A stretch of DNA of 64,000 nt, from NCBI GenBank assembly GCA_946183145.1, contig CAMGZM010000001.1:248001-312000 (forward strand). Direction: 5' to 3'. Below, piece after piece: positions 1-64,000 of this stretch; positions within the stretch are counted from its first letter, which is position 1, and the number at the start of each line of letters is the position of its first letter. The translations under genes were made by a program, and so were the position numbers. This DNA comes from an uncultured Fretibacterium sp. GTDB taxonomy: Bacteria; Synergistota; Synergistia; Synergistales; Aminobacteriaceae. The notes under the pieces are model-generated. The model was not told where the DNA came from. It made no database searches and worked only from the letters and a program-made list of their open reading frames with translations.

Positions 1-8
1 TTAGAGGA

Positions 9-971
9 GTGATAGGAAAAGTGAAGTTATCAGAAATTGGAGCGAAATTAGGATTACGGGTAACGGGGAATGCGGATCGTGAAATAATAGGGGTGTCATC
101 TCCTGAATACCCCCGTGAAAATACGATATGTGCAGTATGGGACAAGGGAGTAATGCAGAGGCTTGAAATATCGTATGCAGTGATGACGCGGGAGAAATAT
201 ATCACCCCCGGAAGGGACGCAATAATCTGTGAAAATCCCCGTGCGAAACTGGCTGAATTAATATCACTTTTTACACCTTCACAAAACAAGCGTGGAATAG
301 ATGCGAAAGCGGAAGTATCACCCAATGCAAAAATCTCACCCGACGCATACATATCCCCGTTCGCGTATGTTGGAGAGGGTTGCATAGTAGAAGCCGGAAG
401 TGTGATAGAGCCTCACGCGGTACTGATGAAGGATGTGAAGATAGGACGTAATTGCCTGATACATTCCGGGGCAGTGATAGGTACTGACGGATTTGGCTTT
501 GAGCGCACGGAAGCGGGAATAGTGAAGATCCCGCAAACAGGCGGGGTAACGATAAGTGATGACGTAGAAATCGGAGCCTGTACGACAATCGACAGGGGAA
601 CGCTGAACGATACAATAATCGGAGCTGGAACGAAAATCGATAACCACGTACAAATCGGCCACAACGTAAAAATCGGGCGCAACTGCATAATCTGCTCAAT
701 GTCTGGTATAGCTGGAAGCACGGAACTCGGCGACAACGTAACAATCTCGGTGCAAGCTGGAATAACGGACCATGTGAAAATCGGCTCAAACGTAACGATA
801 GCGGGGCGTTCGGGAGTAACGAACGACATCAAGGACGGAGCAATAGTTTCAGGATTTCCTGCGAGAAATCACAATGATGCGAAACGAGCGTTAGTATTGG
901 CTTCAGATTTGCCGCTTTTGGTGAAGAGATTGCACAAGGTCGAACGTCGATTAGACAGCATAACGCAATGA
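9..971 (+). CDS. lpxD: UDP-3-O-acylglucosamine N-acyltransferase LpxD
   Basis: Adds the N-linked hydroxyacyl chain to UDP-3-O-acylglucosamine, the third step of lipid A synthesis, in the cytoplasm. About 320 residues, the usual LpxD length. The N-terminal part is a uridine-binding-like domain. From about residue 100 the protein is a left-handed beta helix built of hexapeptides (I-x-x-x-A/N-x patterns), with the expected histidine in the [10 protein letters not shown] stretch. The first start is GTG at 9, which would overlap a stop at 10-12 of an unseen upstream gene. A GTG at 21 (giving M-K-L-S-E) is equally possible and has better Shine-Dalgarno spacing. The 3' end overlaps lpxC by 4 bp (ATGA), so the lipid A genes form one operon that probably began outside the window. 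Confidence 0.95.
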
Positions 972-1783
972 GACGGTTAACGGACGAAATAACGATAAGG
1001 GGTCTAGGACTTCACAGCGGGAAGGATTGTTCATTAACGCTTGAGCCATATGATACGCCTGAAGTGATGATGAGAGTTTCTGATGAAGAATATCCGTTGC
1101 GAAAACTTTCTGCGGACGGAACTAGACGGGGCTCGGACTATATATTTCCTTCAGGAGAGACAGTGAGGACATGCGAGCATGTATTATCGTCATTATGTGG
1201 GCTGAAGATATATACGGGAGTGCGCATAACGGTAGACGGCGGAGAAATGCCAGCGGTTGATGGTTGTGCGAGAACACTTGTTGAAGCGATAATGCGTAAC
1301 TCATATGAAGACGGAGAAAAGTTGCAGTACGTAACAATCCGAGAGCCGTTAATAGTGTGTAGTGAGGACGGAAAAAGATTTGCGTGTGCATTTCCGTCGG
1401 ATAAATTTCACGTAACATACACTGTTGAATACCCTTATGTAGGGGTACAGACGTATGATTATGTTTCAGGTGAGACGAATTACGCGGAAGAAATAGCCCC
1501 TGCGAGAACGTTTGCGATGAGGAGCGAGGTTGAATATTTGCGTTCTCATGGAATGGCATTAGGAGGGACGTTGAAGAACGCGATATTAATCGGAGAAGAT
1601 ATAGAGGCCGACGGAGGGTTAAGATGGCCTGATGAATTTGTGCGTCATAAGGTGCTTGATATGATGGGCGACATATACTCATTAGGTTATCCAGTGAAAG
1701 CGCATGTGATCGCGATGAGGGCGGGTCATGAAATCCACTTGAGATTAGCGGAGAAGATGAAAGGAGCAAAGATAGATGTCTGA
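968..1783 (+). CDS. lpxC: UDP-3-O-acyl-N-acetylglucosamine deacetylase LpxC
   Basis: Zinc enzyme for the committed deacetylation of lipid A synthesis. The zinc ligands are visible: the His of CEHVLSSL near residue 75, and the H-x-x-x-D of [10 protein letters not shown] near residue 225. A later His in GHEIHLRL fits the catalytic histidine. At 271 residues it is slightly short for the family (about 300) but complete at both ends. It is a free-standing LpxC, not the LpxC-FabZ fusion seen in some phyla, although fabZ follows directly with an 8-bp overlap. Its presence shows the organism makes lipid A and has an outer membrane. Confidence 0.96.
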
Positions 1784-2240
1784 GATAGATATATTTGGAG
1801 TGATGAAGATGCTGAAGCACCGATACCCGTTTTTGATGGTAGACAGGATAACGGACTATGACGACATGCACGTAACGGGCTACAAGAACGTAACATACAA
1901 CGAGCCGTATTTTCAGGGCCATTTTCCCGGAGACCCCACAATGCCGGGGGTGCTGATAGTTGAAAGCATGGGACAGGTTACAAGCGTTCTTCTCGGTATA
2001 AAATTAGGAATGGAACAGGGAAACAAGATAGCCTTCTTAACGGGGATGGACAAGGTGAGATTTCGCAAGCCCGTACGTCCCGGCGACAAGCTGGTAACGA
2101 AAGCGGAACTGACGAACGTACACAGCCACAGCGCGAAGGCGAAAGCGAAAGCGTATGTAGAAGACGAACTAGTAGCGGAGGCAGAATTTACGACGATAAT
2201 CGGAGATACGTTAGGGCGGAAGACGGAGGCGGCAGAGTGA
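1776..2240 (+). CDS. fabZ: 3-hydroxyacyl-[ACP] dehydratase FabZ
   Basis: Hot-dog-fold dehydratase that removes water from 3-hydroxyacyl-ACP in fatty acid elongation, competing with LpxA/LpxD for hydroxyacyl-ACP. The 154-residue length is typical. The family signature is intact: HRYPFLMVDR near the N-terminus and the catalytic His and Glu in FQGHFPGDPTMPGVLIVESM. The ATG lies inside the end of lpxC behind AAGGAG. The gene ends in a GTGA overlap with lpxA, implying translational coupling. Confidence 0.96.
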   Translation: MSEIDIFGVMKMLKHRYPFLMVDRITDYDDMHVTGYKNVTYNEPYFQGHFPGDPTMPGVLIVESMGQVTSVLLGIKLGMEQGNKIAFLTGMDKVRFRKPVRPGDKLVTKAELTNVHSHSAKAKAKAYVEDELVAEAEFTTIIGDTLGRKTEAAE

Positions 2241-3025
2241 GCAGAAACATCCACCCTTCAGCAGTAATATCACGAGAAGCAGAAATCAGCGACGGAGTAA
2301 AGATAGGGCCATTTTGTTTAGTAGACGGAGATGCGAAAATCGGAGAAGGGACGGAATTAACGTCATTTGTGAGCATACACGGACATGTAACAATTGGGAA
2401 GAACTGCAAGATTTGCGAGCATACATCAATAGGAGGCGACCCACAAGATCACGGCTACAAGGGAGAAATCTCGTACGTAAAAATTGGTGACAACAACCTA
2501 ATCCGCGAGAACGTAACAATCTCACGAGCGACAGGCGAAGGAAATGCGACTGTTGTGGGAAATGACTGCTTCATAATGGAAGGAGTACACTTTGCGCATA
2601 ATGTAGTAGTGGGAGATTATGTAACAGTAGCGAACAAAGTCGGATTATCAGGATTTGTGCAGGTAGGAAGCCATACGGTATTCGGAGGCATGGCCGGAGT
2701 ACACCAGTTTGTGAGGATAGGGGAGTACTGCATGATAGGGGGATTATACCGTGTCTCAAAGGATGTTCCTCATTACACGCTGGCATCAGGGGAGCCGTTA
2801 AGGTTGACGGGATTGAACAAAATCGGATTGTCGCGCGGGGGATTTGACGTAGAAACGATACGAGAGATATACAGATTTTACCGAGAACTTTACCGCAAGG
2901 ATACGAGTTTTACGGAAGCCCTTAAGGAAGCAGCAGCACATAAGTCAGAATATATCCTCGAAATCCAGAAGATAATAGAATTTTACGATGGAACGAAACG
3001 TGGAGTAACATTCTGGGGTAATTAG
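2237..3025 (+). CDS. lpxA: acyl-[ACP]-UDP-N-acetylglucosamine O-acyltransferase LpxA
   Basis: First enzyme of lipid A synthesis, transferring a hydroxyacyl chain to the 3-OH of UDP-GlcNAc. 262 residues, the usual length. A left-handed beta helix of hexapeptides fills residues 5-190, with the catalytic His in the FAHNVVVG segment. The C-terminal helical domain (from about 195) contains the G-L-N-x-I-G-L-x-R-x-G-F pattern that distinguishes LpxA from LpxD. The start is GTG overlapping the fabZ stop. It is the last gene of the lipid A operon in view; lpxB/lpxI and lpxK are not in the window. Confidence 0.96.
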   Translation: MSRNIHPSAVISREAEISDGVKIGPFCLVDGDAKIGEGTELTSFVSIHGHVTIGKNCKICEHTSIGGDPQDHGYKGEISYVKIGDNNLIRENVTISRATGEGNATVVGNDCFIMEGVHFAHNVVVGDYVTVANKVGLSGFVQVGSHTVFGGMAGVHQFVRIGEYCMIGGLYRVSKDVPHYTLASGEPLRLTGLNKIGLSRGGFDVETIREIYRFYRELYRKDTSFTEALKEAAAHKSEYILEIQKIIEFYDGTKRGVTFWGN

Positions 3026-3077
3026 GGTATAATTTCCACATTCCCAAAGATAACGACAAGAACGGAGGAAATATCGA

Positions 3078-4676
3078 ATGCAGGAGAGGAAGATAGTAAA
3101 TATCCCATCACTGATAAGCGATTACTACACATTATCCCCGAACCCCGACGACAAGACTCAGCAAGTCTCATTCGGGACATCGGGACATCGCGGAAGTTCT
3201 GCGCTTCACAGTTTCAACGAGGAGCATATACTAGCGATAGCGCAGGCAGTATACGAGCATCGCACAGCAGAAGGCATTCCCGGCCCGTTATATCTCGGAG
3301 CGGACACGCACGCATTATCGGAGCCTTCAATGAGGACATGTGTAGAAGTTTTAGCTGCAAATGGTGTAGAGCTGATATTGCAGAAAGATTTTGCGCCAAC
3401 ACCGACCCCCGTAATATCACGAGCAATACTCGCGCACAACAGGACACCGGGGAACAAGACAGCTGACGGAATGGTGATAACGCCCTCGCATAACCCGCCC
3501 ACAGACGGAGGCATAAAGTACGATCCGCCATCTGGAGGCCCTGCAAGCCCTGAAATCACAAGCAAGATACAGAACCGCGCGAATGAATTAATCCGTCAGG
3601 GTGTGAAGAGCATAAAGCGAGTACCGTTTGAGAAAGCTGTGAAGATGGATAACGTACACTTTGAGGATTTTGTGATACCTTACGTGAAAGCACTTGCGAC
3701 AGTTGTAGACATGGAAGCGATTGCGAAATCAGGCCTCAAAATCGGCGCGGATCCTCTCGGCGGTTCAGGTATATATTACTGGAAGCCAATAGCAGAAATT
3801 TACGGCATCAAAAATCTTGAAGTCGTCAACCCGAACTTAGATCCGACATTCTCATTCATGCCGCCCGACCATGACGGAAAAATCAGAATGGACTGCTCAT
3901 CACCCTACGCAATGGCCAACTTGATACGGCTGAAAGATGACTATGATATAGCGTTCGGGAATGACACTGATTATGACCGTCACGGAATAGTAACGCCTGC
4001 AGGACTCATGAATCCCAATGCGTATTTGTCGGTTGCAGTACAGCACTTGTTCACGTCGCGAAAAGGCTGGAGGGCTGATGCGGCTGTCGGAAAAACAGTA
4101 GTCTCAAGCTCAATCATTGACCGTGTAACAGAAGGAATCGGACGCAAATTGTGTGAGGTGCCTGTAGGGTTTAAATGGTTTGTTGACGGACTACTTGACG
4201 GCTCAATGGGATTTGGCGGTGAAGAGAGTGCCGGAGCATCATTCCTGTGTCGTGATGGCTCAGTGTGGACGACGGACAAAGACGGGATAATCATGGACTT
4301 GCTTGCGTGCGAAATCACAGCGGTAACGGGTAAAAATCCTGCACAGCATTATGACGAAATCAAAGCGAAATACGGAACGAGTTACTATGCGCGTATCGAT
4401 ACCCCTGCAACGCCTGAGCAGAAAGCCGCGCTCGGAAAATTATCGCCTGACGACATCAAAGCAGACACATTAGCGGGCGGAAAAATCACGGGTAAATTCA
4501 CGAAAGCACCGGGGAATAACGCCTCAATCGGAGGACTGAAAGTTACGACAGCTGACGGATGGTTTGCGGCTCGGCCTTCAGGAACGGAGAACATCTGCAA
4601 ACTTTACGCCGAAAGTTTCATCAGCCCTGAACACCTCAAGAAGATACAGGAAGAAGCGCAGGCAATAATAGCGTAG
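3078..4676 (+). CDS. pgm: phosphoglucomutase (alpha-D-glucose-1-phosphate/glucose-6-phosphate)
   Basis: Interconverts glucose-1-phosphate and glucose-6-phosphate, linking glycolysis to nucleotide-sugar and glycogen synthesis. 532 residues, matching the E. coli Pgm type (about 546). Four domain signatures are visible: the phosphoserine loop [13 protein letters not shown], the metal-binding loop [10 protein letters not shown], the sugar-binding loop GEESAGASF, and the phosphate-binding loop [12 protein letters not shown] near the C-terminus. ATG is preceded by GGAGGAA. A TATAAT box at 3030-3035 could give it its own promoter. A strong hairpin terminator follows the stop. Confidence 0.95.
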
Positions 4677-4690
4677 GTTTTGAGATTTTG

Positions 4691-4719
4691 CCCTCTGGTT
4701 TTTTGCCGGAGGGTTTTTT
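4691..4719 (+). terminator. Rho-independent terminator of pgm
   Basis: An 8-bp stem (CCCTCTGG / CCGGAGGG, one G-U pair) with a T-rich loop is followed by six Ts. It ends pgm transcription just before the FkbM region. Confidence 0.88.
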
Positions 4720-4732
4720 CTGTGAAGGAGTC

Positions 4733-5013
4733 ATGATAACATTGACACAAAATATTGATACCGGGCGAACAGCCACAGCGAACAGCCACAGCTGACGGGC
4801 GATAGCTTTGCCAAAAGAGTAATAACGGTATTAGCGCGGAAATACAGCCGTGTAAAGAGCGGACATGACAGCATTTCGGATTTAGTACGATTTTTCACCG
4901 ATCAGGCAGTAAGAGTAATCTTCAACAGAAACCCCCAGTTTTACGGAAAAAGGAAAGCGCATCAATTCTCATCACTCATTCATGAAGACGGCTATCACAT
5001 CAAGGATGTAAGA
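4733..5013 (+). pseudogene. out-of-frame 5' part of the FkbM methyltransferase gene
   Basis: An ATG at 4733 behind AAGGAG opens a 20-codon frame that stops at 4793-4795, directly after a 13-bp tandem duplication. From about 4759 the frame used by the downstream FkbM gene is open, has no ATG/GTG/TTG before 5014, and reads as credible protein (basic N-terminus, amphipathic helices, then DGYHIKDVRMPL running into the FkbM domain). One extra 13-bp unit would join the 4733 ATG to this frame and give a protein of about 335 residues. The spacing from AAGGAG to ATG is short (2 nt); a TTG at 4742 is the other possible start. Either the gene is broken or it is switched by repeat-number change. Confidence 0.6.
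4766..4791 (+). repeat. 13-bp perfect tandem duplication
   Basis: The 13-bp unit CGAACAGCCACAG occurs twice head to tail (4766-4778 and 4779-4791). Because 13 is not a multiple of three, each gain or loss shifts the frame of the FkbM gene. Two copies (here) are off, and three copies would be on. Confidence 0.95.
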
Positions 5014-5727
5014 ATGCCTTTGTTTGACAAGGACAACGAGAATTTATTTTTCGGCTATGTCTTTGAGGACACGTTCTATTCATATTTGTATCTTGATGAC
5101 GATTACAGCGAGAAAACTGTAGACGAGTGCGACAAGTTTCTTTACGAGGGCTTGTACGGTCTCGTGAATGATATTGTTGACGTCAGAGTGAAGCCGGGCG
5201 ATGTAGTTATTGACGCAGGAAGCTGGGCGGGAGATTTCGCGGCTTATGCTTCAGTTAAGGGAGCGACGGTTTACGCATTTGAGCCGACAGAGGCAAACTT
5301 CAAGTATCTCGTGAAGACAGCGGAGCTTAACGGCAATATTATTCCTGTAATGTTGGGACTGTCGAATGAGACAACGAGCCGCAAGATATTTCTTGATGAA
5401 CGTAACACGGGCGCAAGTTCAATGCTTGAGGATTTATGCGTTGCTCGTCATGAGGAAACGGAGATAAAGACAACAACAATTGACGAGTTTGTGAGGGCTA
5501 ATGACATTCAGCGCGTGGACTTCATAAAGAGCGACATAGAAGGCTTTGAACGATATATGCTTGAGGGAGCGCAGGAGACACTGAGAAGATTTGCGCCTAA
5601 GCTGGCGTTATGCACGTATCATTTGCCTGATGACCCTGTTGTCATGGCCGGGCTGATAAAACGCGCCAACCCTGCGTATAACATTGTGCAGAAGAGCAAG
5701 AAACTTTACGCCTCAGTCCCCGAATAA
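5014..5727 (+). CDS. FkbM-family SAM-dependent methyltransferase
   Basis: Class I methyltransferase of the FkbM family, usually O-methylating sugars of surface glycans. The SAM-binding glycine motif is VVIDAGSWAGDFA (about residues 67-79), followed by the acidic end of beta 2 (YAFEPT). The family's VDFIKSDIEGFE motif lies near residue 165. The substrate is unknown. The start given is the first in-frame ATG; AGGAT seven bases upstream could serve as a ribosome site. In-frame coding sequence continues upstream to 4759, so the native protein is probably about 98 residues longer and this may be an internal or truncated product. The gene is isolated between two terminators. Confidence 0.8.
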   Translation: MPLFDKDNENLFFGYVFEDTFYSYLYLDDDYSEKTVDECDKFLYEGLYGLVNDIVDVRVKPGDVVIDAGSWAGDFAAYASVKGATVYAFEPTEANFKYLVKTAELNGNIIPVMLGLSNETTSRKIFLDERNTGASSMLEDLCVARHEETEIKTTTIDEFVRANDIQRVDFIKSDIEGFERYMLEGAQETLRRFAPKLALCTYHLPDDPVVMAGLIKRANPAYNIVQKSKKLYASVPE

Positions 5728-5738
5728 CAATCACACAC

Positions 5739-5778
5739 AAAAAAATTCTCCGGGAGTTTTGAATGCCCCGGAGTTTTT
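5739..5778. terminator. bidirectional terminator between fkbM and yafQ
   Basis: The stem CTCCGGG / CCCGGAG is flanked by an A-run on the left and a T-run on the right. It can therefore end both the plus-strand methyltransferase gene and the converging minus-strand toxin gene. Confidence 0.85.
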
Positions 5779-5779
5779 G

Positions 5780-6112
5780 TTACCCGAAAATTTCCGAATG
5801 AGTACCCGTGTTGAGGAACGTAACAAGCCCACCGTCTTCTTCATCATAAACCTGATACACGAGAAGCAAATCGCCTTTAACATGGCATTTCCTCGTTCCA
5901 TCGTAACGCCCTTTAAGTTTATGGTCTCTCCATTCAGCCGGAAGGGGCGCGTCATTAGCGATTAAGAGCATCATAGCTTCTTTAACGCTGTTCAAGTCAT
6001 GTTTACCGGAACGTGAAATTTTTTCCCAGTCTTTTACGAAGTCGCTTGTTTTCTTTGCGTCGCGCGGGAGGGGAGTGCGTTTTTCAGCGGCTGATTTCTT
6101 GTTAGCCGTCAA
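5780..6112 (-). CDS. yafQ: YafQ-family type II toxin (mRNA interferase)
   Basis: RelE-superfamily ribosome-dependent endoribonuclease of the YafQ branch. After an unusual charged N-terminal extension of about 15 residues the domain is complete. It shows DHKLKG, then CHVKGDLLLVYQ, then GTHSEIFG at the C-terminus, which carry the histidines, aspartate and aromatic residue used by this family. 110 residues against about 92 in E. coli, the extra being N-terminal. The likely start is TTG at 6112, inside the end of the upstream 54-codon gene, with GGAG about 13 bases upstream. The overlap indicates a co-translated toxin-antitoxin pair. Confidence 0.85.
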   Translation of the reverse strand: MTANKKSAAEKRTPLPRDAKKTSDFVKDWEKISRSGKHDLNSVKEAMMLLIANDAPLPAEWRDHKLKGRYDGTRKCHVKGDLLLVYQVYDEEDGGLVTFLNTGTHSEIFG

Positions 6113-6266
6113 TTTTCCATTTCTCCTTCATTTTCAACCAGTCCGCTAATATTTCTTGAGCCTCAGCAAGAGATCTCAATGTTGCCTGATTTGTTACGCC
6201 GTTGCCGTTGTCATCGTAGAGGTAGTATTTTCCGTTTTCATCTATTGCCGGATATATACGCTCCAT
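6102..6266 (-). CDS. 54-residue partner of YafQ, possible antitoxin of unrecognised type
   Basis: A 54-codon frame starts with ATG at 6266 behind GGAGTGA and ends with TAA at 6102-6104, overlapping the toxin start by 11 bp. Position and overlap are those of an antitoxin gene. The protein does not look like DinJ/RelB: there is no ribbon-helix-helix pattern. The N-terminal half is acidic with tyrosines and a D-D-N-G-N-G turn, and the C-terminal half is an amphipathic helix ending K-W-K-I-D-G. I do not recognise the family. It could be an atypical antitoxin or an unrelated small protein. Confidence 0.65.
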   Translation of the reverse strand: MERIYPAIDENGKYYLYDDNGNGVTNQATLRSLAEAQEILADWLKMKEKWKIDG

Positions 6267-6324
6267 AAATATCACTCCTCATAGTGTTATCATGTTTATA
6301 TTTTACAATGGGAGGAAAAAATTT

Positions 6325-6600
6325 ATGAGACTCGATAAATATCTCAAGCTCGCAAGACTCGTAAAACGCCGAACAGTAGCGCAGGAAATGATAGACTTGA
6401 AAGCTGTGCGGATAAATGGCCGTGAGTGCAAGCCGTCAAGTGAAGTGCATGAAGAAGATGTGATAGAAATCGCGTACATTAACCGTGTGCTGAAAGTGAA
6501 AGTGCTTTGTGCTGACGAGGCAATATTGAGACGGCCAAAAGTTATATCATGGGAGCAGTTAGAAGAAAGGCAAGTAAAGCCCGACGAAAAACCGTTTTAA
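6325..6600 (+). CDS. rqcP: S4-domain RNA-binding protein, RqcP/Hsp15 family
   Basis: A 91-residue S4 domain protein: MRLDKYLKLARLVKRR at the N-terminus is the alpha-L RNA-binding core, followed by A-V-R-I-N-G-R and E-E-D-V-I-E-I. RqcP binds stalled 50S subunits and tRNA during ribosome-associated quality control, and Hsp15 has a related role. The ATG at 6325 is chosen because it follows GGGAGGA and begins exactly with the S4 signature. A longer frame from 6292 adds eleven residues unlike the family. A small single gene just upstream of enolase. Confidence 0.88.
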   Translation: MRLDKYLKLARLVKRRTVAQEMIDLKAVRINGRECKPSSEVHEEDVIEIAYINRVLKVKVLCADEAILRRPKVISWEQLEERQVKPDEKPF

Positions 6601-6626
6601 TTTTTCCAGTTGCCAATTATAATTAG

Positions 6627-7958
<1,332 letters not shown>

Positions 7959-7967
7959 GGTATCACA

Positions 7968-8390
7968 ATGGCATTTGTTGACCCCGACTCAATCCTTGAA
8001 CAGGTAGTATTACGGCGCAAAATTTCAACCGACAAAGCACCCGCGGCAATCGGCCCATATTCACAGGCAATACAGGCGGGAGAATTTCTCTACGTCTCCG
8101 GGCAGATACCAGTAGACCCCGCAACAGGTGAAATTCCTGCAACAGTCTCACTTCAGGCAAGACGTTCGCTCGAAAACCTGAAGGCTATAGTTGAGGCAGG
8201 CGGTTACAGGCTGACCGATGTTGTGAAGACTACAGTATTTGCGGCGGATATTGCGGACTTTGCGGAAGTCAACGCTGTGTACGCTGAATATTTCCCGAAC
8301 AACGCCCCGGCAAGGTCATTTGTGGCGGTTAAGGATTTGCCCAAAGGCGTTAAGATTGAGATTGAAGCAGTAGCGTGGCACAGGAAATAA
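7968..8390 (+). CDS. ridA: RidA-family enamine/imine deaminase
   Basis: Hydrolyses reactive enamine/imine intermediates made by PLP enzymes, protecting other PLP enzymes. The core (IGPYSQAI near residue 28, YVSGQIPVDP, and the C-terminal PARSFVAVKDLPKG with its conserved Arg, then IEIEAVAW) is that of active RidA. 140 residues, with about 15 more at the N-terminus than usual. It starts 10 bp after enolase and is probably co-transcribed with it. Confidence 0.93.
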   Translation: MAFVDPDSILEQVVLRRKISTDKAPAAIGPYSQAIQAGEFLYVSGQIPVDPATGEIPATVSLQARRSLENLKAIVEAGGYRLTDVVKTTVFAADIADFAEVNAVYAEYFPNNAPARSFVAVKDLPKGVKIEIEAVAWHRK

Positions 8391-8414
8391 TTTTTTGGAG
8401 GTAAATTTTTCAAC

Positions 8415-8795
8415 ATGGCAGAATCAACAACAGCAGTAAACCCCTGCGGAGGCAGTGCGCCTTCAACGGGCGGCGGTGCTGGTGCAGAAGGAGGAGCGGC
8501 ACAGCAGGGCGGATTAATGGGTATGTTATTCCCTCTTGCAATATTCGTGCTGATATTCTACTTCTTCATCATAAGGCCGCAGAAGAAACGCGACAAACAG
8601 CAGAAAAATATGATTGACAGCATAGCGCGGGGAGATCAGATAATCACAATCGGCGGTTTCTATGGTACAGTCCGTGAAGTCCGTGATGATTCATTCCAGA
8701 TTGAAATCGCTGAAGGTGTCCGCGTAACAATCCTGAAATCAGCCGTTCAGGGCAAACGCGCAGCAACAGCAGCAAAAACGGAGGCAGCATCTTAA
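8415..8795 (+). CDS. yajC: preprotein translocase subunit YajC
   Basis: Small single-pass inner membrane partner of SecDF. The transmembrane helix is at about residues 36-56, followed by the hallmark F-F-I-I-R-P-Q-K-K-R-D-K and a YajC domain (GDQIITIGGFYGTV). A Gly/Ala/Ser-rich N-terminal extension of about 30 residues precedes the helix. GGAGG is separated from ATG by a long A/T stretch. The stop overlaps the secD start (TAATG). Confidence 0.95.
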   Translation: MAESTTAVNPCGGSAPSTGGGAGAEGGAAQQGGLMGMLFPLAIFVLIFYFFIIRPQKKRDKQQKNMIDSIARGDQIITIGGFYGTVREVRDDSFQIEIAEGVRVTILKSAVQGKRAATAAKTEAAS

Positions 8796-10183
8796 TGAAC
8801 CGCACCGACAGATTACGCCTCTGGCTTGTGCTGATAGTAGTTGCGGGGGCGGCATGTTTTGCGTACTTCAACAGGGACGGCCTCAACTTAGGGCTTGACC
8901 TTCGCGGAGGAGCGCACATAGTCTTGCAGGCAAAAGGAACGCCCGAAAACCCCCTCGGCGATGACAGCATAGACAGATTATTAGCCGTATTGCGCAACAG
9001 AATAGACCAGTACGGAGTCGCAGAGCCAATAATCCAGAAGTCAGGAAGCGACCGCATAATAGTAGACTTACCCGGCATTCAGGATCCTGCCGCGGCACTT
9101 GAGCTTATCGGACGGACGGCACAAATGGATTTCCGCGAGGTTATCGACTCAACGGGGACTCCTCCTCCTGCGCCAGTAAGAAGCAATTACGACAGCGATA
9201 TACAGTTTGTGCAGGCACAAGAGAGATGGCAGAAAGCTATTGACGAGCTCAGCAACTCAAGCGCAGATTTTCAGGCACGCGCAAAGAACACAGTCGGAGC
9301 AATCGTAGCACCTGCTGAGGAAGCCGGAAGATTTTACCTCTTAGGGCCTGTGCTTTTGTCGGGAAAAGATTTGGTGAATGCACAAGTCAACCCTGACAGT
9401 TTAGGCCGTCTCGGAGTGTCGATAGAGTTCAACAGCGAGGGCGCAAAACTCTTTGAGGACGCAACAGCCAAACTTGTGGGAAAACAGCTCGCAATAGTGC
9501 TTGATGATGTTGTGATTTCCGCTCCCGTAGTGCAGGACAGAATCGCCGGGGGAAATGCTCAGATTACCGGGCGTTTTACAGCAGATGAAGCCGGAAGACT
9601 CGCAATAATGCTCAAAGCGGGCGCATTGCCTGTAGCAGTCGAAATTGCCGAAAACAGGTCAGTAGGGCCGAGCTTGGGAGCTGACTCAGTTCGTCAGGGA
9701 CTTGAAGCTGGCTTGTTCGGTGCTGGAATGGTGCTTGTGTTCATGCTCATCTATTACCAGTTCCGGGGACTTGCGGCGGATTTTGCGCTTGCTGTTACGG
9801 TGCTGTTGATATTCGCGGGGTTAATCGCTTTCAACGCAACACTGACATTGCCGGGCATCGCAGGAATCATTCTGACGTTGGGAATGGCTGTAGACGGAAA
9901 TGTGTTAATCTATGAGCGCGTCAAAGAGGAGCAGAAGACGGGCAAAACTCCTATGGCGGCACTTGACGCGGGATTTCGCAAGGCACTCGTAACAATCCTC
10001 GACTCAAACATCACGACACTTATTGCGGCGTTGGTGCTGTTCTATTTCGGCTCAGGCTCAGTGCGTGGATTTGGCGTAACTCTGTCAGTCGGACTTGTGG
10101 CGAGCGTTTTCGCTAACATTGTCGTAACGCGGGCTATATTGCAGTTGTTCGTAAAGCGCGGAAAGGAGATCGTGAGGAAATAA
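8795..10183 (+). CDS. secD: protein translocase subunit SecD
   Basis: Proton-motive-force-driven SecDF subunit that helps pull proteins out of SecYEG on the periplasmic side. 462 residues: TM1, then the NLGLDLRGGAHIVL motif, a large periplasmic domain (about 35-285), and a bundle of five TMs (about 300-455) with TLGMAVDGNVLIYERVKEE, the conserved Asp region for proton movement. It sits between yajC and secF with 1-bp junctions, the usual operon. Confidence 0.97.
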   Translation: MNRTDRLRLWLVLIVVAGAACFAYFNRDGLNLGLDLRGGAHIVLQAKGTPENPLGDDSIDRLLAVLRNRIDQYGVAEPIIQKSGSDRIIVDLPGIQDPAAALELIGRTAQMDFREVIDSTGTPPPAPVRSNYDSDIQFVQAQERWQKAIDELSNSSADFQARAKNTVGAIVAPAEEAGRFYLLGPVLLSGKDLVNAQVNPDSLGRLGVSIEFNSEGAKLFEDATAKLVGKQLAIVLDDVVISAPVVQDRIAGGNAQITGRFTADEAGRLAIMLKAGALPVAVEIAENRSVGPSLGADSVRQGLEAGLFGAGMVLVFMLIYYQFRGLAADFALAVTVLLIFAGLIAFNATLTLPGIAGIILTLGMAVDGNVLIYERVKEEQKTGKTPMAALDAGFRKALVTILDSNITTLIAALVLFYFGSGSVRGFGVTLSVGLVASVFANIVVTRAILQLFVKRGKEIVRK

Positions 10184-11037
10184 TGACAAATATCGACTTC
10201 ATGAAGCACAGAAAATTTGCCCTCACTTTGAGCCTTGTGCTTGTTATCGCCAGCCTCGTATTGCTCTTCACGAAAGGACTAAATCTCGGAATAGATTTCA
10301 CGGGAGGCAACGTAATTCAGACTGAGTTTGAGACTCGCCCGGATATTGCAGAAGTCCGCAACGTAATTTCGTCAATCGTGGCAAAAGGTGCGATGATTCA
10401 GAATTTCGGCGAGAAAGGTATCATCATCCGCACAAATGAAGACACAGAAGAGAGCCGCGAAAATGTCGTTAAAGCACTCACCGCGAAATATCCCGGGATG
10501 AAAGTTACGGGTTTTGAGAAAGTCGGCCCCGTTGTCGGAGGAGAATTGCGCCGTCAGGCTTTTATCGGCGTAACAATCGCGCTTGTTGCCATACTGATAT
10601 ATATTACGCTCCGTTTCCAGTTCCGTTTTGCTGTCGTAAGCGTTGTGCCTCTCGTGCATGATGTCATTATCGCATTGGGCTTCTTCAGCATTACGCAGAT
10701 GGAGATAGGCTCATCATTCATTGCGGCAATATTGACGATTGTGGGATATTCGCTCAACAACACGATAATCATTCTTGACCGAGTCCGTGAAAACTGGGGG
10801 ACTTTATCCCGCGAAGGAATCGTGAATCTCGTCAACAAATCTCTGAACCAGACATTAGCGCGTACAATCAACACGACACTCACAACGTTATTCCCCGTTA
10901 TCGCTCTTTGCGTTTGGGGAGGGCCGGTGTTAATGGCGTTCAGTTACGCGATGTTAGTCGGAATGATTGCAGGCACATGGAGTTCTATGATGGTTGCAAC
11001 GGGTCTTCTTTGTGAATGGCAGGGAAGAAAGAAATAA
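10183..11037 (+). CDS. secF: protein translocase subunit SecF
   Basis: Partner of SecD. 284 residues with the NLGIDFTGGNVIQ motif after TM1, a short periplasmic domain, and five further TMs including the SLNNTIIILDRVREN motif. The start overlaps the secD stop (TAATG). It ends the plus-strand block, and a bidirectional hairpin separates it from the converging signalling operon. Confidence 0.97.
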   Translation: MTNIDFMKHRKFALTLSLVLVIASLVLLFTKGLNLGIDFTGGNVIQTEFETRPDIAEVRNVISSIVAKGAMIQNFGEKGIIIRTNEDTEESRENVVKALTAKYPGMKVTGFEKVGPVVGGELRRQAFIGVTIALVAILIYITLRFQFRFAVVSVVPLVHDVIIALGFFSITQMEIGSSFIAAILTIVGYSLNNTIIILDRVRENWGTLSREGIVNLVNKSLNQTLARTINTTLTTLFPVIALCVWGGPVLMAFSYAMLVGMIAGTWSSMMVATGLLCEWQGRKK

Positions 11038-11046
11038 TTTACGGAT

Positions 11047-11087
11047 AAAATTTTTCCCCCTTGTCGCAAATGGCAGGGGGGATTTTT
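11047..11087. terminator. bidirectional terminator after secF
   Basis: A CCCCC/GGGGG-based stem with a TG/CA extension is flanked by AAAATTTTT on the left and ATTTTTG on the right, between convergent genes. Confidence 0.8.
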
Positions 11088-11114
11088 GTTGAGTTTTTGT
11101 GAGTTTTTGAGCGT

Positions 11115-12044
11115 TTAATCCTGCGGGTGTAATTCTCCGTTCAGCATGTCAATATTAACCTTCAGCATGTTCATCATTACGGCCATGTTACGCATAATGT
11201 TTACGGAGTTTCCTGCGTTCATCTGTATGAAGTCTTCAAACTCTGAACGGCTTATCCTCAGCAGTAACATATCGCTGTAGGCTGTTACGGTGTAAATTTC
11301 CGGGCTGTCTGTGAGCAGGGAATATTCACCGAAAGTTTTTCCCTCGTTAAGGCTTCCCAGCAGATATTCTTCATCTGTTTCATGATTGATGCTGCAGATC
11401 GCGCGGCCTGAGATAATTTTGTACATTTCATCATTCTTTTCACCCTCGCGGAGTATGACTCTATTGGCAGGAACTTTCACGAAATTTGCACGGTGTACTC
11501 CGCCGGACTGCTTCATCTCGTTTGCTTTGAGACGTGCTATGTTCTCATCGGTCAGGAATTTTCCGAGCTTAATTGCACCGTTGATTTTTCTCAGAAACGG
11601 CGAATTTTTCAGGAAGTCGGCAGTTCCACAGGAAATAACAATCATCATTGAGCTGTAACGCAGTTCGCTGTCTATAATTTTCGCAAAGACATCAAGAAAC
11701 GCTGCATCATTGCGCGCAAGTATGTCGAAGTCATCAATCACGAGGATAATTTTTGCTCCCTTATATGTCCGGGCAATGTAGCTCAGAGCATTGTCCCAGA
11801 AAGTGAAGGGCGGGTGATTTTTGTCGTTGAAATACTGAAGCACTTTGCTTGAAAAATGGCTGAGGTTAGCCCGGCTGCTTGCATTCGAGGCGGTGAAGTA
11901 TATAGCTGACTTGTTCCGGCAGAACTCCTCAAGCAGTGTTGTTTTCCCTGTATTTTTAGCACCGCACACTAGCATCAGCTTGAAGCCGTCATCAGAATAT
12001 GCATTCTCAAGCTGCGTTAATTCCTTTTCGCGTCCAATAAACAT
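11115..12044 (-). CDS. AAA/P-loop ATPase fused to a cyclic-nucleotide-binding-like domain
   Basis: Residues 1-185 form a P-loop ATPase of the MoxR/archaeal-ATPase-like type that begins F-I-G-R-E-K-E-L. Walker A is GAKNTGKTT (about 29-37) and Walker B is ILVIDDFD (about 101). Residues 190-305 form a CRP-type beta-roll (N-R-V-I-L-R-E-G-E, then FGEYSLL). The phosphate-binding cassette Arg of the usual P-R-x-A-T is missing (here S-P-E-I-Y-T), so cAMP/cGMP binding is doubtful. There is no DNA-binding domain. It is the last gene of the partner-switching operon, 1 bp from the RsbW-like kinase gene, which makes it a candidate output of that switch. The pairing of domains is unusual; the function is unknown. 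Confidence 0.75.
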   Translation of the reverse strand: MFIGREKELTQLENAYSDDGFKLMLVCGAKNTGKTTLLEEFCRNKSAIYFTASNASSRANLSHFSSKVLQYFNDKNHPPFTFWDNALSYIARTYKGAKIILVIDDFDILARNDAAFLDVFAKIIDSELRYSSMMIVISCGTADFLKNSPFLRKINGAIKLGKFLTDENIARLKANEMKQSGGVHRANFVKVPANRVILREGEKNDEMYKIISGRAICSINHETDEEYLLGSLNEGKTFGEYSLLTDSPEIYTVTAYSDMLLLRISRSEFEDFIQMNAGNSVNIMRNMAVMMNMLKVNIDMLNGELHPQD

Positions 12045-12045
12045 T

Positions 12046-12444
12046 TCAGGCCGTTATCCCCTTCCGCATGGTGAACACGTTATGCCCGTCAATGTATTCA
12101 TAGCTCACGCTGTCCATTGTCTTTTTGACGATGAAGACTCCCAGTCCGCCTATGTCGCGTTCCTCAGCAGAAAGCGTAATGTCAGGGTCAGGCTTTTCGA
12201 GCGGGTTATATGGCCGTCCGCTGTCGGTGAATGTGATTTCGGCCATGTCATCGGATTTGCTGATTGTGATTGTAGCTTTCTCCGAGCCGGAATAATGCGC
12301 TATGTTCACAAAAATTTCTTCTGCCGCAACGTTGATTTGAGTCATGATTTTCATCGGGCATTCATGATCCTCAAGAAATGCGTCAATGAAATCAATCACT
12401 TCATCAAGTTTTGCTATGCTGGCTTCTATCGTAAGTTCCTTCAA
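12046..12444 (-). CDS. RsbW/SpoIIAB-like anti-sigma-type serine kinase (HATPase_c)
   Basis: A 132-residue GHKL ATPase. The N-box is AAEEIFVNIAHY, the G1 box is FTDSGRPYNP, and the G2 box is DIGGLGVFIVKK. Such proteins phosphorylate STAS antagonists or bind and hold a target protein. The start is TTG at 12444 with GAGGG upstream. It lies 3 bp after a SpoIIE phosphatase and directly before the AAA-cNBD gene. The STAS substrate is encoded at the start of the same operon. No sigma factor is adjacent, so the captured partner is unknown. Confidence 0.88.
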   Translation of the reverse strand: MKELTIEASIAKLDEVIDFIDAFLEDHECPMKIMTQINVAAEEIFVNIAHYSGSEKATITISKSDDMAEITFTDSGRPYNPLEKPDPDITLSAEERDIGGLGVFIVKKTMDSVSYEYIDGHNVFTMRKGITA

Positions 12445-12447
12445 TCG

Positions 12448-14058
12448 TTAATCCCTCTTTCCGTAAAATTTCAGCGCGAGCATTGTTATATCGTCAAACT
12501 GCGGTGCTTCTCCCGTAAAATCATCAACGGATTTCTTCAGAGCACGCAAAATTTCTTCCGCTGTCATTCCCTGCGTGTGATTGAGAGCGTCAAGCATTCT
12601 TTCTGTGCCGTAAAGCTCCTCGCTAATGTTCGTGGCTTCTGCTACTCCGTCGGTGTAAATGCAGAGATTATCCCCCGGATTCAGCGTAAATTCTGAGCCT
12701 CTGAATCTTATCCCCGGCATTGTCGCGACCGCTGGACTCTGTTTCGTCCTGAATAGTGTATAGCCCTCGCCCTTTCTGTAGATTGCGGGGTATTCATGGC
12801 CGGCATTCGAGGCGGTGATTTTTCCCGTCGAAAGCTCAAGAATACCTAGCCACACCGTAACAAACAAATCCGCATCATTTATTTCACACAAGCGGTTATT
12901 CACGTCAGCAAGAATTTCTGAAGGAGTCCCGCCCATTTGCGTGCGAGTCCTGATTAATGATTTCGAGATTGCCATGAACAAAGCCGCAGGAACTCCCTTC
13001 CCCGAAACATCAGCCATGACGAGCGCAATATGATCATCATCAACCGTAAAGAAGTCGTAAAAATCTCCGCCAACCTCCTTAGCGGGAGTCATTGTCGCAA
13101 AAATCTCAAATTCTTTTCTCGCAGGAAATTCACGAGGCAGCATGCTTAACTGAATCTGAGCGGCTATGCTTAATTCGGCCTTGATTTGTTCCTTCTCCTT
13201 TGTGATTTGGGTTATGTCGTCTATGTAGCTGAGTACCTGCGACTCCATTGCGTCAACAGTCCGAGCTAACTGGCCGATTTCATTCTGTGATTTAATTTCA
13301 TTTCCGAGAGGGGACTCAGGCTCTGTATGTTCGCCCGCGAATCTCATGGCTTCAGCCGCAATTTTCTTCAACGGCACAATCAGAACACGCCCAAAATACA
13401 CGCCGTAAACAGTAAGAATGAATACGAGAATGAGAGCCGCCGCAAACGCAACATGCCTCACGTAGGACTTGCGGTAAAAGTTAAGCCGCTCCATCTGTCT
13501 TTGAACGCATAATATCCAGTCTACAGCCTCAGAATTAGGAGTCTTTATGGGAATCATTACGGTGATGTGATGGCCTGTTTCACTGTCGCCCTTGTCGCGG
13601 AAAATTGTAGACATCTTTTTTCCGTTCTCGCAGATTTCGCGGTATTCCCGGCGGTATTCGTCATTTGTCGTTTTGCGAACGTAACCGCTTGGGTAACGTT
13701 CATAATTTGCGGAGCTGTTCATTATGCTTAGGAAAAACTTTATGTGATTGTAGTCGCTCTTATCCGGCCTTATCAGGTAAATGAATGTAGCGTCCTGCGT
13801 ATCGGCTAATCGTTCCCATTCGTCATTAAGCATTTTGAATCTCATCTGGAACTCAGCCCCGGCAATTCCCCCCGTCAAAAGCTCAGGGGGAATCATCGTT
13901 GCAGCAGTACGGGCTGTGTTATACGCGCAATCCTCGTACTGTGTCGCTACTGAGTGCGTGAACTGATTGTATCCTGTTATGCACACAAAGACCGCAAGAA
14001 GGGCGATAACGCATACGAATACGGCTACAATCTGTACGGCGATATTATTTCTCAGCAT
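12448..14058 (-). CDS. membrane SpoIIE/RsbU-type PP2C phosphatase with HAMP (short sensor)
   Basis: 536 residues: TM1 (about 8-28), an extracytoplasmic sensor of about 160 residues, TM2 (about 197-218), HAMP, a short coiled linker, then a SpoIIE PP2C domain (about 300-532). PP2C metal motifs are intact (ADVSGKGVPAALF, YTDGVAEA, DDITML). It should dephosphorylate a phospho-STAS protein when the sensor is engaged. The C-terminal 230 residues are highly similar to the neighbouring phosphatase, pointing to tandem duplication with a divergent sensor. It overlaps the upstream gene by 14 bp. Confidence 0.9.
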   Translation of the reverse strand: MLRNNIAVQIVAVFVCVIALLAVFVCITGYNQFTHSVATQYEDCAYNTARTAATMIPPELLTGGIAGAEFQMRFKMLNDEWERLADTQDATFIYLIRPDKSDYNHIKFFLSIMNSSANYERYPSGYVRKTTNDEYRREYREICENGKKMSTIFRDKGDSETGHHITVMIPIKTPNSEAVDWILCVQRQMERLNFYRKSYVRHVAFAAALILVFILTVYGVYFGRVLIVPLKKIAAEAMRFAGEHTEPESPLGNEIKSQNEIGQLARTVDAMESQVLSYIDDITQITKEKEQIKAELSIAAQIQLSMLPREFPARKEFEIFATMTPAKEVGGDFYDFFTVDDDHIALVMADVSGKGVPAALFMAISKSLIRTRTQMGGTPSEILADVNNRLCEINDADLFVTVWLGILELSTGKITASNAGHEYPAIYRKGEGYTLFRTKQSPAVATMPGIRFRGSEFTLNPGDNLCIYTDGVAEATNISEELYGTERMLDALNHTQGMTAEEILRALKKSVDDFTGEAPQFDDITMLALKFYGKRD

Positions 14059-16081
14059 TTTTCCCGTAATACTTCAGCGATAACATAGTGATGTCGTCAA
14101 ATTGCGGAGCTTCCCCGGTGAAATCGTCAACAGATTTCTTCATTGTCCGCAAAATTTCTTCTACCGTCATCCCGTCCGTGTGATTCAATGCGTCAATCAT
14201 TCGTTCAGTCCCGTAAAGCTCATCTTGTGAATTTGTTGCTTCTGCTACTCCGTCAGTGTACAGGTACAAATCATCGCCGGGGTTTAGCGTGAACTCTGAG
14301 GGCTTGAAGCGTAATCCCTCCATTGTTGCAACGGCGGGACTCTGCTTTGTCTTGAAGAGTGTGTAGCCTTCACCGGGGCGGTATATTGCGGGGTATTCAT
14401 GGCCTGCGTTTGACGCTGTAACATGGCCGGTTGAGATTTCGAGAATCCCAAGCCAGACGGTAACAAATAATTCTGCCTCGTTGCCCTCGCATAACTGGTT
14501 GTTCACGTCAGCAAGAACTTCGGAAGGAGTGCCGCCCATCTGAGCGCGGTTCTTGATGAGGGTTTTTGCTATCACCATGAATAACGCAGCGGGGACTCCT
14601 TTTCCTGAAACGTCAGCCATAACCATAGCTAAATGATCGTCATCAACAAGGAAGAAATCATAGAAATCACCGCCGACTTCTTTAGCCGGGTTCATTGTGG
14701 CGTAAATGTCAAACTCTTTGCGGTCAGGGAACGGCGGGAAAATTCTCGGAAGCATATCGGCTTGAATCTGAGTCGCAATGTTAAGCTCCGCACCGATTCT
14801 TTCTTTCTCTGCTGTTACTGCTGCGAGGTTCTTGACGTAATCTTTGAGGGACGCGGCCATGTCGTTAAAGGATTTCGCGAGGTCTCCGATTTCGTCATTC
14901 GTACGGATTTCGGCGCGGTAATCGAGATTTCCGCCGGAGATTTTCTTCACGTCATCTTCAAGCGCGGTTATCGGCTGTGTGAGTCTGTGCGAGAATTTTC
15001 GTGCGGCAATGACAGCAAGCGCAACGACTATCACGAACGCTGCGAGAAATGACAGGATAGTGAAAATGACTTGCTTGTTCACATCGCGTACAGGCGCAAG
15101 TATGACTCTCTGAGGGATTCTGACGCAGAATTTCCAGCCCGTTATTTCTATCGGCGTGTAAGCGTAATAGACTCCGCTGTCGGACAATGAGACTCCTGTT
15201 TTGCCCGACACAATTTCGTATGCTGTTAGTGATGACATGTCTTCAGGGTGATACGTGTACTGTTTCTTGCCGTCTGAAGGAGGCGTAATCAGATCCCCTT
15301 TCCTGTCAAAGAGAAAAGCATATGCGTCCTCATGGCCGAAATCAAGCTCAATGATTGCCCGGTACAAATCCGAAATCAGCATGTCCATCGCCACAACTCC
15401 CGCGAAATTCCCGGAAGCATCATAAAACGGAGCGGCGCAGGTTATCATCATCCCCATCTCAAAAGAGTCTGAATATACATCGGTGAAGATTACTCCGCCT
15501 TTCTCTTTCGCTTCTTTGTACCATGTTGAGTCAAAATAGTTGTAATAGCTTTCGGACTGGCCTTTTTCGGGAAGAGAGTTGAACGAATTTTTATCGTATG
15601 TAGCCATTAAGCCCGATTTTGTTCCGGCGTAAATTGTCGTGATAACATTTTCGTTTGCTCTGATGACGGGATCCCAAATCTGCCGGAGATTTCCCAGAAG
15701 CCGCGACTCACCTTTTAGGGGTTCAATGTCCGCGCTTGGAGCTAAGATTCTCTGCATGGCAAGTATTCCGCTGTTCTCACTTTTTGCGGGAAAAATCTCA
15801 TGAGGAACATAATAATCAGGACTGACATAAAGCCCGTGAATGAACTCCGCGAAATTCTGAACATACCCCGCGTAACGTCCGAGAATTGACTCCGCAAGGT
15901 CTGCTTTGTCGTCCGTAATGCTTCCGAGATTCTGCTCCATCTGGCGGATAAGGGCTGTTTCACTGTCATCCTTTATCTGACTCATTCCGAGAATGCCTAC
16001 AGCACCCATTACGATTAACGCTGTTACGGAAATATACAGAACAACAGCGCGCACTTTCTTTTTGATTGTTGACTTACGCAT
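14045..16081 (-). CDS. membrane SpoIIE/RsbU-type PP2C phosphatase with dCache-like sensor and HAMP
   Basis: 678 residues: TM1 (about 11-32), a large extracytoplasmic region (about 35-335) with Cache-like features (Y-Y-N-Y-F-D-S-T-W-Y, then A-G-V-V-A-M-D-M), TM2 (about 340-362), HAMP, and a SpoIIE phosphatase domain (about 435-672) with ADVSGKGVPAALF, YTDGVAEA and DDITML. Cache sensors typically bind small metabolites such as amino acids, so this is the probable nutrient/stress input of the operon. It is a paralogue of the next gene. Confidence 0.9.
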   Translation of the reverse strand: MRKSTIKKKVRAVVLYISVTALIVMGAVGILGMSQIKDDSETALIRQMEQNLGSITDDKADLAESILGRYAGYVQNFAEFIHGLYVSPDYYVPHEIFPAKSENSGILAMQRILAPSADIEPLKGESRLLGNLRQIWDPVIRANENVITTIYAGTKSGLMATYDKNSFNSLPEKGQSESYYNYFDSTWYKEAKEKGGVIFTDVYSDSFEMGMMITCAAPFYDASGNFAGVVAMDMLISDLYRAIIELDFGHEDAYAFLFDRKGDLITPPSDGKKQYTYHPEDMSSLTAYEIVSGKTGVSLSDSGVYYAYTPIEITGWKFCVRIPQRVILAPVRDVNKQVIFTILSFLAAFVIVVALAVIAARKFSHRLTQPITALEDDVKKISGGNLDYRAEIRTNDEIGDLAKSFNDMAASLKDYVKNLAAVTAEKERIGAELNIATQIQADMLPRIFPPFPDRKEFDIYATMNPAKEVGGDFYDFFLVDDDHLAMVMADVSGKGVPAALFMVIAKTLIKNRAQMGGTPSEVLADVNNQLCEGNEAELFVTVWLGILEISTGHVTASNAGHEYPAIYRPGEGYTLFKTKQSPAVATMEGLRFKPSEFTLNPGDDLYLYTDGVAEATNSQDELYGTERMIDALNHTDGMTVEEILRTMKKSVDDFTGEAPQFDDITMLSLKYYGKNAEK

Positions 16082-16092
16082 GATAAATCCTC

Positions 16093-16974
16093 CTACACTA
16101 CTGCATGTACAGTATTTTCCCCTCCGCTGTAGCTGAATGAAGCGCGTATTGCACGGTGCTTTATGATTTTGAGGCTCATTATGTCGATTTCGTCCTCGTC
16201 TTTGCTGATGTGGAAGGGGTTATATTTTTCCCCACTGTAATGGAGTCTCGCTGATATTGCGTCCCCGAATATTACAGAGACAGAAATTCTTGCGTCAGGC
16301 TGTGCGTTTTGGATTCGTATTGCAAGCTCTTCAATGCAGCTCTGAATCTCAAGCACCCGCTTTATGTTCACGCCGCGTTTCATTGCTGACATTTCAAGAA
16401 TCTCGTTCGCTCCCTCAAGTGATTCGGCACTCGGCAAAAGGCAAAATTCAGCGTCATACGTCAAAAATTTTCCGTGAGGCATCACCGGCTCAATATAGAG
16501 AAGTGATGAGAACAGAATATTTACAGGTACTCCGATAAAAAGCCCCGTGAGAAAATATGCGAGTCCTGCCTGAACACTGACGGCGAGTCCTGAAGGTGAG
16601 TATATGACCCCTGAAAAGAGGCTCAGAATCACAAGCAGCAGAATATAGCGCGAATAATCCGGCCATGTCTTGAAGGAGATTCGCCCGGACTTTTTGAGGA
16701 AATGCCAGCCGTAAAACATTCCGAGTCCCGTTACGATTACGCAGGAACATTCACGAATCACATCAGAGGCTGACGGGTTAGCGAAAAATGCTGAGGCTAT
16801 GCAACCGATTACACAGCCCGAAACACCGTAAGCACCAAAGAACAGCCCTAACGTGAACGGCAGAAAGTTTTTGATTCCCGCGAATGAAGGAAGTACGTTT
16901 GTCATCTGAACAGGAGCGTCAATCACGAAATATGCGAGCGAGCAAAGAAATATCAGCTTCAATTTTTCCCGCAA
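16093..16974 (-). CDS. polytopic membrane protein with degenerate HATPase-like C-terminus
   Basis: 293 residues. The first 170 hold about six hydrophobic segments. The C-terminal 110 align by eye with GHKL kinases of signalling operons: an N-box-like I-Q-S-C-I-E-E-L-A, a G1-like Y-S-G-E-K-Y-N-P lacking the usual Asp, and no glycine-rich G2 (M-S-L-K-I-I-K instead of G-x-G-x-x-L-V-K). It is therefore probably a pseudokinase that binds a STAS or phosphatase partner without phosphorylating it. The TTG start at 16974 is supported by AAGGAGG. It overlaps the transporter gene by 16 bp. Confidence 0.65.
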   Translation of the reverse strand: MREKLKLIFLCSLAYFVIDAPVQMTNVLPSFAGIKNFLPFTLGLFFGAYGVSGCVIGCIASAFFANPSASDVIRECSCVIVTGLGMFYGWHFLKKSGRISFKTWPDYSRYILLLVILSLFSGVIYSPSGLAVSVQAGLAYFLTGLFIGVPVNILFSSLLYIEPVMPHGKFLTYDAEFCLLPSAESLEGANEILEMSAMKRGVNIKRVLEIQSCIEELAIRIQNAQPDARISVSVIFGDAISARLHYSGEKYNPFHISKDEDEIDIMSLKIIKHRAIRASFSYSGGENTVHAVV

Positions 16975-17879
16975 CGCAATAACCTCCTTAACGCACCGAA
17001 AAATTTCGGCTCAGTCATCAATATGCCGAGAACAATAGCAACGCCCCCGATGATTTTCGGCACTGTGATAACTTCCGGCGGAGTTCCGAGAAATTCCGAC
17101 AATATCGGAGAAACAGCCATTGTCATAATAATCTCCGTTGAGAATATCAATGACGTGTTCAGCGGTGAAATGTATCTTTGCGCGTATACCTGAATGATTC
17201 CGTAAAGCCCCCGTATGAAGAAGCTGATGTAAAACACGCTGCCCCAAAACTCCGGGTTTACAGGAAGCGTGAAAGGTACTCCCCTCAAAATCACTTCAGC
17301 AATCCACAATACGAGGCTGAAGACAAAGCAGAAAAACATCTGCCCCATTGCGATAATTGACGGGTTAGAGGATGAAGAGTATTTGCCGACGCTCACAACG
17401 TAGAAAGCAAACGCGATATTAGAGGCTATGATATAAGTTATGCTAATGTTAAGGAAGTCTGAAATTCTAGCCTCGCTCATAAGCATAAGCCCTACGAACA
17501 CCGCGAATACTCCGAAAAATGTCCCTTTGTCTGGAATCTGTTTGTAATCAAAGAACATTATCACCGCAATGAAAATGAAATTCGTTGACAGTACTGCGTT
17601 TGTCAGTGAAGCACCGAGTCCCGATACGCCCATAAGCAGGAAAAGATTGAAGGCTATCAACTGCGCTGAAAGTATCATGCTGTTCTTAACCTGTTTAGCG
17701 TCAAGACGGAACAATTCACCGAAAAAGAAAGCCAGCGACATTATGAATCCGATAAGATTCGTGATGCACAAAAACGCAAAATGAGGAACGGAATCAGGAA
17801 TCCATATCAGAAATACATACTGCACTGACGCAAAAAACGTTATGAAAAATAATGAGATATTAGCTTCAAGCCTGTTCAT
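16959..17879 (-). CDS. DMT/EamA-like transporter, ten TM
   Basis: A 306-residue integral membrane protein with about ten hydrophobic segments in two similar halves, the drug/metabolite transporter layout. The second half contains the EamA-like S-P-L-N-T-S-L-I-F-S-T-E-I segment. The substrate cannot be told. It overlaps the DUF2156 gene upstream by 14 bp and the pseudokinase gene downstream by 16 bp, so it belongs to the signalling operon and may work with the DUF2156 protein. Confidence 0.75.
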   Translation of the reverse strand: MNRLEANISLFFITFFASVQYVFLIWIPDSVPHFAFLCITNLIGFIMSLAFFFGELFRLDAKQVKNSMILSAQLIAFNLFLLMGVSGLGASLTNAVLSTNFIFIAVIMFFDYKQIPDKGTFFGVFAVFVGLMLMSEARISDFLNISITYIIASNIAFAFYVVSVGKYSSSSNPSIIAMGQMFFCFVFSLVLWIAEVILRGVPFTLPVNPEFWGSVFYISFFIRGLYGIIQVYAQRYISPLNTSLIFSTEIIMTMAVSPILSEFLGTPPEVITVPKIIGGVAIVLGILMTEPKFFGALRRLLRCGKN

Positions 17880-18804
17880 TTTCTGTTACGATAAATTTAT
17901 CAATCATATATTCGGGCTGGTCTCTAGTTTTGACCGTCCTTAATCCCTCGTCGCCGAGATCTTCCTCAAAGTTGAAGTACGTGTACTTATCGCGGCATAT
18001 TCTCAGAAATTCGTGCTTTACGGCTGTATAAACATCGAGCATGTTGCGGTCAGCTTTTTCCGCGTCGCCTTCAACAACATCATCATTCAGCGGGAAACCG
18101 TAAGCATACCCGGAAATTTTCCCGTCAATGAACATTATGATACCGAACATTCCGAGCATGAAGAAATCATCAAGCGCACGCTGTATACATTCGTTGTCTG
18201 ATTTAAGCTGCTGAACATGCCATGAGTCATCAATTCCGGCGATTCTTTCTGCAAGCCATTTATTTTGGTAGTCGCGAATCATCTCTATATGCTCAGGGGT
18301 AATCATCACAGACTCCCAGCGTCCTTCATACCTCCGCTGAAATTTGTGGAGACTCCTGCGCTTTACTTCCTGTTTTCCTCCTGCGAGGCTGAAGAGATGC
18401 TCAATGTTGTAGACATACTCCGAGTAATCGCGGTTGAAGTTTACGGTGAATCTTCCGGGGAAAAGTTTTGTGATTATGTCCTTTGCTGACTCTGTTACGG
18501 TCTGGAATTTTGCCCGTGCGTTATGGCTGTGAGCATCATCAATAACATTCTGTATAACGTTCCTCATTGCGTCATTGCTTTCACGCGGGCCGTAAGGGAA
18601 AAGATATATCCTCTCATTTTCCGTGCAGAGTTTAGTGCGCAGAGTGTAGAGATACCCTTCATGCTCGCAAAATTCATCGCCGTATTTATGACGCAGAGTC
18701 CATGACGACACAAAAGAATGCTGGCAAGACCCCTCGCCGTATTTGAACGTGTAAGAATCCGCCAGCACCTTAACGCCGGGTGTTATCGGCTGAAAGTTTA
18801 GCAT
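17866..18804 (-). CDS. DUF2156 / phosphatidylglycerol lysyltransferase C-terminal-like protein
   Basis: A 312-residue soluble protein of the GNAT-fold DUF2156 family, related to the synthase domain of MprF but without the flippase membrane part. Visible features are the N-terminal F-Q-P-I-T-P start with a following W-x-L-R-H segment, a central R-S-L-H-K-F-Q-R-R-Y stretch, and the acceptor-like FIDGKISGYAYGFPL beta strand typical of the acyltransferase core. Family members may transfer aminoacyl or acyl groups; the substrate is unknown. It lies 5 bp after the STAS gene and overlaps the transporter gene. Confidence 0.75.
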   Translation of the reverse strand: MLNFQPITPGVKVLADSYTFKYGEGSCQHSFVSSWTLRHKYGDEFCEHEGYLYTLRTKLCTENERIYLFPYGPRESNDAMRNVIQNVIDDAHSHNARAKFQTVTESAKDIITKLFPGRFTVNFNRDYSEYVYNIEHLFSLAGGKQEVKRRSLHKFQRRYEGRWESVMITPEHIEMIRDYQNKWLAERIAGIDDSWHVQQLKSDNECIQRALDDFFMLGMFGIIMFIDGKISGYAYGFPLNDDVVEGDAEKADRNMLDVYTAVKHEFLRICRDKYTYFNFEEDLGDEGLRTVKTRDQPEYMIDKFIVTENEQA

Positions 18805-18809
18805 TGATG

Positions 18810-19115
18810 TTACTTCTTGATGTTCAGGATTTCATCAAAGCCCGTTACTTCAAAGATTTCGAGAATTTCCTGCCCTGCGTTTACGATCGTCATTGTTCCC
18901 TGCTGGTTCATTGTCTTCTGAGCCTTGAGGAGCACGCGCAATCCCGCCGATGAAACGTACGCAAGCTCGGCCATGTCGATTGTGAGATCCTTTACGCCAG
19001 CAAGCCCGCCTGTAATTTCGGCCTCAAGCTGGGGAGCTGTGGTTGTGTCGAGTCTTCCGCTTACCTTGAGCGTGAGGGAGTCGCCTGATGCTGTCTTTTC
19101 GATTGTTAATGCCAT
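18810..19115 (-). CDS. STAS-domain anti-sigma-factor antagonist (SpoIIAA/RsbV-like)
   Basis: A 101-residue single STAS domain: GRLDTTTAPQLE near residue 20, then YVSSAGLRVLL (about 52-62) carrying the phosphorylatable Ser, and ILEIFEVTGFDEIL at the C-terminus. It should be phosphorylated by the RsbW-like kinase and dephosphorylated by the SpoIIE phosphatases downstream. First gene of the eight-gene minus-strand operon. ATG is preceded by AGGAGG and an 11-base A/T spacer. Confidence 0.93.
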   Translation of the reverse strand: MALTIEKTASGDSLTLKVSGRLDTTTAPQLEAEITGGLAGVKDLTIDMAELAYVSSAGLRVLLKAQKTMNQQGTMTIVNAGQEILEIFEVTGFDEILNIKK

Positions 19116-19158
19116 TGTAAAAATTACCTCCTGAAAACAAATTGCTGTGAATGAGTGA

Positions 19159-19187
19159 AAGTTACCATTTTTTTATCATCATGTCAA
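19159..19187 (-). promoter_or_regulatory. promoter of the partner-switching operon
   Basis: On the minus strand a perfect TTGACA (19187-19182) is followed by a 17-bp spacer ending TGG and a weak -10 TAACTT (19164-19159), i.e. an extended -10 arrangement, 44 bp upstream of the STAS ATG. Confidence 0.65.
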
Positions 19188-19204
19188 AAACTTACTTTAG
19201 TATT

Positions 19205-19306
19205 TGAGAATTTTGCGGCCAATTGTGAATCGAATGCGTGAAAATTTTTATGCCAATCGCGAATCGTGTGTGTGAAAATTTTGCTGCCAATCATCATTAA
19301 AGATAC
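19205..19306. repeat. three 34-bp imperfect direct repeats with GCCAAT cores
   Basis: In the 344-bp gap between the divergent STAS operon and the aconitase-like gene, GCCAAT occurs at 19218, 19252 and 19286, exactly 34 bp apart. Each is preceded by TGA(A/G)AATTTT. The first two are followed by a GAATCG block. No gene is seen in the gap. The units sit between the STAS promoter and a TATAAT box at 19333-19338 facing the aconitase-like gene, as expected for operator or activator sites. Confidence 0.75.
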
Positions 19307-19459
19307 TGAGAAATTTATTCAAGAGTGCATGTTATAATTTGTGTACAAAAATTCACAAACTCACAAAATAATTTCGCAGGCGTAACATCAAGTACAGAAT
19401 TGTATGTTGATATAATTATGTCTACACTGAAAATCTCAAGAGGGGGTATATTTCACAAG

Positions 19460-21733
19460 ATGATAAAACTTTACGATGAAGGCGTTTACCTCATCAACGG
19501 CGAAAAGATAGTACCCGAAAGCCAGGCCGGAACACAGTACAGCAAGGCCGAAGCCAAAAAAGGCACGATCGCTTACGGAATAATGAAATCACACAACACG
19601 TCGAGCGACATGGATCACCTGCGCATAAAGTTTGACTCGATGGCCTCGCATGACATTACGTTTGTCGGAATCATTCAGACAGCAAGGGCTTCAGGAATGA
19701 CGAAATTCCCGCTTCCCTACGTAATGACGAACTGCCACAACTCATTATGCGCTGTCGGCGGAACAATCAACGATGACGATCACTATTTCGGGCTTTCAGC
19801 GGCGAAGAAATACGGCGGAATCTACGTCCCTCCTCATATCGCGGTAATTCATCAGTTCATGCGTGAGATGTTTGCTGGCTGCGGGAAAATGATTCTCGGC
19901 TCAGACTCACACACACGTTACGGCGCGTTAGGCACGATGGCAATCGGCGAAGGCGGCGGAGAACTCGTAAAGCAGCTTCTTCAGGATACGTATGATGTCG
20001 CTTATCCCGGAGTCGTCGCAATCTACATGAAGGGCAAGCCTGCTCCCTATGTCGGCCCGCATGATATTGCGCTCGCGATTGTGAAGGCTGTATTTGAGAA
20101 AGGCTACGTGAAGAACAAAGTCATGGAATTTGTCGGCCCCGGTGTAGCTACAATGACGACAGATTACCGCAACGGCGTTGACGTAATGACGACAGAAACA
20201 ACATGCCTTTCATCAGTGTGGAGGACTGACAGCGATACAAAAGCGTTCCTCGCTGAACATGGCCGCGCTGATGACTACAAAGAGCTTAACCCCGCCGATG
20301 TCGCATACTATGACGGCTGTGTAGAGATTGACCTCTCAACAATCAAGCCGATGATCGCAATGCCTTTCCACCCGTCAAACGCATACACTATCGCAGAGTT
20401 CTACGAGAATATGAAGGATATTCTTGCTGACACTGAAGAGAGAGCCAAGAAAGTCGCAGGAGGCCGCGCAACATTCACGCTCATGGACAAGATTACGCCT
20501 GACGGAAAATTATACGTACAGCAGGGTGTAATCGGAGGCTGTGCAGGAGGAAATTACACGAACGTTGTGGAAGCAGCTCACGCCCTCAAAGGCAAGACAT
20601 GCGGATTTGATGAGTTCTACCTCAGTGTTTACCCGTCATCACAGCCCGTATTTGTTGACCTCGACAGAAAAGGATTCCTTGCTGACCTCATGGACGCAGG
20701 CGCAATTATCCGCACGGCATTCTGCGGGCCTTGCTTCGGAGCAGGAGACACACCCGCGAACAACGCGCTCTCAATCCGCCACACAACACGAAACTTCCCG
20801 AACCGCGAAGGCTCAAAGCCCGGCAACGGCCAAATGTCAGCGGTTGCACTCATGGACGCACGTTCAATCGCGGCAACAGCGGCAAACGGCGGAAAACTCA
20901 CATCAGCCGAGGATCTTGACTGCTGGGGCGATATTCCCGCGTATCACTATGACGATAAGGCGTACAAGTCCCGCGTCTATTGGGGATTCGGAAAAGCCAA
21001 CCTTGAGTCGCCGATTCGTTTCGGGCCGAACATCAAAGACTGGCCGGAGCAAGAAGAATTAGCAGACAACATACTTCTCCGCGTTGTGTCAAAGATTCTT
21101 GACGAGGTTACGACAACGGACGAGCTTATACCGTCAGGCGAGACATCATCATTCAGATCGAACCCGCTCGGACTTGCAGAGTTCACGCTCTCACGCAGAG
21201 ACCCCGAATATGTCGGCAAAGCTAAGGCAGTCCAGAGAGTCGAATATGAAAGACTGAAGGGAGTCAGCCCCGCTCACGGAGAAATGGCAGAAGTTTACGC
21301 GGCAATCAAGACGATTCCCGGGCAGGAGAACGCAGACCCAATGACGATCGAGTTCGGCTCAACGATTTACGCCAACAAGCCCGGCGACGGTTCAGCGCGT
21401 GAGCAGGCAGCATCATGCCAGAGAGTTTTGGGCGCGCTCGCTAACATCACGCAGGAATATGCGACAAAGCGTTACCGCTCCAACTGCATGAACTGGGGAA
21501 TGATTCCGTTCCACCTCAAGGGACAGCCTGATTTTGAGGTCGGCGATTATGTATACGTCCCCGGAATCCGCAAGGCTCTTGACGAAAACAAGCTCGAAAG
21601 CATAAAAGCGTACATCATCAAGGGCGGAAAAGTAACGGAAGCAGAGCTTTACATTCAGCCTATGACCGACAACGAAAGAACGATCGTAAAGGCCGGATGC
21701 CTCATCAACTTCAACCGCAACAGGAAGAAATAA
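19460..21733 (+). CDS. aconitase-family hydratase (YbhJ-like)
   Basis: 757 residues, the length of E. coli YbhJ rather than AcnA or AcnB. Aconitase-superfamily features are present: [20 protein letters not shown], an iron-sulphur Cys in [11 protein letters not shown], the C-x-x-C of [15 protein letters not shown], and a C-terminal swivel domain. The usual S-C-T-N-S around the first cluster Cys is replaced by G-C-A-G-G. Directly followed by NADP isocitrate dehydrogenase, so citrate-to-isocitrate isomerisation for glutamate synthesis is the likely role; another hydroxyacid dehydration is possible. The ATG at 19460 follows AGAGGGGG; the longer frame from 19325 has no support. Confidence 0.85.
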
Positions 21734-21741
21734 CGAGCAAA

Positions 21742-21776
21742 ATTTATCCCCTCGGTCATGAATCGGGGGGAATTTT
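21742..21776 (+). terminator. hairpin after the aconitase-like gene
   Basis: A C-rich/G-rich stem (CCCCTCG with CGGGGGG) around a short loop is followed by AATTTT, between the hydratase and icd. It may allow read-through to icd. Confidence 0.6.
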
Positions 21777-21814
21777 CTGCAACAATAAATTCTGAAGGGA
21801 GATTCGATTCATCA

Positions 21815-23014
21815 ATGGCAAAAATCAAAATGGCAAATCCCATCGTAGAGATGGACGGCGACGAAATGACCCGCGTACTGTGGCAGATCATCAAGGACGA
21901 CCTTCTTTCACCGTTCGTTGAGCTTAACATGGAATATTACGATCTGGGACTGCCTGAGAGAGACAAGACCGGCGACAAAGTAACATGGGCGGCAGCTGAG
22001 GCGATCAAGAAGCACCATGTCGGAGTCAAATGCGCGACAATCACACCGAACAAACAGCGCGTTGAAGAGTACAACCTCCACGAGATGTGGAAGTCGCCCA
22101 ACGGCACAATAAGAGCAGTGCTTGACGGTACAGTATTCCGCGCACCGATTCTCACAAACTGCATAAAGCCCGTAGTCAAAAACTGGAAGAAGCCCATCAC
22201 AATCGCAAGACACGCATACGGCGATGTTTACAGGGGAACAGAGTACAGAGTCCCGGAACCGGGCAAAGCTGAGCTTCTTTTCACGGGCAAAGACGGAGCG
22301 ACATTCCGCGAGACAGTTTACGATTACGAATGCCCCGGCGTTTTGCAGGCCATGTACAACAAAGACACGTCAATATGTTCATTCGCGCGTTCGTGCTTTG
22401 AGTATGCGCTCTCAACAAAGCAGGATCTCTGGTTCTCGTCAAAAGACACGATTTCAAAGCAGTATGACCAGACATTCAAGCTGTTGTTCCAGGGGATTTT
22501 TGAGAAGGAATATGAAGAGAAATTCCGCAAGGCTGGAATCACATACTTCTACACGCTGATTGATGACGCAGTAGCAAGAGTCATGCGTTCAGAGGGCGGA
22601 TTCATCTGGGCATGCAAGAACTATGACGGCGACGTAATGAGCGACATGGTATCAACGGCATTCGGCTCGCTCGCAATGATGACAAGCGTACTTGTTTCAC
22701 CGGACGGAAATTTTGAGTACGAAGCGGCACACGGAACAGTAACAAAGCACTTCTACCGTTACCGCGAGGAAGGCAAGATGACATCAACGAACCCCGTCGC
22801 AACAATTTTCGCGTGGAGCGGCGCATTACGCAAACGCGGCGAGCTTGACGGCAACGGAGACTTGATGCTCTTTGCGGACAAACTCGAAAAGGCTACAATC
22901 TCGACAATTGAGGGCGGAGTCATGACGAAAGATCTTAGCGGACTGTGCGAGGGAGTCGTTCCGCAGGTTGTTGACAGCAAGCAGTTCATTCAGGCAATCG
23001 CGGCCAAACTGTAA
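21815..23014 (+). CDS. icd: NADP-dependent isocitrate dehydrogenase, eukaryotic-type
   Basis: Oxidative decarboxylation of isocitrate to 2-oxoglutarate. 399 residues of the homodimeric type II (eukaryotic-like) class: PIVEMDGDEMTRVLW at the N-terminus, then ATITPNKQRVEEY, the substrate-phosphate-binding segment S-P-N-G-T-I-R, YDGDVMSDM with metal-binding Asp residues, and the EAAHGTVTKHFYR cofactor signature. The ATG at 21815 follows GAAGGGAGA and gives the standard N-terminus; the frame from 21758 adds unrelated residues. Paired with the upstream hydratase. Confidence 0.95.
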   Translation: MAKIKMANPIVEMDGDEMTRVLWQIIKDDLLSPFVELNMEYYDLGLPERDKTGDKVTWAAAEAIKKHHVGVKCATITPNKQRVEEYNLHEMWKSPNGTIRAVLDGTVFRAPILTNCIKPVVKNWKKPITIARHAYGDVYRGTEYRVPEPGKAELLFTGKDGATFRETVYDYECPGVLQAMYNKDTSICSFARSCFEYALSTKQDLWFSSKDTISKQYDQTFKLLFQGIFEKEYEEKFRKAGITYFYTLIDDAVARVMRSEGGFIWACKNYDGDVMSDMVSTAFGSLAMMTSVLVSPDGNFEYEAAHGTVTKHFYRYREEGKMTSTNPVATIFAWSGALRKRGELDGNGDLMLFADKLEKATISTIEGGVMTKDLSGLCEGVVPQVVDSKQFIQAIAAKL

Positions 23015-23047
23015 CTTGTTGCATTAGGCGTTATAATTGTCGCTAAT

Positions 23048-23083
23048 CCCGCAGGACTCAATCACGGGTCTTGCGGGTTTTTT
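23048..23083 (+). terminator. Rho-independent terminator of icd
   Basis: The stem CCCGCA..GAC / GTC..TGCGGG is followed by six Ts. A TATAAT at 23032-23037 lies just before it but has no good -35. Confidence 0.85.
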
Positions 23084-23109
23084 GGTGAGATTTTACGGAG
23101 GCGTTTAAC

Positions 23110-23394
23110 GTGGAAGAATTTGTAGCAGAAAAAGTTGACTGGTCCCGCGCTCCTGCTGACACTCCCGTATGTGAGGAGAAAAGCATTTACTTGCGCGACA
23201 TAGTGCAGGCGATTCTTGACGGTTACGACACAAAAGAGACCGTTATGGAAAATTTGTCGCTTGAGGAAAATGACGGCGTTTCTGATGATGTTCAGGCGAT
23301 ACTTGATATATTTGTGCCTGTGATTAATTCGTGGCGTTTCGGCGGCGGCTGCGGAATGGGCTGCGAGGGCTGCTCTGGTTCGTGCGGCGGCTAA
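23110..23394 (+). CDS. small protein with Cys-rich C-terminus
   Basis: 94 residues, GTG start behind GGAGGCG. The first 75 residues are acidic and helical with no motif I recognise. The last 20 carry four cysteines in a glycine-rich pattern, GCGMGCEGCSGSCGG, which could bind a metal or iron-sulphur cluster. It stands alone between terminators after icd. It could be a redox or metal-carrier protein, but nothing shown decides this. Confidence 0.75.
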   Translation: MEEFVAEKVDWSRAPADTPVCEEKSIYLRDIVQAILDGYDTKETVMENLSLEENDGVSDDVQAILDIFVPVINSWRFGGGCGMGCEGCSGSCGG

Positions 23395-23406
23395 AAATTC
23401 AGAGAG

Positions 23407-23448
23407 AAAAAAATATCCCGGAGTCGAAAATGATTCCGGGATTTTTTG
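23407..23448. terminator. bidirectional terminator
   Basis: The stem ATCCCGGA / TCCGGGAT with A-rich left and T-rich right flanks lies between convergent genes. Confidence 0.85.
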
Positions 23449-23456
23449 TTATGCGC

Positions 23457-25820
23457 TTAACGTTTTTTCGTGAAAAGTGAAATTGCTGACAGAAGGATTA
23501 ACGTTCCGAGTCCTGTATTGCATCCTCCGCTTGATGAGTTTTGTATCGTTAACCCGGTTGATGTGCTTCCGCCCGTTGAAGAAATATCATTTGTCGTGTC
23601 TTCTTCTGACTCTGACGACTTGGCGTAGAAATTCACGCTCGCTGTGTGGCCGTAAGCAGTCGCCGTGATTTTCGTTGTGCCTTCTTTGAGTGCCTTAATT
23701 TTTCCCGTGCTTGTGATTTCCGCTATGCTTGGGTCTGATACTGTGTACGTTGCAACACCGAGAGCCGGCGCGGATATGTCGTAATTCTTTCCTTCAGCAT
23801 TAACCATAAGCCCCGCAAAAACTTCCTCGCCTACATGGGCGTAAATGTTTCCTGCTGATGACCAGTACACTACAGGCGTTGCGCTGCTGCTGAATTTCGG
23901 AACGTATGCGACTGTCTGAGTCGGGGAAATTTTGAGCTTGCCATTCTGAACGGTGAAGTAATATACCTGATAGAGTCCCTTTGTTTCCTGGTCTGCCCAA
24001 ATATCTACGTCAAATGAGCCTCTGTTTGTCGGATTCATGACGAAAAATTTTGTCGCCCCGTACCCGTCATCAAGAACAACATAAATATCATCGCTGAATG
24101 CCGAGTCCGATTTGCCCGAAAGTTTCACGCTCTGTGTCGTCGGTTCTGTTCCGTCATCCTCGCCCATGTATTCGTCTTTAGGGTCTGAAGCCTCAAGAGT
24201 CATTGACGTGTCAAGATACGCGCTCAAGTCTCCCTCTGCGCTTGCCCTGAGATATTCACCGAATGAGTCTGCTACTGTGTCAAATGCCGCGTCATATTCA
24301 GCCGTTGTTGCAGCCGTGTTGATGCTGAAATTCTGCGTGCTTCCTCTGAGGAGTGCCAATACTCTGTCGCCTACGTCATCCTGCCGGGCAATCATTACGT
24401 GATTGTGAGTTCCGAGTCCCGTGAATGATGTTACGGCGTTCGATGGGAAATTGTCCTTTGCGCTTGTCTCTGACACAACGAGATCATAATCATCATCGCC
24501 GAAGAACGCGCCGAGTAATTCCTTGAAGCGTATATCATCTGACCAGGCACGAAGCACGCTGCTTATGAGAGCAAGTTTTGATGAAGTGAGCTGACTAACG
24601 AGCTGTTCAGGAAGCCAGTCAATTTCACTGAGGCCCTTTATGTTGCCTGTTACAACGTCGTCAAAAAGTTTGCTGATTTTCGCGTCGTCCGATTTTATTT
24701 TGCCGTAAATCGAATGGAACGGAATCCCGGGATAACCAAGCCCCGCAATATATGAGCTTCCTAACGAGAAATCCTGCATTGCCTCGTCAACATCATAATT
24801 ACGCAGCGCGAGTCCCTTTATGAGATTGTAGCCTGTGCCTTCCCACCATGATTTAGCCTGCCAGTTCTGCCACGATGACGGGAGACTCGAAAAATTCCCC
24901 GCAAGGTATGACCCTATAGGCGTTCCGAGATTGGGAGAAGCAATTGTTACGACTCTGCGTACTGTTCCGAGTCCGTATGAGTTTGCTGTCTTGTTGCCTG
25001 TGTCAGTGTCATTGCGGAGATACTGACGCGCCATTAATCCGCCTGTGCTGTGAGTAACGAGGTCTACTCTTGTCGCGGCGATTCCTTGTGCGTTAAGTCC
25101 GTTAAGGGTGTCAGCTATGACCTGTGCGAGTCCGTTCGTGTTGCTTGAGATTAAAGCCTTCGGGGATTTCGTGCCGTCATAATTCCAGCTTGCAACGTTA
25201 AGCCCGGCATTTTCGAGCATGCGCCAAACACCTGTGTTCTTGCCAGTCGCATAGCCGAACATCCTCTCATTGTCCCCGAATGCGCCGTGAATCAATACAA
25301 CCGGGGGAGCCACGAGAGACAGCAAAAGAGTCTCTGATTTCGCGCTTCCGTTCGATGGCGTGAAAGTTGCTGTTATGCTGAAATCTCCCTTAGGGTAAGA
25401 GAAACTATCCGGCCATGTCTCCGGGGCGATGAATACCGCTGAAGCCTGATAACCGTTGCTTGTGCTTACGAGTGTCAACGCTGATGTGATTTCCTGCCTT
25501 GACGTTAGAGTCTCAAGCCTTGCGCCTGAAATTGACGGTGATACGCTGAATGACACAGTGCCGGGAGTGTCTGACTGGTAGCGCAGAATGAGCCGTGAAT
25601 TTCCGTCAGCAACAAGTCCCATTTTGCCGTACGCGGTATCGCTTAACCCGGAAATCATTTCTTCCGTTATCGCGCTTCCGTCCTTAGTGAGATATGCGCT
25701 GTCTGAAACTGAGTAGATGATTCTTCCTGCTGTGCTTCCGCGTTCGAGCGCAGAAAATTCCGCGTTTGCCGGGACTGCGAGCAATGAGAGAATGCAAACG
25801 CACCACAAAATTTTACGCAT
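23457..25820 (-). CDS. secreted lipase-like alpha/beta hydrolase with BIG2 domain and Synerg-CTERM tail
   Basis: 787 residues. Signal peptide at 1-22 (ending A-N-A). After about 150 residues of beta-rich region comes an alpha/beta hydrolase: VVLIHGAFGDNE with the oxyanion region, and the nucleophile Ser in VTHSTGGLMARQY (a T-H-S-T-G-G variant of G-H-S-M-G-G). Near residue 670 is a bacterial Ig-like (BIG2) domain (V-S-D-P-S-I-A-E-I, then I-K-A-L-K-E-G-T-T-K-I). The last 30 residues are Ser/Thr-rich, S-S-G-G-C-N, a hydrophobic helix and T-K-K-R, the Synerg-CTERM sorting signal. Probably surface-anchored or processed. The ATG at 25820 is chosen by GAAGGAA and the signal peptide. Ester substrate unknown. 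Confidence 0.85.
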   Translation of the reverse strand: MRKILWCVCILSLLAVPANAEFSALERGSTAGRIIYSVSDSAYLTKDGSAITEEMISGLSDTAYGKMGLVADGNSRLILRYQSDTPGTVSFSVSPSISGARLETLTSRQEITSALTLVSTSNGYQASAVFIAPETWPDSFSYPKGDFSITATFTPSNGSAKSETLLLSLVAPPVVLIHGAFGDNERMFGYATGKNTGVWRMLENAGLNVASWNYDGTKSPKALISSNTNGLAQVIADTLNGLNAQGIAATRVDLVTHSTGGLMARQYLRNDTDTGNKTANSYGLGTVRRVVTIASPNLGTPIGSYLAGNFSSLPSSWQNWQAKSWWEGTGYNLIKGLALRNYDVDEAMQDFSLGSSYIAGLGYPGIPFHSIYGKIKSDDAKISKLFDDVVTGNIKGLSEIDWLPEQLVSQLTSSKLALISSVLRAWSDDIRFKELLGAFFGDDDYDLVVSETSAKDNFPSNAVTSFTGLGTHNHVMIARQDDVGDRVLALLRGSTQNFSINTAATTAEYDAAFDTVADSFGEYLRASAEGDLSAYLDTSMTLEASDPKDEYMGEDDGTEPTTQSVKLSGKSDSAFSDDIYVVLDDGYGATKFFVMNPTNRGSFDVDIWADQETKGLYQVYYFTVQNGKLKISPTQTVAYVPKFSSSATPVVYWSSAGNIYAHVGEEVFAGLMVNAEGKNYDISAPALGVATYTVSDPSIAEITSTGKIKALKEGTTKITATAYGHTASVNFYAKSSESEEDTTNDISSTGGSTSTGLTIQNSSSGGCNTGLGTLILLSAISLFTKKR

Positions 25821-25886
25821 GATAATTCCTTCCTTCATTTAGGAGTCCGCATATTATAGCATTCATGATTAAGTCATAATACGCAC

Positions 25887-25920
25887 AAAAAAAGACCCGC
25901 CGTTTTTTGACGAGTCTTTT
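25887..25920 (-). terminator. Rho-independent terminator of tRNA-Thr
   Basis: On the minus strand a 10-bp stem (AAAAGACTCG with CGGGTCTTTT, one G-U) is followed by a T-run, just downstream of the tRNA 3' end. Confidence 0.85.
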
Positions 25921-25926
25921 CTGAAA

Positions 25927-25998
25927 AGCCGGTGAACAGATTCGAACTGTTGACCTGCGCATTACGAGTGCGCTGCTCTACCTCTGAGCCACACCGGC
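25927..25998 (-). tRNA. tRNA-Thr (anticodon CGT)
   Basis: The cloverleaf reads clearly on the minus strand. Acceptor GCCGGTG/CACCGGC, D-stem GCTC/GAGC, anticodon stem GCGCA/TGCGC with loop CTCGTAA (anticodon CGT, reading ACG codons), and T-stem AACAG/CTGTT with TTCGAAT loop. The discriminator base is T and CCA is not encoded, so CCA must be added enzymatically. Confidence 0.97.
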
Positions 25999-26021
25999 CA
26001 GTATCACAGCGAGATATTTTA

Positions 26022-27503
26022 TCAGCTCATTCTCTTTCTTGCAAGCATAAGCACTGTTACGGCTGCGATTATTCCGAATGATAACGAACTGCACCCGCTT
26101 GATGAATTTCCGTTGCCTGTGCTCACGTATTCGCCTTCTGAGTAATATGCGTAATCATCATAAGCGCGTCCCTCAGTCCCAACAGAAGGAAGGCTTGAGA
26201 AATTATCTCTCTGATAGCGCAACGAGGCGTAAACATCAAGATCATCACCGATTAATATACAGCGTTTAATCTGGTATGCTGTAGCGTAAGACGGCATTAC
26301 AGAAGCGAGAAGAGCCGCCGCGCCCGCAACGTGAGGAGCTGCCATTGACGTGCCCTGCTTTGATTCCAGACTCACACCGTCAGATCTTACATCAGCCTGC
26401 ACACTCTGAAGCCATGTGCTTACGATTTCGACTCCCGGCGCGCTAATGTTTGCTCCCCTGTTGCTGAAAAGTGCCGTGTATGTCGTCCCGATTAATGGCA
26501 CCTGTGCGAGTGCTGAAACCGAAATCATGTTATCGAGGCCCAAGAATGACGCGGGATATACGTAGCATCCTGCGCTTGGTACATGGCCGTGTGCATAGCT
26601 GCTCGGTTCTCCTACTGTTTCGCTGTAATTTCCCGCCGCTACAACTATTACGGCCTTGTTAGTGTTGTCGAGAACTTTGAACGCACGCCACAAAGGAAAC
26701 GCAACAAGATTATCATGATTCGGCTCAAGCTCTATATACGTCTCAAGCGATAAATTCACGGCGCGTATATTCATGCCCTGCTCGATGAGACCCGTTACGT
26801 AATTCACCGCGCTGATTACCGTTGCTATGCTGCCGTTGCCGGATTTGTCGAGAGCTTTTACGGGAATCATTTTCACGTTCCAGTTTATTCCAGCGACTCC
26901 GATTCCGTTGTTGCCTTTTGCGCCGATTATGCCCGCCACGTGAGTCCCATGCCCGTAATCATCAACTGCATCCCGCGTGCTTCCTGTTACAGTTCTGTAC
27001 GACAAATCTACGTCTACATTTTCGGTCAAATCCGGGTTAGTGTGGTCGATGCCTGAGTCGATAATTGCGACGTAAACATCATCGCTTCCCGTTGAGAGAT
27101 TCCACGCTGCCGGCGAATTAATGTCCTCCATTCCCCAGCATTCTCCGTAAGCGGAATCATTCGGGACAACTGCGGCATGTATTTTGTAGTTTGGTGATAC
27201 GGCCGCGACATTGGGATTATCTCTGAGGATTGCGGATAACTCTTCAGCGTCAAAACTTTCTGAGTGAATCATCATGAACGCTCCGCCGTCTTTCACGGAC
27301 AAAGCCGGGTAAAATTCTTTGACTGACGCGCTGAATGAAGAGGCAAATTCTGAGGCTGCAACCTCTAATGAAGATGCTGAAACTTTTTCTGATGATGAAG
27401 GCTTGAGAACGACAATAACATCACCGGGGGTATATTCTTCTGCTGAAGATGAAACTGCGAGTATTAACACGAGGATTAACGCAAAAATTTTTCTGTGCAA
27501 CAT
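26022..27503 (-). CDS. secreted subtilisin-like (S8) serine protease with Synerg-CTERM-like tail
   Basis: 493 residues. Signal peptide (about 1-20), an inhibitor-I9-like propeptide (about 25-105; P-G-D-V-I-V-V-L, then A-V-S-P-N-Y), and a peptidase S8 domain (about 125-445). The catalytic triad is complete: Asp in VAIIDSGIDH, His in GHGTHVAGI, Ser in GTSMAAPHVAGA. The C-terminus has S-S-S-G-C-S, a hydrophobic helix and A-R-K-R-M-S, a slightly divergent Synerg-CTERM signal. An extracellular or surface protease fits an organism that lives on peptides and amino acids. Confidence 0.93.
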   Translation of the reverse strand: MLHRKIFALILVLILAVSSSAEEYTPGDVIVVLKPSSSEKVSASSLEVAASEFASSFSASVKEFYPALSVKDGGAFMMIHSESFDAEELSAILRDNPNVAAVSPNYKIHAAVVPNDSAYGECWGMEDINSPAAWNLSTGSDDVYVAIIDSGIDHTNPDLTENVDVDLSYRTVTGSTRDAVDDYGHGTHVAGIIGAKGNNGIGVAGINWNVKMIPVKALDKSGNGSIATVISAVNYVTGLIEQGMNIRAVNLSLETYIELEPNHDNLVAFPLWRAFKVLDNTNKAVIVVAAGNYSETVGEPSSYAHGHVPSAGCYVYPASFLGLDNMISVSALAQVPLIGTTYTALFSNRGANISAPGVEIVSTWLQSVQADVRSDGVSLESKQGTSMAAPHVAGAAALLASVMPSYATAYQIKRCILIGDDLDVYASLRYQRDNFSSLPSVGTEGRAYDDYAYYSEGEYVSTGNGNSSSGCSSLSFGIIAAVTVLMLARKRMS

Positions 27504-27595
27504 TTATTCACTCCTCTGAAATTTCTTGACTTTGAGATTATATAACAAGCAAAAATTTTCAGGCATTATATAATTCCTTTGAGGAGGTTTTAAGA

Positions 27596-29140
27596 GTGAA
27601 GATAATCAACGAGAATATTATCATCATAAATTGCGGCTCACAATACACGCAGTTAATCGCAAGAAGACTCCGCGAGGTAAAAATTCACAGCTTAATATTG
27701 AATTGGGACGCAACAGCAGAGAGAATCAAATCATTTTCACCAAAAGGCATAATCATATCTGGAGGGCCTGACAGCGTAAATGATCCTGACTCGGTAAAAG
27801 TTGACCCGGGAATTTTTGAGATCGGCTGTCCTGTCTTGGGAATCTGCTACGGAATGCAGACGATGGCAAAAATTTTGGGCGGCAATGTCGTCGCGGGCCG
27901 TGCGAGGGAATACGGCGTAACAAACATCAGCAAGGCCGGGGGAAATTCCGTAATCCTCAGCGAGAACATACCAGACTCATGCAGGGTACTGATGAGCCAC
28001 GCCGATAATGTCGCCGAACTTCCTGAAGGATTCAAAGTTACATCACTCACTGACTGCGGGATTATCGCGTCAATGGAGGACACAGAAAGAAAATTTTTCG
28101 GGCTTCAGTTTCATCCGGAAGTCGTAAATACTGAGTTCGGGTATTACATCCTCAACAATTTTGCGTTCAACGCGTGCAAATGCTCCGGGGACTGGAAATT
28201 GTCAGACTGGGTAGAAAGCACAATAGACTCAATACGCGAATCAGTAGGCAAGTCAAAAGTTGTATGCGGTCTTTCAGGGGGAGTCGATTCAAGCGTCTCT
28301 GCTGTGCTCGTTCAGAAAGCAATCGGCGACAACCTTCAATGCGTTTTCGTGAATCATGGATTAATGAGACTGAATGAGCCTGAATCTGTCATGAAGGAAT
28401 ATGAATCTCTCGGCCTCAATGTGAAGTATGTTGACGCTTCAGAAAGATTTTTGCGTGAGCTTGACGGAGTTACGAATCCTGAAGAGAAACGCAAGATTAT
28501 CGGGCGGCTGTTCATTGAGGTGTTTGAGGCTGAAGCAAAGAAAATTGACGGCGCTGAATGGCTTTTGCAGGGGACAATTTACCCCGATGTTATAGAGAGC
28601 GGGACAAAGAAAGGCTCTGCGCTCATAAAATCACATCACAATGTAGGCGGACTCCCTGAGAAAATGAATCTGAAACTTCTTGAGCCATTGCGGGATCTGT
28701 TCAAGGACGAAGTAAGGCAGCTCGGCAAATTAATCGGAATGCCCGACGAGATAATTCAGCGTCAGCCCTTCCCCGGACCGGGACTCGCTGTTCGCTGTTT
28801 GGGCGCAATCACGAAAGAGAGACTCGACACGCTGAGGGAAGCTGATGCGATTTTCCGTGAGGAGCTGAAACGCGCCGGGCTTTACGCGGGAATATGGCAG
28901 GCGTTTTGTGTGTTACTGCCTGTGAAGTCAGTCGGAGTCATGGGGGACAGCAGGACATATAACGAGGCTGTTGTTCTGAGAGCTATACATTCTCAGGACG
29001 CAATGACGGCTGAATGGAGCAGGATAGATTATGACGTTCTCGACCGCGTGTCAAAAAGAATCTGCAACGAGGTCAAAGGCATCAACCGCGTTGTGATGGA
29101 CGTAACATCAAAGCCGCCCGCAACTATCGAATGGGAATAA
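27596..29140 (+). CDS. guaA: GMP synthase (glutamine-hydrolysing)
   Basis: Converts XMP to GMP with glutamine. 514 residues. The class I amidotransferase domain (about 1-190) has the nucleophile Cys in GICYGM and the His/Glu in QFHPEV. The ATP-pyrophosphatase domain has SGGVDSSV (about residue 227), and the dimerisation domain ends PPATIEWE, the family C-terminus. Start GTG at 27596 behind GAGGAGG. No purine riboswitch pattern was seen in the short leader. Confidence 0.97.
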   Translation: MKIINENIIIINCGSQYTQLIARRLREVKIHSLILNWDATAERIKSFSPKGIIISGGPDSVNDPDSVKVDPGIFEIGCPVLGICYGMQTMAKILGGNVVAGRAREYGVTNISKAGGNSVILSENIPDSCRVLMSHADNVAELPEGFKVTSLTDCGIIASMEDTERKFFGLQFHPEVVNTEFGYYILNNFAFNACKCSGDWKLSDWVESTIDSIRESVGKSKVVCGLSGGVDSSVSAVLVQKAIGDNLQCVFVNHGLMRLNEPESVMKEYESLGLNVKYVDASERFLRELDGVTNPEEKRKIIGRLFIEVFEAEAKKIDGAEWLLQGTIYPDVIESGTKKGSALIKSHHNVGGLPEKMNLKLLEPLRDLFKDEVRQLGKLIGMPDEIIQRQPFPGPGLAVRCLGAITKERLDTLREADAIFREELKRAGLYAGIWQAFCVLLPVKSVGVMGDSRTYNEAVVLRAIHSQDAMTAEWSRIDYDVLDRVSKRICNEVKGINRVVMDVTSKPPATIEWE

Positions 29141-29179
29141 TTTTCCGCCCCCCTTTGAGCTTTCGAGGGGGGTAAAATT
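29141..29179. terminator. hairpin between guaA and the BrxL-like gene
   Basis: A CCCCCC/GGGGGG stem with a 13-base loop lies between TTTT-rich and AAAATTTT flanks. It sits between convergent genes and may serve both. Confidence 0.75.
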
Positions 29180-30625
29180 TTACTCGTTTACGTCAAACGC
29201 GGGCATTTCCTTTCCTCTGTATTCTGAGTCGAGCAATCCCGCCTGATAACGTATAACCGCTCTCATGTTCACGGCTCTGTTGAGGCAATACCGCCTGAAA
29301 TCCTGAGCTGAAATATCTTCCGGCCTTCTCACGTGAGGGAATAATAGCTTGAGATATGCTGATGAGATTCGTTTTACGGCTTCAGTGTCTCGTGTGTCTG
29401 AACCTTTCGGGACATTCACAAGCTCGTCAACGACTCCCCTGTACGCTATATCGTCTCTAAGCTCGTGAAGTATTGAGCAGAAATATTCACTGTTCAACGC
29501 CCATCCCTGAATCTTCAAGTCGTCATTCATACGTGGAATATTCCAGCCGCGCAAGAACCCGTGAAACCTCTCAATCAACGCCGACTCGTGAAAAACCTGC
29601 GGAAGCTCCGTAAACATGTCCGCGTAACCGTCCTGTCTCATTGACTCGATGCTGATATTTCCGCAAAGTATCACGCCAGCGTCTGAGACTCCCTTGTAGC
29701 TTCCGACGGTGAAAACTCCCTGCTCTAAATATCCCTTCAATGCCGCGCGCATTTCGTCAGTGTTGCCGAATAAAATCGTCTGAATCTCATCAAGAACAAC
29801 GAAATCATTTCCCGCGATTAATCCCTCGCAGTTTTTCGTGAGGTCATAAAACATTTTCGCCCTCGTCATGACTCCCCCGCTCGATAACCATCCGTAACGG
29901 CTCACATTCCCGAAAACGTAACTTTTTCCCGTTCCTTTCGGCGCAAGCTCGATAATGTTCAGGCGTTTTTCGGCGAATGATAACAAGCGAGTCAGCATGG
30001 ATAATTTCTGCTCCTCGTCCCTGTAGCCTGATGCGCTGTAGTCGATCGCACCGAGCAAAATATCTTCCCATTCGTAAATGTTGAAGTTCTTTCTTGCCTC
30101 GCGGTAATATTCTGTGCTCACGGTGTAGGGACAAAAATTCGTGAAGCTGACAAGCTCAATTTTCCCCGCTGATTTCCTCTCTGATCTCCTGTAGCCAAGC
30201 TCAACCATTCCCCAGACTTCGCGGCCTTCCGACAAGTCGCGGCTGTATTTGCTCCAGGTTGCGCGGTCTATGAATGTCTCTTTTGACGTTAATCCGAACG
30301 CCGGAATCGTGAACGTTATCTCCTGAGTCTTTATGTCAATGTCTGCTGAGATTTTTGCTAGGAATTTTACTGTCTCACCCTCAAGAATGATTCTGTTCTT
30401 TATGCTTATCCATTCATCGCGGCCGGGTATGAATTTCTGCGTGAACTCTCTGATTTCGCCGATGTCGTAATTACCGCTTTCATCTGAAAATTTCTGTATC
30501 ATCCAGTCCCGCATGAAGGCAGGAAGGCTTAACGACGCGAAAAAATTTGTCTTGCGCAAGTCCTTGTATACGGCCATGTCCTCAAATACAGTTTTGATTT
30601 TCTCAGCTAATAAAGGCATCTTCAA
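29180..30625 (-). CDS. BrxL-like AAA+ ATPase (orphan)
   Basis: About 481 residues matching the BREX BrxL / TIGR02688 type by eye. Walker A is APKGTGKSYVFG (near 236), followed by the family strings SRYGWLSSGGV and TRAKMFYDL. Walker B is FVVLDEIQT, then A-L-K-G-Y-L-E-Q-G and G-N-I-S-I-E. It lacks the long Lon-like C-terminal domain of full-length BrxL (about 680). In BREX systems BrxL is needed for phage exclusion, but no pglX, pglZ, brxC, brxA or brxB is within the window. TTG at 30625 has the best Shine-Dalgarno spacing; GTG 30631 and ATG 30619 are alternatives. Defence or another role is inference. Confidence 0.82.
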   Translation of the reverse strand: MKMPLLAEKIKTVFEDMAVYKDLRKTNFFASLSLPAFMRDWMIQKFSDESGNYDIGEIREFTQKFIPGRDEWISIKNRIILEGETVKFLAKISADIDIKTQEITFTIPAFGLTSKETFIDRATWSKYSRDLSEGREVWGMVELGYRRSERKSAGKIELVSFTNFCPYTVSTEYYREARKNFNIYEWEDILLGAIDYSASGYRDEEQKLSMLTRLLSFAEKRLNIIELAPKGTGKSYVFGNVSRYGWLSSGGVMTRAKMFYDLTKNCEGLIAGNDFVVLDEIQTILFGNTDEMRAALKGYLEQGVFTVGSYKGVSDAGVILCGNISIESMRQDGYADMFTELPQVFHESALIERFHGFLRGWNIPRMNDDLKIQGWALNSEYFCSILHELRDDIAYRGVVDELVNVPKGSDTRDTEAVKRISSAYLKLLFPHVRRPEDISAQDFRRYCLNRAVNMRAVIRYQAGLLDSEYRGKEMPAFDVNE

Positions 30626-30700
30626 ATTCACTCCTTAACGTTGCGGGTTTTCCATAAGATTTTACACTTGCGGGAGAATATTCGAGAATGCAGACGGGAG

Positions 30701-30937
30701 TCAAAATCTCTTCAGGCGTTCCCCCTCCGTGAAGCCGTTGATTGATGTGATTATGCTGTCTGTAAATGCCGTGAAACTTTCAGATTTCAGATTGTCGCAT
30801 ATGTAGCTTGATACTTTAGAGCCTTTGAAGACTTTGAAGCCCCCTACAATGAAGCAGCCTTTTGCGGATGCCCCGGAGCTTTTGCGCTGGCAATAAAATA
30901 TTATCTCGTCAGAAATTCCCCGCCCGGATATTCTCAC
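30701..30937 (-). CDS. small DUF4357-like protein
   Basis: 78 residues, GTG start at 30937. The centre, A-S-A-K-G then GFKVFKGSKVS, resembles the DUF4357 fold (G-A-x-A-x-G, G-F-x-V-L-K-G-S), a small domain often at the C-terminus of nucleases, methylases or restriction-linked proteins. It could be a free-standing domain or the remnant of a larger gene. It lies 70 bp upstream of the orphan BrxL-like gene on the same strand, so the two may be one transcript. Confidence 0.55.
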   Translation of the reverse strand: MRISGRGISDEIIFYCQRKSSGASAKGCFIVGGFKVFKGSKVSSYICDNLKSESFTAFTDSIITSINGFTEGERLKRF

Positions 30938-30991
30938 TTCACTTCACACCTTGCTGTTTGTTATGGGATTTTACAGCGACATTATAGCAAC

Positions 30992-31028
30992 AAAAAACGG
31001 GAGACTCTCCGATAAAAAGTCCCCCGTT
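30992..31028 (-). terminator. Rho-independent terminator of oadB
   Basis: On the minus strand, AACGGGGGACT pairs with AGTCTCCCGTT and is followed by TTTTG, 26 bp beyond the oadB stop. Confidence 0.85.
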
Positions 31029-31053
31029 AATGTTAAGACTGCCGAAAAATATT

Positions 31054-32232
31054 TTAGCGTGAAAGGAGTGTGAGCATTACGCCCGCCGCTACTGCTGTTC
31101 CGATAACGCCCGCAACGTTCGGACCCATCGCGTGCATTAACAGGAAATGACCGGGATATTCTTTCTGCACACAACGCTGTACGACTCTCGCCGCCATAGG
31201 CACAGCACTTACGCCCGCCGCGCCGATCATCGGGTTGATTTTGCCGCCGGATAATACTTTCATGATCTGCCCGAAAACGAGTCCGCCGAATGTTGAGAAC
31301 GCAAACGCAACGAGGCCAAGCGCAATTATCGCGAGCGTTCCGACCGTAAGGAACTTGTCAGCCGCCATTGTTGAGCCTACTGACAGAGCAAGGAATATTG
31401 TTACGATGTTCATCAACTCATTCTGAGCGGTGTTGCTGAGTCTGTCTGTTACTCCGCATTCCTTGAGCAAATTCCCGAACATGAGAACTCCCACAAGAGG
31501 CACTGACGCAGGGAGAATCAATCCTGTAACAACTGTGCAAATTATCGGGAAGAGAATCTTTTCGCGCTTTGAGACGGGGCGGAGCTGACCCATGACGATT
31601 CCCCTGTCTTTCTTGCTCGTCATCATGTAGATTACAGGAGGCTGAATCATCGGGACTAATGACATGTAGCTGTACGCCGCAACCGCAACAGCTCCGAGAA
31701 TCTGAGTCTGCCCTAACATGACAGTAAGATAAATGCTCGTGGGGCCGTCCGCGCCTCCGATAATCGCAATGCTCGCAGCCTCTTTGATGTTGAATGCTAC
31801 GAGTCCGCCCGTGAGATCTTTGAGCCATACCGCACCGATGAACGCAACAAAGACTCCGAACTGAGCAGCAGCACCAAGAAGGAACGTTATCGGGTTCGCG
31901 ATTAATGGCGCAAAGTCCGTCATTGCTCCGATGCCCAAGAATATCAAGATGGGATAAATCTCAAATTCCGCGCCGTAATAGAGTGAACGCAAAAATCCTA
32001 TTGTGTGAGTCGTCTCGTTGAACTCGTCCCAAATTCCTGACAAGGGAAGATTAACGAGAAGACAGCCGAACGCAATCGGTACGAGCAAAAGAGGTTCAAA
32101 GCCTTTTCCGATAGCGAGATAGAGAAGGACGAATGCAACCACAATCATGATAATATTTCCCGTAGTGAGTCCGAAAAATCCCGACTTGAGAATCATATCC
32201 TGAAGTGCAGCCCAATAAACCGCCATACTCAT
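31054..32232 (-). CDS. oadB: Na+-translocating decarboxylase beta subunit (OadB/GcdB/MmdB family)
   Basis: Integral membrane carboxybiotin decarboxylase coupling decarboxylation to Na+ export. About 392 residues with 9-11 hydrophobic segments. Diagnostic motifs are IFLGIGAMTDFAPLIANP, the re-entrant-loop sequence AIIGGADGPTSIYL, and the C-terminal GAAGVSAVPMAARV followed by H-A-M-G-P-N-V-A-G-V-I-G. Oxaloacetate, methylmalonyl-CoA and glutaconyl-CoA decarboxylases share this subunit. The carboxyltransferase, biotin carrier and gamma subunits are not adjacent, so the substrate cannot be assigned. ATG at 32232 is preferred over the TTG at 32244 because of spacing to AAGGA. Confidence 0.93.
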   Translation of the reverse strand: MSMAVYWAALQDMILKSGFFGLTTGNIIMIVVAFVLLYLAIGKGFEPLLLVPIAFGCLLVNLPLSGIWDEFNETTHTIGFLRSLYYGAEFEIYPILIFLGIGAMTDFAPLIANPITFLLGAAAQFGVFVAFIGAVWLKDLTGGLVAFNIKEAASIAIIGGADGPTSIYLTVMLGQTQILGAVAVAAYSYMSLVPMIQPPVIYMMTSKKDRGIVMGQLRPVSKREKILFPIICTVVTGLILPASVPLVGVLMFGNLLKECGVTDRLSNTAQNELMNIVTIFLALSVGSTMAADKFLTVGTLAIIALGLVAFAFSTFGGLVFGQIMKVLSGGKINPMIGAAGVSAVPMAARVVQRCVQKEYPGHFLLMHAMGPNVAGVIGTAVAAGVMLTLLSR

Positions 32233-32313
32233 ATTGTGAATCAATTCCTTTCGTGAAAAATTAATGTGAGTGAAGTATTTATATCATACTGCTGATTGAT
32301 TTGGCAAATAAAA

Positions 32314-32344
32314 ACATACCCCCCGCAATATCACGAGGGGCGTT
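32314..32344 (-). terminator. probable terminator of the antiporter gene
   Basis: On the minus strand a 7-bp stem CCCCTCG / CGGGGGG is followed by TATGTTTTTAT, 26 bp past the antiporter stop. Confidence 0.65.
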
Positions 32345-32369
32345 TTATGTTTTGTCTGTCATGGCCGGA

Positions 32370-33797
32370 TTAATTGTAGTTTGTGTTGTGAGTGTGAAGA
32401 TGCCTTAATGTCGTGTGCTGCTGAACGCTTACGGGTGATACTTCAGCGGGGACTGCCTGAGCGTGTTCGGGTAATTCGCTCTGTATCTGCCTGATTCTTT
32501 CTATGAGGCTGTTGATGATGATTCTGTCTTCTTCCTGCGGTGAAACTTTCGGCGACTCTTCTGCGCTGTCGTCATATGAATGTGAGAGTGAGAGCGACAA
32601 TTTAGCGCACGCCGGGCCGATAAGCTCATACAGAACGCTTGACGCAAGAATCACAGTATGAAGTGTGCTGCCTGTTGTGCCTCCGAGAGTACGCGCTCCG
32701 AGTTCAGCGAGTCCGATTGCGACTCCTGCCTGAGGGATTAACGCGAGTCCCAGATAGTTGCGCACAAGTTTGCTCTTGCCTGTTATGAGACATCCCCAGA
32801 AAGCACCCGCATATTTTCCCGCAATCCTCACGAGGAAATACACGACTCCGATTGTGAGCAATGATGCACCCGCTTCACCTTTTCCCGTCAAAGCTCCAAG
32901 CTCAAAGCACACTCCCGAACGCACAAAGAACAGTAACAATATAGGAGGGTTGAAATAATTCAGCTGCTTGAATAATTTATCGTCATCCGTAATGTTAATG
33001 TAAACTGTTGACATAAACATACAGCCTAAAAGCGGCGACACTCCTAGCATTTCGCAAATTCCGCAAAAGCCGAACAATATCGCAATCGATATGATTAGCC
33101 TGTTGTCCTTTGAACGGTTAGCGAGAAAAATTTTCATGACGACTCCCAGCACCGCGCCGATAATTACGCTCGCAATGTTCATCAAGATGGGAAGTGTTAC
33201 GCTGCTGAAATCGAATCCAGTCCCCGAAGCCGTGAGAGCCAATGCGATTGAGACCGCTACACTGTACGCGATGAGTCCGACAACATCATCAAGCGCGACA
33301 ACCTGCAACAGTGTATTCACGAAATCACCATGCGCGCCCGTCTGCCGTATCGTCATCATTGTTGACGCAGGAGCAGTAGCAGAAGCAAGAGCCGCAATAA
33401 CCGCCGAGAATGCCAAGTCCATACCAAGAACAAAATACGACGCAATGAATACGAACAATGAAGCGACGCAGGCCTCAAGAATCGTAATCACTAAAACTTT
33501 TGCGCCGTTCCCCCGTAACGCACTTATACGGAAGAATTGCCCCGTGCTGAACGCTATGAACGCAAGCGCGATATTCGGAAGGAATGCCGTGCTCTTTGCG
33601 ATTGAGTCCGGGACGAGATTCAGACAGTAAGGGCCGATCAATATCCCCGTGATGATATAGGCTGTAACATTCGGGAGCTTGAGAAGTTTTGTGACTCTCG
33701 TCAGCAAGAATCCGAACATTAACATCAATGCTACAGTCATTACAGCGACGCTTGCAGGTGAAGAGTCATGAAGATAATCCACAAATTGAGCAAACAA
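32370..33797 (-). CDS. CPA2-family (Kef/NhaS-like) monovalent cation:proton antiporter
   Basis: 475 residues with about 12 hydrophobic segments over the first 410, then a hydrophilic tail of about 65 residues rich in Glu, Gln and His. Family features are the early N-V-T-A-Y-I-I-T-G-I-L-I-G-P, the unwound-helix region A-S-A-T-A-P-A-S, and the ion-binding ALDDVVGLI double-Asp. There is no TrkA-N or TrkA-C domain, so it is not a full KefB/KefC. Probably Na+/H+ exchange, useful beside an Na+-pumping decarboxylase. TTG at 33797 is chosen because AAAGGAG lies 9 bases upstream; a longer frame to 33833 lacks such a site. Confidence 0.85.
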   Translation of the reverse strand: MFAQFVDYLHDSSPASVAVMTVALMLMFGFLLTRVTKLLKLPNVTAYIITGILIGPYCLNLVPDSIAKSTAFLPNIALAFIAFSTGQFFRISALRGNGAKVLVITILEACVASLFVFIASYFVLGMDLAFSAVIAALASATAPASTMMTIRQTGAHGDFVNTLLQVVALDDVVGLIAYSVAVSIALALTASGTGFDFSSVTLPILMNIASVIIGAVLGVVMKIFLANRSKDNRLIISIAILFGFCGICEMLGVSPLLGCMFMSTVYINITDDDKLFKQLNYFNPPILLLFFVRSGVCFELGALTGKGEAGASLLTIGVVYFLVRIAGKYAGAFWGCLITGKSKLVRNYLGLALIPQAGVAIGLAELGARTLGGTTGSTLHTVILASSVLYELIGPACAKLSLSLSHSYDDSAEESPKVSPQEEDRIIINSLIERIRQIQSELPEHAQAVPAEVSPVSVQQHTTLRHLHTHNTNYN

Positions 33798-33974
33798 TTT
33801 CTCTCTCTCCTTTCTCGTTTTTTGTTTGCACAATGCCGCGAAAAAATTTCAACCCCTAAGCACCGTAAGCACATAGGGGTTAATCATTGCGGATATTCTA
33901 ACATTCTTTCACTGACTCATACACCGCACAAATATATTATTCCTGAGAGATTCAATGCAGTATGAAAATTAATA

Positions 33975-34002
33975 TTGACACTTTGAGATTTAACGCTATA
34001 AT
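33975..34002 (+). promoter_or_regulatory. consensus sigma-70-type promoter of a candidate ncRNA
   Basis: Perfect TTGACA (33975-33980), a 16-bp spacer, and perfect TATAAT (33997-34002). It faces a region with no protein gene. This is the best promoter match I saw in the window. Confidence 0.85.
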
Positions 34003-34007
34003 GTTTG

Positions 34008-34183
34008 ACGTAACGAACAAATGACGAAATGCAGCCAGCCGTGAATATCTTACACCTGCAAGAAGGATTTTCACGAGTAGATGATGACTTTTACAGACCC
34101 TCGTTCTTGTTCGATCGTTAAATAGTTTTACCCCCCTCAAAAAGAAACACGGTCAGCCTAAGCCGGGCGGCCTGTTTTTTTTT
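34008..34183 (+). ncRNA. candidate structured small RNA, about 175 nt
   Basis: The 536-bp gap 33798-34333 contains this instead of a gene. Downstream of a consensus promoter, the 5' segment UAACGAACAA (34011-34020) can pair with 34107-34120 (UUGUUCG..UCGUUA, a 10-bp stem with a 4-nt bulge). Inside it CGUGAA (34040-34045) pairs with UUCACG (34070-34075), extended by AUC/GAU and UU/AA. The transcript would end at a hairpin with nine Us (34151-34183). The rod-like closing stem and about 175-nt size recall 6S RNA, but no 6S sequence signature is visible. A 14-codon frame (34081-34125) overlaps the 3' half and is probably incidental. An attenuated leader of fprA is the alternative. Confidence 0.65.
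34151..34183 (+). terminator. Rho-independent terminator of the candidate ncRNA
   Basis: GGUC-A-GCC pairs with GGC-GGCC (one bulged A) and is followed by UG and nine Us. Confidence 0.8.
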
Positions 34184-34333
34184 ATGCCGTATAATTAATC
34201 GATAATCCACAAAACAAATGAAGGAAAATTTTTCACAAAGCCTTATCTTGTTATGCGTTCCTGCAAATTTTTTTGCCATGATACAATGACAGCAATAAAC
34301 AATCCCAACAACTTAAGGAGGAATATATCACCA

Positions 34334-35527
34334 ATGTACAAACCCATAAAGGTGAACAAAGATACATGGTGGCTCGGAGTTAATGACCATGAGACGGACT
34401 TGTTCGAGTCTCTCTGGCCGTTGCCGCAGGGAGTCGCATACAACGCTTACGCCGTATTAGGCACAACAGCAACAGCCGCGATTGATACGGTGAAAGGCCC
34501 TTACCTTGACGATTACGTGAGCAAACTGACTCAGGCATTAGGACACAGGACGCTGAATTACCTCGTTGTGAATCACATGGAGCCTGACCACGCCGGACTC
34601 ATCTCTCAGCTCAAATCCGTTTGGCCGTCGCTGAAATTCATCGGGAACGCTAAGACTCTTCCCATGCTCAAAGGCTATCACGGAATCACTGACGACATCA
34701 TCACGGTGAAGGACGGAGACACGTTAGATCTTGGCGGCCATGTATTGAGATTCTTCACAGTCCCTATGCTTCACTGGCCTGAAAGCATGGTTACTTTCGA
34801 CACAACAACGGGCGTATTGTTCTCGAATGATTCATTCGGTGGATTCGGAGCGCATGAAGGAGGAATCTTTGACGACGAGAAAAACCCGGCCCGCTGGGAA
34901 GATGAAATGCTCAGATATTACGCGTGCATTGTCGCAAAGTATTCAAACATTGTACAAGTCGCACTCAAAAAATTAGGCGGACTCCCAATCACAAACATTT
35001 TCCCTTCACACGGCACGTTATTCCGCAAAGACATCAGCAAAGTAATCTCACTTTATGACAGATGGAGCAAGTACGAGGGCGATAAAGGAGCAGTAGTAGT
35101 TTACGGCTCAATGTACGGCAACACGCGCAAGATGGCAGAAGGAGTCTGCACAGGACTCGCAAGCGCGGGAATTTCTGACGTGAGAGTCTATGATGTTTCA
35201 CGCACAGACCCTTCATATATTCTGCGTGATATTTGGCGTTTCAGGGGATTCGCGTTAATGGCCTGCACGTATAACACGCTGTTGTTCCCGCCGATGGAAG
35301 CACTTTGCGCAAAACTCTTGAACCGTATGCCCAAGAACAAAACGCTCGGTATTGCCGGAAGCTATTCATGGAGCAAAGGAGCATTAACCGCCCTCAAAGA
35401 TTACGCCGAGAAAAGCAAGCTGACTCTTGTCGGGCCTGAAGTTGAGGTTTACACGTCGCCGACTCCTGATGACATGGAGAAACTTGCGGAAATGGGCAAA
35501 AATTTGGGAGAAGCAATCTCAGCATGA
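34334..35527 (+). CDS. fprA: flavo-diiron protein (A-type flavoprotein, FprA family)
   Basis: O2 and/or NO reductase used by anaerobes for oxidative and nitrosative defence. 397 residues. The metallo-beta-lactamase-like diiron domain (about 1-250) has the H-x-E-x-D-H motif in NHMEPDHAG, a His in MLHWPESM, an Asp in F-S-N-D-S-F-G and a His in FPSHGT. The flavodoxin domain (about 255-397) has the FMN loop YGSMYGNTRKMA. ATG at 34334 follows AAGGAGG; a frame from 34253 lacks such support. It ends in an ATGA overlap with speE. A possible promoter (TTCCTG, 18 bp, TACAAT) lies upstream. Confidence 0.95.
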   Translation: MYKPIKVNKDTWWLGVNDHETDLFESLWPLPQGVAYNAYAVLGTTATAAIDTVKGPYLDDYVSKLTQALGHRTLNYLVVNHMEPDHAGLISQLKSVWPSLKFIGNAKTLPMLKGYHGITDDIITVKDGDTLDLGGHVLRFFTVPMLHWPESMVTFDTTTGVLFSNDSFGGFGAHEGGIFDDEKNPARWEDEMLRYYACIVAKYSNIVQVALKKLGGLPITNIFPSHGTLFRKDISKVISLYDRWSKYEGDKGAVVVYGSMYGNTRKMAEGVCTGLASAGISDVRVYDVSRTDPSYILRDIWRFRGFALMACTYNTLLFPPMEALCAKLLNRMPKNKTLGIAGSYSWSKGALTALKDYAEKSKLTLVGPEVEVYTSPTPDDMEKLAEMGKNLGEAISA

Positions 35528-36375
35528 GCGAATATGTTACGAGGCCGAAACGCGATAATGAATTGTGGCTGAGTGAATACAGCTCCAACAATCTCAAGCT
35601 CTCAATGCGCGTAAAGAGTCTCATTCACACCGAGAAGACTCCGTATCAAGAATTGCTCATTGCTGACACGTATGAATACGGAAAAACGCTGATGCTTGAC
35701 GGCGCGTATCAGCTCACGGAAAAAGACGAGTTCACTTACTCCGAAATGATGGCACATGTTCCGATTTGCGCTCACCCTGACCCTAAGAATGTCATGATCA
35801 TAGGCGGCGGGGACGGTGCGATAATGCGCGAGGTTCTCAAACATTCGTGCGTGAAGAAATGTACGCTGATTGACATTGACGAGAGAGTCATAGAGTCGTC
35901 AAAGAAATTTTTACCCTTTGCGGGCTGCTCGTTCAGTGATTCGCGTGCTGACGTGAAATGTATGGACGCGATGAAATATATCCGTGAGACTGGTGAACGT
36001 TACGACGTTGTTATTATCGACAGCACTGACCCTGTAGACTTTGCGGCGGGATTGTTCCAGTCAGGATTTTACGGTGATGTGAAGCGCGTTATGACAGACT
36101 CGGCCATGCTGACGGAATTAACCGAATCGCCGTTTGTTGACACTGACTTGATGATTCAGGCGATAAGGGAGATGCGAAAAGTTTTCCCCTGCGTCAAAAT
36201 GTACTGGGGAGTCGTTCCTACGTACCCTTCAGGGATGTGGACATACGGAATAGCGTCAATGCGTGAGAGTTCGTTCGAGCCTCTGAGGACTGTAACACCG
36301 ACTCGCTACTACACGAACGAGATTCACCGGGCAAGTTTTATCCTTCCTCCGTTCCTTGAAGAGTTGATACGGTAA
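35524..36375 (+). CDS. speE: polyamine aminopropyltransferase (spermidine synthase)
   Basis: Transfers aminopropyl from decarboxylated SAM to putrescine. 283 residues. The N-terminal beta domain ends in the Q-L-T-E-K-D-E-F-T-Y gatekeeper region. The Rossmann part has VMIIGGGDGAIMREVLKH (SAM loop), V-T/L-I-D-I-D-E-R-V, and DVVIIDSTDPVDFAAGLF with the catalytic Asp. Co-translated with fprA through a 4-bp overlap. Polyamine synthesis together with oxygen/NO defence may protect against oxidative stress, but that link is inference. Confidence 0.94.
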   Translation: MSEYVTRPKRDNELWLSEYSSNNLKLSMRVKSLIHTEKTPYQELLIADTYEYGKTLMLDGAYQLTEKDEFTYSEMMAHVPICAHPDPKNVMIIGGGDGAIMREVLKHSCVKKCTLIDIDERVIESSKKFLPFAGCSFSDSRADVKCMDAMKYIRETGERYDVVIIDSTDPVDFAAGLFQSGFYGDVKRVMTDSAMLTELTESPFVDTDLMIQAIREMRKVFPCVKMYWGVVPTYPSGMWTYGIASMRESSFEPLRTVTPTRYYTNEIHRASFILPPFLEELIR

Positions 36376-36380
36376 AACGC

Positions 36381-36425
36381 AAAAAGAAATCCCCCTTGCT
36401 TTTTACGGCTTGGGGGAAATTTTTT
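36381..36425. terminator. bidirectional terminator between speE and the polymerase-like gene
   Basis: A TCCCCC/GGGGGA stem is flanked by AAAAAG on the left and AATTTTTT on the right, between convergent genes. Confidence 0.85.
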
Positions 36426-36437
36426 GCGTCTGTAAAA

Positions 36438-37739
36438 TTAAGTGCTTGGTTTGCGGTGAAAGGAAGCTATAGCACCCTTCATGAGTTTATGTCCGAAGTC
36501 CAGCAGGTAATATTCTATAATGAAGACTAAACCTGCCCGAAATATTCCTGACGGTGTGTATAAATACATGTTAACAGCACTAGCCGCATAATATAGAGCA
36601 AGACACCTGACGAATCCATTATCAGAACGTACAGAACGCTTCAAGAATATGAACAAGAAGTAATATATTAGTACAGCGACTAATATCCCGGCGAACCCAA
36701 AGAAAAAATAGAAATGATATTCGAATATTCCGCCCCCCTGATACCCTGCATATTTTTTAGCCAAAACTCCCAAAGGGCCGTTAGCATTTGTACTTCCTCC
36801 TAATGTCTGGGGAAGCGCGAACATAGAAGTAATCCATTCACCGAAAAAGCTCAATCTAGTCTCCCAGTTTTCAAAATTCGCTGCCTGCATGAACGAACAT
36901 GCAGACGAATAGCCTCCCAGCGGTGTATCTATGATAAATTTATTTTCAAGGGTCGCTTCTGCTATAGCCCACGCTACATTGTCCATGTAGAACAGCCTTC
37001 CCCTGTAAGTGATTATCCCCTGAAAGAGCATTAACAGGAGCATAGCCGGGATGACAAGAGCACGCATCTTCACTTTTTTCGCGTACAAAGATAAGTATGT
37101 CTCTATGATTACAACCAATGCGTCTGCACGTTCTCCCCCGATAAAAGATCTGGCGCAGAAAATGACAGCAAGCAATGTGCCAATCCATTTGAATATTTTT
37201 CTGTTTCCTGAGTAGAAGAATAGAATAATCAAAAATTTGTCCACATTCCTGAACCAGCCGTTAGGACGCGCGAGCAGTGCTACTCCTTTAGGCGGAGGGG
37301 TATACGCTATGAATATGCAATAGAGTATCAAGACCACAAGAGCAGCAACTATGTACGGATTGTCCCGGCAGTCTTCTGTAATCAGCCTTACACGCGGCGC
37401 ATCATCATCCAGCTTCGGCACTGCCACAAGAAGACCGTATGAGAACAGGCACAGTATTATTATTCCTGTTATTGATATATCACCGTGCGGGGCATGAAAG
37501 CCGCTCAGCTTCGAATAGTCCGTAATGAAATACTTGAAGATTATGCAGTAATGACTGTAAGTTATCATTGCACATACCGACATAATGTACAGACTCTTCC
37601 TTGACCTGTAGACAGCAATAAGATTCATTCCGAGAATGTACAAACCCATTATCGTGTGATGCTCGCCGTCAAGATCAAGCAGCACTATCAGCGCAGTAAC
37701 AGGAAGCAAAGCAATGTTGATCAGCGTATTTATGTTCAT
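36438..37739 (-). CDS. polytopic membrane protein, O-antigen/oligosaccharide polymerase-like
   Basis: 433 residues with about 11-12 hydrophobic segments, one long extracytoplasmic loop (about 245-325), and a Gly/Arg-containing F-I-G-G-E-R-A-D-A motif near residue 205. This layout and the conserved Arg-rich loop resemble Wzy-type polymerases or oligosaccharide repeat-unit polymerases; sequence alone does not settle it. The gene starts in a 1-bp TAATG overlap with the hisS stop, so it is translated from the hisS message. No other glycan genes adjoin it. Confidence 0.6.
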   Translation of the reverse strand: MNINTLINIALLPVTALIVLLDLDGEHHTIMGLYILGMNLIAVYRSRKSLYIMSVCAMITYSHYCIIFKYFITDYSKLSGFHAPHGDISITGIIILCLFSYGLLVAVPKLDDDAPRVRLITEDCRDNPYIVAALVVLILYCIFIAYTPPPKGVALLARPNGWFRNVDKFLIILFFYSGNRKIFKWIGTLLAVIFCARSFIGGERADALVVIIETYLSLYAKKVKMRALVIPAMLLLMLFQGIITYRGRLFYMDNVAWAIAEATLENKFIIDTPLGGYSSACSFMQAANFENWETRLSFFGEWITSMFALPQTLGGSTNANGPLGVLAKKYAGYQGGGIFEYHFYFFFGFAGILVAVLIYYFLFIFLKRSVRSDNGFVRCLALYYAASAVNMYLYTPSGIFRAGLVFIIEYYLLDFGHKLMKGAIASFHRKPST

Positions 37740-39001
37740 TATTCCACAACCTTGCCCATCAGGTAATTCACAGCTTCAGAAATTTGAACGCTTGTCTGAG
37801 TCCCGTCAGCAAGATTCTTAACTGCTACCGTGTTATTCATTCTCTCGTCATTTCCGACAATACACGCGAACTTGCAAGCCCCCGCGATTTTCATCTGAGA
37901 CTTGAAACTTTTTCCCGCCGTATCACATTCAGAAGAGACTCCCGCCTTCCTCAATTCGTACGTGAGAGACTGAATCATTCCCCGCGATTCATCATCAAGC
38001 GCGACGCAGTAGACCGAAATCCCCGGCATTTCACCGAATGAGCAGCCTTGTTCCTCCATGACGAGCGCAATACGGTCAAGCCCGCACGCGAATCCCACGC
38101 CCGGAATCTTTGCCCCGCCAATCGCTGACGAAAGATTGTCGTAACGTCCTCCCCCCGCAACGGCATTCTGTGCGCCCAAATCCCCGGACAAAATCTCGTA
38201 CGCTGTCTTCGTGTAGTAATCGAGTCCCCGCACTAATCGTTTGTTGATCGTGTACGTGAAGCCGAGCCTTTCGAGTCCCGCTCTGACCTGCGCAAAATGT
38301 TCACGGCATTCATCACAGAGAGAGTCGAAAATGTCGGGCGCGTTCTCTGAGACATGGCCGCAAGATTCGTTCTTGCAGTCGAGAATACGAAGAGGATTCC
38401 GCGTGAGTCTGTCTTTGCACGTCTCGCAGAGTTCGGACTCGTGAGCGGTGAAATATTCCACAAGTTTTTGGCGGTAAACTGGCCTGCACTTTTCACAGCC
38501 TACGGAGTTAATGACAACTTCAAGATTCTTGAGTCCGAGTCTCCTGAAAAGCTCAATAGTCAGCGATATGATTTCAACGTCAGCCATTGCCCCCGCGACT
38601 CCGAGAAATTCCGCGTCAATCTGGTAGAACTGTCTGTAGCGTCCCTTCTGCGGCCTTTCGTGTCGGAACATAGGCCCCCAGCTCCATAACTTTGCGTTTG
38701 CTCCCTGTGCGCATAGATTGTTCTCGATTGCAGCGCGCATTACTCCGGCTGTTGCTTCCGGGCGTAATGTGATGCTTCTTCCTGCTCTGTCGTTGAACGT
38801 GTACATTTCCTTCTCTACGATGTCTGTAGTTTCTCCGACTCCGCGTGAGAATAATTCCGTGTGCTCAAAGACTGGCAAATGAATCTCACGGAAGCCGAAA
38901 TCTCTCATTGTCCGTGAAGCTGTATTGATGATGTGAGACCATTTCCACGACTCTGCGGGCAATATGTCGCGTGTTCCTCTTGGTGCGTTTATTGCGGCCA
39001 T
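37739..39001 (-). CDS. hisS: histidyl-tRNA synthetase
   Basis: Class II synthetase, 420 residues. Motif 1 is in the R-E-I-H-L-P-V-F-E region, motif 2 gives F-R-H-E-R-P-Q-K-G-R-Y-R-Q-F, and the His-specific LVRGLDYYTKTAYE is present. Motif 3 is V-G-F-A-C-G-L-D-R. An internal zinc-type Cys cluster (C-E-K-C, C-E-T-C-K-D-R-L, C-D-E-C) lies at about 172-240. The C-terminal anticodon-binding domain is complete. Expected start M-A-A-I-N-A-P-R-G-T-R-D at 39001. Confidence 0.96.
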   Translation of the reverse strand: MAAINAPRGTRDILPAESWKWSHIINTASRTMRDFGFREIHLPVFEHTELFSRGVGETTDIVEKEMYTFNDRAGRSITLRPEATAGVMRAAIENNLCAQGANAKLWSWGPMFRHERPQKGRYRQFYQIDAEFLGVAGAMADVEIISLTIELFRRLGLKNLEVVINSVGCEKCRPVYRQKLVEYFTAHESELCETCKDRLTRNPLRILDCKNESCGHVSENAPDIFDSLCDECREHFAQVRAGLERLGFTYTINKRLVRGLDYYTKTAYEILSGDLGAQNAVAGGGRYDNLSSAIGGAKIPGVGFACGLDRIALVMEEQGCSFGEMPGISVYCVALDDESRGMIQSLTYELRKAGVSSECDTAGKSFKSQMKIAGACKFACIVGNDERMNNTVAVKNLADGTQTSVQISEAVNYLMGKVVE

Positions 39002-39115
39002 TCGCTAATCACTCCTTCAAATTTTTCCGAGATTGTATAATATTACATTACATACCCAAAAATTTATTTTTCACTTCACGGCTTGTAATGCAGAACAGCA
39101 AAGGAGGAACTATTT

Positions 39116-40798
39116 TTGCAGGATATATTTTTTTCCCAGCGCAAGAGATTCGGCGAAATCCTGAGAGAATATGACTTAGTGAGCCAAGACTCATTAGACA
39201 AAGCATTAATGCTTCAGAAAACTTCCGACAAGCGTTTAGGTGAAATACTTGTGTCCCTCGGTGCTTTGACTCCTACTCAGGTCGCAGAGACTTTAGCCGT
39301 TCAGCTTGAATTACAGTTCATACAGCTAGACCGTTACCAGGCACAAGACGCGGCAATAAAGATGATTCCCCGTAACGTCGCAGAAAGACTCCAGCTCATT
39401 CCCCTGAAACTTGATGACGATGATACACTCCTAATCACAATGTCAGACCCTCTTGACCTTCCTGCGCAGGACGAAATCAAGATGCTAACAGGCCATGACC
39501 TGAGAATAGCCACGTCAGGCGAGGACGATATATCACGCAACCTTCAGAGAATGTACGAGTTCAGCGCAAACCTTGAAGGCGCGATGACTGACTCAATGGA
39601 CGCAGGAGACGTATATACACCGCTGGCGGCAACTACAGCGACAATGAATCCCGATGACGCTCCGTTAGTCGAACTCGTGAACAACGCTATACAGCAGGGA
39701 GTCAGGGAAGGCGCGTCAGATATTCACTTCGAGGCTTACGAGCAGATGAGCCGAATACGATTCAGAGTTGACGGAGCTTTGTACGTTCACAATCAATATC
39801 CCGCTGTCGTTCAGCCCGCAGTTATCTCACGCATAAAGATCATGGCCGGAATGGACATCGCCGAAAAACGAAAGCCGCAGGACGGAAGAATACTCACGAT
39901 TATTGACGGAAGACACATAGATTTGCGCGTGAGTTCACTCCCTACTATGAGCGGTGAAAAGGTAGTATTGAGGATTCTCGACCGTGATAATTCATTCGTT
40001 GAGCTTGAACAGTTAGGGCTTGAAGAAGACGATATGAATTACATCAACAAATTCTGCGAGACTCCTTGGGGTATGATGCTCGCTACAGGACCTACAGGTT
40101 CAGGGAAATCAACAACACTTTACTCAATGCTTAAGCGTATAAGCCATCCCGATATTAACATCATCACAGTAGAAGACCCCGTAGAATTTTACATTGCAGG
40201 AATAAATCAGGTGAACGTAAACGAGAAAGCCGGACTCACATTCGACTCCGCATTGCGCTCAATATTGAGGCAGGACCCCGACAAAATTATGATCGGAGAG
40301 ATTCGAGACACACCAACAGCACAGATCGCTATACGTTCGGCGTTGACCGGGCATTTTGTGCTTTCGTCGCTTCACACTAATGACGCACCAAGCGCGGCGG
40401 TTCGTATGATTGACATGGGAGTCGCACCTTTCCTTCTTGCGGCTTCATTGACGGGAGTTGTCGCTCAAAGGCTCGTGAGATGTTTATGCCCCCGCTGCAA
40501 AGAAGAATACGAGATTGACGAGGCAATGTGCGAAAGGCTAGGAGTCCCTTCAGGAAGCACAGCATTCAAACCGGTAGGGTGTCAGGCTTGCAGACATGGT
40601 TACAGGGGAAGAAGGGGAATTTATGAGATTATGGCACTCAATGACCATCTGCGCGAAATGATAATCAAGGGCGCGGATGCTATGGAGCTTAGGAACGCGG
40701 CTATAAATGACGGAATGAAAACGCTAAGGCAGGCCGGAATTCATGCGGCACTGTCAGGATATACATCACTGGAGGAGATATTAAGTGCAACAGTATAA
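39116..40798 (+). CDS. pilB: type IV pilus assembly ATPase PilB / GspE
   Basis: Cytoplasmic extension ATPase. 560 residues. The N-terminal MshEN/T2SSE-N domain (about 1-150) has the K-R-F-G-E-I-L repeats. The core NTPase has Walker A ATGPTGSGKSTTLYS (about 323), an Asp box in ITVEDPVEF, Walker B in RSILRQDPDKIMIGEIRD, and a His box in GHFVLSSLHTNDA. A zinc site C-P-R-C ... C-Q-A-C follows. The start is TTG at 39116 after GGAGG. The stop overlaps pilT by 14 bp. Pili or a pseudopilus secretion system are possible; the adjoining pilT favours pili. Confidence 0.94.
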   Translation: MQDIFFSQRKRFGEILREYDLVSQDSLDKALMLQKTSDKRLGEILVSLGALTPTQVAETLAVQLELQFIQLDRYQAQDAAIKMIPRNVAERLQLIPLKLDDDDTLLITMSDPLDLPAQDEIKMLTGHDLRIATSGEDDISRNLQRMYEFSANLEGAMTDSMDAGDVYTPLAATTATMNPDDAPLVELVNNAIQQGVREGASDIHFEAYEQMSRIRFRVDGALYVHNQYPAVVQPAVISRIKIMAGMDIAEKRKPQDGRILTIIDGRHIDLRVSSLPTMSGEKVVLRILDRDNSFVELEQLGLEEDDMNYINKFCETPWGMMLATGPTGSGKSTTLYSMLKRISHPDINIITVEDPVEFYIAGINQVNVNEKAGLTFDSALRSILRQDPDKIMIGEIRDTPTAQIAIRSALTGHFVLSSLHTNDAPSAAVRMIDMGVAPFLLAASLTGVVAQRLVRCLCPRCKEEYEIDEAMCERLGVPSGSTAFKPVGCQACRHGYRGRRGIYEIMALNDHLREMIIKGADAMELRNAAINDGMKTLRQAGIHAALSGYTSLEEILSATV

Positions 40799-42002
40799 CA
40801 ACGAGGCTCTGAAGAATCTTATGAACAGTCTGGCGCAGAACAACGCCGAGCCAGATAACACAGGCTTTACGGATCTGAACAGCTTCACAAATTCTCCTGC
40901 TGTAAACACACAGCGCGGGCAGAATTTCAGCAATCCCGAACTCAAAGAATTAATCAGAATGGCAATCGGCAAAGGCGCAAGCGATATTCATTTAAGCTCC
41001 GGCTGTTACCCCGCGTTAAGGATTCACGGAGATCTCAACTACATAGAATCGTCATCCATATTCATGAAGGAAGACCTCGAAAAATTCATCCGCGAGATTC
41101 TCACAGACCGTCTTAACGAACGCTTCACGAACACCGGCGATGTTGATTTTGCGTTTACGTTCGGGACTCAAAGATTCAGGGGAAGCGGTTACAGGGAGAT
41201 GAACGGAGTCTCAATAACATTCAGGCTTGTGCCTACTGACATACGCAGCATTGATGATTTGGGGCTTCCTCCGATTCTCAAGACTGTATCACAGAAGCAC
41301 AGAGGGTTATTCCTCGCAACAGGCCCCACAGGACACGGAAAAAGCTCAACACTCGCGGCCATAATCGGAGAGATCAACCACAAGCGAAAAGCACATATCG
41401 TAACCATAGAAGACCCGATAGAGTACGTACACAAGCCGGCCATGTCAGTAATACATCAGCGCGAAATAGGAAGCGACACGGAGTCTTTTGCGTCAGGAAT
41501 CCGGCACGTACTGAGGCAGGATCCGGACGTAATAATGATAGGAGAGATGAGAGACCTTGAGACAATCGGCGCGGCGATAACTGCGGCTGAAACAGGGCAT
41601 CTTGTTTTCGGGACTCTTCACACACAGGACGCTTCACAATCGATTGAACGTATTGTTGACGTTTTCCCGCCACACCAGCAGAATCAAATCCGCCTTCAGC
41701 TTGCGTATACACTTATCGGGATATGCTCTCAGCAATTAATTCCGCGAGATGACATCAAGGGAAGAGTCTGCGCGACTGAAATAATGTTCACGACTCCGGC
41801 AATACGCGCAAGCATTCGCGAGGGAAAAATCAGCAGTATACGTAATGCCATGCTCACGGGAATGAGTCTCGGAATGCACACGATGGAGCAGGATTTAGCG
41901 CGATGGGTAAATGAAGGCAAGATTTCACGGGCAACGGCGAAAAGTTTTGCTTACGATCAGACGGACATGGACAGGCTGCTTTCTTCCGGCTCACTCGTAT
42001 AA
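40785..42002 (+). CDS. pilT: type IV pilus retraction ATPase PilT
   Basis: 405 residues, about 50 longer than usual because of an Asn-rich N-terminal extension. The core starts E-L-I-R-M-A-I-G-K-G-A-S-D-I-H-L. Walker A is ATGPTGHGKSSTLA, the Asp box is VTIEDPIEY, Walker B is VLRQDPDVIMIGEMRD, and the His box is GHLVFGTLHTQDA. The C-terminal A-I-R-x-x-I-R-E-G-K-I motif of PilT is present. The presence of a retraction motor indicates dynamic pili (twitching or DNA uptake). GTG start behind GGAGGAG. Confidence 0.95.
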   Translation: MQQYNNEALKNLMNSLAQNNAEPDNTGFTDLNSFTNSPAVNTQRGQNFSNPELKELIRMAIGKGASDIHLSSGCYPALRIHGDLNYIESSSIFMKEDLEKFIREILTDRLNERFTNTGDVDFAFTFGTQRFRGSGYREMNGVSITFRLVPTDIRSIDDLGLPPILKTVSQKHRGLFLATGPTGHGKSSTLAAIIGEINHKRKAHIVTIEDPIEYVHKPAMSVIHQREIGSDTESFASGIRHVLRQDPDVIMIGEMRDLETIGAAITAAETGHLVFGTLHTQDASQSIERIVDVFPPHQQNQIRLQLAYTLIGICSQQLIPRDDIKGRVCATEIMFTTPAIRASIREGKISSIRNAMLTGMSLGMHTMEQDLARWVNEGKISRATAKSFAYDQTDMDRLLSSGSLV

Positions 42003-42029
42003 TTTTCACGCAAAAAGAGGTGATTACGT

Positions 42030-43319
42030 ATGAAATTCAAGTACCGTGCAAGAACTTCTGACGGTGAAATGATAGAGGACTTCATTGACGCTGAAGACCA
42101 GAAAGACGCGCTCACTAACTTACGCAACAGAGGAATGATCGTCATCAACATGAACGCGCAGGGCGGAGGGCGTGCAGTTACGGCGGCTGCTTCTCCTTCC
42201 CCGGCAAAACCCAAATCAGGCAGCAAAGGCGGTTTCTCCTTTAAGGATCTTCTCAGCGCAGACTTAGGACACATATTGAGCGGAGGAAGAGTCCCCCTCA
42301 AAACGTTAATGGTATTCTTCCGTCAGTTAGCGACAATGGAGAACGCCGGACTCAGTCTCTCAACATCAATTGACGTTATAGCAGGAGGAGAGAAAAATGC
42401 CTCTTTGCGTTACGCCCTCAACAACATAAAAGGCCGTTTAGACAGGGGAATGCCGCTGAGTCAGGCCATGAGCATGGAAAAAGCATTCAGCACGCTGATA
42501 ATCTCACTCGTTCAGGCGGGCGAGGAAGGCGGATTATTGGGGCAGGCTCTCGAACAGTCAGCAGTTCTTCTTGAGAAGCAGGAGCAGTTACGCAGGAAAA
42601 TCAGAAGCGCAATGTTTTACCCCGCATTCATAATGACGTTTGCTATTGGTATATTGATATTGTTCTTCTTGTTCCTCGTTCCGAAATTTGAAGAGACATT
42701 TGCCGCGCTTAACATTGAGCTTCCTCAGATAACGTTAATCATGTTCGGTATAGGCAACTGGTTTTCTCACAACTGGTACATTGTTGCGGGAATATTCGCG
42801 GCGATAATCGGAGGGCTTTACATCCTCGCTACGAACAAGCACACAAAGCCGTTTATGGACAGGCTGAAGCTGAAAATTCCCGTCATGAAAGATCTTATTA
42901 TGAAGTCATCAATGGCACGTTCAAGCCGTACTCTTTCGGCACTGACTGCGGCGGGAGTCCCAATTGTGCGGGGTCTCGAAATGGCTGAAAGCACTGCGGG
43001 AAATGCGGCAGTCGAAGAAGGATACTCAAACTTGCGACAAGGCGTTATCAGGGGAATATCGCTCGGAGACTCAGCAAGGCAGGCAGGAATTTTCCCGATA
43101 CTTGTCTCGCAGATGATGAGAATCGGCGAGGAAACCGGACACCTTGACAGTATGCTTGAGAGAGTTGCAACGTGGTACGATCAGGAGCTTGACGAACAAG
43201 TGAAGGCTACAATCTCATTGCTTGAGCCTATGCTGATAGTTTTTGTCGGGGCAATAATCGCAATAATCGCAGTGTCAATTTTCGCGCCGGTAACATCGGC
43301 AATCGTTCAGCTCTCGTAA
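42030..43319 (+). CDS. pilC: type IV pilus inner membrane platform protein PilC / GspF
   Basis: 429 residues with two GspF domains (about 95-220 and 300-425) and three main TMs. Typical strings are K-F-K-Y-R-A-R-T-S-D-G at the N-terminus, VFFRQLATMENAGLSLS, L-V-Q-A-G-E-E-G-G-L-L-G, then the second repeat RSSRTLSALTAAGVPI and MRIGEETGHLDSMLER. A 40-residue Ala/Gly/Lys/Ser linker (about 48-75) separates the N-terminal part. Works with PilB and PilT in pilus assembly. Confidence 0.95.
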   Translation: MKFKYRARTSDGEMIEDFIDAEDQKDALTNLRNRGMIVINMNAQGGGRAVTAAASPSPAKPKSGSKGGFSFKDLLSADLGHILSGGRVPLKTLMVFFRQLATMENAGLSLSTSIDVIAGGEKNASLRYALNNIKGRLDRGMPLSQAMSMEKAFSTLIISLVQAGEEGGLLGQALEQSAVLLEKQEQLRRKIRSAMFYPAFIMTFAIGILILFFLFLVPKFEETFAALNIELPQITLIMFGIGNWFSHNWYIVAGIFAAIIGGLYILATNKHTKPFMDRLKLKIPVMKDLIMKSSMARSSRTLSALTAAGVPIVRGLEMAESTAGNAAVEEGYSNLRQGVIRGISLGDSARQAGIFPILVSQMMRIGEETGHLDSMLERVATWYDQELDEQVKATISLLEPMLIVFVGAIIAIIAVSIFAPVTSAIVQLS

Positions 43320-43342
43320 AAATTATTTGCTGATAAATTTTT

Positions 43343-43376
43343 TCCCTCTGAGAAATCATCAGGGGGAATTTTTTTT
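43343..43376 (+). terminator. Rho-independent terminator after pilC
   Basis: An 8-bp stem TCCCTCTG / CAGGGGGA with a short loop is followed by AATTTTTTTT. Confidence 0.85.
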
Positions 43377-43380
43377 GCGG

Positions 43381-43408
43381 TTGAATTGATGATGAGATGA
43401 GCTAAAAT
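43381..43408 (+). promoter_or_regulatory. probable promoter of the pilin gene
   Basis: TTGAAT, a 16-bp spacer and TAAAAT lie 45 bp upstream of the pilin start and directly after the pilC terminator. The pilin gene can thus be expressed separately from the assembly genes. Confidence 0.55.
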
Positions 43409-43452
43409 TTTTGCACACATTCCAGAATTAATACAGAAGGAGGAAATTTTTT

Positions 43453-43947
43453 GTGAGAAAGTTTATGCGCAAGGGCTTCACTCTTGCTGAAGTGCTTTTG
43501 GTCATCGCGATAATAGGCGTTCTCTCAGGCATGATGATGGTAGCAAGTTCGGAGTCAGTCAAGACTACAGAGGCTAACAACATCGTAAACAACCTGCGTA
43601 ATTTTGCGTCAGCGGCAATGACATTCTACACTGACAGCATGGATCACTTCACAGCAACATCAAATGACCCGGCAAACCTGAACACTTATGTGGTGAAGTA
43701 CATGTACAACGGCGGAAACTCGATTCAAAACAGCAGAGATTATTACGTCAAGAACGACAGAGGCAAGTGGTGGGTCGGATATGTTTTGCCTGCAGGCTCT
43801 AACAGCGACGGCATAAAAACACGTCTCAAAGCAAAAGCTCAGTCATCAAACCTCAGAGGGTCAGATAGTATTGAGACTACTCCTGAAACAAATTCAGCAA
43901 GCTATTACAACGGACAACAATCTGCTGTGTGGCTGAGGATACGTTAA
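43453..43947 (+). CDS. type IV pilin-like protein
   Basis: 164 residues. Class III N-terminal signal: short basic leader M-R-K-F-M-R-K-G cut before FTLAEVLLVIAIIGVL, where residue +5 is Glu as in major pilins and pseudopilins. The hydrophobic alpha-1 helix is followed by a polar C-terminal domain with no cysteines. Probably the structural pilin served by the upstream pilB-pilT-pilC. The prepilin peptidase is not in the window. GTG start behind AGGAGG. Confidence 0.88.
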   Translation: MRKFMRKGFTLAEVLLVIAIIGVLSGMMMVASSESVKTTEANNIVNNLRNFASAAMTFYTDSMDHFTATSNDPANLNTYVVKYMYNGGNSIQNSRDYYVKNDRGKWWVGYVLPAGSNSDGIKTRLKAKAQSSNLRGSDSIETTPETNSASYYNGQQSAVWLRIR

Positions 43948-43980
43948 TTCACGCATAAAATCAGCGGACGGAGGCACAAA

Positions 43981-46722
43981 ATGAAGATACTGTTATCACT
44001 AATATTGACGCTCGTAACGATTACAACAGCGGGCGCGGACACAATGACATTGCGCGAAAAAGTAGGGCAGCTGTTCGTGATTCGCCCGGATCATCTCGAC
44101 ACAACGTTAACGAACGAGCAAATCTACAGCAACACCAAGTACGGCGTGAAGAAAGTTACACCCTTAATGCGTGAGACAATGAAGCAATATCCTGCGGGAG
44201 GGTTCGTGATTTTCCGCAAGAATATTGACAGCCCTTCACAGCTCAAAAAATACATGAATGACTTGAAGTCTATGTGCAAAATTTCTCCCGTTATGGCAAT
44301 TGATGAAGAGGGCGGACAAATAGCACGGCTCGCAAATCACAAGGCTTTCAACCTCAGGAAGTACGAAAGCATGTCAGCAATCGGGAAATCCGGCCATGTG
44401 AAAGAAACCGCGTCATACATAGCATCATACCTGAAAGATTACGGCTTCAATCTCAATTTCGCGCCAGTAGCAGACATCAACACTAACCCGCAGAATATTG
44501 TGATCGGTGAACGTGCATTCAGCGACAATCCCGCAGAAGTCTCAAAACTTGTTGGCGAATATCTTGACGGACTTCACGAGCATAACATAGCAGGAAGCCT
44601 GAAGCATTTTCCCGGGCACGGCGACACGAAAGCAGATACGCATGATGACTCTGTAGCGGTCTTCAAGACATGGGACGAGCTTTTACGGGCGGAGATAATC
44701 CCATTCCGCGACAATTTGAGCAAAGCCGATACGGTAATGACAGCTCATATCACGATGAAGAATGTTACGGGTGATAATTTGCCCGCAAGTATTTCACGTG
44801 AGATTGTTACGGGGAAATTGCGCGGTGAGCTCGGTTATGACGGAGTAATAATCACTGACGCGATGAAGATGGGAGCAATCCGGAAGCATTACACATCATC
44901 AGAGGCTGCAATAATGGCGATTGAGGCGGGAAATGATATTATCCTGATGCCGTATGATTACAGGGAGGCTTTTGACGGAGTTGTAGAGGCTGTGAAGTCA
45001 GGAAGAATATCCGAGTCAAGAATAGACGAGAGCGTGAAAAGAATAATGAGGCTGAAAAAAAAAATGAGCGGCGATAAATTAACGTGGTGGCAGAAAGGCG
45101 CAGTATATGAGGTATATCCGAAAAGTTTTCTTGACACAGACGGAAGCGGGACGGGTGATATTCGCGGAATAGTCTCAAAGCTCGATTACCTTCATGATTT
45201 GGGCGTAAATGCTATATGGCTGACTCCTGTATACCCTTCACCGATGATCGACAACGGCTATGACATCTCAGACTACACAGGAATCGGCGAAAATTTCGGG
45301 ACAATGCCGGACTTTGACGAGTTAATACGCGAGGGGAAAAAGCGCGGTATACGCATCGTTATGGATTTGGTGTTCAATCACTGCTCAGACCAGCACAAAT
45401 GGTTTCAGGAGTCAAAATCCTCACGGGACAATCCTAAATCTGACTGGTTCATTTGGCGCGACCCTAAAGAGGACGGCACAGCCCCCACAAACTGGCGGAG
45501 CATATTCGGCGGTTCTGCGTGGGAATATGTCCCTGAACGTAAGCAGTACTATCTTCACACATTCGCCCGTGAACAGCCCGACCTTAACTGGGAAAATCCT
45601 GAAGTGAGGCACGCACTTTATGACGCGGCTAAATTCTGGCTCACAAAAGGCGTGGGAGGCTTCCGAATTGACGCGATAACATACATCAAGAAGCCTGAAG
45701 TTTTTGCTGACGGAAAACCCGACGCTGAAGACGGCTCTGTGAACATCCACAACATGACAGCGAATCAGCCGGGTATTCTGGAATTTTTGCACGAGTTCAA
45801 ACGCGAGGTGAGAGACGGCCGGGACATTTTCACAGTCGGCGAGGCTAACGGAGTTTCGGCGGATGAGCTTCCTTTGTGGGTTGGTGAAAACGGAGTGTTT
45901 GATATGCTCTTTGAGTTTTCTCACGTAACACTGCCTTTCAATGACACTGAAATTTGGTGTCATCCTGTCGAATGGAAGTTGACGGACTTGAAGCGCGCAA
46001 TCACTGACAGCCAGAAAGCAACGAGTCATAACGGCTGGTATCCTGCATTTTTCGAGAATCACGATCAGCCGAGGGGAGTAAATCACTTTTTCCCTGAGAA
46101 CGCAGACCCGGTGAAGGCCGCGAAATGTCTCGGAACAATATTGCTCACATTGCGGGGGACTCCGTTCATATATCAGGGTCAGGAGCTGGGAATGACTAAT
46201 TACGCGTGGAAAAATATAGATGAGATTGACGACATACAGACGCGGGGACAATATGATTTAGCGTTGAAGGAAGGATTTGCGCCCGATGAGGCCATGAAGT
46301 TTGTGCGGTATTTCACACGTGATAACGCCCGTACCCCTATGCAATGGACAGCAGGAAGTAACGCGGGGTTCACGTCTGCAACACCCTGGCTTCCCGTCAA
46401 CCCTAATCACATTACGGTTAATACTGAGAATGAGTCGGGAGATTCTGAGTCGGTCTTGTCGTGGTATAAGACTCTGTTATCGATGAGGAAGAATAACCCT
46501 GTTTTGACGATGGGAAATTACCGGGAAATTTTTGCTGACAGCGAGGAGATTTTTGCGTTTGCGCGCGAACATGAAGGCCGTGAAATTATTGTTGCGGTGA
46601 ATTTTGCGTTGAAGCCCGTGAAAGTGCCTGATGAATTATCGGGAAGGAAATTGATACTTAGCAGTGAGAAAGAGAATGACCCGTCTGAATTTGGAGCATT
46701 AGAGGCAAGAATATACGAGTGA
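43981..46722 (+). CDS. NagZ-type GH3 beta-N-acetylhexosaminidase joined to a GH13 alpha-glucosidase
   Basis: 913 codons. Residues 1-20 are a signal peptide. Residues 23-358 form a complete NagZ-like GH3 domain: AIDEEGGQIARL, SLKHFPGHGDTKADTHDD with the His/Asp catalytic motif, and VIITDAMKMGAI with the nucleophile Asp. After R-L-K-K-K the frame crosses ten As (45055-45064) and continues from Met-362 as a complete GH13 enzyme of the oligo-1,6-glucosidase/trehalose-6-phosphate-hydrolase type (WWQKGAVYEVYPKSF start; catalytic G-G-F-R-I-D-A, V-G-E-A-N-G and E-N-H-D-Q). Each half has the normal length of a separate enzyme. With nine As the first would end in TGA overlapping an ATG for the second. 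So this is a true fusion, a slippage product or a base-count error. The two activities have no obvious shared substrate. Confidence 0.85.
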   Translation: MKILLSLILTLVTITTAGADTMTLREKVGQLFVIRPDHLDTTLTNEQIYSNTKYGVKKVTPLMRETMKQYPAGGFVIFRKNIDSPSQLKKYMNDLKSMCKISPVMAIDEEGGQIARLANHKAFNLRKYESMSAIGKSGHVKETASYIASYLKDYGFNLNFAPVADINTNPQNIVIGERAFSDNPAEVSKLVGEYLDGLHEHNIAGSLKHFPGHGDTKADTHDDSVAVFKTWDELLRAEIIPFRDNLSKADTVMTAHITMKNVTGDNLPASISREIVTGKLRGELGYDGVIITDAMKMGAIRKHYTSSEAAIMAIEAGNDIILMPYDYREAFDGVVEAVKSGRISESRIDESVKRIMRLKKKMSGDKLTWWQKGAVYEVYPKSFLDTDGSGTGDIRGIVSKLDYLHDLGVNAIWLTPVYPSPMIDNGYDISDYTGIGENFGTMPDFDELIREGKKRGIRIVMDLVFNHCSDQHKWFQESKSSRDNPKSDWFIWRDPKEDGTAPTNWRSIFGGSAWEYVPERKQYYLHTFAREQPDLNWENPEVRHALYDAAKFWLTKGVGGFRIDAITYIKKPEVFADGKPDAEDGSVNIHNMTANQPGILEFLHEFKREVRDGRDIFTVGEANGVSADELPLWVGENGVFDMLFEFSHVTLPFNDTEIWCHPVEWKLTDLKRAITDSQKATSHNGWYPAFFENHDQPRGVNHFFPENADPVKAAKCLGTILLTLRGTPFIYQGQELGMTNYAWKNIDEIDDIQTRGQYDLALKEGFAPDEAMKFVRYFTRDNARTPMQWTAGSNAGFTSATPWLPVNPNHITVNTENESGDSESVLSWYKTLLSMRKNNPVLTMGNYREIFADSEEIFAFAREHEGREIIVAVNFALKPVKVPDELSGRKLILSSEKENDPSEFGALEARIYE
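45055..45064 (+). repeat. A10 homopolymer at the GH3/GH13 junction
   Basis: Ten As followed by TGAGCG. A10 keeps one reading frame; A9 gives AAA TGA (stop) overlapping ATG AGC (start); A11 stops five codons past the tract. Confidence 0.97.
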
Positions 46723-46770
46723 GTGAACAATACACAGTTTTACTCTAGCATAAACAGTAAAAATACTGTA

Positions 46771-46781
46771 CCCCCCCCCCC
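46771..46781 (+). repeat. C11 homopolymer upstream of the 46840 gene
   Basis: Eleven Cs lie 58 bp upstream of the start of the Gly/Ala-rich protein gene. A TATACT (46794-46799) is 12 bp downstream, so the tract covers the -35/spacer zone of a possible promoter. Such tracts are prone to length change. Confidence 0.95.
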
Positions 46782-46839
46782 GTGAATTACGTATATACTT
46801 CTCCCAATCACAAAAATTTACGTAACGGAGGGGATTTCT

Positions 46840-47448
46840 ATGGGTCTCGGTAAATGGATAGTAGGCGGATTAGTTACAGCGGTTGCGGCACCGTTCATAC
46901 TTCCTGCGGCGGCGGTTACGGCTGTAGGCGGGGCAATTGCGGCAGGAGCTGGAGCGGTTGCTACAACTGCGGCGGCTGTCGGCGGTGCGGTTGCTACTGG
47001 AGCTGCTGCAGTTGGTGCGCTGGGTGCTTCTGCGTTGGCGACGGCTTCGGCGATTGGCGCAACGACTCTCATCGGAGGGATAACAATTTCGAGTGTGTTA
47101 GCTTGGGGCGGAGGTCTGTTTATTATTGGCGGTCTGACTGCTGGTGCAATTGAAAGTGCGAAAACAGAGGGCAGAAAGGAAGGCTACACAGAAGCGTCAC
47201 GCGAATATGAAGCAAAACTCAGAAATCAGGCAAAAGAGTTTTTCACACAGATTGCGGCGTTGAAGGAACAAATTGAGGGTTACAGGCTTCAGAGGGACAA
47301 AGCTCAGGAACTCGCAAAGAAAGCATTTACTCTTCTGGGAAAATTCGAGGGCTGTATCAGTGCCATGAAGGAGCAGGGAAGAAGCGTAACGGACGAAACA
47401 TTAGGGTACTACAAACAGTTATCGGACTTCACAGACAAGGCAGCATAA
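46840..47448 (+). CDS. Gly/Ala-rich membrane protein with coiled-coil tail, unrecognised
   Basis: 202 residues. Residues 1-105 are almost wholly Gly, Ala, Val, Thr and Ile with glycine-zipper-like spacing, enough for two or three membrane passes. Residues 106-202 are charged and helical with heptad patterning (A-K-L-R-N-Q-A-K-E-F-F-T-Q-I-A-A-L-K), suggesting a cytoplasmic coiled coil. No signal peptide cleavage site is evident. The start follows GGAGGGG. It lies 60 bp before the next unknown gene, and both share the same strand and a coiled-coil element, suggesting a two-gene unit. I do not recognise the family. Confidence 0.8.
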   Translation: MGLGKWIVGGLVTAVAAPFILPAAAVTAVGGAIAAGAGAVATTAAAVGGAVATGAAAVGALGASALATASAIGATTLIGGITISSVLAWGGGLFIIGGLTAGAIESAKTEGRKEGYTEASREYEAKLRNQAKEFFTQIAALKEQIEGYRLQRDKAQELAKKAFTLLGKFEGCISAMKEQGRSVTDETLGYYKQLSDFTDKAA

Positions 47449-47508
47449 GCAGAAAATTACGGGGGCGGGAAAAATTCACCCGCTCTTGTTTTATGCGGAG
47501 GAGTAAAA

Positions 47509-48603
47509 ATGGATTTATCGCAGGAACTCTCACAGCTTCGTGCAGAATTTGACGGTTTAAGCAGAGACTCTCAAGAACTGGACTCACGCACAGACAAAAC
47601 TTTACGCAACATGAAAAAGATTGCTGACGAGTCGAACAGAGTCGCAAATGTCGCGCATAATGCCCGGCAAATTCTCGATGACCTTGACCGCGAATTTGAA
47701 CGCCAGACGAAACTTAACGGGCTCGATATTACCTTCATGTTCATGGCGACGGCTATACAGTGCGCAAGATGGTACATTCTCAGCAATGACAAGTTCCGGC
47801 TGACTTCATCCGAAGGCGATAAAATGATTGCCGGGATTGTCCCAAAGAGCTGGCATAATATCTTGCTCGCTTCAGTTCCTTATGACGCTGTGAAGGGAAG
47901 TGCCGCTTTCAACGCGGGACTCGCAGGAACGACTCACAGGTACAGGACTCTCGGCCATGATCCTATAATGGGCTGGATATTCGGGCCGGCTAATATTCTC
48001 TCTGACACTCTCACGGCATATGACATAGTTTCGTCCTACAACGTCAGCAACATGGTAATCACATCTCCGATTCCAACAACGGAAGTTTTCAGCCGGGCAT
48101 ATCAGCAGATACGAGCCGACAAAATGAATCTTCCGGCGGCGATTCTCCGTCAAGCATTGCATTTCGGATCAGATTATTTCACAACGCAGGGGCTTCCCGT
48201 TCCGTTCATAAGCACAATCGATAATGACATGGCCGGGAATATGCTCAGGAAATTTCACATCGACATGTGGAGCATAACACGCGGTGCTGTTCTTGCGTCT
48301 CTGGTTAATGCTATAGTCTCGTATATTCACGCGCTGTTCTATGACCCGTCAAAATACAGCTCGCCTAGAGTCTACGAGGTCAAAACACGCAAGATTATCC
48401 GTTACTCCAACATAATAGCGTCAACAAGCAATGTGATTTACACGGCGATTACGGGAGATTTACTGCGGCTTGATGTCGGGGGAATACTCGTAACTTTGTG
48501 GCGGATAATACGAGACCGAAAATTTCAGCAGGAAGTGAAGCGCGAATTTATCACAGAAAGTTTCAACGAGTTAATACGCGGAGAAAAATACGAATTTGAA
48601 TGA
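47509..48603 (+). CDS. uncharacterised protein with N-terminal coiled coil
   Basis: 364 residues, ATG behind GGAGGAG. Residues 1-70 form a coiled coil (S-Q-L-R-A-E-F-D-G-L repeats). The rest is mixed, with motifs GTTHRYRTLGHDPIMGWIFG (about 144-163) and A-N-I-L-S-D-T-L-T that look conserved, and moderately hydrophobic stretches near 260-285 and 310-330. No catalytic motif is recognised. The pair with the Gly/Ala-rich membrane protein is flanked by a C11 tract and a terminator, as an isolated accessory module. Function unknown. Confidence 0.78.
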   Translation: MDLSQELSQLRAEFDGLSRDSQELDSRTDKTLRNMKKIADESNRVANVAHNARQILDDLDREFERQTKLNGLDITFMFMATAIQCARWYILSNDKFRLTSSEGDKMIAGIVPKSWHNILLASVPYDAVKGSAAFNAGLAGTTHRYRTLGHDPIMGWIFGPANILSDTLTAYDIVSSYNVSNMVITSPIPTTEVFSRAYQQIRADKMNLPAAILRQALHFGSDYFTTQGLPVPFISTIDNDMAGNMLRKFHIDMWSITRGAVLASLVNAIVSYIHALFYDPSKYSSPRVYEVKTRKIIRYSNIIASTSNVIYTAITGDLLRLDVGGILVTLWRIIRDRKFQQEVKREFITESFNELIRGEKYEFE

Positions 48604-48614
48604 ACGAAAAGAAA

Positions 48615-48650
48615 ATCCCCCTGCCAGTTTCGACAAGGGGATAAATTTTT
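48615..48650 (+). terminator. terminator of the unknown pair
   Basis: The stem ATCCCC(CTG) with (CAA)GGGGAT is followed by AAATTTTTG, directly after the stop at 48603. Confidence 0.75.
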
Positions 48651-48690
48651 GTGTTACTGTGAGAGTTCCTCAAGATGTTTTGAGTGAGTA

Positions 48691-49473
48691 CTACTCTTTG
48701 AGCTTGGGATTTTCGAGGGCGTAATCGTAAGCTGTTTTGCCGTCATTATTTCTGGCGTTAACGTCTGCTCCCGCTTTGATGAGAACATCGGCGTTTTCCG
48801 TTTTGCCAAGAATTGCCGCCATAATGAGTGCTGTATTGCCGTTATTGTCTCTTGCGTTCACGTCTGCCCCTGTACTGATTATAGAATGTACCATTTCCGT
48901 TTTGCCGAAAGCAGCCGCCAGCATAAGCACAGTACAGCCATATTTGTTATCATTGACATCAGCTCCGGCATTGATGAGAATTTTCACTGTGTCTGTAGAA
49001 TACCCGCCGTATACAGCAAACATAAGAGCAGTAAAGCCGTCATTGTTATTTGCGTTCACGTCAGCTCCTGCTTTAATGAGAATGCTCACGGTTTCTGTTT
49101 TGCCAAGAGCAGCCGCCAGCATAAGCGCGGTATTGCCTTTATTGTCCCTCGCGTTTATGTCATCTACGGCTTTGATTAGTGCTTCCGACATCTCAATATT
49201 TCCCTCAAGAGACGCTATCAGCGCAGCCGCAGATATGTCTTCATTAACATCCGTCCCGGCTTTTTCCTCGTCAGCAGGCTTCATCACCTCAGTACTGACT
49301 TTAGCAAACTGCTCTAAATCGGAAAGATGAAATTTAGACCCAATCGACTCTAACTCTATATACCTTTCCTTACGGTACTCTTTCTCTTTCTTATCTCGCA
49401 AATACATCGCGGTGCCGCCAACCGCCAATGCTCCGATTAATGCTCCTACTGATAACATATCCGCAGCCCCCAT
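48691..49473 (-). CDS. membrane-anchored ankyrin-repeat protein
   Basis: 260 residues. An N-terminal hydrophobic segment (about 5-24) is followed by a charged linker and about four to five ankyrin repeats (about 95-255) with the G-N-T-A-L-M-L-A-A and A-G-A-D-V-N-A-R-D-N-x-G pattern every 33 residues. Ankyrin domains bind proteins; the partner is unknown. Downstream of glmS on the same strand with 50 bp between, so possibly read from the same message. Confidence 0.88.
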   Translation of the reverse strand: MGAADMLSVGALIGALAVGGTAMYLRDKKEKEYRKERYIELESIGSKFHLSDLEQFAKVSTEVMKPADEEKAGTDVNEDISAAALIASLEGNIEMSEALIKAVDDINARDNKGNTALMLAAALGKTETVSILIKAGADVNANNNDGFTALMFAVYGGYSTDTVKILINAGADVNDNKYGCTVLMLAAAFGKTEMVHSIISTGADVNARDNNGNTALIMAAILGKTENADVLIKAGADVNARNNDGKTAYDYALENPKLKE

Positions 49474-49523
49474 CCCATATTATTTTCCCCCCGCCATTCA
49501 CGACAGGGGGAGAAAATTTTTCC

Positions 49524-51356
49524 TCATTCAACAGTAACGCTTTTCGCCAAATTCCTTGGCTTGTCGACATCCAGTTTCCTCGCAACAGCTACGTAATATC
49601 CCAATAACTGAAGCGGTATCACACTCAAACTTGCCGCAAAATGTCCGTCAGTCTCAGGAATGTGAAACACGTAATCGGCCTCATCTTTCAGAGCGTCGCA
49701 ATCACGGGTCGCAATCACGAGAAGGAATCCTCCCCGGCTTTTTGCCTCTAACATGTTGCTTGCTGTCTTGAGGCACAAATCCTTCTGCGTCATTATTCCC
49801 GCTACGAGCATTCCCCGTTCGATAAGGCTTATAGGGCCGTGCTTCATTTCTCCCGCCGCAATTGCCTCGCTGTGAAGATAGCTTATCTCCTTCATTTTGA
49901 GGCTTCCTTCCATCGCAACCGCGTAATCTATATTGCGTCCCAAGTAGAAAGCATTTCTTGCGTTCACGAATCTTCCTGCCAAAAGCGCAAGCATGTCTTT
50001 GCTGTCAAGAATCTCGTCAATCTTTTCGGGCAATTTCTGTATCTCAGCAATCAGCCTTTCACATTCAGCGTCATCAATTTCACCTCTCACGTGAGCAAAT
50101 TTCACCGCCAGTGCGTAACACGCTATCAACTGCGCGCTGTATGCCTTTGTCGTTGCGACTGCGATCTCAGGGCCGGCCATCGTGTAGAAGACTGAATCAG
50201 CTTCACGGGCTATTGTGCTTCCTACAACGTTGACGATTCCGAGAGTCTTTATGCCGTTCTCTTTTGCCCGCCTCATGGCCGCGAGGGTGTCTGCTGTTTC
50301 GCCTGACTGAGATATGATTACCGCCAATGCGTTTTTGTCCATCGGCATGGAACGATAACGGAACTCCGACGCTAATTCGATTCTCACAGGGATTTTCGCT
50401 AAGTCCTCTATCACATACTGAGCAACAGCCCCGGCATGATACGCAGAACCGCAAGCAATAATGTATATCTGCGAGATTGATTTGATTGCATCATCGCTGA
50501 GTCCCTTTTCGCTGAGATCTATTTTCCCCGAATGATAGACGCTCCCGAATGTGTCTTTTACTGCGCGGGACTGCTCGTGAATCTCCTTCATCATGAAATG
50601 CTCAAAGCCGCCTTTTTCCGCCGCGTTCGCATCCCATGTTACTGTGCTGATTTCTTTGTATGTCGCGTAGCCTTCAGCGTCGTAAAATCTCACGTCGCCG
50701 CCGTTAAGTCTCACTATTTCCATGTTGTCGAGGTAGTAGACATCTCTTGTGTCATGAAGTATTGCAGAAACGTCTGACGCTAAGAATGACTCATCTTTTC
50801 CCTGTCCTACGATTAACGGCAGATCCTTTCTTGCGCCCCACACTTCACCGGGGTAATCACGGAACAACATCACAAAGCAGTACGAGCCTTCAATGTCTTT
50901 TATCGCGCGTGTTATTGCTTTGAGGGGGGATTTCTCCTGCTTGTAGTAGTAATCGATGAGCTTTACGGCCGCTTCCGTGTCTGTCTGTGAGTAGAATGTA
51001 TATCCGTGTTCACCGAGCATTTTGCGGATTTCGCGGTAATTCTCGACAATGCCATTGTGAACAGCTACTACTGCCTTGTCATCGCTCCATAAAGGATGCG
51101 CGTTTACGTCTGAGGGTTCACCGTGAGTCGCCCAGCGTGTATGGCCTATGCCGCATGTACCTGAAACGTTTTCGCCCGCGTTGATTCTGTCCTCAAGAAC
51201 TTTCAGCCGTCCTTTGTTCTTTGCGATCTTGATTTCACCGTCAGAAAGCACTGCAATTCCCGCCGAGTCATATCCTCTGTATTCGAGTCTCGCAAGCCCT
51301 GCTAATAATATTCCGCTTGCCTGCCTCGTTCCTGAATAGCCTAATATGCCGCACAT
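49524..51356 (-). CDS. glmS: glutamine-fructose-6-phosphate aminotransferase (isomerising)
   Basis: Makes glucosamine-6-phosphate for peptidoglycan and lipid A. 610 residues. N-terminal nucleophile Cys-2 in M-C-G-I-L-G-Y, G-H-T-R-W-A-T-H-G in the glutaminase half, and two SIS domains (SQSGETADTLAAMR; catalytic E-I-S-Y-L-H-S-E-A). The C-terminus A-K-S-V-T-V-E is the family end. The 228-bp gap upstream (51357-51584) holds no gene, and I saw no glmS ribozyme core in it. Confidence 0.97.
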   Translation of the reverse strand: MCGILGYSGTRQASGILLAGLARLEYRGYDSAGIAVLSDGEIKIAKNKGRLKVLEDRINAGENVSGTCGIGHTRWATHGEPSDVNAHPLWSDDKAVVAVHNGIVENYREIRKMLGEHGYTFYSQTDTEAAVKLIDYYYKQEKSPLKAITRAIKDIEGSYCFVMLFRDYPGEVWGARKDLPLIVGQGKDESFLASDVSAILHDTRDVYYLDNMEIVRLNGGDVRFYDAEGYATYKEISTVTWDANAAEKGGFEHFMMKEIHEQSRAVKDTFGSVYHSGKIDLSEKGLSDDAIKSISQIYIIACGSAYHAGAVAQYVIEDLAKIPVRIELASEFRYRSMPMDKNALAVIISQSGETADTLAAMRRAKENGIKTLGIVNVVGSTIAREADSVFYTMAGPEIAVATTKAYSAQLIACYALAVKFAHVRGEIDDAECERLIAEIQKLPEKIDEILDSKDMLALLAGRFVNARNAFYLGRNIDYAVAMEGSLKMKEISYLHSEAIAAGEMKHGPISLIERGMLVAGIMTQKDLCLKTASNMLEAKSRGGFLLVIATRDCDALKDEADYVFHIPETDGHFAASLSVIPLQLLGYYVAVARKLDVDKPRNLAKSVTVE

Positions 51357-51584
51357 GATAAAATTCTCCCTTCTTTTGTTACGGTTTAATGTTGATGACA
51401 GTATATTATATTTTCAGAGAGTGAAGAGAGAAAAGAATCCCCCGCAAAAAATAAGACGAGGAATTTTTTTGTAAATATGAATTAACTCGCGACATTTAAC
51501 ATTATAGCTCATAAATCAGCGTGTACAGTGCTATAATTACCGATATCACACTACAATTGAATAAGAAAGGGGCAAAAATTTTTC

Positions 51585-53261
51585 ATGTCAACAATCGGCT
51601 ATTATGATCCCGAAAATTTCAAGAAAGTTTATCACGCACAGCCTCGCACAACGATTGAAACGTTATTTTACGGCAACAATGTTCATCACGTCTCAGACCT
51701 TCACGAAGCATACAACCTCGCTAAGAACTCCCCCGGCACAATCGAATTAACAGGAATGCCCGTATTCATGCCCGAAGCTCAGGGACTCCCGCAGGACGCG
51801 AATGTATTGCTCTTCAACGACGGCGGGATTTTCGGACGCACGGCAGCAGCACGCAGAATCGTCGGTTACCCTGATGTTGATGTCGCGAAATACTGCAAGA
51901 TTATCCGCGAGGCAGTCTTCAACATGCGCTACAGGAAGTTATACCAGGCTGACGCATACGTGGGACTCGATGAAGACTTCATGACGATGGCTCATATCGT
52001 GCTCCCTGAAGGCTACGAGAATAATTTGTACAACTGGATGATCAACTTCCAGTACGCGAACGAGGCATACAAGCCGCGCTACGAGAAATCACGCAGAATT
52101 TCAGACCATGACGGAGATATATTCTTTGTTGCTGACCCTGACTGGCCGCACGGAGACCCGGAGCTTCAGAAACAGTTTCCGCTCGGAATAGCTTTCTTCT
52201 CACCTGAAGAGAACTGCGCGATAGTATTAGGCTTGAGGTATTTCGGCGAACTCAAGAAAGGTACGCTGACTCTTGCTTGGGGAATCGCGGCGCGTAACGG
52301 ATATGCTTCATGCCACGGCGGACTCAAACGCTACACACTCAAGGACGGAAGCGGCAAAAAGTTTGTTGTTGCGGCGTTCGGGCTTTCAGGTTCAGGCAAG
52401 TCAACCATCACACACGCAAAGCATGACGGAAAATATGATGTTATGGTCTTGCATGATGACGCGTTTGTTGTAAACGTCAAGGACAAATACGCAATTGCAC
52501 TTGAGCCGACATATTTCGACAAAGTAGCGGATTACCCGATAGGCTGCCCGGACAATAAGTTTGTGCTTACGCTTCAGAACTGCGGGTGCGTGAGGACTGC
52601 TGACGGAAAACTTATCGCAGTAACAGAAGACATACGCAACGGAAACGGACGCGCGATAAAGTCCCGTTTGTGGTCGCCGAACAGAGTCGACAGAATAGAC
52701 GAGCCGTTAAACGCTATCTTCTGGCTTATGAGAGACCCGACTCTCCCGCCTGTGCTGAAACTTGAAGGGCCTTCACTCGCTTCCGTACTCGGCGCAACAC
52801 TCGCGACAAAGAGAACCAGCGCAGAGAACTTAGCCCCCGGCGTTGACCCTGACGCATTAGTCTGCGAGCCTTACGCAAACCCGTTCAGGACGTATCCTCT
52901 TGGTATGGATTACGAGAGATTCAAGCAGCTCATTTCCGACGGTGTAGACTGCTACATTCTCAACACAGGCAACTTCATGGGCAAACCTGTAGGCAAAGAG
53001 AACACATTGATGATCATTGAGCGCATTGTTGAGGGCAAAGCGCAGTGGGTGCCTTTCGGGAATCTCACGGGCATAAAGACGATGGAAATACCCGGATTTG
53101 TCGCTGACCTCAAGAATGACGAGTACAGGACTCAGCTCAAGAAGAGATTTGAGGACAGACTCCGCTTCATCAAGAGCAGAGACACAGAGCGCGGCGGAAT
53201 CGACAAACTTCCGGCTGATGCTCACGAGGCTGTAGAGAAATTAATCGCTGAAATAGGCTAA
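51585..53261 (+). CDS. pckA: phosphoenolpyruvate carboxykinase (ATP type)
   Basis: Interconverts oxaloacetate and PEP with ATP/ADP. 558 residues, slightly longer than E. coli PckA (540). The P-loop is FGLSGSGKSTITHA (about 263-276), followed by the kinase-2 metal site in LHDDAFVV. Other family strings include L-W-S-P-N-R-V-D-R in the place of the adenine/Arg region. It is divergent from the standard G-L-S-G-T-G-K-T-T-L consensus, so it may belong to a PEPCK-like subfamily. Works with enolase and the oxaloacetate decarboxylase subunit at the PEP/oxaloacetate node. Confidence 0.85.
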   Translation: MSTIGYYDPENFKKVYHAQPRTTIETLFYGNNVHHVSDLHEAYNLAKNSPGTIELTGMPVFMPEAQGLPQDANVLLFNDGGIFGRTAAARRIVGYPDVDVAKYCKIIREAVFNMRYRKLYQADAYVGLDEDFMTMAHIVLPEGYENNLYNWMINFQYANEAYKPRYEKSRRISDHDGDIFFVADPDWPHGDPELQKQFPLGIAFFSPEENCAIVLGLRYFGELKKGTLTLAWGIAARNGYASCHGGLKRYTLKDGSGKKFVVAAFGLSGSGKSTITHAKHDGKYDVMVLHDDAFVVNVKDKYAIALEPTYFDKVADYPIGCPDNKFVLTLQNCGCVRTADGKLIAVTEDIRNGNGRAIKSRLWSPNRVDRIDEPLNAIFWLMRDPTLPPVLKLEGPSLASVLGATLATKRTSAENLAPGVDPDALVCEPYANPFRTYPLGMDYERFKQLISDGVDCYILNTGNFMGKPVGKENTLMIIERIVEGKAQWVPFGNLTGIKTMEIPGFVADLKNDEYRTQLKKRFEDRLRFIKSRDTERGGIDKLPADAHEAVEKLIAEIG

Positions 53262-53276
53262 AAACTGAAAGATTCG

Positions 53277-53309
53277 GCGGTGTCCTGTAAAAGGGATGCC
53301 GCTTTTTTT
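53277..53309 (+). terminator. Rho-independent terminator of pckA
   Basis: A 9-bp stem GCGGTGTCC / GGGATGCCGC (with G-U pairs) is followed by seven Ts. A TATAAT follows at 53311, likely the -10 for metN. Confidence 0.85.
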
Positions 53310-53348
53310 GTATAATAAATCAACTTTTCACAGGAGGAAAAAAATTCA

Positions 53349-54392
53349 TTGATTGAGCTTGAACACATAGTGAAGAAATTTCACGCAGACAAAGACAAAT
53401 CGATTCATGCGGTTGATGATGTCTCACTCACGATTAACGACGGAGATATTTACGGCATAATAGGCTTTTCAGGCGCGGGGAAGTCAACGCTCGTACGCTG
53501 CATAAATCTTCTTGAGCGTCCCGACTCCGGCAGCGTAAAAATCAACGGCGTAGAAATGATGACGCTGAAGCCCAAAGAACTCTACAAAGCACGCACGAAA
53601 ATCGGAATGATCTTCCAGCAGTTTAACCTCATGCCCTCGCGCACAGTCCTGCAGAACGTAGCTTATCCCCTCAAGAACATGACGAAGGACGAAATACGCG
53701 CAAAAGTCCGTGAGCTTCTAACACTCGTAGACATTCCCGACAAAGAAAACGCCTACCCCTCCGAATTATCCGGCGGGCAGAAACAGCGAGTCGCAATCGC
53801 AAGAGCATTAGCGAATGACCCGGGCATATTGTTATGCGACGAGGCTACAAGCGCGTTAGACCCTCAGACAACCGGCGCAATACTTCAGCTTCTCAAAGAC
53901 CTTAACCGCAAGTTAGGACTCACAATCGTAGTAATCACTCATGAGATGGAAGTCGTCAAAAATATCTGCCGTAAAGCCGCCGTTATGGACGCAGGGAAAA
54001 TTATCGAGCGCGGAGATGTGTTTGAAATATTTTCCAGCCCGAAACACACCGTAACAAAAAATTTCGTCCGAACAACATCAAACTTGTCAAAAATTGAGAC
54101 TCTCATAGCTGACGACTCACCAATCGTGAAAGTGAATCCCGGCCAGGTAATGGCAAGATTGATTTATGTACACGCTGATGTTTCAGAGCCGTTAATCTCG
54201 TATGCGTCGCGGGCTTTTGACATTGAGATTAACATTGTTCTTGCTGACGTTGAAATAGTTGCGGGCGTAATGGTAGGCGGGACTGTCGTAATTTTCAGCG
54301 GCGACAGCAAGAGAATCGACAAGGCCATTCAGTATTACGTTGACAAAAATATTCGCGTGGAGGTTCTTAACGATGCAAGAATTACTGCCTAA
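53349..54392 (+). CDS. metN: methionine ABC transporter ATP-binding protein MetN
   Basis: 347 residues. ABC ATPase with Walker A GFSGAGKSTLVRC, Q-loop MIFQQFNL, signature LSGGQKQRVAIARAL, Walker B ILLCDEATSALD and the switch His in VITHEMEVV. The C-terminal NIL/ACT-like domain (about 265-345) gives methionine-dependent trans-inhibition in this family. TTG start behind GGAGG. The 3' end overlaps metI by 20 bp. No S-box or T-box is visible in the short leader. Confidence 0.94.
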   Translation: MIELEHIVKKFHADKDKSIHAVDDVSLTINDGDIYGIIGFSGAGKSTLVRCINLLERPDSGSVKINGVEMMTLKPKELYKARTKIGMIFQQFNLMPSRTVLQNVAYPLKNMTKDEIRAKVRELLTLVDIPDKENAYPSELSGGQKQRVAIARALANDPGILLCDEATSALDPQTTGAILQLLKDLNRKLGLTIVVITHEMEVVKNICRKAAVMDAGKIIERGDVFEIFSSPKHTVTKNFVRTTSNLSKIETLIADDSPIVKVNPGQVMARLIYVHADVSEPLISYASRAFDIEINIVLADVEIVAGVMVGGTVVIFSGDSKRIDKAIQYYVDKNIRVEVLNDARITA

Positions 54393-55041
54393 CTTGATGA
54401 AGCGTCTGCCGGAGTTCTGGAAGGCCTGCGGAGATACATTGCTGATGGAAGCATGGTCAGGCGCGATAATTTTCGTGCTTGGACTCATTTTCGGGATAAT
54501 CTTGACCGTAACGAAGCCCGGCGGAATCATGCAGAACAGGACGGTGTATCAAGTACTCGACAAAATCATTAACCTTTTCCGCTCGATTCCGTTCATAATT
54601 CTTCTGACTGCGTTAATGCCATTATCACGCGCAATAATGGGTACTGCGATATACGTTAGGGGCGTAATTGTGCCGCTGGTGTTCGGTGCGACTCCGTTTT
54701 TTGCGAGACAAGTTGAGAGCGCATTAGCACAAACTGAGAAGGGACTCGTTGAGGCTGCTTTGTCGATGGGATCGAGTCCGTTTGAGGTGATATTCCGGGT
54801 GTATTTGCGTGAGAGTCTTGCTCCGATAATCCGCGCAATCACGATAACAATCATTAGCCTTTTGGGACTCACTGCGATGGCGGGTGCTGTAGGCGCGGGG
54901 GGACTGGGAGATTTCGCGATACGTTACGGCCATGACAGAAACATGCAGGACATAACGTGGGTAGTTGTGGGAGTGCTTGTTGCGGGCGTAAGTATTGTGC
55001 AGTGGCTCGGTGAATATTTTGCGAGAAAAAACACGCATTAG
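54373..55041 (+). CDS. metI: methionine ABC transporter permease MetI
   Basis: 222 residues with five TMs and the EAA loop (EAALSMGSSPFEVIFRVYL). ATG at 54373 is chosen because GGAGG lies 10 bases upstream; it sits inside the metN end, implying coupling. It forms the membrane channel with MetN and MetQ for D/L-methionine uptake. Confidence 0.94.
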   Translation: MQELLPNLMKRLPEFWKACGDTLLMEAWSGAIIFVLGLIFGIILTVTKPGGIMQNRTVYQVLDKIINLFRSIPFIILLTALMPLSRAIMGTAIYVRGVIVPLVFGATPFFARQVESALAQTEKGLVEAALSMGSSPFEVIFRVYLRESLAPIIRAITITIISLLGLTAMAGAVGAGGLGDFAIRYGHDRNMQDITWVVVGVLVAGVSIVQWLGEYFARKNTH

Positions 55042-55086
55042 GAGTAAAATATCACATAAATTTTTCGTGAAAGGAAGTAAAGAATC

Positions 55087-55914
55087 ATGGCAAGAAAAAT
55101 TTTGCTGTCGTTTGTGTTAGTGCTTGCGCTTTCGGTTAGCGCGTTTGCTGACGTAACTGTGAGGCTCGGTGTTACCGGGAGCGTTTACGATGAGATGTGG
55201 CAGCCCGTGAAAGAGATGCTCGCAAAAGAGGGTATCAATCTCGAAGTGATTCAGTTCACGGATTACGTTACGCCTAACAGGGCATTAGCTGACGGAGATA
55301 TTGACCTGAACGGATTCCAGCACAGGATATATTTTGCTGACGAGTTAGAGAGCCGCGGCTACAAGCTCACGAACATTGCGAATACATTTGTCGTGCCTCT
55401 GAATCTCTACTCGGTCAAAATCAAGACGCTTGACGAACTCAAAGACGGCGACGTGATAGCAATCCCCAATGACCCGACAAACGGAGGCCGTGCGATAAAG
55501 GTTCTCGCAACTTCCGGGATAATCACGCTCAAAGAGGGCGCGGGCTTCAACCCCACAAAGGAAGATATAGCGAGCTACAGCAAGAAGATCACGATTCAGG
55601 AACTTGCAGCAAACACAATACCTTCTGCGCTTCCTGATGTTGCGGCGGGAGTCATCAACGACACATACGCGCTTGATTACGGCTTGAAGGCTTCTGACGC
55701 TGTATTTGCTGACCAGGCACGCGAGAAAGAATACTGGAACTTAATCGCGGCTCGTACTGCGGATCTTTCTGACCCTGCGAAACTTGAGACTTACGCAAAA
55801 ATTGTGAAGGCATATCAGAGTGAGGCAATGAAGAATCATCTTGCGGAACTTTACGGCGGATTCTTCAGGCCTGTGGGATGGGACGAGGATTTGCTTGCTC
55901 CGTTCAAAAAGTAA
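55087..55914 (+). CDS. metQ: MetQ/NlpA-family methionine-binding protein
   Basis: 275 residues with a signal peptide cut after A-F-A (about residue 22). There is no lipobox Cys, so it would be a soluble periplasmic protein rather than a lipoprotein, unlike E. coli MetQ. Family motifs are present: Q-F-T-D-Y-V-T-P-N-R-A-L, D-L-N-G-F-Q-H, and I-P-N-D-P-T-N-G-G-R-A. Final gene of metNIQ, followed by a terminator. Confidence 0.93.
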   Translation: MARKILLSFVLVLALSVSAFADVTVRLGVTGSVYDEMWQPVKEMLAKEGINLEVIQFTDYVTPNRALADGDIDLNGFQHRIYFADELESRGYKLTNIANTFVVPLNLYSVKIKTLDELKDGDVIAIPNDPTNGGRAIKVLATSGIITLKEGAGFNPTKEDIASYSKKITIQELAANTIPSALPDVAAGVINDTYALDYGLKASDAVFADQAREKEYWNLIAARTADLSDPAKLETYAKIVKAYQSEAMKNHLAELYGGFFRPVGWDEDLLAPFKK

Positions 55915-55928
55915 GAGAAGAATATTTG

Positions 55929-55960
55929 CCCCCTTGCCTTGATGGTGAGGGGGATTTTTT
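55929..55960 (+). terminator. Rho-independent terminator of metNIQ
   Basis: The stem CCCCCTTGCC / GGTGAGGGGG is followed by ATTTTTT. Confidence 0.88.
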
Positions 55961-56014
55961 ATGCGTGAATGTTATAATCATCATATCGAAAATTCTACTT
56001 AGGGGAAAATCATT

Positions 56015-56695
56015 ATGTTACGCAGAATTATGCTTATTTCTCTTGCTGTGTTCATTTTTATAGAATGGGGGCCGCTCACGAATGAACGCTCTAAATACGG
56101 AATCGCTAAGGGCAATCCGTTCATAAAAGAAGTCGTGCTTACGTTTGACGATGGTCCGCGTGAAACAGGAATGCAGGAGCTTGACGCGGTTCTCTCAAGT
56201 TTTGATGTCAAGGCTACATTCTTTCTTGTGGGAAAATTTGCAGAACGTTACAGCAACATTACGCTCATGTTACACCGTCAGGGCTATGAACTCGCTAATC
56301 ACACGTACACTCATCCGCGACTCTATCAGGACAACACGCCGCATATTGTGAGGCAGGCTGAAAGGTGCGATGAAGTTCTCGAAAGATTAGGCATAAGGAA
56401 GACGAGATTTCTGCGTCCGCCCGGGGGACATTTCAACATGAAGATCTTTAACGCTATGAGACGGATGAATTTGCGTTTGGGACTCTGGTCTCTCAATACC
56501 GCCGATTACACCGGGAGACCTCCTGAGGAAATCTACAACCTTATTGCGGGCAGCGTGAGGAACGGAGATATTATCCTCATGCACTCAGGAACGCCCAATA
56601 CTGTCGAGGCACTTCCCAGAGTCATACGTGAGCTTAAACGCCGGGGATTTACGATAATCAGGCTTGAAGATATGTGGAACGGCGGAAGGACATAA
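56015..56695 (+). CDS. polysaccharide deacetylase (NodB homology domain)
   Basis: 226 residues. An N-terminal membrane or signal segment (about 5-18) is followed by a NodB domain with all five motifs: VVLTFDDGP (motif 1, catalytic Asp), NHTYTHPRL (metal His pair), RPPGGHFN, W-S-L-N-T-A-D-Y, and DIILMHS. Metal-dependent carbohydrate esterase family 4 type, probably removing acetyl groups from peptidoglycan or another glycan in the periplasm. A TATAAT at 55972-55977 may be its promoter. Confidence 0.9.
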   Translation: MLRRIMLISLAVFIFIEWGPLTNERSKYGIAKGNPFIKEVVLTFDDGPRETGMQELDAVLSSFDVKATFFLVGKFAERYSNITLMLHRQGYELANHTYTHPRLYQDNTPHIVRQAERCDEVLERLGIRKTRFLRPPGGHFNMKIFNAMRRMNLRLGLWSLNTADYTGRPPEEIYNLIAGSVRNGDIILMHSGTPNTVEALPRVIRELKRRGFTIIRLEDMWNGGRT

Positions 56696-56699
56696 AATT

Positions 56700-56735
56700 A
56701 TCCCCCTCCTGAAATTTACGGGAAGGGGATTTTTC
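56700..56735. terminator. bidirectional terminator
   Basis: The stem ATCCCCCTCC / GGGAAGGGGAT with a T-run on the right separates the deacetylase from the minus-strand DUF4230 block. Confidence 0.85.
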
Positions 56736-56739
56736 GTTT

Positions 56740-57036
56740 CTATGATTTTTTCTTCTCGAATATTCTGTGTATTGAGGCTGTCCAGCTCCTTGAACGCCCG
56801 TTCACAGCGTCGTCATAGCCTCTGTTGTAGCCGCTGTAATATCCTGACAAGCCCGCAAGACATGTTACAAGCACAGAAAGCGTTATGCGTATAATGCGCG
56901 AAATCAAACCTTTTCCGCCGAGCCATGCTATTATCGCTGAAAGCATCGGAAGAATACCGAGCCACGTAAAAATACCCTTCAGCATTCTACCGAACATTTT
57001 CAGTCCTTCCCATAAGCCTTTGAAGATCGTAATCAT
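56740..57036 (-). CDS. small membrane protein downstream of the DUF4230 genes
   Basis: 98 residues with two hydrophobic stretches (about 20-40 and 48-68) and a basic C-terminus (Y-Y-S-G-Y-N-R-G-Y-D-D-A, then I-F-E-K-K-K-S). No family recognised. It is the last gene of the minus-strand series that includes three DUF4230 proteins, 17 bp after the last of them, so it may belong to the same membrane assembly. Confidence 0.72.
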   Translation of the reverse strand: MITIFKGLWEGLKMFGRMLKGIFTWLGILPMLSAIIAWLGGKGLISRIIRITLSVLVTCLAGLSGYYSGYNRGYDDAVNGRSRSWTASIHRIFEKKKS

Positions 57037-57053
57037 CTCTGAATCTCTCCCTG

Positions 57054-58091
57054 CTATTTTTTCCCGGTATTGCCGGTATGAATTTCTGTAATTCCCCCGG
57101 CTTTTGCAGATTGTTCTTTTTCCGACCGTCTGAGCAATCTGACATCGCTTGTTATAGTTATATTGACTTCATAACCAAGCGGGGCAAAAAATTCTTTCAT
57201 CAGCTTTACTGCGTTATTCTCGGCTGTTCTGAGTATTTTCCATTCAGTAACTGCCTTTTCGCGTACCGTCTTCAGAGCTTCTTTAACAACTTCATTCTGA
57301 TCTTCAAGCGTAAGAGCTGCAGAAAACCATCCTCCCTGCTGATCATATATTCTCATTCCCTTTTTGCCGGTTCTTTCGTCATTCTCAAAGAGTACATTCA
57401 CTCCTAGTACTTCACAGTGAGGAATGTAAATATTTATTTTCCCTTTCTTGCCGTCTACAGGGTCAGATATTTTCTCAAGGTTTGCTTTCTGGAAGTCAAA
57501 CCCGCATTCAATAGTCCCGTTGAATATTACGATGAATTTCCGCCATCTTCCGAACCAGCCGTCTTCTTTCTTGTCGGCTACTGTCTCAAAAAATGCGCGG
57601 TAAGTTGTCATTTCTCCGCAAGCCTCAAACGTAGCCATAATATCTATATTTGTCGTGCTTGTTTTTGCGAGAAAAGATTTCACGGACGTATAGCCCAGCA
57701 AGAGCACAATCACGATAACACCTGCGATTATTGCCCAAAAACGCAGAGTTGTTACTATATTTCCTCCGCCCGTAACATTTCTGCGGGATAATTTTGCTTT
57801 AAGCCTGGCAATTTCATTTTCGCGCCGGGAAATTTCACCATTGAGACGAGTTATTTCATCATTGCGCCGGGTTAATTCACGCTGGTGAAGTGTCTCTTTT
57901 GGTGCTGTGCTTTCCTGAAGGTCTGAAAGTTCTTTCTTGAGGCGGGAAATTTCGTTTTCCTTCTCGTTTATTTCATCACGAAGGTGCATTGTTGCACGGA
58001 GTACGGCCATTGTGTATTTGGGATCTTCGTCATAGTCAGCTCCTCCGTTGGCGGGCAAATTATGATCCGCAAAACTGTCATTATCATTCAT
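57054..58091 (-). CDS. DUF4230 protein, coiled coil + TM + periplasmic domain (paralogue 1)
   Basis: About 345 residues. A cytoplasmic N-terminus has a strong coiled coil (about 35-105, repeats of R-R-N-D-E-I-T-R-L-N-G-E-I), one TM (about 115-135), then a DUF4230-type domain. Its recurring segments are A-C-G-E-M-T-T-Y-R-A-F-F-E-T-V-A-D-K-K-E, F-N-G-T-I-E-C-G-F-D, I-P-H-C-E-V, and a Tyr/Glu-rich Q-N-E-V-V-K-E-A-L. Function unknown. ATG at 58091 has better Shine-Dalgarno spacing than GTG at 58100. Follows its paralogue by 15 bp. Confidence 0.8.
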   Translation of the reverse strand: MNDNDSFADHNLPANGGADYDEDPKYTMAVLRATMHLRDEINEKENEISRLKKELSDLQESTAPKETLHQRELTRRNDEITRLNGEISRRENEIARLKAKLSRRNVTGGGNIVTTLRFWAIIAGVIVIVLLLGYTSVKSFLAKTSTTNIDIMATFEACGEMTTYRAFFETVADKKEDGWFGRWRKFIVIFNGTIECGFDFQKANLEKISDPVDGKKGKINIYIPHCEVLGVNVLFENDERTGKKGMRIYDQQGGWFSAALTLEDQNEVVKEALKTVREKAVTEWKILRTAENNAVKLMKEFFAPLGYEVNITITSDVRLLRRSEKEQSAKAGGITEIHTGNTGKK

Positions 58092-58106
58092 GCTTATCAC
58101 GCCTCT

Positions 58107-59096
58107 TTATGATTTCTTGTTCGGGTCTTCGTGGACGATGATTATTCCGCCGCTGTTCATTTGTATTCTCTCGCCGCTGTCTGACGGTTTCAGCCTTTCG
58201 GGGTCATCAGTAAATTCTACAGTTACCTTATAGCCGAACGGACTCAAAAAGTTTGTGAAAAGATCACGCGCGCTTTTTTCCGCCTGAAGAAGTATATCTG
58301 TACCGCTCTCGTGCTTTTCGCGTATACGTGTTACAGCTTGGCCGAGAATTTTATTCTGTTCTTGTGCACTGAAATGGCTGACAAGTGTCCCGACTTCCTC
58401 ATGATATACTCTTACTGACGTTATGTCGCGGCTTTCTTCATGCTCTACATATACCCTCTGTATTACGCAGTGAGGGAGAATGATATTGATTTTCTTCTCA
58501 GCCTCAAAAATTTCCATGTTAGCGCGTTTCATATCAAGCCCGCAGTCAACAGTTCCCCCGAATATAATTAATATTTTCCGCGACCGCCCCGGCATAATGC
58601 TTTCTTCTTTGTGGTCTGCTACTGCCTCGAAATATGCCTTGTATGTCGTGAGTTCACCGCAGGCTTTCACAGCTGTTACTACGGTATTGAGATTCGCGCT
58701 TATACGTGGCTGCCCCCATCCGCTGAACAGTCCCCCGGCTGACCCGAAAAGCGAGAACACGCCCGTAACCGCCAAGAGTGCCGCAAAAATTCCCGCGCAA
58801 AGCATTATTACCCGCGCTGTTTTTGACATGGCCGATATTGCCTGAAACATTGAGCTGAAAACGCCGGAAGTATTTTCGCGCTGAATTTTCCCAGGCTGTT
58901 TTTTCGTGTCAGATTCTTTTTCGCGCCGGGATAATTCTCCTTCAAGCTGAGTTATCTTTTCTCTGAGGCGTTCTTCCTCTTCATGCTGGTCTATTGTGCC
59001 GTGAAGCATATCCATCATGTTCCTCATATCTTCCTCGCTGGGATTGGTGTCTTCTTCATTTTCCGGCTCATTCTGGTTAATGTCTCTGTCGTTCAT
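58107..59096 (-). CDS. DUF4230 protein, coiled coil + TM + periplasmic domain (paralogue 2)
   Basis: 329 residues with the same plan as its downstream neighbour: acidic N-terminus, short coiled coil (about 38-62), TM (about 95-118), and a DUF4230 domain with A-C-G-E-L-T-T-Y-K-A-Y-F-E-A-V-A-D-H-K-E-E, I-F-G-G-T-V-D-C-G-L-D and LPHCVIQRVYV. Middle gene of three tandem copies. Function unknown. Confidence 0.8.
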   Translation of the reverse strand: MNDRDINQNEPENEEDTNPSEEDMRNMMDMLHGTIDQHEEEERLREKITQLEGELSRREKESDTKKQPGKIQRENTSGVFSSMFQAISAMSKTARVIMLCAGIFAALLAVTGVFSLFGSAGGLFSGWGQPRISANLNTVVTAVKACGELTTYKAYFEAVADHKEESIMPGRSRKILIIFGGTVDCGLDMKRANMEIFEAEKKINIILPHCVIQRVYVEHEESRDITSVRVYHEEVGTLVSHFSAQEQNKILGQAVTRIREKHESGTDILLQAEKSARDLFTNFLSPFGYKVTVEFTDDPERLKPSDSGERIQMNSGGIIIVHEDPNKKS

Positions 59097-59108
59097 GTCA
59101 TGGCCTCC

Positions 59109-59666
59109 CTATTTCGCGTCAATAAACGCAACGTCAGCGGAATATCCGAGTCCCTTAGCGATTGCTGTGATTAACGCGGCGGCCTCGCTGTCGATTTCCT
59201 GAATCACTTGCCATTCTGACGCAGCTTTGTCCCGCAGTGTCTTTACGGCTTTGACGAGGATTTTGTTCTGTTCTTCAAGCGTAAAATGCTTCGCGAATGT
59301 ACCTACAGTTTCATCGTATACCCTGACAATGTTGTCATAAGTACCGTCATTACGTATAAAGACTTTCCGCACTTCAGCATGTGGAAGCCTGACGCTGAGA
59401 GTCTTAGCGCTGTCGTCTGAAACAACTTCGGCCTGAATTTTCCCCGTGTCAAAACCGCACTCAACTATACCGCCGATTATCATCAATATTTTCCGCGACA
59501 TTCCCGGGATTCTGCTCTCCTCTTTGTGATCCGCTATTGACTCAAAATTTCGCGTGAACTTCAGCCCGTTCAAAGCCTCCGTGATTATGCCCTCGATATT
59601 CTGAGCATGAGACGCGCCCGAAAACATAAGCGGAATGATTACAGCCAGTAAAAATAATTTCTTCAT
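59109..59666 (-). CDS. DUF4230 protein, secreted short form (paralogue 3)
   Basis: 185 residues. A cleavable signal peptide (about 1-21, ending S-H-A) replaces the coiled coil and TM of the other two copies. The DUF4230 core is kept: F-E-S-I-A-D-H-K-E-E-S-R-I-P-G, I-I-G-G-I-V-E-C-G-F-D, LPHAEVRKVFI. First gene of the series. A soluble periplasmic copy beside two membrane-tethered ones suggests a hetero-oligomer, which is inference. Confidence 0.8.
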   Translation of the reverse strand: MKKLFLLAVIIPLMFSGASHAQNIEGIITEALNGLKFTRNFESIADHKEESRIPGMSRKILMIIGGIVECGFDTGKIQAEVVSDDSAKTLSVRLPHAEVRKVFIRNDGTYDNIVRVYDETVGTFAKHFTLEEQNKILVKAVKTLRDKAASEWQVIQEIDSEAAALITAIAKGLGYSADVAFIDAK

Positions 59667-59743
59667 GTGTGTGAATATCCTCCCTAAAGATAAGTGTACA
59701 GCCTATTTTGCGGGTGAATATTCACGCTGTCCAGTGCATCAGA

Positions 59744-61429
59744 TTATTCGTCCCAGCCCCATTTAGGTATCGTGCAGTGAAAATGTCCGCTGCCTTTGTC
59801 CTCTATTTTGTATTCGATCCATGAAGGCGGCGTGAAATTATCCCTCACAGTTTCGCAAAGCTCGTAAAGGATTCTCACGTTGTCAAATTTCTCAAGCTCC
59901 GGGATTCTCACTCCCTGCAGAAGGCTCTTCATCCGTATGTATGTCCGTTCCCTCGCTGCTTTGTCCTCCTGCATTATGTACAGAAATAGCTGTTTAGGCC
60001 CCTGCAATTTGTCCTCGCCGTAAAAATCGACTCTTATCATCGGCATTCTGTCTTTCTTCCTGTAAACTACTTTCCAGTACCAATAAGCTACCTTCATGCG
60101 CTGAAATTCTGACGGTTTTTCTTGAGTCGTATTCTCATTCACAGCTTCAGAATCATTCACGCCCTCCATTATGTCATCGTTCACGCTCAAATCTGAAAGC
60201 TCGCTGAAAATATGCCCGCAGTGTACGCACTCTCTTGCGCGCTTCATGACAGTCTTGTGGCATTTCGGGCAGATCTTGAACATGTCGCCGAGTTCCTGAG
60301 ATGATTTTTTCCCAGTCTTAACGGTTCGGCGGGGAGGAATGATTTTTGTTACTGCACCATGACGCGCGATATTTCCGGCAAAGTCTAACACTAAGCAATC
60401 CTGATGATGTCCCGGACTCTTGATACGCATTCCGCGCCCGCTCATCTGGATATAGAGTCCCGGTGAGAGAGTCGGACGAGCCATCACAATAACGTCAATA
60501 TCAGGGTAATCGAATCCAGTTGTGGCGACTCCTACGTTTGTGACGGCCCGGATTTTTCCCGCCTTGAAGTCAGCAAAGATTCTCGCCCGTTCCTCTGAAG
60601 TCGTTTTGCTTGTGATTGCCTCTGCTCTGACTCCCTGCGCTATAAATTCGTCCCTCATCTTTTCGGCGTGCGAGATACTTACGCAGAACACTAACCACGC
60701 TTTTCGATCCCCGGCGCGGCGTATTGTCTCTGCTACAACTTTTGCGTTTATGTCTGAGCTGTTGACACGCGATTCAAGCTCCTGCTTCTCGTAATCTCCC
60801 TGAACTTTCTTTATGCCCTCGACATTCATTTTCAGGTCTGTGAATGTTGATGTGAGTCGCGCAAGAAATTTCCTCTGCACAAGCTCTTCAATTGTTACGG
60901 GTTCGATTAACGCCTGAAATATTGCGTCGTCGCCTTCCGTCAGCAAACCTTGTCCGAGCCTGTACGGTGTCGCGGTGAGTCCTATCATCCGCATTTTGGG
61001 ATTCAGCTCGTGAAGTGATGAGAGCAAACGCCGGTACATTCCTTCATCTTCATTCTGAATCATGTGGGCTTCATCGACAATTACGACATCAATACGCCCT
61101 AACTCTTCAGGTTTCCGCCAAATTGATTGGATTCCTGCTACTGTTATCGCGCTGATTTCCTTTGTGCCGAGTCCCGCGCTGTAAATTGCGATTGGTGCCT
61201 GAGGCCATGCGAGACGGATTTTCTCCGCGTCCTGCACTAACAATTCTTTGACGTGAGAGAGTACGAGAATTTTTGCGTTCTTGTTGCGCTTGAGAATGTC
61301 CTCGCAGAAGCCCGCGATTATGTGCGCTTTTCCTGAGCCTGTAGGAGCTACAATGCAGGGATTCCCTTTATGTTCGTAAAGCCATTTGTATGTATCACGT
61401 ATTGCTTTCACCTGATAATCTCTGAGCAA
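59744..61429 (-). CDS. RadD-like superfamily 2 helicase with altered Walker A
   Basis: 561 residues, RadD/YejH layout. Q-like L-R-D-Y-Q motif at the start, motif I APTGSGKAHII, motif Ia V-L-S-H-V-K-E-L, motif II VVIVDEAHMI, motif III GLTATPYR, motif V V-G-V-A-T-T-G-F-D, motif VI Q-M-S-G-R-G-M-R. A four-Cys zinc site (C-P-K-C, C-V-H-C-G) follows near 405-425. The Walker A lacks the Ser/Thr after Lys (G-K-A), so ATP-Mg binding may be weakened. RadD is linked to recombination-associated DNA repair. TTG at 61429 is chosen by GGAGGA and start of homology; a frame extending to 61855 runs antisense through the next genes and is rejected. Confidence 0.85.
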   Translation of the reverse strand: MLRDYQVKAIRDTYKWLYEHKGNPCIVAPTGSGKAHIIAGFCEDILKRNKNAKILVLSHVKELLVQDAEKIRLAWPQAPIAIYSAGLGTKEISAITVAGIQSIWRKPEELGRIDVVIVDEAHMIQNEDEGMYRRLLSSLHELNPKMRMIGLTATPYRLGQGLLTEGDDAIFQALIEPVTIEELVQRKFLARLTSTFTDLKMNVEGIKKVQGDYEKQELESRVNSSDINAKVVAETIRRAGDRKAWLVFCVSISHAEKMRDEFIAQGVRAEAITSKTTSEERARIFADFKAGKIRAVTNVGVATTGFDYPDIDVIVMARPTLSPGLYIQMSGRGMRIKSPGHHQDCLVLDFAGNIARHGAVTKIIPPRRTVKTGKKSSQELGDMFKICPKCHKTVMKRARECVHCGHIFSELSDLSVNDDIMEGVNDSEAVNENTTQEKPSEFQRMKVAYWYWKVVYRKKDRMPMIRVDFYGEDKLQGPKQLFLYIMQEDKAARERTYIRMKSLLQGVRIPELEKFDNVRILYELCETVRDNFTPPSWIEYKIEDKGSGHFHCTIPKWGWDE

Positions 61430-61441
61430 GTTAATTCCTCC

Positions 61442-61510
61442 TGAAAAATTTTTGTGCGTGCAAAACTTTTGTGTGTGAATTTTGCGCGTAAGAAAATTTT
61501 TGTCCGTGAA
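61442..61510. repeat. about 17-bp imperfect tandem repeats of TG-AAAATTTTTG-TGCG type
   Basis: Four degenerate units, each an A-run, T-run and GTGYG block, lie in the short leader of the RadD-like gene. They recall the units at 19205-19306. Confidence 0.55.
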
Positions 61511-61580
61511 GATTCTAGCATTCGGCAAAAAAATTCCCCTGTGAAATGAGTATAATGTGTAATTGCAGAGGTGATTATCC

Positions 61581-61865
61581 ATGACGATGAAGGCATTAAG
61601 TTTCAGGACTGACGAGAAGGAAATAGCAGACATCAAGAAGGCAGCCTCAACATTTAACATGTCTGTTGCAGGATTAATCCGTGAAGCTGTGAGGGAATAT
61701 ATAGACAGCAGAAAGACGGCGCAGCAGAGAAAAGAAGAGTTCTTCAGGAGGCTTGAGAATGTAGAGGAAGCATCGCCGGAAGAGTCCGCAGAGATTCTCG
61801 CGATGATTGACAGTCTTACGGAAGATGATATGCAGGTTGTGAGGGTTGACCACATATTATGCTAA
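61581..61865 (+). CDS. ribbon-helix-helix antitoxin (RelB-like)
   Basis: 94 residues. The N-terminus is a ribbon-helix-helix: beta strand K-A-L-S-F-R-T-D, then helices A-D-I-K-K-A-A-S-T-F-N-M-S-V-A-G-L-I-R-E-A. The C-terminal half is acidic and should wrap the toxin. ATG at 61581 has GAGGTGA six bases upstream. The stop overlaps the toxin start by 7 bp. Expected to neutralise the toxin and autoregulate the operon. Confidence 0.9.
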   Translation: MTMKALSFRTDEKEIADIKKAASTFNMSVAGLIREAVREYIDSRKTAQQRKEEFFRRLENVEEASPEESAEILAMIDSLTEDDMQVVRVDHILC

Positions 61866-62116
61866 TAAATTCGGCTTCAAATTATGCAATAAGAATAGTA
61901 TATGAGAAGTCCGCAGAAAAATTTTTCGCCAAGCATGAAGACATACGCACTCAATACATCGACAGCTTAAGCGAATGGCTCGATAATCCTGAAATGAAAA
62001 CTATCAAGGGCAAAAGAGGCAAATATTACCGAATGCGTATAGGCAGCTGGCGGGTTATATTCTCTGTCATCAATGGAAATATTGTTGTAATCAACACGAT
62101 TCTTGCTGGTTCATGA
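61859..62116 (+). CDS. RelE/ParE-superfamily toxin
   Basis: 85 residues. Typical RelE fold strings: R-I-V-Y-E-K-S-A-E-K-F-F, the K-G-K-R-G-K-Y-Y-R-M-R-I-G-S-W-R-V-I-F beta-hairpin region with basic residues, and a final V-V-I-N-T-I strand. Likely a ribosome-dependent mRNA interferase; RelE and ParE cannot be separated with certainty by eye. Translated with its antitoxin through overlap. Confidence 0.88.
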   Translation: MLINSASNYAIRIVYEKSAEKFFAKHEDIRTQYIDSLSEWLDNPEMKTIKGKRGKYYRMRIGSWRVIFSVINGNIVVINTILAGS

Positions 62117-62160
62117 GGAGACATCTACAAGAAAATAGGCGGCCTGAATTGATACAGTGC

Positions 62161-62202
62161 AAAAAAATTCCCCCTCCGCTTTTGTTGAGTTGTGGAAGGG
62201 GA
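62161..62202 (-). terminator. Rho-independent terminator of the Synerg-CTERM protein gene
   Basis: On the minus strand, TCCCCTTCCAC pairs with GCGGAGGGGGA and is followed by a run of seven Ts. Confidence 0.8.
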
Positions 62203-62209
62203 TTTGTGA

Positions 62210-63382
62210 TTAGCGTTTTGATTTTGTGATTGCGGTTAATGCTATGAGGATTAATGCGGAAATTAACGGGAATGAGTCGCAGCTTCCTCCGCCTGATGAA
62301 CTGCTGACTCCTGTGTTGCTTTTGTCATTCGTGCCGTTGTTGTCGGCATTATCGTTGTCGTTCGTGTTGTCGTTATTTGTGTTGTCGTTGTTGTCCGTGT
62401 TATCGTTGTTCGTGTTTGCATTATTGTCTGTGTTGTCGTTGTTGTTGCTCTGCGATAAAGCCTTCGTTATGTGTGTGCTGAATGTCGTTGCCGTGTTAGC
62501 TTGAAGGTTTGCGGCCACAAGAATATTCCCGGGCAATGTCGTTACAGTTCCGCCTGACTCTGTGAATATTTGCGCCTCAGTTATTCCCGCCGGAAGTGCT
62601 GAAGGCCAGAACGATGCGCCCGAAAATATGCTCCTGTCAGCAAGATACACTTTCAGCTCCGTATTTGTCCCAACCAGATCCGCAGGGACTGTGAGCGGGA
62701 AAACGTAATACCCTGTCTTTTGCGCTGTGATACTTCCCTGAGTCGAAATTATTTCCCGGCCGTCTGAGCTTAAAGCGTTTGTGATTGATGCTGTTGGAGG
62801 CTGAACGGCTTTCATGTCTGAAGAAGCTACGTATTCAACATCAGCCGAGCTTATTCCGAGTTTGTTCGCTATTACGCCGACTGCTTGGGGCTTGGGGTTG
62901 GGGACTGGAGCGGGAATGTCCTTGCTTGGGGTAGGAACTGGTGCAGGAATGTCTTGGCTGTCGGGCGTTATATCTCTGGCAGGCAATATATCCATGACAC
63001 ACACAACATAACCGGAATCCTTCTGAGTGTAACGACGACCGGAAAAAACATCAAAATCATGTCCTGTTACCTCAATGTACACTGCAAAAGAATAGTGTCC
63101 TTCCTTCGTAAGTTTTCCCTTAATATAAGCTTTGTCACCATCCTGTTCAAGACTACAGTCGGGTGGCAGTTCACCACCAATTACCCGAAAGCTATAATAA
63201 TCTTCAACCAGTACTGCTGAACTTGTAACCCATACATATGCCCCTGCATCCTCTTTTGCGTCATTTCCCACACGAAATTCATCTCTTATTCCAGCTAATT
63301 CCGCCACTACCACCGCCAAAGCCCCCGAAGCCATGACCACAGCCAGCATTACAGCCAGCACCATCACCGCAAATTTCTTCAT
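62210..63382 (-). CDS. secreted Synerg-CTERM protein with Asn/Asp/Thr-rich stalk
   Basis: 390 residues. Signal peptide (about 1-23), a globular N-terminal region (about 25-145) with no family recognised, a Pro-rich linker with two near-identical D-I-P-A-P-V-P blocks, and a beta-rich domain (about 180-320). Then comes a low-complexity Asn/Asp/Thr stretch of about 45 residues and the C-terminal S-S-S-G-G-G-S-C, hydrophobic helix, and K-S-K-R of Synerg-CTERM type. Probably displayed on the cell surface, with the Asn/Asp stretch as a stalk. ATG at 63382 gives the signal peptide and has AGGAGG upstream. Confidence 0.85.
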   Translation of the reverse strand: MKKFAVMVLAVMLAVVMASGALAVVVAELAGIRDEFRVGNDAKEDAGAYVWVTSSAVLVEDYYSFRVIGGELPPDCSLEQDGDKAYIKGKLTKEGHYSFAVYIEVTGHDFDVFSGRRYTQKDSGYVVCVMDILPARDITPDSQDIPAPVPTPSKDIPAPVPNPKPQAVGVIANKLGISSADVEYVASSDMKAVQPPTASITNALSSDGREIISTQGSITAQKTGYYVFPLTVPADLVGTNTELKVYLADRSIFSGASFWPSALPAGITEAQIFTESGGTVTTLPGNILVAANLQANTATTFSTHITKALSQSNNNDNTDNNANTNNDNTDNNDNTNNDNTNDNDNADNNGTNDKSNTGVSSSSGGGSCDSFPLISALILIALTAITKSKR

Positions 63383-63467
63383 GGTAAAACCTCCTGCAAT
63401 AAAATTTTTTGACGCAAATCCATAATACACATGACCGCGTCCCCTTGGGTTATGGTATAATAGCAAC

Positions 63468-63553
63468 ATAAAGCAAGGGAGACGGGATTTTTTCTCGCCA
63501 TGTGCAATATTTATTCTTGGTAAAAATAATTATAGCACACCTTGCTTTTTTTC
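63468..63553 (+). ncRNA. candidate small RNA, about 85 nt, three-way junction
   Basis: The 256-bp gap 63383-63638 holds no gene but shows a plus-strand unit: an extended -10 TGGTATAAT (63453-63461), then AAAGCAAGG (63470-63478) pairing perfectly with CCTTGCTTT (63541-63549), whose end runs into seven Ts. Inside are two hairpins: GAGA/TCTC (63479-63482 with 63493-63496) and TGTGC/GCACA (63501-63505 with 63535-63539). The closing stem doubles as terminator. It runs opposite to both flanking genes. I do not recognise a known RNA class. The region also carries a minus-strand extended -10 (TGCTATAAT) for the Synerg-CTERM gene. Confidence 0.55.
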
Positions 63554-63579
63554 ATGGCCGGAATCAGAATCCCACACGC

Positions 63580-63616
63580 AAAAAAATAACCTCCCCGCAA
63601 AATTCACAGGGAGGCC
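63580..63616 (-). terminator. Rho-independent terminator of pepT
   Basis: On the minus strand, CCTCCC pairs with GGGAGG and is followed by TTATTTTTTT, just past the pepT stop. Confidence 0.8.
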
Positions 63617-63638
63617 GTAAATTTTCTCGTTAATGCCC

Positions 63639-64000
63639 TCAGTTTTTCGCGGCAAGCTCCAGAATCTTTATCACAGTCTCTGATGCTTTCTCCATAACCT
63701 GAACAGACACAAATTCATACCGCCCGTGATAGTTGTGTCCTCCGATAAAAATATTCGGCGTGATTAACCCTCTCCATGATAACGCTGCTCCGTCAGTCCC
63801 TCCGCGCATGGCCTTGAAGTAGGGGTTTATTCCTATTTCTTTCATGGCGTTCACAGCAAGGTCAACAATGTGCATATGTCCGTTCAATTTCTCGCGCATG
63901 TTGTAATACTGGTCGTGCATTTCGAGATCGAATCTTTCCGCGCCATATTTCTTCCTCATCCAGTCTACGCAGTCGGCAAAAAATTTCTTCCGTGCCTCAA
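63639..64000 (-). CDS. pepT: peptidase T (tripeptidase), C-terminal part
   Basis: The last 120 or so codons of an M20-family tripeptidase; the frame stays open to the window edge, so the N-terminal part lies beyond it. The diagnostic PepT segment P-Y-F-K-A-M-R-G-G-T-D-G-A-A-L-S-W-R-G, then TPNIFIGGHNYHGRYEF with the metal-binding His, is intact. Cytoplasmic tripeptide cleavage fits a peptide-fermenting organism. Confidence 0.9.
   Translation of the reverse strand, partial: EARKKFFADCVDWMRKKYGAERFDLEMHDQYYNMREKLNGHMHIVDLAVNAMKEIGINPYFKAMRGGTDGAALSWRGLITPNIFIGGHNYHGRYEFVSVQVMEKASETVIKILELAAKN

Follow-up and report, generated by a model that had tools for sequence, protein, structure and literature searches.

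An uncultured Fretibacterium sp. carries, in a 64,000-nucleotide stretch of DNA that was analysed as a whole (hereafter the window), an eight-gene operon that we interpret as a partner-switching module with a membrane transporter as its output, gated post-translationally through a docked pseudo-RsbW domain to which the STAS antagonist would bind (rough probability 0.57). Partner switching is the textbook mode of sigma-factor control, and its other targets are a few enzymes. If our reading is true, a docking domain on transporters extends partner switching to the general control of nutrient uptake and efflux, at the post-translational level, in anaerobes of the gut and rumen, and partner-switch genes that lie away from any sigma factor are explained.

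Operon structure and switch proteins

The eight ORFs all lie on the minus strand, from position 19115 down to 11115 of the window, with intergenic gaps from the STAS gene onward of 5, -14, -16, 11, -14, 3 and 1 bp. An earlier note on this DNA had described an operon of eight genes on one strand with overlaps or gaps of at most 11 bp, which these distances (-16 to +11 bp) confirm, and its domain labels held for all eight proteins by Pfam or, for the pseudokinase (PK), by profile-profile comparison. The features are as follows.

19205..19306, minus strand: 34-bp direct repeat in three tandem copies ahead of the STAS gene, which may be sites for a regulator
19159..19187, minus strand: candidate promoter TTGACA-17-TAACTT, spotted by eye, with a weak -10 element
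18810..19115, minus strand: STAS-domain antagonist (RsbV/SpoIIAA-like), 101 aa; PF01740, E 1.9e-17; TIGR00377 above cut-off
17866..18804, minus strand: DUF2156 / LPG_synthase_C protein, 312 aa; PF09924, E 4.9e-30; solved relative 2hqy, E 1.6e-31
16959..17879, minus strand: EamA (DMT superfamily) transporter, 306 aa; PF00892, E 1.1e-15; hydrophobic segments
16093..16974, minus strand: membrane pseudokinase (PK), 293 aa, TTG start; hhalign against RsbW, 95.8%
14045..16081, minus strand: dCache-HAMP-SpoIIE (PPM) sensor phosphatase, 678 aa; PF02743, PF00672 and PF07228 (E 2.6e-46)
12448..14058, minus strand: HAMP-SpoIIE sensor phosphatase, 536 aa, two hydrophobic segments; PF07228, E 4.2e-47
12046..12444, minus strand: RsbW-like serine kinase, 132 aa, TTG start; PF13581 (HATPase_c_2), E 1e-20
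11115..12044, minus strand: AAA (ATPase_2)-cNMP-binding-domain protein (AAA-cNBD), 309 aa; ATPase_2/AAA_16; cNMP_binding, E 6.7e-17; optional last gene

The further claim that one promoter serves the operon is plausible, but a promoter scan of the region returned 10 promoter-like matches, fewer than the 13.1 expected from shuffles and thus at chance level, and it missed the candidate listed above. The core pattern of the 34-bp repeats matched three times, against 0.33 expected.

Judged by their domains, the STAS protein, the HATPase_c_2 kinase and the PPM/SpoIIE phosphatases make up a predicted partner-switching gene set of the RsbU/V/W type. The STAS protein has the conserved serine motif (VSSAGL, starting at residue 54), in which we take Ser56 to be the phosphosite by analogy with SpoIIAA and RsbV. 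The N, G1 and G2 boxes of the RsbW-like kinase are intact, with N47, D74, G76 and GGLG invariant in all 10 aligned sequences, and its profile matches RsbW in the PDB (6m36, E 4.8e-11). The two phosphatases carry the only SpoIIE domains in the whole genome; their catalytic domains are identical to each other at 190 of 245 positions and both keep the metal-binding catalytic motifs, with GGDFYD, DVSGKG, TDGV and DDIT all present in the dCache-containing protein. The canonical amino-acid dCache motif has an arginine near W-Y; a search for it in the sensor found D-S-T-W-Y in the window and differing residues in relatives, and we therefore claim no ligand.

The membrane pseudokinase and its association with EamA

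PK consists of a hydrophobic N-terminal part (about residues 1-160) and a degenerate RsbW-like HATPase domain (about 170-293). Pfam gave no confident match to the 293-aa protein and, among 23 PK members, matched PF13581 in one alone (E 0.073), which places the domain beyond Pfam's reach, so that its homology stands on profile-profile comparison. By hhalign the C-terminal domain aligned to RsbW with 95.8% probability, and the corresponding domain fused to ABC ATPases aligned to that of PK with 97.9% and to RsbW with 97.6%; the "membrane pseudokinase" label is therefore correct. ATP-binding residues were gone in all 27 PK copies, the asparagine of the N box being replaced by arginine and the G1 aspartate lost. 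An AlphaFold model of PK, with two sequences as input, reached a mean pLDDT of 40, and so the fold is assigned by profile comparison.

Of 185 Synergistota genomes, 29, among them the one that holds the window, had the PK gene at a score above 90 bits, and the operon core was kept, with variation, in 24 of 24 sampled related loci; one (L130) had neither STAS nor RsbW on the stretch examined. The earlier note had named a lack of linkage beyond this genome as a result that would refute its reading, and this conservation leaves the reading unrefuted on that point. Two of the loci, L003 and L118, are the same, and identical sequences were counted once in linkage and residue counts; the tree from the 24-locus comparison was midpoint-rooted and carries no support values. 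PK and EamA form one chain in 10 of the 24 related loci, in ORFs of about 600 aa with one shorter, and the two adjoin in the remainder, once with two genes inserted between them. In relatives, a gene for a companion protein of 190-230 aa precedes STAS and also the ABC block; we considered this protein as a second degenerate kinase and rejected it (hhalign 27.6% with RsbW, 11.0% with the ABC domain).

RsbW-like domains on other transporters

PK-type domains are also fused to amino-acid ABC ATPases, two of which are encoded in the same genome beyond the window; MATE and dicarboxylate (SDF) transporters of other Synergistota, Clostridia and Spirochaetota carry fused RsbW-like domains. MatE and PF13581 both scored above cut-off in a single ORF in four loci (L164, L172, L222 and L226), and the MATE version is also present in the genome holding the Pseudobutyrivibrio sp. 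ACV-2 contig (L041 = G205). The ABC version lies on plasmid pSRC1 of Selenomonas ruminantium TAM6421, annotated merely as an ABC ATP-binding protein (WP_014431153.1); for the MATE::HATPase ORF of L164, none of 41 records with a match was a plasmid record covering 80% of it. Several versions can share an operon: one in Spirochaetota (L227) encodes ABC::HATPase, STAS::APH, MATE::HATPase, SpoIIE and RsbW, and one in Clostridia (L218) encodes STAS, SpoIIE::RsbW, HATPase::SDF and perm-ABC::HATPase. The PK and ABC versions of the domain no longer have an ATP site. MATE-fused domains often retain its residues (N in 21 of 31, D in 26 of 31, as against an RsbW comparison set chosen by RsbW profile and so biased to intact motifs), and "dead kinase" is thus not a general description.

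Of 89 fused transporter ORFs, 46 had a partner-switch gene on their own strand at a distance of at most 8 kb; the loci were picked from profile matches, with most ORFs of 330-700 aa taken and many loci stopping at contig ends. The 46 included all 10 EamA::PK fusions, and STAS, SpoIIE or RsbW genes were near 16 of 43 ABC ATPase fusions. The other 43 of the 89 had no same-strand switch gene within 8 kb, some of them at contig ends; those away from contig ends would need control in trans. In 14 Clostridia genomes picked for having fused MATE genes, 8 of the 19 fused genes and 0 of 104 unfused ones had SpoIIE no more than 3 kb away among the matches listed, the unfused genes being the top-scoring of these (P 7e-8); at 10 kb the counts were 12 of 19 and 4 of 104 (P 5e-9), again among the matches listed.

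A broader proposal can be drawn from these fusions, which we hold at a little short of even odds: that members of at least four unrelated families (DMT/EamA, amino-acid ABC ATPases, MATE and SDF symporters) have gained an RsbW-like domain, often ATP-dead, in Synergistota, Clostridia, Spirochaetota, Negativicutes and, rarely, Gammaproteobacteria, forming a widespread and undescribed class of regulated transporters in which one SpoIIE/RsbW/STAS phospho-switch would turn sets of importers and exporters on and off post-translationally. The parts of the open-licence PMC literature covered by our search yielded no description of a transporter bearing an RsbW-like domain.

Proposed mechanism and alternative explanations

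Signals at the dCache and HAMP modules would activate the SpoIIE phosphatases, which would dephosphorylate the STAS protein; free STAS would then dock on the ATP-less RsbW-like domain of PK on the EamA transporter and switch transport, PK and EamA being separate chains in the window and a single chain in relatives. The intact RsbW kinase would use ATP to re-phosphorylate STAS and reset the system, and the two ABC ATPase::HATPase proteins from other parts of the genome may be further targets of this switch, in trans. What is read from sequence is the gene order, the intact kinase and phosphatase motifs, a putative docking domain that is degenerate, fusions to several transporter families and non-random linkage. 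From these we infer STAS docking, the direction of effect, the ligand and the transported substrate, the last most likely amino acids or related anions given the SBP_bac_3, GlnQ-like and SDF families. This reading suggests that the switch turns transport on and off directly. Transport was one of several outputs offered by the earlier note, and it is the best fit, given that relatives join the degenerate kinase domain to EamA and that other transporters carry it elsewhere.

The fusions and linkage are compatible with either direction of effect, and the transporter could instead be the sensor, its transport state freeing or capturing STAS or RsbW via the docked pseudokinase while the true output lies elsewhere; since RsbW-type kinases form dimers, titration of RsbW by a pseudo-RsbW is also conceivable. 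We consider this unlikely, because the operon already devotes two membrane phosphatases with sensor regions to this task and because the module sits on importers and exporters of unrelated families, for which shared outputs fit better than shared inputs.

It is more doubtful that the effector is the AAA-cNBD ATPase or the DUF2156 protein, which we take to be a transferase of GNAT-like fold, acting in envelope modification as had been favoured before. Both genes are in the operon and DUF2156 is present in 23 of 24 loci (missing in L129), but neither protein has an RsbW-like or STAS domain, and DUF2156 is the fastest-diverging gene against L003, the sole complete operon compared (52% identity, with 62-82% for the other seven). 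AAA-cNBD is unlikely to be a core output: its gene occurs in 7 of 24 related loci, and one locus (L005) has three copies with no switch genes. Pfam found no HTH in the 309-aa protein, which sets it apart from Crp-type regulators, and its AlphaFold model was good for residues 1-165 only.

Classical anti-sigma control in trans, with RsbW holding a FliA/WhiG-type sigma factor until STAS releases it, is slightly less probable again. RsbW keeps all its kinase motifs, and the genome encodes two Sigma70_r2 proteins, the smaller of the FliA/WhiG type, a family related to SigB/SigF. Both lie outside the operon, however, and the FliA/WhiG-type gene, which encodes the sole alternative sigma-70 factor found, is on another contig beside chemotaxis-like genes (cheA, cheB and cheC by eye); this explanation also leaves the pseudokinase and the fusions unaccounted for. 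ORF and Pfam analysis found no sigma factor, including the SigB/F/G type, among the eight operon genes, confirming what had been noted earlier. With no linked sigma factor and with domain fusions to transporters, the suggestion of a non-transcriptional effector gains support, and a sigma factor is an improbable effector.

Mere co-expression, with the HATPase-like domains as structural leftovers, would accord with the loss of the ATP site in the PK and ABC versions but is very improbable given the strong conservation of the PK C-terminal domain (69% mean column identity across 21 sequences), its counterparts in several transporter families, and a SpoIIE linkage far above that of the unfused MATE control among the matches listed.

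Comparison with known systems

The operon resembles RsbU/RsbV/RsbW (SigB) and SpoIIE/SpoIIAA/SpoIIAB in its STAS antagonist, HATPase_c_2 kinase and PPM phosphatase, whose motifs are intact, and differs from them in having no sigma factor and a second, degenerate kinase domain on a transporter. MprF is a lysyl-phosphatidylglycerol synthase/flippase, and the DUF2156 protein shares its LPG_synthase_C domain; unlike MprF, the 312-aa protein is the synthase domain alone, with no MprF-type flippase, and EamA belongs to a different family.

In SiaABCD of Pseudomonas aeruginosa, SiaC activates the diguanylate cyclase SiaD, a non-sigma effector (PMC8457831); a sensor PPM phosphatase, a small switch protein and a non-transcriptional effector are the points of likeness. 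The match of the SiaA model to the HAMP-SpoIIE part was far below cut-off, Pfam found no diguanylate cyclase (GGDEF) among the eight proteins, and the candidate effector here is a transporter with an RsbW-like domain. In MlaFB, the STAS protein MlaB binds the ABC ATPase MlaF directly (PMC7367683), and a STAS protein thus acts on a transporter post-translationally. Pfam found no MlaF, MlaE or MCE domains in the operon, and its STAS protein scored far below the MlaB cut-off; the ABC ATPases of relatives have an extra RsbW-like C-terminal domain, whereas MlaB, as described there, contacts the ATPase itself. SulP/SLC26 transporters likewise have a partner-switch part built in, in their case a fused STAS domain (PMC8256260), whereas here it is the kinase-like partner that the transporter carries, with STAS as a separate 101-aa protein.

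Layout and conservation of the operon

The operon is real and conserved. The eight-gene, one-strand arrangement described in the earlier note was borne out by ORF positions, gaps and Pfam domains: ORF calling in the window gave eight ORFs running from 19115 to 11115 on the minus strand, with successive gaps of 5, -14, -16, 11, -14, 3 and 1 bp, and the domains found were STAS, LPG_synthase_C (DUF2156), EamA, dCache-HAMP-SpoIIE, HAMP-SpoIIE, HATPase_c_2 (RsbW) and AAA-cNMP_binding (AAA-cNBD). The fourth protein (293 aa), a membrane pseudokinase (PK), had no confident Pfam match. That one promoter serves the whole operon is a guess; a promoter scan of the operon region returned 10 sites versus 13.1 in shuffles. 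The upstream region holds:

Upstream of the operon: candidate promoter TTGACA-17-TAACTT
19205-19306, minus strand: three 34-bp tandem direct repeats, core ATTGGCNNNAAAATTNTCA, upstream of the STAS gene

A search of 12 loci for the repeat core pattern gave two stray single matches only.

PK matches at E <= 0.001 occurred in 36 of 185 Synergistota genomes (2 of 62 genera), exceeding 90 bits in 29, the window's own among them; in the remaining 7 they were weak and confined to the C-terminal domain. We compared 24 of the 28 other loci above 90 bits, taken at length (L117-L140). The linkage proves to be conserved outside the window's genome, with the core genes recurring in the 24 loci sampled: EamA and SpoIIE in all, DUF2156 in 23, STAS and RsbW in 22 each, and AAA-cNBD in 7. 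The N-terminal part of PK was detected in 23, L140 encoding a shortened version, and SpoIIE and RsbW form a single protein in 13. In L120 (11569-13799), two additional genes, one resembling a DNA methyltransferase by eye, lie between EamA and PK. Elsewhere, L005:7874-10912 carries three tandem AAA-cNBD genes, with no partner-switch gene found on that contig stretch.

RsbW-like domains on transporters

The C-terminal 124 residues of PK matched RsbW at 95.8 % in profile-profile comparison. In all 27 PK copies the ATP-binding N-box Asn is replaced by Arg and the G1 Asp is absent, versus retention of N, D, G and GGxG in 52/52 RsbW-type domains, a set picked by the RsbW profile. Because the domain is strongly conserved (69 % mean column identity, n=21 sequences) despite loss of the ATP site, it appears to be retained for a non-catalytic purpose. 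PK adjoins EamA as a separate gene in the window and is fused to it in 10 of the 24 loci, including the shortened L140; in a midpoint-rooted PK tree, the fused forms are spread over more than one clade.

In several relatives, genes of an amino-acid ABC module follow on in the operon (permease, SBP_bac_3 proteins and ABC ATPase), and the C-terminal ~125 residues of this ATPase are a degenerate RsbW-like domain, matching RsbW at 97.6 % and PK at 97.9 % in profile-profile comparison. Its profile matched 51/185 Synergistota genomes (8/62 genera), PK and RsbW matches counted too; 13/247 Spirochaetota genomes, five with ABC::HATPase fusion genes; and 20/274 in Gammaproteobacteria, where 2 of the 6 examined were ABC fusions. 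A cultured organism, Selenomonas ruminantium TAM6421, provides an example: WP_014431153.1, encoded on its plasmid pSRC1, carries the domain at 240-370 (E 2.6e-33), and a STAS gene lies roughly 7 kb upstream. The window's own genome encodes two such proteins, both outside the window:

Contig C1, 189 kb: ABC::HATPase (operon L159)
Contig C1, 57 kb: ABC::HATPase (L160)

Adjoining the second is a single 1787-aa ORF (L160:1569-6929; C1, about 51.6-57 kb) resembling serial solute-binding units with a permease at the end.

Both Synergistota and Clostridia encode MATE::HATPase proteins, and HATPase::SDF proteins are present in L218, L250 and L258. The broad profile matched 46/291 Clostridia genomes. 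PF13581 exceeded its cut-off in the MATE fusions of L164 (gene order STAS-RsbW-MATE::HATPase), L172, L222 and L226, and fell below it in L119, from the window's own genus, where the fusion gene immediately precedes the STAS gene of the same operon. Since ATP residues are often retained, some MATE-fused domains may, judging from sequence, be active kinases on their own transporters. Pairs of acetyltransferase-like genes (GNAT, by eye) at L222:7038-8179 and L221:15837-17047, with MATE::HATPase-SpoIIE on one side and RsbW on the other, recall the position of DUF2156 in the window's operon.

Among the loci examined, 46 of 89 fused transporter ORFs had a STAS, SpoIIE or RsbW gene within 8 kb on the same strand: EamA::PK, 10/10; MATE, 16/24 in Clostridia, 2/7 in Synergistota and 1/1 in Spirochaetota; ABC, 4/12, 10/26 and 2/5, respectively; SDF, 1/3 in Clostridia and 0/1 in Synergistota. 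As a control, we used 14 Clostridia genomes holding fused MATE genes, where SpoIIE lay within 3 kb of 8/19 fused versus 0/104 unfused MATE genes among the matches listed (P 7e-8); at 10 kb the figures were 12/19 and 4/104, again among the matches listed (P 5e-9).

Switch and sigma genes of the window's genome

Both SpoIIE domains of this 2.55 Mb genome, and its one stand-alone intact RsbW-like protein, are encoded in the operon; a second RsbW-like gene (C19:16167-16538; L113, L178) is decayed, with two in-frame stops. Four proteins of the genome match STAS: the operon's own, a tandem pair of STAS::APH proteins, and one of 432 aa that carries STAS at its C-terminus. Of the two Sigma70_r2 matches, one is a 423-aa ORF; the other belongs to the FliA/WhiG family, and its gene adjoins genes resembling, by eye, cheA, cheB and cheC.

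The STAS::APH-like phosphotransferase is a second kind of STAS partner. The tandem genes lie at L215:6365-8720 (contig C3, about 128-130 kb), similar proteins occur in L183, L186, L129 and L137, and in other genomes the genes adjoin ABC::HATPase or RsbW genes.

Proposed output of the switch

The operon is most simply explained as a phospho-switch whose output is a transporter. Sensor phosphatases opposing the RsbW kinase would set STAS phosphorylation. Members of the RsbW family bind STAS proteins, as in SpoIIAA-SpoIIAB, so a kinase-like domain in which the family sequence pattern survives but ATP binding is lost would be a natural STAS receptor; when joined to EamA or an ABC ATPase, such a domain would place transport under STAS control. 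We infer the STAS binding, the sign of its effect, the ligand and the substrate. As the earlier note proposed, the output is probably non-transcriptional; for its identity, we favor a transporter with the pseudokinase as receiver over the AAA-cNBD ATPase or envelope modification suggested there.

By sequence criteria the module belongs with RsbU/V/W partner switching, but it has no linked sigma factor; it differs from SiaABCD in lacking a cyclase, and is of neither the Mla nor the SulP type. In MlaFB a STAS protein can act on an ABC transporter (PMC7367683), and SiaC-SiaD, part of a related network, offers a case of an effector other than a sigma factor (PMC8457831). Searches of the open-licence PMC literature turned up no mention of transporters carrying RsbW-like domains. 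The operon opens onto a wider theme that is apparently undescribed.

A 190-230-aa protein with the motif ELEKSIIANIADDV accompanies these switches, with no Pfam match where scanned and a weak likeness to RsbW (27.6 %):

L159:1305-1928: companion protein
L128:14751-15362: companion protein
L232:2411-2992: companion protein
L206:731-1411: companion protein

Follow-up and report, generated by a model that had tools for sequence, protein, structure and literature searches.

Ten consecutive adenines lie at the junction of two full-length glycoside hydrolases in the window (the whole 64,000-nucleotide stretch of DNA analysed here), and raise the question of whether the length of this run decides if the two enzymes are made as one protein or as two. 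We consider it probable, at roughly two chances in three, that the locus encodes an exported two-enzyme fusion that belongs to the genus, and that the A10 tract is a clade-limited lysine run tolerated at the joint, probably not a deciding switch. The features of the locus are collected in Table 1, together with a comparable tract from elsewhere in the genome.

Table 1. Features of the fused gene, its joint and a second A10-bearing gene; positions are those of the window unless a contig or locus is named.
Feature	Position	Strand	Basis
Fused gene, exported GH3 (NagZ-type) + GH13 (alpha-glucosidase/oligo-1,6-glucosidase type), 913 aa	43981..46722	+	Open frame; Pfam; in frame in 25 same-genus genomes
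Signal peptide MKILLSLILTLVTITTAGA, N-terminal	43981..44037	+	By eye; similar hydrophobic N-termini in fused relatives with known start
GH3 NagZ-type domain	44038..45063	+	Motif KHFPGHGDTxxDTH and D293 conserved in 22 fusions
Shine-Dalgarno-like GAGG, weak, 12 nt 5' of GH13 ATG	45048..45051	+	Duplex -5.6 kcal/mol, near second decile of internal ATGs
A10 tract at joint (AAA AAA AAA + A of ATG)	45055..45064	+	Sequence; A10 also in G030, G003, G029; A9 in G002
ATG, possible start of free leaderless GH13	45064..45066	+	Sequence; same-spot ATG in many, not all, relatives
GH13 part	45064..46722	+	Catalytic D564, E621, D695 and R562 invariant in 22 fusions
TGA ending NagZ if tract one A shorter	45065..45067	+	Sequence
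OAD_gamma (OadG/MmdD-like, PF04277) gene with A10 then TGATGTA	G000:C7:44997-45401; L113 1295-1702	minus	Outside window

The first-pass annotation described the joint itself accurately. Its ten As sit exactly where the GH3 part gives way to the GH13 part, and with ten As the frame remains open through both enzymes. The joint reads AGG CTG AAA AAA AAA ATG AGC, and the bases that follow the tract are TGAGC. As had been stated, a tract of nine As would bring the GH3 frame to a TGA that overlaps the ATG of the GH13 part, and a tract of eleven would end it early (K-N-E-R-R-stop). The further remark that this ATGA arrangement is used throughout the window is correct in that the arrangement occurs, but slightly overstated: about 29 of 284 same-strand neighbours overlap by 4 nt, as counted with longest-start gene calls over 452 kb of the contig. 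At the joint, a coupled ATGA pair is found only in the hypothetical A9 version of the gene; the split relatives that do occur have TAA-ATG or a longer overlap. The overlap created by nine As is also peculiar to the window species; the other A10 species have TGT after the tract.

Both halves of the fusion have the features of complete enzymes. Pfam assigns residues 23-358 to GH3 (PF00933) and residues 378-845 to GH13 (alpha-amylase, PF00128). The joint is essentially without a linker, as solved GH13 chains (alpha-glucosidases) align with the window protein from residue 366-368. In an AlphaFold model of the fusion, which is of only moderate confidence (mean pLDDT 72), the final GH3 helix ends at residue 362; since GH13 begins at 366-368, a slipped product would be a whole NagZ. 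The GH3 part resembles the beta-N-acetylglucosaminidase NagZ in having a single PF00933 barrel, the KHFPGHG...D..H motif with the Asp nucleophile, and an end directly after the barrel. It differs in being exported by a signal peptide, in being fused to GH13 and in scoring below the NCBIfam cut-off for beta-N-acetylhexosaminidase (NF003740, 176 versus 207 bits). The GH13 part contains the catalytic Asp, Glu and Asp of PF00128, and its best solved relatives are alpha-glucosidases and oligo-1,6-glucosidases (PDB 2ze0, 1uok), a specificity assigned by homology only. It is homologous to these enzymes over its full length from their first residues; unlike them, it stands behind NagZ and is exported without a leader of its own. 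The catalytic residues of both enzymes are kept in all 22 fusions that were aligned.

The distribution of the fusion was followed in 43 genomes of the genus, including the window genome (G000; 2.55 Mb in 25 contigs; Synergistaceae). The two genes are fused in frame in 25 and adjacent but split in three. In the remainder, GH13 is encoded elsewhere with its own signal peptide (eight genomes) or stands behind an exported C39-peptidase-like domain (two); one genome is too fragmentary to assign and four have no close GH13. The A10 tract occurs only in G000, G030, G003 and G029, in frame in all four, and the proteins of the last three are 76-88% identical to the window protein. The other 21 fusions have no A-tract; their joints read, for example, AAG AAG AAG ATG (G031), AAA CAG AAA ATG (G006) or AAA GAA AAA TTA AAA (G019). 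Two of the tract-free genomes, G022 and G040, belong to the same clade as the A10 species and lack the run through substitution.

These counts do not bear out the proposal that tract length decides between fusion and splitting. The first-pass annotation had named related genomes with a fusion, no A-tract and no split forms as evidence that would speak against it; tract-free fusions are indeed the majority, and in G023 and G033 it is a TAA-ATG, in the absence of any tract, that separates the two genes. Split forms do exist, and one of them agrees with the proposal: in G002, which is close to G029, the tract has nine As and the two halves, each intact, lie in different frames. It does so as a single case and not as a general rule. 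Judged from these genomes, the fusion is a genuine and normal state in the genus, with or without a run of As. No NagZ-GH13 fusion was found outside the genus among 188 Synergistota genomes, and a contig scan, which reaches close relatives only, gave full-length matches solely in Synergistaceae/Fretibacterium records. The top literature matches likewise included no report of a NagZ-GH13 fusion.

Some joints retain what may be traces of separate genes. In G005, G021, G039 and G026, AAGGAG lies 9 nt before an in-frame ATG at the joint (-9.2 kcal/mol), as it does in split G023 and G033. The persistence of a good Shine-Dalgarno sequence and ATG at these joints suggests that the fusion arose through loss of the stop codon between coupled genes. 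The trees do not settle this polarity: G023 and G033 fall near the base of the GH13 tree with modest support, and the NagZ tree places G033 elsewhere.

Export of GH13 by way of the fusion, as proposed, fits the relatives well, with signal peptides judged by eye, because stand-alone GH13 orthologues have signal peptides of their own. By this measure, each of the ten non-adjacent orthologues in the genus either begins with a signal peptide or follows an exported C39-like domain. Those with their own signal peptide are found in G010, G042, G034, G008, G038, G018, G014 and G041, as well as in the outgroup G054; in G011 (L103) and G035 (L093), the same GH13 follows the C39-peptidase-like domain (PF13529) instead of NagZ. 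GH13 adjoins glmS in fused, split (G023) and C39-fused (G035) genomes, which indicates that the locus is constant and the N-terminal exporter changes. Export therefore looks like a constrained property of this enzyme. It is not absolute, given that GH13 has no signal peptide in the three adjacent-but-split genomes, which would leave it inside the cell.

The tract is exceptional in its own genome. In 452 kb of contig C1, it is the sole sense-strand run of at least eight As within a gene, whereas synonymous shuffling predicts about 20 (Poisson P of so low a count, about 4e-8; counts are approximate, as genes were called as the longest open frame). The joint likewise supplies the one KKK triplet of 22 that is spelled AAA AAA AAA. 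Runs of at least ten As number 12 in the 2.55 Mb genome, nearly all of them intergenic, and only three sense runs of at least nine As fall within genes: besides the NagZ-GH13 tract, an OadG-like gene contains an A10 and a TnpB-like transposon gene an A9. All three lysine codons of the tract are AAA in the four A10 species, compared with 7 of 35 other shared lysines. This constancy (about 1%, ignoring relatedness) is a mild hint that the tract is retained, offset by its absence from G022 and G040.

Two further runs were recorded in passing. The TnpB-like gene (PF07282) with A9 is L175 (G000:C19:13248); the use of slippage has been reported chiefly from genes of mobile elements (PMC1088944). In G030, an A10 lies inside a gene that resembles a type I restriction methylase by eye (L184, G030:C1:514948), where a slip would truncate the product.

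The OadG-like gene, which holds the only other in-gene A10 of the window genome, provides an internal yardstick. By eye, its neighbours are a carboxyltransferase-like and a biotin-carrier-like gene, an order known from sodium-pump decarboxylases, for example methylmalonyl-CoA decarboxylase. Its tract, usually within GAA AAA AAA AAT GAT, has ten As in 38 genomes and nine in G018 and G038, and TGA comes next in all 40 same-genus genomes; this TGA stops the +1 frame immediately, after the membrane helix. Among 37 aligned genes, 6 of 52 conserved degenerate positions use a single codon, and five of the six follow one another in the tract, where they encode E-K-K-N-D. No run of seven or more As occurs in those OadG genes that were read in other genera of Synergistota, and no literature on an OadG/MmdD slippage tract was found. 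On codon and tract conservation, this site is a strong candidate for programmed transcriptional slippage that would yield a short form, and a much stronger one than NagZ-GH13. Measured against a tract frozen in all 40 genomes, the NagZ-GH13 tract looks tolerated rather than programmed.

The possibility nonetheless has to be weighed that the NagZ-GH13 tract is itself programmed, with A10 kept so that the fusion, free NagZ in the periplasm and GH13 in the cytoplasm are made in fixed proportions. Runs of nine or ten As are long enough for bacterial RNA polymerase to slip on (PMC6260861, PMC1088944), and this coding-strand homopolymer exceeds the threshold of about nine A or T. Stops are close by in both other frames, with an immediate TGA in -1 and, in +1, a TAA after four codons. 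The tract is kept in four species and is the only in-gene sense run of at least eight As in the 452 kb, and its genus may use the device, as the perfectly conserved OadG site suggests. In these respects it recalls dnaX of Thermus thermophilus, in which transcriptional slippage occurs at nine As inside an in-frame gene (PMC1088944, PMC5009743): the unslipped transcript gives the long protein, and a slipped one stops early in either frame and gives a shorter protein. Unlike in dnaX, slippage here is putative and the run is missing from most homologues with the same fusion: only 4 of 25 fused genomes have it, and it is missing twice within its clade. The TGA after the tract is not common to the other A10 species, whereas that of OadG is invariant. 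A search for stable RNA structure downstream of the tract found none (z = +1.3), which speaks against a programmed site, though slippage needs no such structure. Ribosomal frameshifting aided by downstream structure was rejected on the same result, although a weak effect may exist. We regard a programmed ratio as unlikely. A broader version, in which the genus deliberately uses A9-A10 tracts, with OadG/MmdD as the frozen case and the younger NagZ-GH13 tract setting exported versus cytoplasmic glucosidase, is tentative and still rather unlikely. The GeneTack survey (PMC3711429) describes recoding gene pairs whose counterparts in other species form a single fused gene, and the present pair resembles these in having fused and split versions in related genomes; it differs in that the fusion is common and the split exceptional.

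The tract may instead slip during replication and act as a heritable on/off switch of the fusion, producing phase or strain variation. The A9 and out-of-frame halves of G002 would agree with this, as would a length-variable poly-C tract just downstream of the gene. However, four species share exactly ten As, with no instance of A11 observed, and the G002 assembly is fragmented (about 370 contigs), such that A9 there may reflect an error or a single fission event; we consider a switch improbable. It is very improbable that leaderless GH13 is made from the fused mRNA by internal initiation in place of slippage. The AAGGAG and ATG of G005, G021, G039 and G026 (L019-L022) would suit such a start, but an ATG is missing from the joint of many fused relatives, and in the window species the Shine-Dalgarno sequence is weak and poorly spaced, on which grounds a strong internal start there was rejected. 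The first-pass annotation had also allowed for an assembly error, whereby the real tract would have nine As and the two genes would be distinct. Homopolymers do collect errors, and G002 shows A9; this explanation is nevertheless extremely unlikely given that four species, each assembled separately, have an in-frame A10 and that 21 tract-free fusions are likewise in frame.

On the favoured reading, that of an exported fusion with a tolerated lysine run, the NagZ-type signal peptide would take GH13 across the inner membrane, and the A10 at the joint is a string of lysine codons that one clade of the genus has. The main product would be the 100-kDa fusion. The tract survives there despite the strong avoidance of such runs elsewhere in genes, most likely because the joint is the one place where slips do little harm: any transcript with one A more or less would still encode all of NagZ and reach a stop within a few codons. 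Slippage at the tract that releases complete NagZ is plausible from the sequence. RNA polymerase slippage would probably add minor by-products, namely exported NagZ on its own and perhaps a little leaderless GH13 started at the internal ATG. Slips at the DNA level may split the gene, as probably happened in G002.

Separately, the only poly-C/G run of at least eight in the window is a C11 tract at 46771-46781, in the gap that separates the fused gene from its neighbour at 46840; it is C13 in G030. It may lie in a phase-variable promoter or leader for the downstream genes of 202 and 364 aa, for which it is a candidate.

The locus would provide an example of how an enzyme fused behind an exported neighbour, cytoplasmic-looking in itself, can be exported without a leader of its own; the same GH13 appears to be exported by three routes within one genus. 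Its A10 would show where a genome that purges slippery runs can tolerate one. In addition, the OadG/MmdD tract opens the question of programmed slippage in a sodium-pump decarboxylase to a direct test.
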